9,921 bases of DNA from DATKZS01 sp035527835 [NCBI: bacterium] (lineage in GTDB: Bacteria > RBG-13-61-14): contig DATKZS010000018.1 of NCBI GenBank assembly GCA_035527835.1, positions 1 through 9,921 on the forward strand, read 5' to 3'. A program made the translations under genes and the position numbers. The notes under the pieces are model-generated. The model saw nothing but the letters and a program-made list of their open reading frames with translations, did no database searches and was not told the origin of the DNA. Shown in pieces: positions 1-9,921 of the stretch. Numbering within the stretch: the first letter of the stretch is position 1; the number at the start of each line of letters is the position of its first letter.

Positions 1-136
1 CGTCGAGTCCGTGTTTTGCCATTGGCTTCCTTCAGATTCCGCCTCGCGGCGGACACCCTTGCCTAGGCTGGCGGTTCCGCTCACCGCGGCCCGCAGAGGA
101 CTTCCACCTCCAACAGGTGCGACATGCCTGGCACAC
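1..136 (-). mobile_element. Group II intron, 5' end (domain I), truncated by the window edge
   Basis: Read on the minus strand, the segment begins with GTGTGCCAGGCATG, which fits the GUGYG 5' boundary of group II introns. It continues with stretches I recognise from bacterial group II intron RNAs: GGAGGTGGAAGTCCTC, then CCTAGGCAAGGGTGTCC, a GCCGCGAGGCGG hairpin, CTGAAGGAAGCC and a purine-rich GGCAAAACACGG. These belong to the large structured domain I of a self-splicing ribozyme retroelement. The reverse transcriptase and the 3' end would lie to the left of base 1 and cannot be seen. The first base of the intron is placed at 136 from the GTGTG motif. The subclass is not decided. Recognition is from memory of conserved intron sequence and was not computed. 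Confidence 0.75.
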
Positions 137-144
137 AATAATGC

Positions 145-168
145 GCCCGGGCGCTGATCGCGCCGGGC
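145..168 (-). terminator. GC-rich hairpin immediately upstream of the intron; possible terminator
   Basis: Arms 145-154 and 160-168 pair over nine bases with one bulged base around a five-base loop. On the minus strand the hairpin is followed by GCATTATT and then the putative intron start. The stem is strong but the U-tract is weak, so terminator function is uncertain. Class C group II introns are known to insert just after terminator hairpins, which fits this placement, but the intron class is not established. Confidence 0.35.
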
Positions 169-355
169 TGGATCTGGAAGGAGGCAAGAGCCTCCGGGAA
201 TGATGGTGGAGGATATAAACCTGGAATCGAACCAACGGTGAATGTTTGGAGCCATCCCCGTTGGTCAGATAAAATCGAGCTATCGAACGATTTGCTTTAA
301 AAACCCACCTGCTGATGTTGGTTAGCGTCTGGTTTCGAGGAATGGGGTATTCCTT

Positions 356-517
356 TCATTCATCGATTACGATCCAATCGAAATTAGCCGTCCCCGCGGA
401 AGAAGCGCCATCTATGGAGATGAAAGAGACGGTGCAACCAGTCGTGGTAACATTAGTAACTTGATCCATGATAAAGGTCTTGCCGCCGGGTTGAGCGTCT
501 AGCGCCCCGACGATCAC
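356..517 (-). pseudogene. C-terminal remnant of a beta-rich surface, lectin-like or pilin-like protein
   Basis: The minus frame from a possible GTG at 517 to TGA at 358-356 encodes 53 residues. It contains TNVTTTGCTVSFISIDGASS and ends in ANFDWIVIDE. The alternating hydrophobic and Thr/Ser pattern and the closing FDWIVID look like the C-terminal beta strands of secreted, tail-fibre-like or lectin-like bacterial proteins. The frame stays open only back to a stop inside the end of the malic enzyme gene. No ribosome binding site precedes the GTG, so this is most likely a broken gene end and not a small intact gene. A six-base hairpin (338-354) follows the stop. The family cannot be named with confidence. 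The region from 137 to 355 holds only hairpins and no convincing gene. Confidence 0.45.
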
Positions 518-534
518 CCGGGGTTGGACTGGCT

Positions 535-2271
535 TTACGCCGGGACCAGCGGCAGGTATTTCGGTTTCCAGCGAATTTTATCAATAAGCAGCCTGATTTT
601 TTCAGGATCGTTATCATGCTGGAAACTGCTGTATACGCAGAGACCGCTCACCCCCTCCTGCGCAGCGGTCATAGCGACTTTTATAGCCACCTCTCTGCTA
701 ACCTTTCTCAGCTCATTCAGCCGCGGCATCAGTATGCCCTTTTTCTCATCAGCCGACGGGACCATCTTTGAAATGACCCTGGCCGCGGCAGCAAAGAATG
801 AGGGCTTCACCTCCCGCGCTCCGGACACCAGCATCCCCAAGCCCACGCCGGGAAAGGCGAACACGTTATTACATTGGCCGACGCGAATACTGCAACCATC
901 CATGTCAACTGTTCCAAATGGACTTCCCGTAGAGAGCAGAACGTTGCCGCCGCTCCAGTCGCAAATATCCTGCGGCCGGGCCTCGCAGCTGCTGGTAGGA
1001 TTGCTCAGCGGCAAAACAACCGGCCGCGGGGTGTTGGCGAGCATCGCCTCGATGATGCTTTTGTCGAAACAGCCTGCCTGCCCTGAAGACCCGATTAGGA
1101 TCGTCACTTTAGCATTTTTGATAACACCGGGCAGCTCGGCGTCCTTATGCACCGATAGCCAGGGGTAATTTGAAGGATCCTTGGCAAAGGGAACCTTATA
1201 GGGTTCGATCTTACGATTGGTGGTAACTAGGCCGCGGCTGTCCAGAGTAAAAATGCGCCCGGCCGCTTCTTTTTCACTCAGGCCCTCTTCGATCAGGGAG
1301 AAATTAATCTGTTCGGCAATGCCCACTCCGCCCGCGCCCGCACCGTGTATCAGAAATACCTGCTCGGTCAACTTTTCTTTCTTGATCCTCAAGGCGGTGA
1401 GAATAGCCGCCAGGGCTACGGCTCCCGTGCCCTGAATGTCATCATTAAACGAAATTAAGTCGTGCAGATATGCATCCCGAATGGCGAAGGCGTTCTGCTT
1501 GGAAAAGTCTTCCCATTGGCAGAGCGCGTTTGGAAATACGGTCCGGAAAGCCCTGGCGAAACGCTGGATGAACCTGATATATTCCTCCCCACTCAGACGC
1601 GGATGTGCCCAGCCAAGATAATTGGGATCGCTAAGCAGTGCCTGATTGTCGGTCCCGACATCGAGGGAAATGGGCAGGCAATGCCAGGGGGCGATTCCCG
1701 CGCCTTGCGTATAGAGCATCAGTTTGCCCAGGCAGATAGCAATGCCCCCCGCACCTTGATCGCCGATGCCGAGAATGCCCTGATTATCGGTGACCACGGC
1801 AATGCGGATGTCCCGATGACCGTGCATCGCTAAAATGTCCTCGGCTTGCTCAATGTTTCCCGGATAAAAGAACAGGCCATCGGGGCTGCGATACATCTCC
1901 GAATAGTGCTGACAGGCGTAGCCAACCGTGGGCGTGTAGATGATCGGCATAAACAGAGCTATGTCGCTGGCGAACACGGCATGCGCCAGAGTTACATTAC
2001 GCTCGTACAACGATCGGAGGTAAACGTATTTTTCAATGTCCGTATCCTTCTGTTTGAAAACGTTCCGACAGTTCTCAACTTGGCTTTTCAACGAGCGAAT
2101 AGCTGGCGGCAACAGGCCCTCCAGCTTCAATGAAGCCCTCTCCTTGGAGGTAAAGGACGTGCCCTTGTTTGTGTATTTATGTGAAAGAACACCGCACCCT
2201 CTACCCGTCACGGAGATCTTACGGGTGTTCCCGTATTCATCGTAAATGAATTTGAAAAAATTCTCCGGCAT
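535..2271 (-). CDS. maeA: NAD-dependent malic enzyme
   Basis: This cytosolic enzyme oxidatively decarboxylates malate to pyruvate and CO2 with reduction of NAD. The protein has 578 residues, the normal length for the large single-domain-pair malic enzyme family. The N-terminal malic domain has YTPTVGYAC (112-120), with Tyr112 matching the catalytic tyrosine, and GDQGAGG (170-176) followed by GKLMLY with catalytic Lys183. Metal ligands fall in WEDF (Glu254, Asp255) and FNDDIQGTG (Asp278). These align almost number for number with the human mitochondrial enzyme (Tyr112, Lys183, Glu255, Asp256, Asp279). The dinucleotide-binding loop is GAGAGGVG (310-317). LPLSNPTS (419-426), STGSPF (447-452) and CNNVFAFPGVGLG (467-479) complete the family motifs. 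The ATG at 2271 is chosen because AGGTGG lies seven bases upstream. NAD rather than NADP use is inferred from family resemblance. The gene is intact and forms a single-gene unit with its own promoter. Confidence 0.96.
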   Translation of the reverse strand: MPENFFKFIYDEYGNTRKISVTGRGCGVLSHKYTNKGTSFTSKERASLKLEGLLPPAIRSLKSQVENCRNVFKQKDTDIEKYVYLRSLYERNVTLAHAVFASDIALFMPIIYTPTVGYACQHYSEMYRSPDGLFFYPGNIEQAEDILAMHGHRDIRIAVVTDNQGILGIGDQGAGGIAICLGKLMLYTQGAGIAPWHCLPISLDVGTDNQALLSDPNYLGWAHPRLSGEEYIRFIQRFARAFRTVFPNALCQWEDFSKQNAFAIRDAYLHDLISFNDDIQGTGAVALAAILTALRIKKEKLTEQVFLIHGAGAGGVGIAEQINFSLIEEGLSEKEAAGRIFTLDSRGLVTTNRKIEPYKVPFAKDPSNYPWLSVHKDAELPGVIKNAKVTILIGSSGQAGCFDKSIIEAMLANTPRPVVLPLSNPTSSCEARPQDICDWSGGNVLLSTGSPFGTVDMDGCSIRVGQCNNVFAFPGVGLGMLVSGAREVKPSFFAAAARVISKMVPSADEKKGILMPRLNELRKVSREVAIKVAMTAAQEGVSGLCVYSSFQHDNDPEKIRLLIDKIRWKPKYLPLVPA

Positions 2272-2302
2272 GGTTCATCCACCTGAAGCCATTGAGAAGT
2301 TT

Positions 2303-2332
2303 ATTGTAGCATATCAACGGGTACACCACCAA
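2303..2332 (-). promoter_or_regulatory. Predicted promoter of the malic enzyme gene (extended -10)
   Basis: On the minus strand, TGCTACAAT forms an extended -10 with TACAAT at 2308-2303. A weak -35, TTGGTG, lies at 2332-2327, 18 bases upstream. Transcription would begin near 2296, giving a leader of about 25 bases before the ATG at 2271. It lies downstream of the tRNA terminator, so the gene does not depend on tRNA read-through. Confidence 0.45.
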
Positions 2333-2388
2333 GGAGTTCAAAACATCCGCAACGGTCCGCGAAAATTCGGGTTTTTCAGGCGGAACGA

Positions 2389-2431
2389 AAAACACCCTCC
2401 ATGCGATGGTTCTCCGCAAAGACGGTGTTTT
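2389..2431 (-). terminator. Probable terminator of tRNA-Ala
   Basis: Eight-base arms 2424-2431 (AAAACACC on the minus strand) and 2389-2396 (GGTGTTTT) pair exactly around a 27-base loop. The distal arm runs into a TTTTT stretch. It begins 12 bases after the tRNA 3' end and precedes the malic enzyme promoter, as expected for a terminator. The long loop makes it weaker than a textbook example. Confidence 0.4.
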
Positions 2432-2442
2432 GGTTTTATTGA

Positions 2443-2518
<76 letters not shown>

Positions 2519-2531
2519 AAACTAGTGTTCT

Positions 2532-2559
2532 AATATATCGAAGCAGGCCGAATTGTCAA
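2532..2559 (-). promoter_or_regulatory. Predicted sigma-70 promoter of tRNA-Ala
   Basis: On the minus strand a perfect TTGACA (-35, 2559-2554) is followed after 16 bases by TATATT (-10, 2537-2532), five of six matches to consensus. The start would lie about seven bases before the mature tRNA 5' end, typical of a stable RNA promoter. The spacer is one base shorter than optimal. Confidence 0.7.
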
Positions 2560-2618
2560 GGTTGCCGATGGTGAAGGGGCGCTCAGATCTTGGGAAATAA
2601 ATTATCACTCACCTTCTT

Positions 2619-2642
2619 CTCTGTGCTCTCCGTGCCTCGGTG
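2619..2642. repeat. Three imperfect heptamer repeats CTCTGTG / CTCCGTG / CTCGGTG
   Basis: The heptamers start at 2619, 2628 and 2636, a 9/8-base period, and are followed by CGAAATC. This resembles the CTCTGTG-type dispersed repeat common between genes in environmental bacterial genomes, whose function I do not know. No reading frame or promoter is associated with it. The arrangement parallels the CGCCAAG repeats near the right end of the window. Confidence 0.5.
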
Positions 2643-2707
2643 CGAAATCTTTCTTCTGATGATATAGTTGCTCGCGGCAATAGCGCCATCCGTTAAATGA
2701 GGTCATC

Positions 2708-2721
2708 GCGACTGAAGTCGC
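2708..2721. repeat. REP-like hairpin before the acetyltransferase gene
   Basis: GCGAC and GTCGC pair perfectly around a TGAA tetraloop, and the sequence continues into TCCCACA. The whole block, ATCGCGACTGAAGTCGCTCC, resembles the REP-type palindromes dispersed through many bacterial genomes. It ends about 17 bases before the ribosome binding site of the gene at 2751, so it would form part of that gene's leader. No RAYT transposase gene is nearby. Confidence 0.5.
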
Positions 2722-2750
2722 TCCCACATAGCTGGTGGAAGGAGAGGTCC

Positions 2751-3308
2751 ATGAAACAGAAAATCAGGACCGAGCTGGCCGGGGAGCGGGTGCTGCTCCG
2801 GAGACACCGCGCGGGCGACGCCCAGGCGATTTTCGACGCGGCGTGGGAGTCCAAGGACGCGCTCTCGTTGTGGGGCCACTGGTTCCATGCGGAGTATTCG
2901 CCCGCCGAGACCGAGCAGTGGGTGAACAGCCGGGCCGAGGCCTGGGAAAAGGGGGAGGAGTACGCCTTCGCGATCGAGGACCAAATGACAGGGGAATTTC
3001 TCGGCGGCTGCGGCATTAACCGCATAGACCGCCTCAACCTCTTCGCCAACCTGGGCTACTGGGTCAGGTCCGGACGCGCGGGCCAGGGCATCGCCACCGA
3101 GGCAACCCGCCTGCTCGCCTCATTCGCCTTCACCGACCTCGGACTCCTGCGCGTCGAGATCGTCGCCGCCGTAGAAAACCACGCCAGCCGGCGCGTGGCT
3201 TTAAAAACCGGCGCCCGCTTCGAGGCCGTGCTCAGAAACCGCCTCCGCCTCCGCTCCGGCCCCACCGACGCCGCCATGTTCTCGCTCATTCCGGAGGATA
3301 TAAAATAG
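2751..3308 (+). CDS. GNAT-family N-acetyltransferase (RimJ/RimL type)
   Basis: The predicted cytosolic enzyme transfers acetyl from acetyl-CoA to an amine; RimJ/RimL relatives acetylate protein N-termini or small-molecule amines. The protein has 185 residues, usual for the family. It opens with an ERVLLRRHRAGDAQAIFDA strand-helix (12-30) typical of this subgroup. The acetyl-CoA loop GRAGQGIATEA (108-118) matches the R/Q-x-x-G-x-G/A signature. The C-terminal ENHASRRVALKTGARFEAV (142-160) is the usual Asn-x-x-Ser helix followed by the KTGARFE turn. The start at 2751 is preferred over an in-frame ATG at 2697 because GGAAGGAGAGG lies just upstream and the extra 18 residues would be encoded by the REP-like repeat. 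The gene stands alone. Its substrate is unknown. Confidence 0.9.
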   Translation: MKQKIRTELAGERVLLRRHRAGDAQAIFDAAWESKDALSLWGHWFHAEYSPAETEQWVNSRAEAWEKGEEYAFAIEDQMTGEFLGGCGINRIDRLNLFANLGYWVRSGRAGQGIATEATRLLASFAFTDLGLLRVEIVAAVENHASRRVALKTGARFEAVLRNRLRLRSGPTDAAMFSLIPEDIK

Positions 3309-3355
3309 AAGTGGTTTCATAACTCCGCCAAGAGTTTTCCAGTTAAAGGAGTTAA

Positions 3356-3370
3356 AGGGGTCTGACCCCT
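3356..3370. repeat. Palindrome AGGGGTC-T-GACCCCT
   Basis: Seven-base arms flank a single central base. The motif GGGGTCTGACCCC is one I associate with dispersed intergenic elements, some linked to RAYT-type transposases, but no transposase is present here. A shorter related motif, GACC-GG-GGTC, occurs at 3424-3433. The palindrome lies about 50 bases after the acetyltransferase stop. It has no T-tract on the plus strand, so it is not a standard terminator. Confidence 0.5.
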
Positions 3371-3384
3371 GTTTGTTAGTTTAA

Positions 3385-3453
3385 GCCAAGCGGTATGAAT
3401 TATCAGGTGGCCATTGATTATGGGACCGGGGTCTAAAAATTTTTCCGCTTGGC
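3385..3453. repeat. Nine-base inverted repeat GCCAAGCGG / CCGCTTGGC
   Basis: Arms 3385-3393 and 3445-3453 are perfectly complementary with 51 bases between them. With the palindrome at 3356-3370 they may mark the remains of a small dispersed element. No gene is seen in this part of the 331-base gap between the acetyltransferase and the NfeD-like gene. Confidence 0.4.
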
Positions 3454-3455
3454 CC

Positions 3456-3484
3456 TTGCAGCGGGGAATCCGCTGCGCTATGAT
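3456..3484 (+). promoter_or_regulatory. Candidate promoter of the NfeD-flotillin operon with a palindrome in its spacer
   Basis: TATGAT (-10, 3479-3484) has five of six consensus bases. It lies 17 bases after TTGCAG (3456-3461), a weak -35. A perfect palindrome, GCAGCGG-GGAAT-CCGCTGC (3458-3476), occupies the -35 end and the spacer, the position of a classic repressor or spacer-distorting activator site. No T-tract follows, which argues against a terminator. The leader to the ATG at 3640 would be about 150 bases. The weak -35 keeps confidence low. Confidence 0.35.
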
Positions 3485-3639
3485 TGCCGGGCTGACGCGG
3501 GGCGGTTTTTCCGGAGGTCCGCCGGGAAACTCGCGGCGCGATGTCGTTAAGACAGGTAGAACCACGGGAAAGGCATGAGTAACGATCAAAAACATTCTTA
3601 CTTTGCGGCCTCTCGGCGCCGGGCCGGGGGAGGGGGATC

Positions 3640-4269
3640 ATGAGCGAATTATTTAGCGGGTTCACGGCCCTGGACAAGGTGTTCCTGGTCTGCGCCTTCG
3701 TGGGCGGCACCCTCTTCGTCATCCGCCTGGGCTTCCAGTTCCTGGGCATGACCCATGACCTCGACGCCGGCACCGGCCTCGACCACGCCGACGGGCTCGA
3801 CGGCGCCGGCCTCGACCACGCCGACGGCATCGAACACACCGCCGACGCCGGCCACGCCGACGCCGACTTGAGCTTCAAGCTCCTCACCTTCCAGGGCCTG
3901 GTCGCGTTCTTCATGATGTTCGGACTGGTCGGCCTCATGCTCGACGTGGGCTTCCACGTCGGCGCCATTCTCTCGGCCGCGGGCGCCTTCGCCGCCGGGT
4001 CCGCCAGCCTCTGGCTCATTGCCAAGGCCATGACCCTGATGGTGCATCTCCAATCCTCCGGCAACATTGATCTCAAGAAGGCCATCGGCGAGGAAGGCAC
4101 GGTTTACCTCACCATCCCCGCCGGCGGCGTGGGCAAGATCCAGGTCTCGGTCCAGGACCGACTCATGGAGTTCGAGGCCGAGGCCAACGACAAACAGCAG
4201 ATCAAGACCGGAGCAAGGGTCCGGGTGGTGTTCATTAAAAGCAACAATCTGATCGTCGAAAAGATTTAA
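3640..4269 (+). CDS. NfeD-like OB-fold membrane protein, flotillin partner
   Basis: This 209-residue membrane protein is encoded directly before a flotillin, the arrangement seen for yqiJ-yqiK and yuaF-yuaG. Known members associate with flotillin in membrane microdomains. A hydrophobic segment at about 13-36 is followed by a His/Asp-rich stretch (38-77). Two further membrane segments lie at about 84-104 and 106-134. The C-terminal soluble domain (about 148-207: IGEEGTVYLTIPAGGVGKIQ, then ARVRVVFI and NNLIVEKI) matches an NfeD OB fold. The polar stretch contains the exact repeat GLDHADG twice and further HxD motifs, unlike the short loops usual in this family, and could bind metal ions. The ATG at 3640 follows a GGGGGAGGGGG purine tract. 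Function is inferred from the domain and neighbour; no catalytic protease domain is present. Confidence 0.85.
   Translation: MSELFSGFTALDKVFLVCAFVGGTLFVIRLGFQFLGMTHDLDAGTGLDHADGLDGAGLDHADGIEHTADAGHADADLSFKLLTFQGLVAFFMMFGLVGLMLDVGFHVGAILSAAGAFAAGSASLWLIAKAMTLMVHLQSSGNIDLKKAIGEEGTVYLTIPAGGVGKIQVSVQDRLMEFEAEANDKQQIKTGARVRVVFIKSNNLIVEKI
3773..3827 (+). repeat. Direct repeat encoding the duplicated GLDHADG motif
   Basis: Bases 3773-3794 and 3806-3827 are identical over 22 bases at an offset of 33 bases (11 codons). Identity at the DNA level points to a recent in-frame duplication or conversion within the His/Asp-rich loop of the NfeD-like gene. Confidence 0.85.
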
Positions 4270-4286
4270 GCAAGGAGGATAAGAAA

Positions 4287-6191
4287 ATGGGATTCGGGAC
4301 TGGACTCGCGGCATTGGTGTTAATAGCCGGGTTAGCTATTACTATCTCGCTACTTATATTTTTCGCCACGCGCTACAAGCGCTGTCCCTCGGACATGATC
4401 CTGGTCATCTACGGCCGGACCAAGGAAGGAGAGGCGGCGAAGTGCATCCACGGCGGCGGCACTCTGGTCATCCCCTTGCTCCAGGACTTCGCCTACATGA
4501 GCCTCACCCCCATGACCATCAACATCCCCTTGAAGAGCGCTCTGTCGCTGCAGAACATCCGGATTGACGTGCCCTCGACCTTTACCGTGGGCATCTCGAC
4601 CAATCCCAAGATCATGACGGTCGCCGCCGAGCGCCTCTTGAACCTGCCGCCGCGCGAGATCGAGAACATGGTCAAGGAGATCATCTTCGGCCAGCTCCGC
4701 CTCACCGTGGCCTCGCTGACCATCGAGCAGATCAACCAGGACCGCGAGTCGTTCCTGACGGCCATCCGGCAGAACGTGGAGCCGGAGCTGAACAAGGTCG
4801 GGCTCTACCTCATCAACGTCAATATCACCGACATCACCGACGAGTCCGACTACATCGAGAGCATCGGCAAGAAGGCCGCGTCCGAGGCCATCAACCAGGC
4901 CAAGGTTGACGTGGCCGAGCAGGAGAAGAAGGGCGCCATCGGCCAGTCCGAGGCCACGCGGGAAAAGGAGATCCGGGTCGCCGAGAACGTGGCCTCGGCG
5001 GAAAAGGGCAAGAAGAAGGCCGAGGCCGACCGCCGCATCTACGTGCAACAGCAGGAGACGCAGGCCGCCGTGGGCGAGGCCGAGGCCCACCGCGAAAAGG
5101 AGATCAAGGTCGCCGTCAACGTGGCCGAGTCGGACAAGGGCCAGAAGCAGGCCGAGGCCGACCGCCGCGTCTACGTCCAGGGACAGGAGGCCGACGCGGT
5201 CAAGGGCGAGAACCTGGCCAAGGCCGACATCGCCGAGGCCGAGGCCCAGCTCGCCCAGAAACAGGCCGAGGCCAACCGCAAGGGCCAGGTGGCCTGGCGC
5301 GAGGCCGAGGTCGAAATTCAGAAAGCGCAGGCCAAGGCCGAGATGGAAAAACTGACCGCCGCCGAGGTCGTCCGCCAGGAGATCGAAAAGAGAAAGGTCG
5401 AGATCGCGGCCGAGGCCGAGGCCGAAAAAACCAGGCGCGAGGCCAAGGGCCAGGCCGACGCCATCTTCATGAAATACGAGGCCGAGGCCAACGGCCTCAG
5501 AAAACTCCTCGACTCCAAGTCCGCGGGTTACGAGGGCCTGGTGAAAAGCTGCGGCGGAGACGCCAAGGCCGCCGCCACCTTCCTCCTCGTCGAAAAACTC
5601 GAGGCCATGGTCAACATGCAGGTCGAGGCCATCAAGAACCTGAAAATTGACAAGGTCACCGTCTGGGACTCCGGCGGAGCAAATGGGGCGTCATCCACCG
5701 CAAATTTTTTCGCGAGCCTCATCAAGAGCCTGCCCCCGCTCCATGACGTCGCCAAAATGGCCGGGCTCGAACTCCCCGATTACCTGGGACAGATCTCAGG
5801 CACCGGCGAGCCTACGGAAAAAAAAAGCCCGGTAGCGCCTAAGGACCCCAAAGGAGGGGGCGGCCAAGCGCCGTCATCCAGCGCGCCGCCCTCTCCGCCC
5901 AAGTCCGCGCCCCCCGCGTCCCGCCCCGGCGGCGCCCATAGCGCCGACCATCACCAGGCCGCGCCGGCCCCCGCCCCAGGCCACGCGCCCGACCATGCGC
6001 CCGGCCACGCCGCGGCCCAGCCGGCCCGCGGGCCCGAGCACCGCTCCGACGCCGGCTCATCCACCACGCCCCCGCCCTGGCTCGCCGCCGGCAGGGACCA
6101 GTATCAGCCCGGCGCACAAAAACCAGGCCCTAAAACCAAGCGGTCCTCCGCTGAAATCATCGAGCCGCCGCCGCTGGACCCGGAGAAATGA
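4287..6191 (+). CDS. floT: Flotillin (SPFH/band 7 family)
   Basis: Flotillins scaffold detergent-resistant membrane microdomains and assemble as oligomers. This protein has 634 residues, longer than the roughly 500 usual for bacterial flotillins. An N-terminal membrane helix (about 5-27) is followed by the SPFH domain (about 28-200), including TMNI-like strands and the typical EIENMVKEIIFGQLR segment (124-138). A long Ala/Glu/Lys/Arg coiled coil (about 200-400) carries the flotillin EA repeats and contains a 44-residue tandem duplication (217-260 and 261-304). A flotillin-type C-terminal region follows to about 500 (FLLVEKLEAMVNMQVEAIKN, 432-451). The last 130 residues form a Pro/Ala/Gly-rich, probably disordered tail with a His-rich part at 551-585. 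AAGGAGG (4272-4278) lies eight bases before the ATG, and the NfeD-like stop is 17 bases upstream, so the two are co-transcribed. The stop overlaps the next start by ATGA. Confidence 0.93.
   Translation: MGFGTGLAALVLIAGLAITISLLIFFATRYKRCPSDMILVIYGRTKEGEAAKCIHGGGTLVIPLLQDFAYMSLTPMTINIPLKSALSLQNIRIDVPSTFTVGISTNPKIMTVAAERLLNLPPREIENMVKEIIFGQLRLTVASLTIEQINQDRESFLTAIRQNVEPELNKVGLYLINVNITDITDESDYIESIGKKAASEAINQAKVDVAEQEKKGAIGQSEATREKEIRVAENVASAEKGKKKAEADRRIYVQQQETQAAVGEAEAHREKEIKVAVNVAESDKGQKQAEADRRVYVQGQEADAVKGENLAKADIAEAEAQLAQKQAEANRKGQVAWREAEVEIQKAQAKAEMEKLTAAEVVRQEIEKRKVEIAAEAEAEKTRREAKGQADAIFMKYEAEANGLRKLLDSKSAGYEGLVKSCGGDAKAAATFLLVEKLEAMVNMQVEAIKNLKIDKVTVWDSGGANGASSTANFFASLIKSLPPLHDVAKMAGLELPDYLGQISGTGEPTEKKSPVAPKDPKGGGGQAPSSSAPPSPPKSAPPASRPGGAHSADHHQAAPAPAPGHAPDHAPGHAAAQPARGPEHRSDAGSSTTPPPWLAAGRDQYQPGAQKPGPKTKRSSAEIIEPPPLDPEK
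4935..5198 (+). repeat. Tandem duplication of 44 codons in the flotillin coiled coil
   Basis: Residues 217-260 and 261-304 align without gaps. Shared blocks include REKEI, KAEADRR/QAEADRR and YVQ, at the same spacing in both copies. The copies are clearly related but diverged, so the duplication is old or maintained by selection on the coiled-coil register. Confidence 0.8.
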
Positions 6192-6457
6192 CAGACGTGA
6201 GAAAGGGTCTTGGCCGGAGGGGGTTCTTAAAGGCGGGCGCGGCGGCGGGCGCGGCGGCGGCGTTGGGAGCGGGACGGAGGGCGCGGGCGGCGCGGCTGAA
6301 CCCGGCTTATGCGATTCCCGAGGGGCCGCTTACGGCCGATGATTACGCGGACCTGCTGGAGAGGACCAGGGCGGTTTACGAGCAGAACCGGGTCACGGCG
6401 GACGGCTACACGTTCCACGTGCCGAGCAAGGGCAAGTACAACTCGCTGTTCGGGTAG
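6188..6457 (+). pseudogene. Truncated Tat-exported protein, N-terminal fragment only
   Basis: This 89-residue frame starts in an ATGA overlap with the flotillin stop, so it was the third gene of that operon. It has a clear twin-arginine signal: GRRGFLKAG (9-17, Arg10-Arg11), an Ala-rich hydrophobic stretch to about 28, and an ARA-A cleavage site near residue 34. The mature part has only about 55 residues (LTADDYADLLERTRAVYEQN, then YTFHVPSKGKYNSLFG) and stops at TAG-TAA. Eight bases later the perfect inverted repeat of a mobile-looking element begins. The end YTFHVPSKGKYNSLFG resembles the entry segment of (alpha/alpha)6-barrel glycoside hydrolases, where a Trp-Asp usually follows, but this is a weak impression. 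No remainder of the gene is found beyond the element, because znuB follows at once. It is most likely a dead 5' fragment; a genuine small Tat-exported protein is less likely. Confidence 0.6.
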
Positions 6458-6464
6458 TAATTAG

Positions 6465-6743
6465 TAATTAGGGACAGCCACCTTTTGGGCGCACAACTAA
6501 TTGATATAATTATAAAATAACTATACCTTTATGCATATGGAGATTCGGGGCGTTAAGTTGCCCCATGGCCCAGTTCCCTGAGGGCCTAGGAACAAAATAA
6601 AATCAGATCCATTAAAGACCTGTTTCACGGCCATTCTTTCCAGCCGCCGCCACTTACGCCCGCCTGTATCCATGCACTGATGCATGAAAAATAATCTATA
6701 ATAACAGTGTGTTATATTCCGAAAAGGTGGCTGTCCCTAATTA
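6465..6743. mobile_element. 279-bp non-coding element with perfect 22-bp terminal inverted repeats (MITE-like)
   Basis: Arms 6465-6486 and 6722-6743 are perfect inverted copies with core AATTAGGGACAGCCACC. The interior is visibly AT-richer than its neighbours and encodes no plausible protein. It contains several hairpins: 6547-6564 (GGGGC/GCCCC), 6567-6586 (GGCCC/GGGCC), 6671-6686 (CATGCA/TGCATG) and 6701-6715 (ATAAC/GTTAT). GGTGGCTGTCCC-type termini are familiar from dispersed elements of environmental bacteria, possibly mobilised by Y1/RAYT-type transposases supplied in trans, but I cannot verify the family. No target-site duplication is obvious. The left end abuts the broken Tat gene and the right end forms the TAA of znuB. 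It also sits where the flotillin and znu transcripts converge. Confidence 0.7.
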
Positions 6744-7579
6744 TTGTCCTCTGACCGCGGCCCAGACCTGGCTCATGAGGAAGAGGGCGGCGGCGCAGAG
6801 GATGATGGTGGCGCCGGTGGCGGAGTCGAAGTAGAAGGACGAGATGAGTCCGGAGACGGCGGAGACGAGGCCGATGATGATTGATGCCCAGAACATGGAG
6901 CGGACGGAGCGGGCGAGGTTTCTTCCGGCGGCGGCGGGGACCACGAGCATGGCGGTGACGAGCAGGAGCCCGATAACGCGGATGGACACGGTGACGACGA
7001 GGGAGAGGAGCAGGGCGTAGGCGTATTCGAGGAACCGGACGTTGATGCCGTGGGCCTTGGCGAGCCGCTCGTTGATTCCGATGAGGAAGAGGTCGTTGAA
7101 GAAGAGGGCGAGGAATGCGGCGCAGACGATGAGGAGGATGAGCATGCCGATGATTTCGTGGCCGGTGACGGAGAGGACGTCGCCGTAGAGGTAGGTCTGG
7201 AGGTCGCGGGTGAGGGACTTCCTGGCGCTGATGATGACGATGCCGAGCGCGACGGCGAAGCTGAAGAAGACGCCGATGACGGTGTCCACGGAGAGCGTGC
7301 TCCTCTGCCGGACGGAGACGATGGCCAATCCGACCAGGACGCCGAACCCGATCAGGGTGTAGAGCGGGTCAATGCCGAAGAGCACGCCGAGGGCGACGCC
7401 GGTGAAGGCGGAGTGGGAGATGGCGTCGGAGAAGAAGGCCATGCGGAAGTTGACCACCATGACTCCCATGGCGGCGCAGGCGGGCGCGACCAGGAGCACG
7501 GCGATGAGCGCGCGCTTCATGAACATGGGCTCGGCCCAGGCAAAGGGCAACAGCGAGCTCATGAGCTCGTAAAGCCCGC

Positions 7580-7583
<4 letters not shown>
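6741..7583 (-). CDS. znuB: Zinc ABC transporter permease (ABC-3 family)
   Basis: This is the inner-membrane channel subunit of a high-affinity zinc importer. Its 280 residues contain about eight or nine hydrophobic segments. It shows the ABC-3 permease blocks FFSDAISHSAFTGVALG (50-66), DLQTYLYGDVLSV (127-139) and IGLLLVTAMLVVPAAAGRNL (204-223), the last in the region that couples to the ATPase. The start is GTG at 7583, inside a GTGA overlap with the znuC stop, so translation is coupled. The C-terminus is full length for the family, but its TAA stop is the outermost codon of the inverted repeat at 6722-6743. The native ending may therefore have been changed by a few residues. Zinc rather than manganese is assigned from the binding protein. 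Confidence 0.93.
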
Positions 7584-8406
<823 letters not shown>

Positions 8407-8410
<4 letters not shown>

Positions 8411-9375
8411 GGCGCGGGGTCCGCTCCCAGCGCCTGCTTCAAGGTTTGCAGGTTTTTACGCATGGTTTTTTCGTAGTAGTCCGGCTCCATGTTCCCGGTG
8501 GCCACGGGGTCGAGCTCATAGACCTTGACCCCTGTTTCGGCGGACAGGACCTGGGCCAGGCGGGGGGAGTACTGGGGCTCGGAGAAGATGGCGGCGACGC
8601 GGGCGCTCCTGATCTTGGCGGCGAGGCGGGCGAGCTCTCCGGCGGCGGGCTCCTGTCCGGGGACGCTCTCGATCACGCCCGCGACGGTGAGCCCGGTGTC
8701 GCGGGCGAGGTAATCAAAGGAGTTATGAAAGGTGACGATTTTTTTATCGGGGGCGGCGGCGGCCGCGGCTTTGAAGTCGGCGGCGAGGGCGGTGAGCCTG
8801 GCGGCGTAGTCGCGGGCGTTCTTTTGGTAGTCGGCGGCGCCGGCGGGATCAACGTCGGCCAGGGCGCCGGCGATCCTATCCACCATCCTGGCGGCCTGCC
8901 CGGGGCTGGCGAAGGCGTGCGGGTTGATGCCCAGGCGGAAGCGCTCGGTGGCGGAATCCGACTGGTTCCAGAAGCCCTGGTCATCCGAGGAAATGGGGGT
9001 CACGCCGTCGGCGGCCTCGACGATCCTGAGGCCCGGCCGCGCCTTCCTCACGGTGTCGGTGATGAACTCGTCGAGGTAGAGGCCGTTGGCGACGAAGAGG
9101 TCGGCGTTGGCGATCCTGGTCATGTCTCCGGGGGTGAGCTGATAGTCGTGCGGGCCCTGGTGGCCGGGGATGAGCACGTCCACGGCCACTCCGGGCCGAT
9201 TGCCCACGACGTTCCTGGTGAAGATCCAGACGGGCAGGAAGGTGCAGAGCACCTTGAGCTCGCCGGGCTTTTTCACGCCCTGGCCCCCGCCCGCCGGGTT
9301 TTTATTCCGGCAACCCATCGGGGCAACAAGCATGGCCGCGACGATGAGCGCCGCCAAGGTTTTCATCCTGAACAC
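8407..9375 (-). CDS. znuA: Zinc ABC transporter substrate-binding protein
   Basis: This cluster A-I (cluster 9) binding protein captures Zn2+ outside the inner membrane and delivers it to ZnuB. The protein has 322 residues. The signal peptide (about 1-21) ends in VAPMGC with Cys22 as the likely lipidated residue; Pro at -3 is unusual for a lipobox. Metal ligands are visible in family order: His76 (GPHDY), His153 (NPHA), His217 (TFHNSF) and Asp289 (ELDP), with Glu266 in SEPQ. A third histidine, where manganese binders have glutamate, favours zinc. The long His-rich loop of many ZnuA proteins is absent. The GTG at 9375 is chosen because an AGGGGAAAGGG purine tract lies just upstream. An in-frame ATG at 9366 is possible but less well spaced. 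It is the first gene of the znuACB operon. Confidence 0.94.
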
Positions 9376-9399
9376 GTGGACCCTTTCCCCTGAATGAAT

Positions 9400-9427
9400 A
9401 ACATAATGCCGGGACTGATAAATTCAA
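9400..9427 (-). promoter_or_regulatory. Candidate promoter of the znuACB operon
   Basis: On the minus strand TTGAAT (9427-9422) and TATGTT (9405-9400), each four of six matches, are 16 bases apart. Transcription would start near 9393, giving a leader of about 18 bases. I see no convincing Zur-type palindrome here, although zinc repression would be expected for such an operon. Confidence 0.35.
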
Positions 9428-9598
9428 GCGCGCCGCATGCTTACCGGACCGTGAACCGGGTTACATAGTCTCACCCTTCGGGCTTTTTTTCAAACCGGGG
9501 GAATTTCATGAAAACCGGGCGGTTATAATTTCGCGCGGACCCGGCACGGAGCTTGCTCTGAAAATATCGGGCTTGTCGCCGGGCGCGTAAGAGTTTAG
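9428..9598. other. Intergenic stretch with no recognised gene
   Basis: This segment between the znu promoter and the right-hand element contains no credible coding frame. CCCTTCGGG followed by CTTTTTTT (9473-9490) forms a very short hairpin with a T-tract on the plus strand, too weak to call a terminator. A TATAAT occurs at 9524-9529 without a matching -35. The bases after 9884 to the window end also show nothing recognisable. Confidence 0.4.
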
Positions 9599-9883
9599 GA
9601 TATAACGTCAGTGCTGTCCCAAATAAACGGACCGGAGAACCGCCAAGACGCCAAGAGCGCCAAGGATTATTTTTTAACACGATTTTAAGAGGGCTGGGGT
9701 GCGAATGTTTCTGGCTTGGCGCTCCCGTCGGCCGGTTCGCCAAGCCGGTTGGGGCCAACGCTCCGGAGCTGTTCTTTTTTGGGCCGCAAAGAAACATCAT
9801 GATTTACTTGGCGACCCTTGACGCTCTTGGCGTCTTGGCGGTTTTCTTAGCGCCTATTTTGGACAAGAGTGATATAACGTCAG
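9599..9883. mobile_element. Non-coding element with inverted CGCCAAG-repeat arms and 13-bp flanking direct repeat (MITE-like)
   Basis: GATATAACGTCAG occurs at 9599-9611 and 9871-9883 as an exact 13-base direct repeat. Between them the two ends are inverted copies. The outer part (TGTCCCAAATA at 9615-9625 against TGTCCAAAATA on the opposite strand at 9855-9865) is imperfect. The inner arms 9638-9659 and 9822-9843 match over 22 bases and extend with one mismatch to 28. Each inner arm consists of CGCCAAG heptamers: starts 9641, 9649 and 9658 on the left, and inverted copies at 9834-9840, 9826-9832, 9817-9823 (variant) and 9807-9813 on the right. A further hairpin (9713-9721 with 9738-9746) lies inside. 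No transposase or credible protein is encoded. The layout is that of a small transposable element with a target-site duplication, mobilised in trans. Confidence 0.65.
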
Positions 9884-9921
9884 AAATGATGGAACGCGCG
9901 GAACACAATGGAAGCCGCTTC

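Follow-up and report, generated by a model that had tools for sequence, protein, structure and literature searches.

Positions 9599 to 9883 of the window (the whole stretch of 9,921 nucleotides analyzed here, from contig DATKZS010000018.1 of DATKZS01 sp035527835) very probably represent a non-autonomous element, with arms only, that belongs to a widespread group of very small mobile elements; the full-length members of this group enclose a GxxExxY gene and would supply its nuclease in trans. Gene-bearing and gene-less forms share the same arms, and the family's hairpins come and go at gene junctions in related genomes, in one case (L329) with a target duplication that leaves two overlapping genes intact. 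The 13-bp direct repeat around the window element would then be the target duplication left by its insertion.

The element consists of an exact direct repeat enclosing 259 nt (9612 to 9870), within which lie two inverted arms of 31 nt each that are 94% complementary and 150 nt apart. Its parts and its nearest identified neighbor are as follows.

8407 to 9375, minus strand: znuA-like gene (PF01297, Pfam), a neighbor that begins 224 nt away from the left repeat
9599 to 9611, no strand: left copy of the 13-bp direct repeat GATATAACGTCAG, putative target-site duplication (exact match)
9612 to 9634, no strand: left outer segment TGTCCCAAATA, marginally inverted to the right outer segment (shuffle test)
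9635 to 9665, plus strand: left arm GAGAACCGCCAAGACGCCAAGAGCGCCAAGG, with three CGCCAAG units at 9641, 9649 and 9658 (inverted-repeat match)
9666 to 9815, no strand: 150-nt filler with an inner hairpin (9713 to 9746) and a CTTGGCG at 9807 (six-frame HMM)
9816 to 9846, minus strand: right arm, with units CTTGACG at 9817, CTTGGCG at 9826 and CTTGGCG at 9834 (94% complementary)
9847 to 9870, no strand: right outer segment TATTTTGGACA (shuffle test)
9871 to 9883, no strand: right copy of the 13-bp direct repeat (exact match), with a minus-strand TGA at 9880 to 9882

The 8- and 9-nt spacing of the left-arm units is mirrored in the right arm, where the innermost of the three units, CTTGACG (read by eye), carries one substitution; the additional CTTGGCG at 9807 is outside that arm. 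The 13-mer copies sit 23 and 24 nt outside the arms. This is the structure that the original prediction had described, namely, an exact 13-base repeat flanking about 259 bases, CGCCAAG arms spaced 8 and 9 on both sides and no encoded transposase, and it was recovered here in all of these respects. No transposase ORF is present, and the one listed ORF over the element (9471 to 9800, minus strand) has no Pfam match. A six-frame hmmsearch of positions 9301 to 9921 detected no GxxExxY or S23 remnant, with no GxxExxY match and a best S23 match at an E value of 0.99. When positions 9590 to 9895 were folded as single-stranded DNA, the free energy was −68.5 kcal/mol, compared with −41.7 kcal/mol for shuffled sequences (standard deviation, 3.7; z, −7.25), and 0 of 100 shuffles folded equally well. 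The inner hairpin of the filler has a 9-bp stem (9713 to 9721 with 9738 to 9746, read from the sequence).

On the minus strand, 13 open codons run from the right edge of the window to the TGA inside the right 13-mer (read by hand), which weakly suggests that the element may lie at a junction of two minus-strand genes. No close relative of the locus was found in the genome contigs searched, where the best ZnuA matches were 28 to 36% identical, and the malic enzyme of the window reached at most 45% identity in 387 genomes (phylum of the Limisphaerales locus). An Rfam scan of the window returned only a tRNA gene and a piece of a group II intron, and the element is not in an rRNA gene. The tRNA gene (2446 to 2518, minus strand; 66.8 bits) is directly upstream of the malic enzyme gene. 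The intron piece (positions 1 to 53, minus strand; RF02001, E value of 4.2e−6) is a group II intron domain at the left edge of the window, so a group II intron may adjoin it.

The same arms are found in other genomes. The 17-mer ACCGCCAAGACGCCAAG occurs in 22 of the 387 genomes of the phylum sample, with up to 143 copies per genome, and its reversed control pattern had no match in the 387 genomes. Copy numbers were 131 in G006 and 143 in G626, and one contig of the former (G006:C197, locus L013) carries a long head-to-tail array of CGCCAAG triple units with a period of ∼32, followed by inverted units. A census of 120 loci, in which repeats of one place were removed by sequence and units <60 nt from the start or <100 nt from the end of a locus were skipped before counting, yielded 127 units and, from these, 39 distinct inverted pairs. 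Of the 127 units, 72 had no partner or were cut, which indicates that single CGCCAAG units also spread or persist. Sixteen of the 39 pairs are arms-only, with spans of 51 to 166 nt; by the same measure, the window pair spans ∼205 nt. The HMM test was applied to the 21 pairs longer than 250 nt, and 4 of these hold a GxxExxY gene (near-constant span, 454 to 469 nt) and none holds S23. Most of the 19 pairs that exceed 200 nt and do not hold GxxExxY come from two loci, the tandem array of L013 (11 pairs) and L317 (3 pairs). The left arm of the window element is identical to the arms of the four GxxExxY-bearing elements at 26 to 28 of 28 to 29 bases. We describe the window element as a gene-less derivative because it contains no GxxExxY remnant and because this form is seen in 16 of the 39 pairs.

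Further copies with different flanks had been anticipated by the original prediction, and the 39 distinct pairs do have other flanks. The 13-mer, which would have been expected in other copies if it were part of the element, was absent from the 388 loci compared. Exact matches to the arm in viral contigs were confined to two loci with single units only and no bounded element at the match. These are CGCCAAG triple units at 4680 to 4703 of L003 and 4002 to 4025 of L004, neither with a partner arm and both apparently in coding sequence. In the literature search, the matches listed for CGCCAAG were unrelated, and no mention was found of six longer repeat strings.

The enclosed gene could not be seen from the window by itself and did not feature in the original prediction. 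Between CGCCAAG arms at L007, the gene scores 146.5 bits against TIGR04256 (cutoff, 35) and 145.6 bits against PF13366, i.e., GxxExxY, an uncharacterized family of PD-(D/E)XK nucleases. The occurrence of the same arms around a GxxExxY gene in other genomes points to an autonomous partner of the window element, and on this association a GxxExxY nuclease acting in trans probably mobilized the element. An alignment of 92 of 100 GxxExxY proteins (seven were cut and L249 was left out for an internal stop) has columns of E (100%), D (100%), E (99%) and K (99%), with a following Q (100%). From the family name and the PD-(D/E)XK fold, we take these E, D, ExK and Q columns to be catalytic. PF13366 is present in 49 of the 110 genomes sampled from one phylum and in 31 of the 200 sampled from a second. 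GxxExxY was found in seven plasmid records and in no phage records, and nothing was confirmed in viral contigs by two single-protein scans with narrow patterns. A sequence search of solved structures gave no real homologue (best E value, 0.28). No published role for GxxExxY, PF13366 or TIGR04256 was found in the literature searched, in which subscription journals and bioRxiv were thinly covered; in the part of PMC8934634 that was available, GxxExxY appears as an annotation only.

Inverted arms are the rule around GxxExxY genes and are not tied to CGCCAAG. When the two 200-nt stretches flanking the gene were compared (inverted similarity score of ≥15), arms were present at 43 of 65 GxxExxY loci in the first phylum (displaced controls, 1 of 130; cross pairs, 50 of 4,160) and at 20 of 28 loci in the second (displaced, 0 of 56; cross pairs, 43 of 756). 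Genes of PF05635/S23 have inverted heptamer arms at 38 of 67 loci (displaced, 0 of 134; cross pairs, 23 of 4,422). The loci were the best-scoring ones among the matches listed rather than a random sample, and the 65, 67 and 28 loci used were those of 70, 70 and 30 that were not cut by contig ends. Arm sequences vary between loci (ACCACAGAG, ACCACGAAA, ACCGCAGAG, ATCCTGT and others) but agree across the two sides of one locus. Since only 1 of the 93 GxxExxY loci in these best-scoring samples, and none of the 67 S23 loci, had CGCCAAG arms on both sides, the arm type of the window element is one of many. Inverted heptamer arrays around PF05635/S23 genes can be seen at L065 to L094 and L185 to L224.

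Evidence for insertion comes from sites that are filled in one genome and empty in relatives. The closest analogue of the window element is L329, an arms-only CGCCAAG element of 97 nt with 15-nt outer spacers and a 10-bp direct repeat, TCACCATGGC, on both sides. Nine relatives were read at this site. In four of them (G656, G457, G528 and G662; 76 to 84% identical), the flanks of L329 are fused over exactly one TCACCATGGC; there, a gene ending in ...RHTPW* overlaps a gene starting with MVTT... by ATGGTGA. The stop of the first gene and the start of the second lie in different copies of the 10-mer in L329, and the duplication thereby leaves whole both of these genes, which Pfam identifies as von Willebrand type A. 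The other five relatives are filled or unaligned at the site: there is a CGCCAAG hairpin in G655, a different hairpin (by eye) in each of G657 and G660, a 186-nt unaligned stretch in G663 and, in G659 (L392), a 420-nt insert with heptamer-like inverted ends by eye and no GxxExxY or S23 by HMM, possibly carrying a third cargo gene. At the family level, the 10-bp repeat and the four single-copy empty sites thus support the original prediction, in which the mobile element was non-autonomous and its flanking repeat a likely target-site duplication.

Two gene-bearing elements give similar comparisons. L150 lies at the trpE/trpG junction (anthranilate synthase I and class I amidotransferase by Pfam), where its repeat, GAAAAAAATG, ends in the ATG of trpG. 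Among 12 of its 29 relatives that were read, six (76 to 83% identical) have short junctions of 3 to 17 nt that resemble one GAAAAAAATG copy without being letter-identical to it, four have other inserts of 74 to 148 nt, and two align within the element. At L170, the repeat CTCTGATT holds the gatA stop, and of 14 places read, from at least 12 genomes, three have short junctions (G392, G390 and G394, with 9, 9 and 32 nt; 83 to 91% identical), four retain the element in full, six have other inserts of 89 to 203 nt, and one is cut. Heptamer hairpins are present at L284 and L285, where G394 and G392 are empty.

Across the family, direct repeats at matched distances from the two arms (within 45 nt) are rare but exceed expectation. 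Of the 87 gene-bearing elements in the two families, 6 have symmetric repeats of ≥7 nt (1.08 expected), including L156, which is a tandem-repeat artifact; repeats of ≥10 nt flank 2 of 87 (0.05 expected), and 3 of 39 CGCCAAG pairs have repeats of ≥7 nt (0.50 expected). With the distance condition dropped, GxxExxY loci had no clear excess (≥8 nt in 3 of 48, compared with 41 of 960). Most copies have no matched flanking repeat, the length being below 7 nt in 36 of the 39 CGCCAAG pairs and in 81 of the 87 elements with a gene, and a target duplication was therefore rejected as the rule for every copy. Repeat lengths elsewhere are 7 to 11 nt, so that the 13 bp of the window element is longer, and only three repeats (8, 10 and 10) were traced to empty sites.

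Both gene-bearing and gene-less forms have settled in tiny gaps between neighboring bacterial genes. Taking the longest open frame as the neighbor, which makes the orientation and stop-distance counts approximate, the element gene is co-directional with both neighbors at 27 of 48 GxxExxY and 23 of 39 S23 loci and is fully antisense at 0 of 48 and 2 of 39, respectively, the remainder being mixed or undecided. For the second phylum, the counts are 16 of 22 co-directional and 0 fully antisense. A binomial value of 3e−13 for 2 antisense of 52 is inflated because several loci share a site. When upstream frames ending within ∼120 nt were searched, a co-directional upstream stop lay ≤15 nt from the arm in 24 of 32, 20 of 29 and 17 of 18 cases in the locus sets. 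At L106 and L125 (GatA) and L150 (TrpE), the frame of the upstream gene runs on into the hairpin arm, which therefore seems to encode the last residues of the protein.

The gatA-gatB junction was compared in 45 genomes: 50 of 51 gatB places were read (G104 was omitted), and 5 of the 50 had no gatA directly upstream. Nineteen junctions are empty (<30 nt), 8 hold a GxxExxY element, 2 hold an S23 element, 10 hold only a hairpin (with an inverted score higher than those of at least 199 of 200 shuffles), and 6 hold something else. All 10 gene-bearing elements are co-directional, and the gatA and gatB families were confirmed by Pfam in L040. Across L095 to L144, this single junction thus hosts GxxExxY, S23, gene-less hairpins or nothing in different relatives. 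One pair of genomes, 97% identical at the GatB N terminus, differs in the form present: G082 (L095) carries a GxxExxY element, and G237 (L096) carries only a hairpin, the arms of which are, by eye, of the same type. In the second phylum (L225 to L254), a TrpC-like start, by a simple motif, follows 10 of 22 arm-bearing GxxExxY loci; trpD and trpC were confirmed by Pfam for L226 only, and this context may be another hot spot or one old insertion with co-changing arms.

For the mechanism, our first choice is a DNA route. The two arms would pair into a hairpin or cruciform, and a GxxExxY nuclease encoded by a full-length element and acting in trans would recognize the paired arms. After cleavage, the arms would be joined into a staggered break between two genes, and gap filling would produce the direct repeat. 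An RNA route, which we favor less, would fit the co-direction with transcription, the variable repeat length and the reported resemblance of PF05635 to the DGR protein Avd (PMC10053308). Under that alternative, which we consider unlikely, the window element would be an IVS-like RNA element following the S23/Avd route, in which a reverse transcriptase supplied in trans would use the hairpin RNA as its template and return the sequence to DNA at transcribed junctions. Gene-bearing elements are co-directional with their neighbors in 50 of 87 cases and fully antisense in 2 of 87, and repeat lengths of 7, 8, 10, 11 and 13 are all represented. Nevertheless, the same orientation bias is expected if the element gene needs host transcription, and no reverse transcriptase was noticed on inspection of the elements read.

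Less credit is due to an ordinary MITE derived from an insertion sequence and moved by a DDE transposase, which would have the TGTCC[C/A]AAATA segments next to the 13-bp repeat as its true ends and the CGCCAAG arms as passengers or subterminal sites. A 13-bp target repeat fits some DDE transposases, which counts for this explanation, and the outer segments between repeat and arm do form an inverted match of 11 nt with one mismatch. This match is marginal, as 87 of 5,000 shuffles were equally good, and the arms-only hairpin of L329 inserted with its own 10-bp duplication without such outer ends. Further, no transposase-bearing partner was found among plasmids and phages, in which the whole element had no blastn match. 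A REP/BIME-like structural or regulatory hairpin (acting in mRNA stability, attenuation or zinc regulation of znuA), with the 13-mer as a paired protein-binding site, would suit the strong fold and the position upstream of znuA; it is very improbable. The 13-mer has no palindromic symmetry and does not occur in the 388 loci compared, and hairpins of different sequence replace one another or are missing at a given junction among relatives, which is turnover rather than conservation. Chance or a segmental duplication that placed the 13-mer around a CGCCAAG hairpin is hardly credible: flanking repeats below 7 nt are the norm for such pairs, but an exact 13-mer direct repeat arose anywhere in only 8 of 3,000 Markov-1 simulations of the 522-nt region, and the symmetric placement of the copies, 23 and 24 nt from the arms, makes chance even less likely.

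A broader proposal, which we advance tentatively and at somewhat less than even confidence, is that these elements constitute a new class of minimal mobile element. Its members would consist of one GxxExxY PD-(D/E)XK nuclease gene (or, in a sister group, a gene for an S23/Avd-like four-helix protein) between inverted arms of short units, would settle at operon stop/start junctions with a 7- to 13-bp duplication that keeps the genes whole, and would feed gene-less hairpins, perhaps via RNA. No published account of such elements (S23 with inverted or heptamer repeats, or junction-targeting miniature elements) was found among the papers listed in a literature search that covered subscription journals and bioRxiv thinly. 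GxxExxY proteins are common, and a link with the ends of small mobile elements assigns them a testable role. The link also offers a source for the abundant short hairpins of environmental genomes and a reason for their presence between operon genes, and the new class, if real, would explain many short repeats in such genomes. The claim can be checked directly at empty sites that hold a single copy of the target.

Several known systems resemble the window element in part; the comparisons below refer to the portions of the cited papers that were available. REPIN/RAYT systems are likewise gene-less pairs of inverted short repeats with proposed mobilization in trans by a separately encoded protein, but RAYT is an IS200-like tyrosine transposase, present in single copy beside repeat pairs (PMC3116915), and the linked gene found here is of the PD-(D/E)XK-type GxxExxY family and lies inside the same arms. 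The intervening sequence (IVS) of Coxiella rRNA, at 428 nt with one small ORF (S23p), 28-bp inverted ends and tandem heptamers next to S23p, is like the S23 elements in size and build but lies inside the 23S rRNA gene and is cut out by RNase III (PMC4990558). In contrast, the elements described here lie between protein genes, and that of the window has no S23 ORF and has CGCCAAG arms of the GxxExxY type; an rRNA IVS is ruled out for it by the Rfam scan and the six-frame S23 search. The intergenic TAACTGA heptamers of Beggiatoaceae, for which the authors suggested a role in translational regulation, differ in being nearly all direct arrays rather than inverted arms around a gene (PMC4679880). 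Prokaryotic MITEs are short and gene-less, have inverted ends and are moved in trans, and the window element has their structural hallmarks (inverted ends, direct repeats, no transposase ORF and a length of <600 bp); unlike it, MITEs are mobilized by transposase-bearing elements (PMC10969869), and the gene-bearing partner here belongs to a nuclease family. With GxxExxY-associated inverted-arm elements, the window element shares the two arms of about three 7- to 8-nt units and differs in having no enclosed GxxExxY gene.
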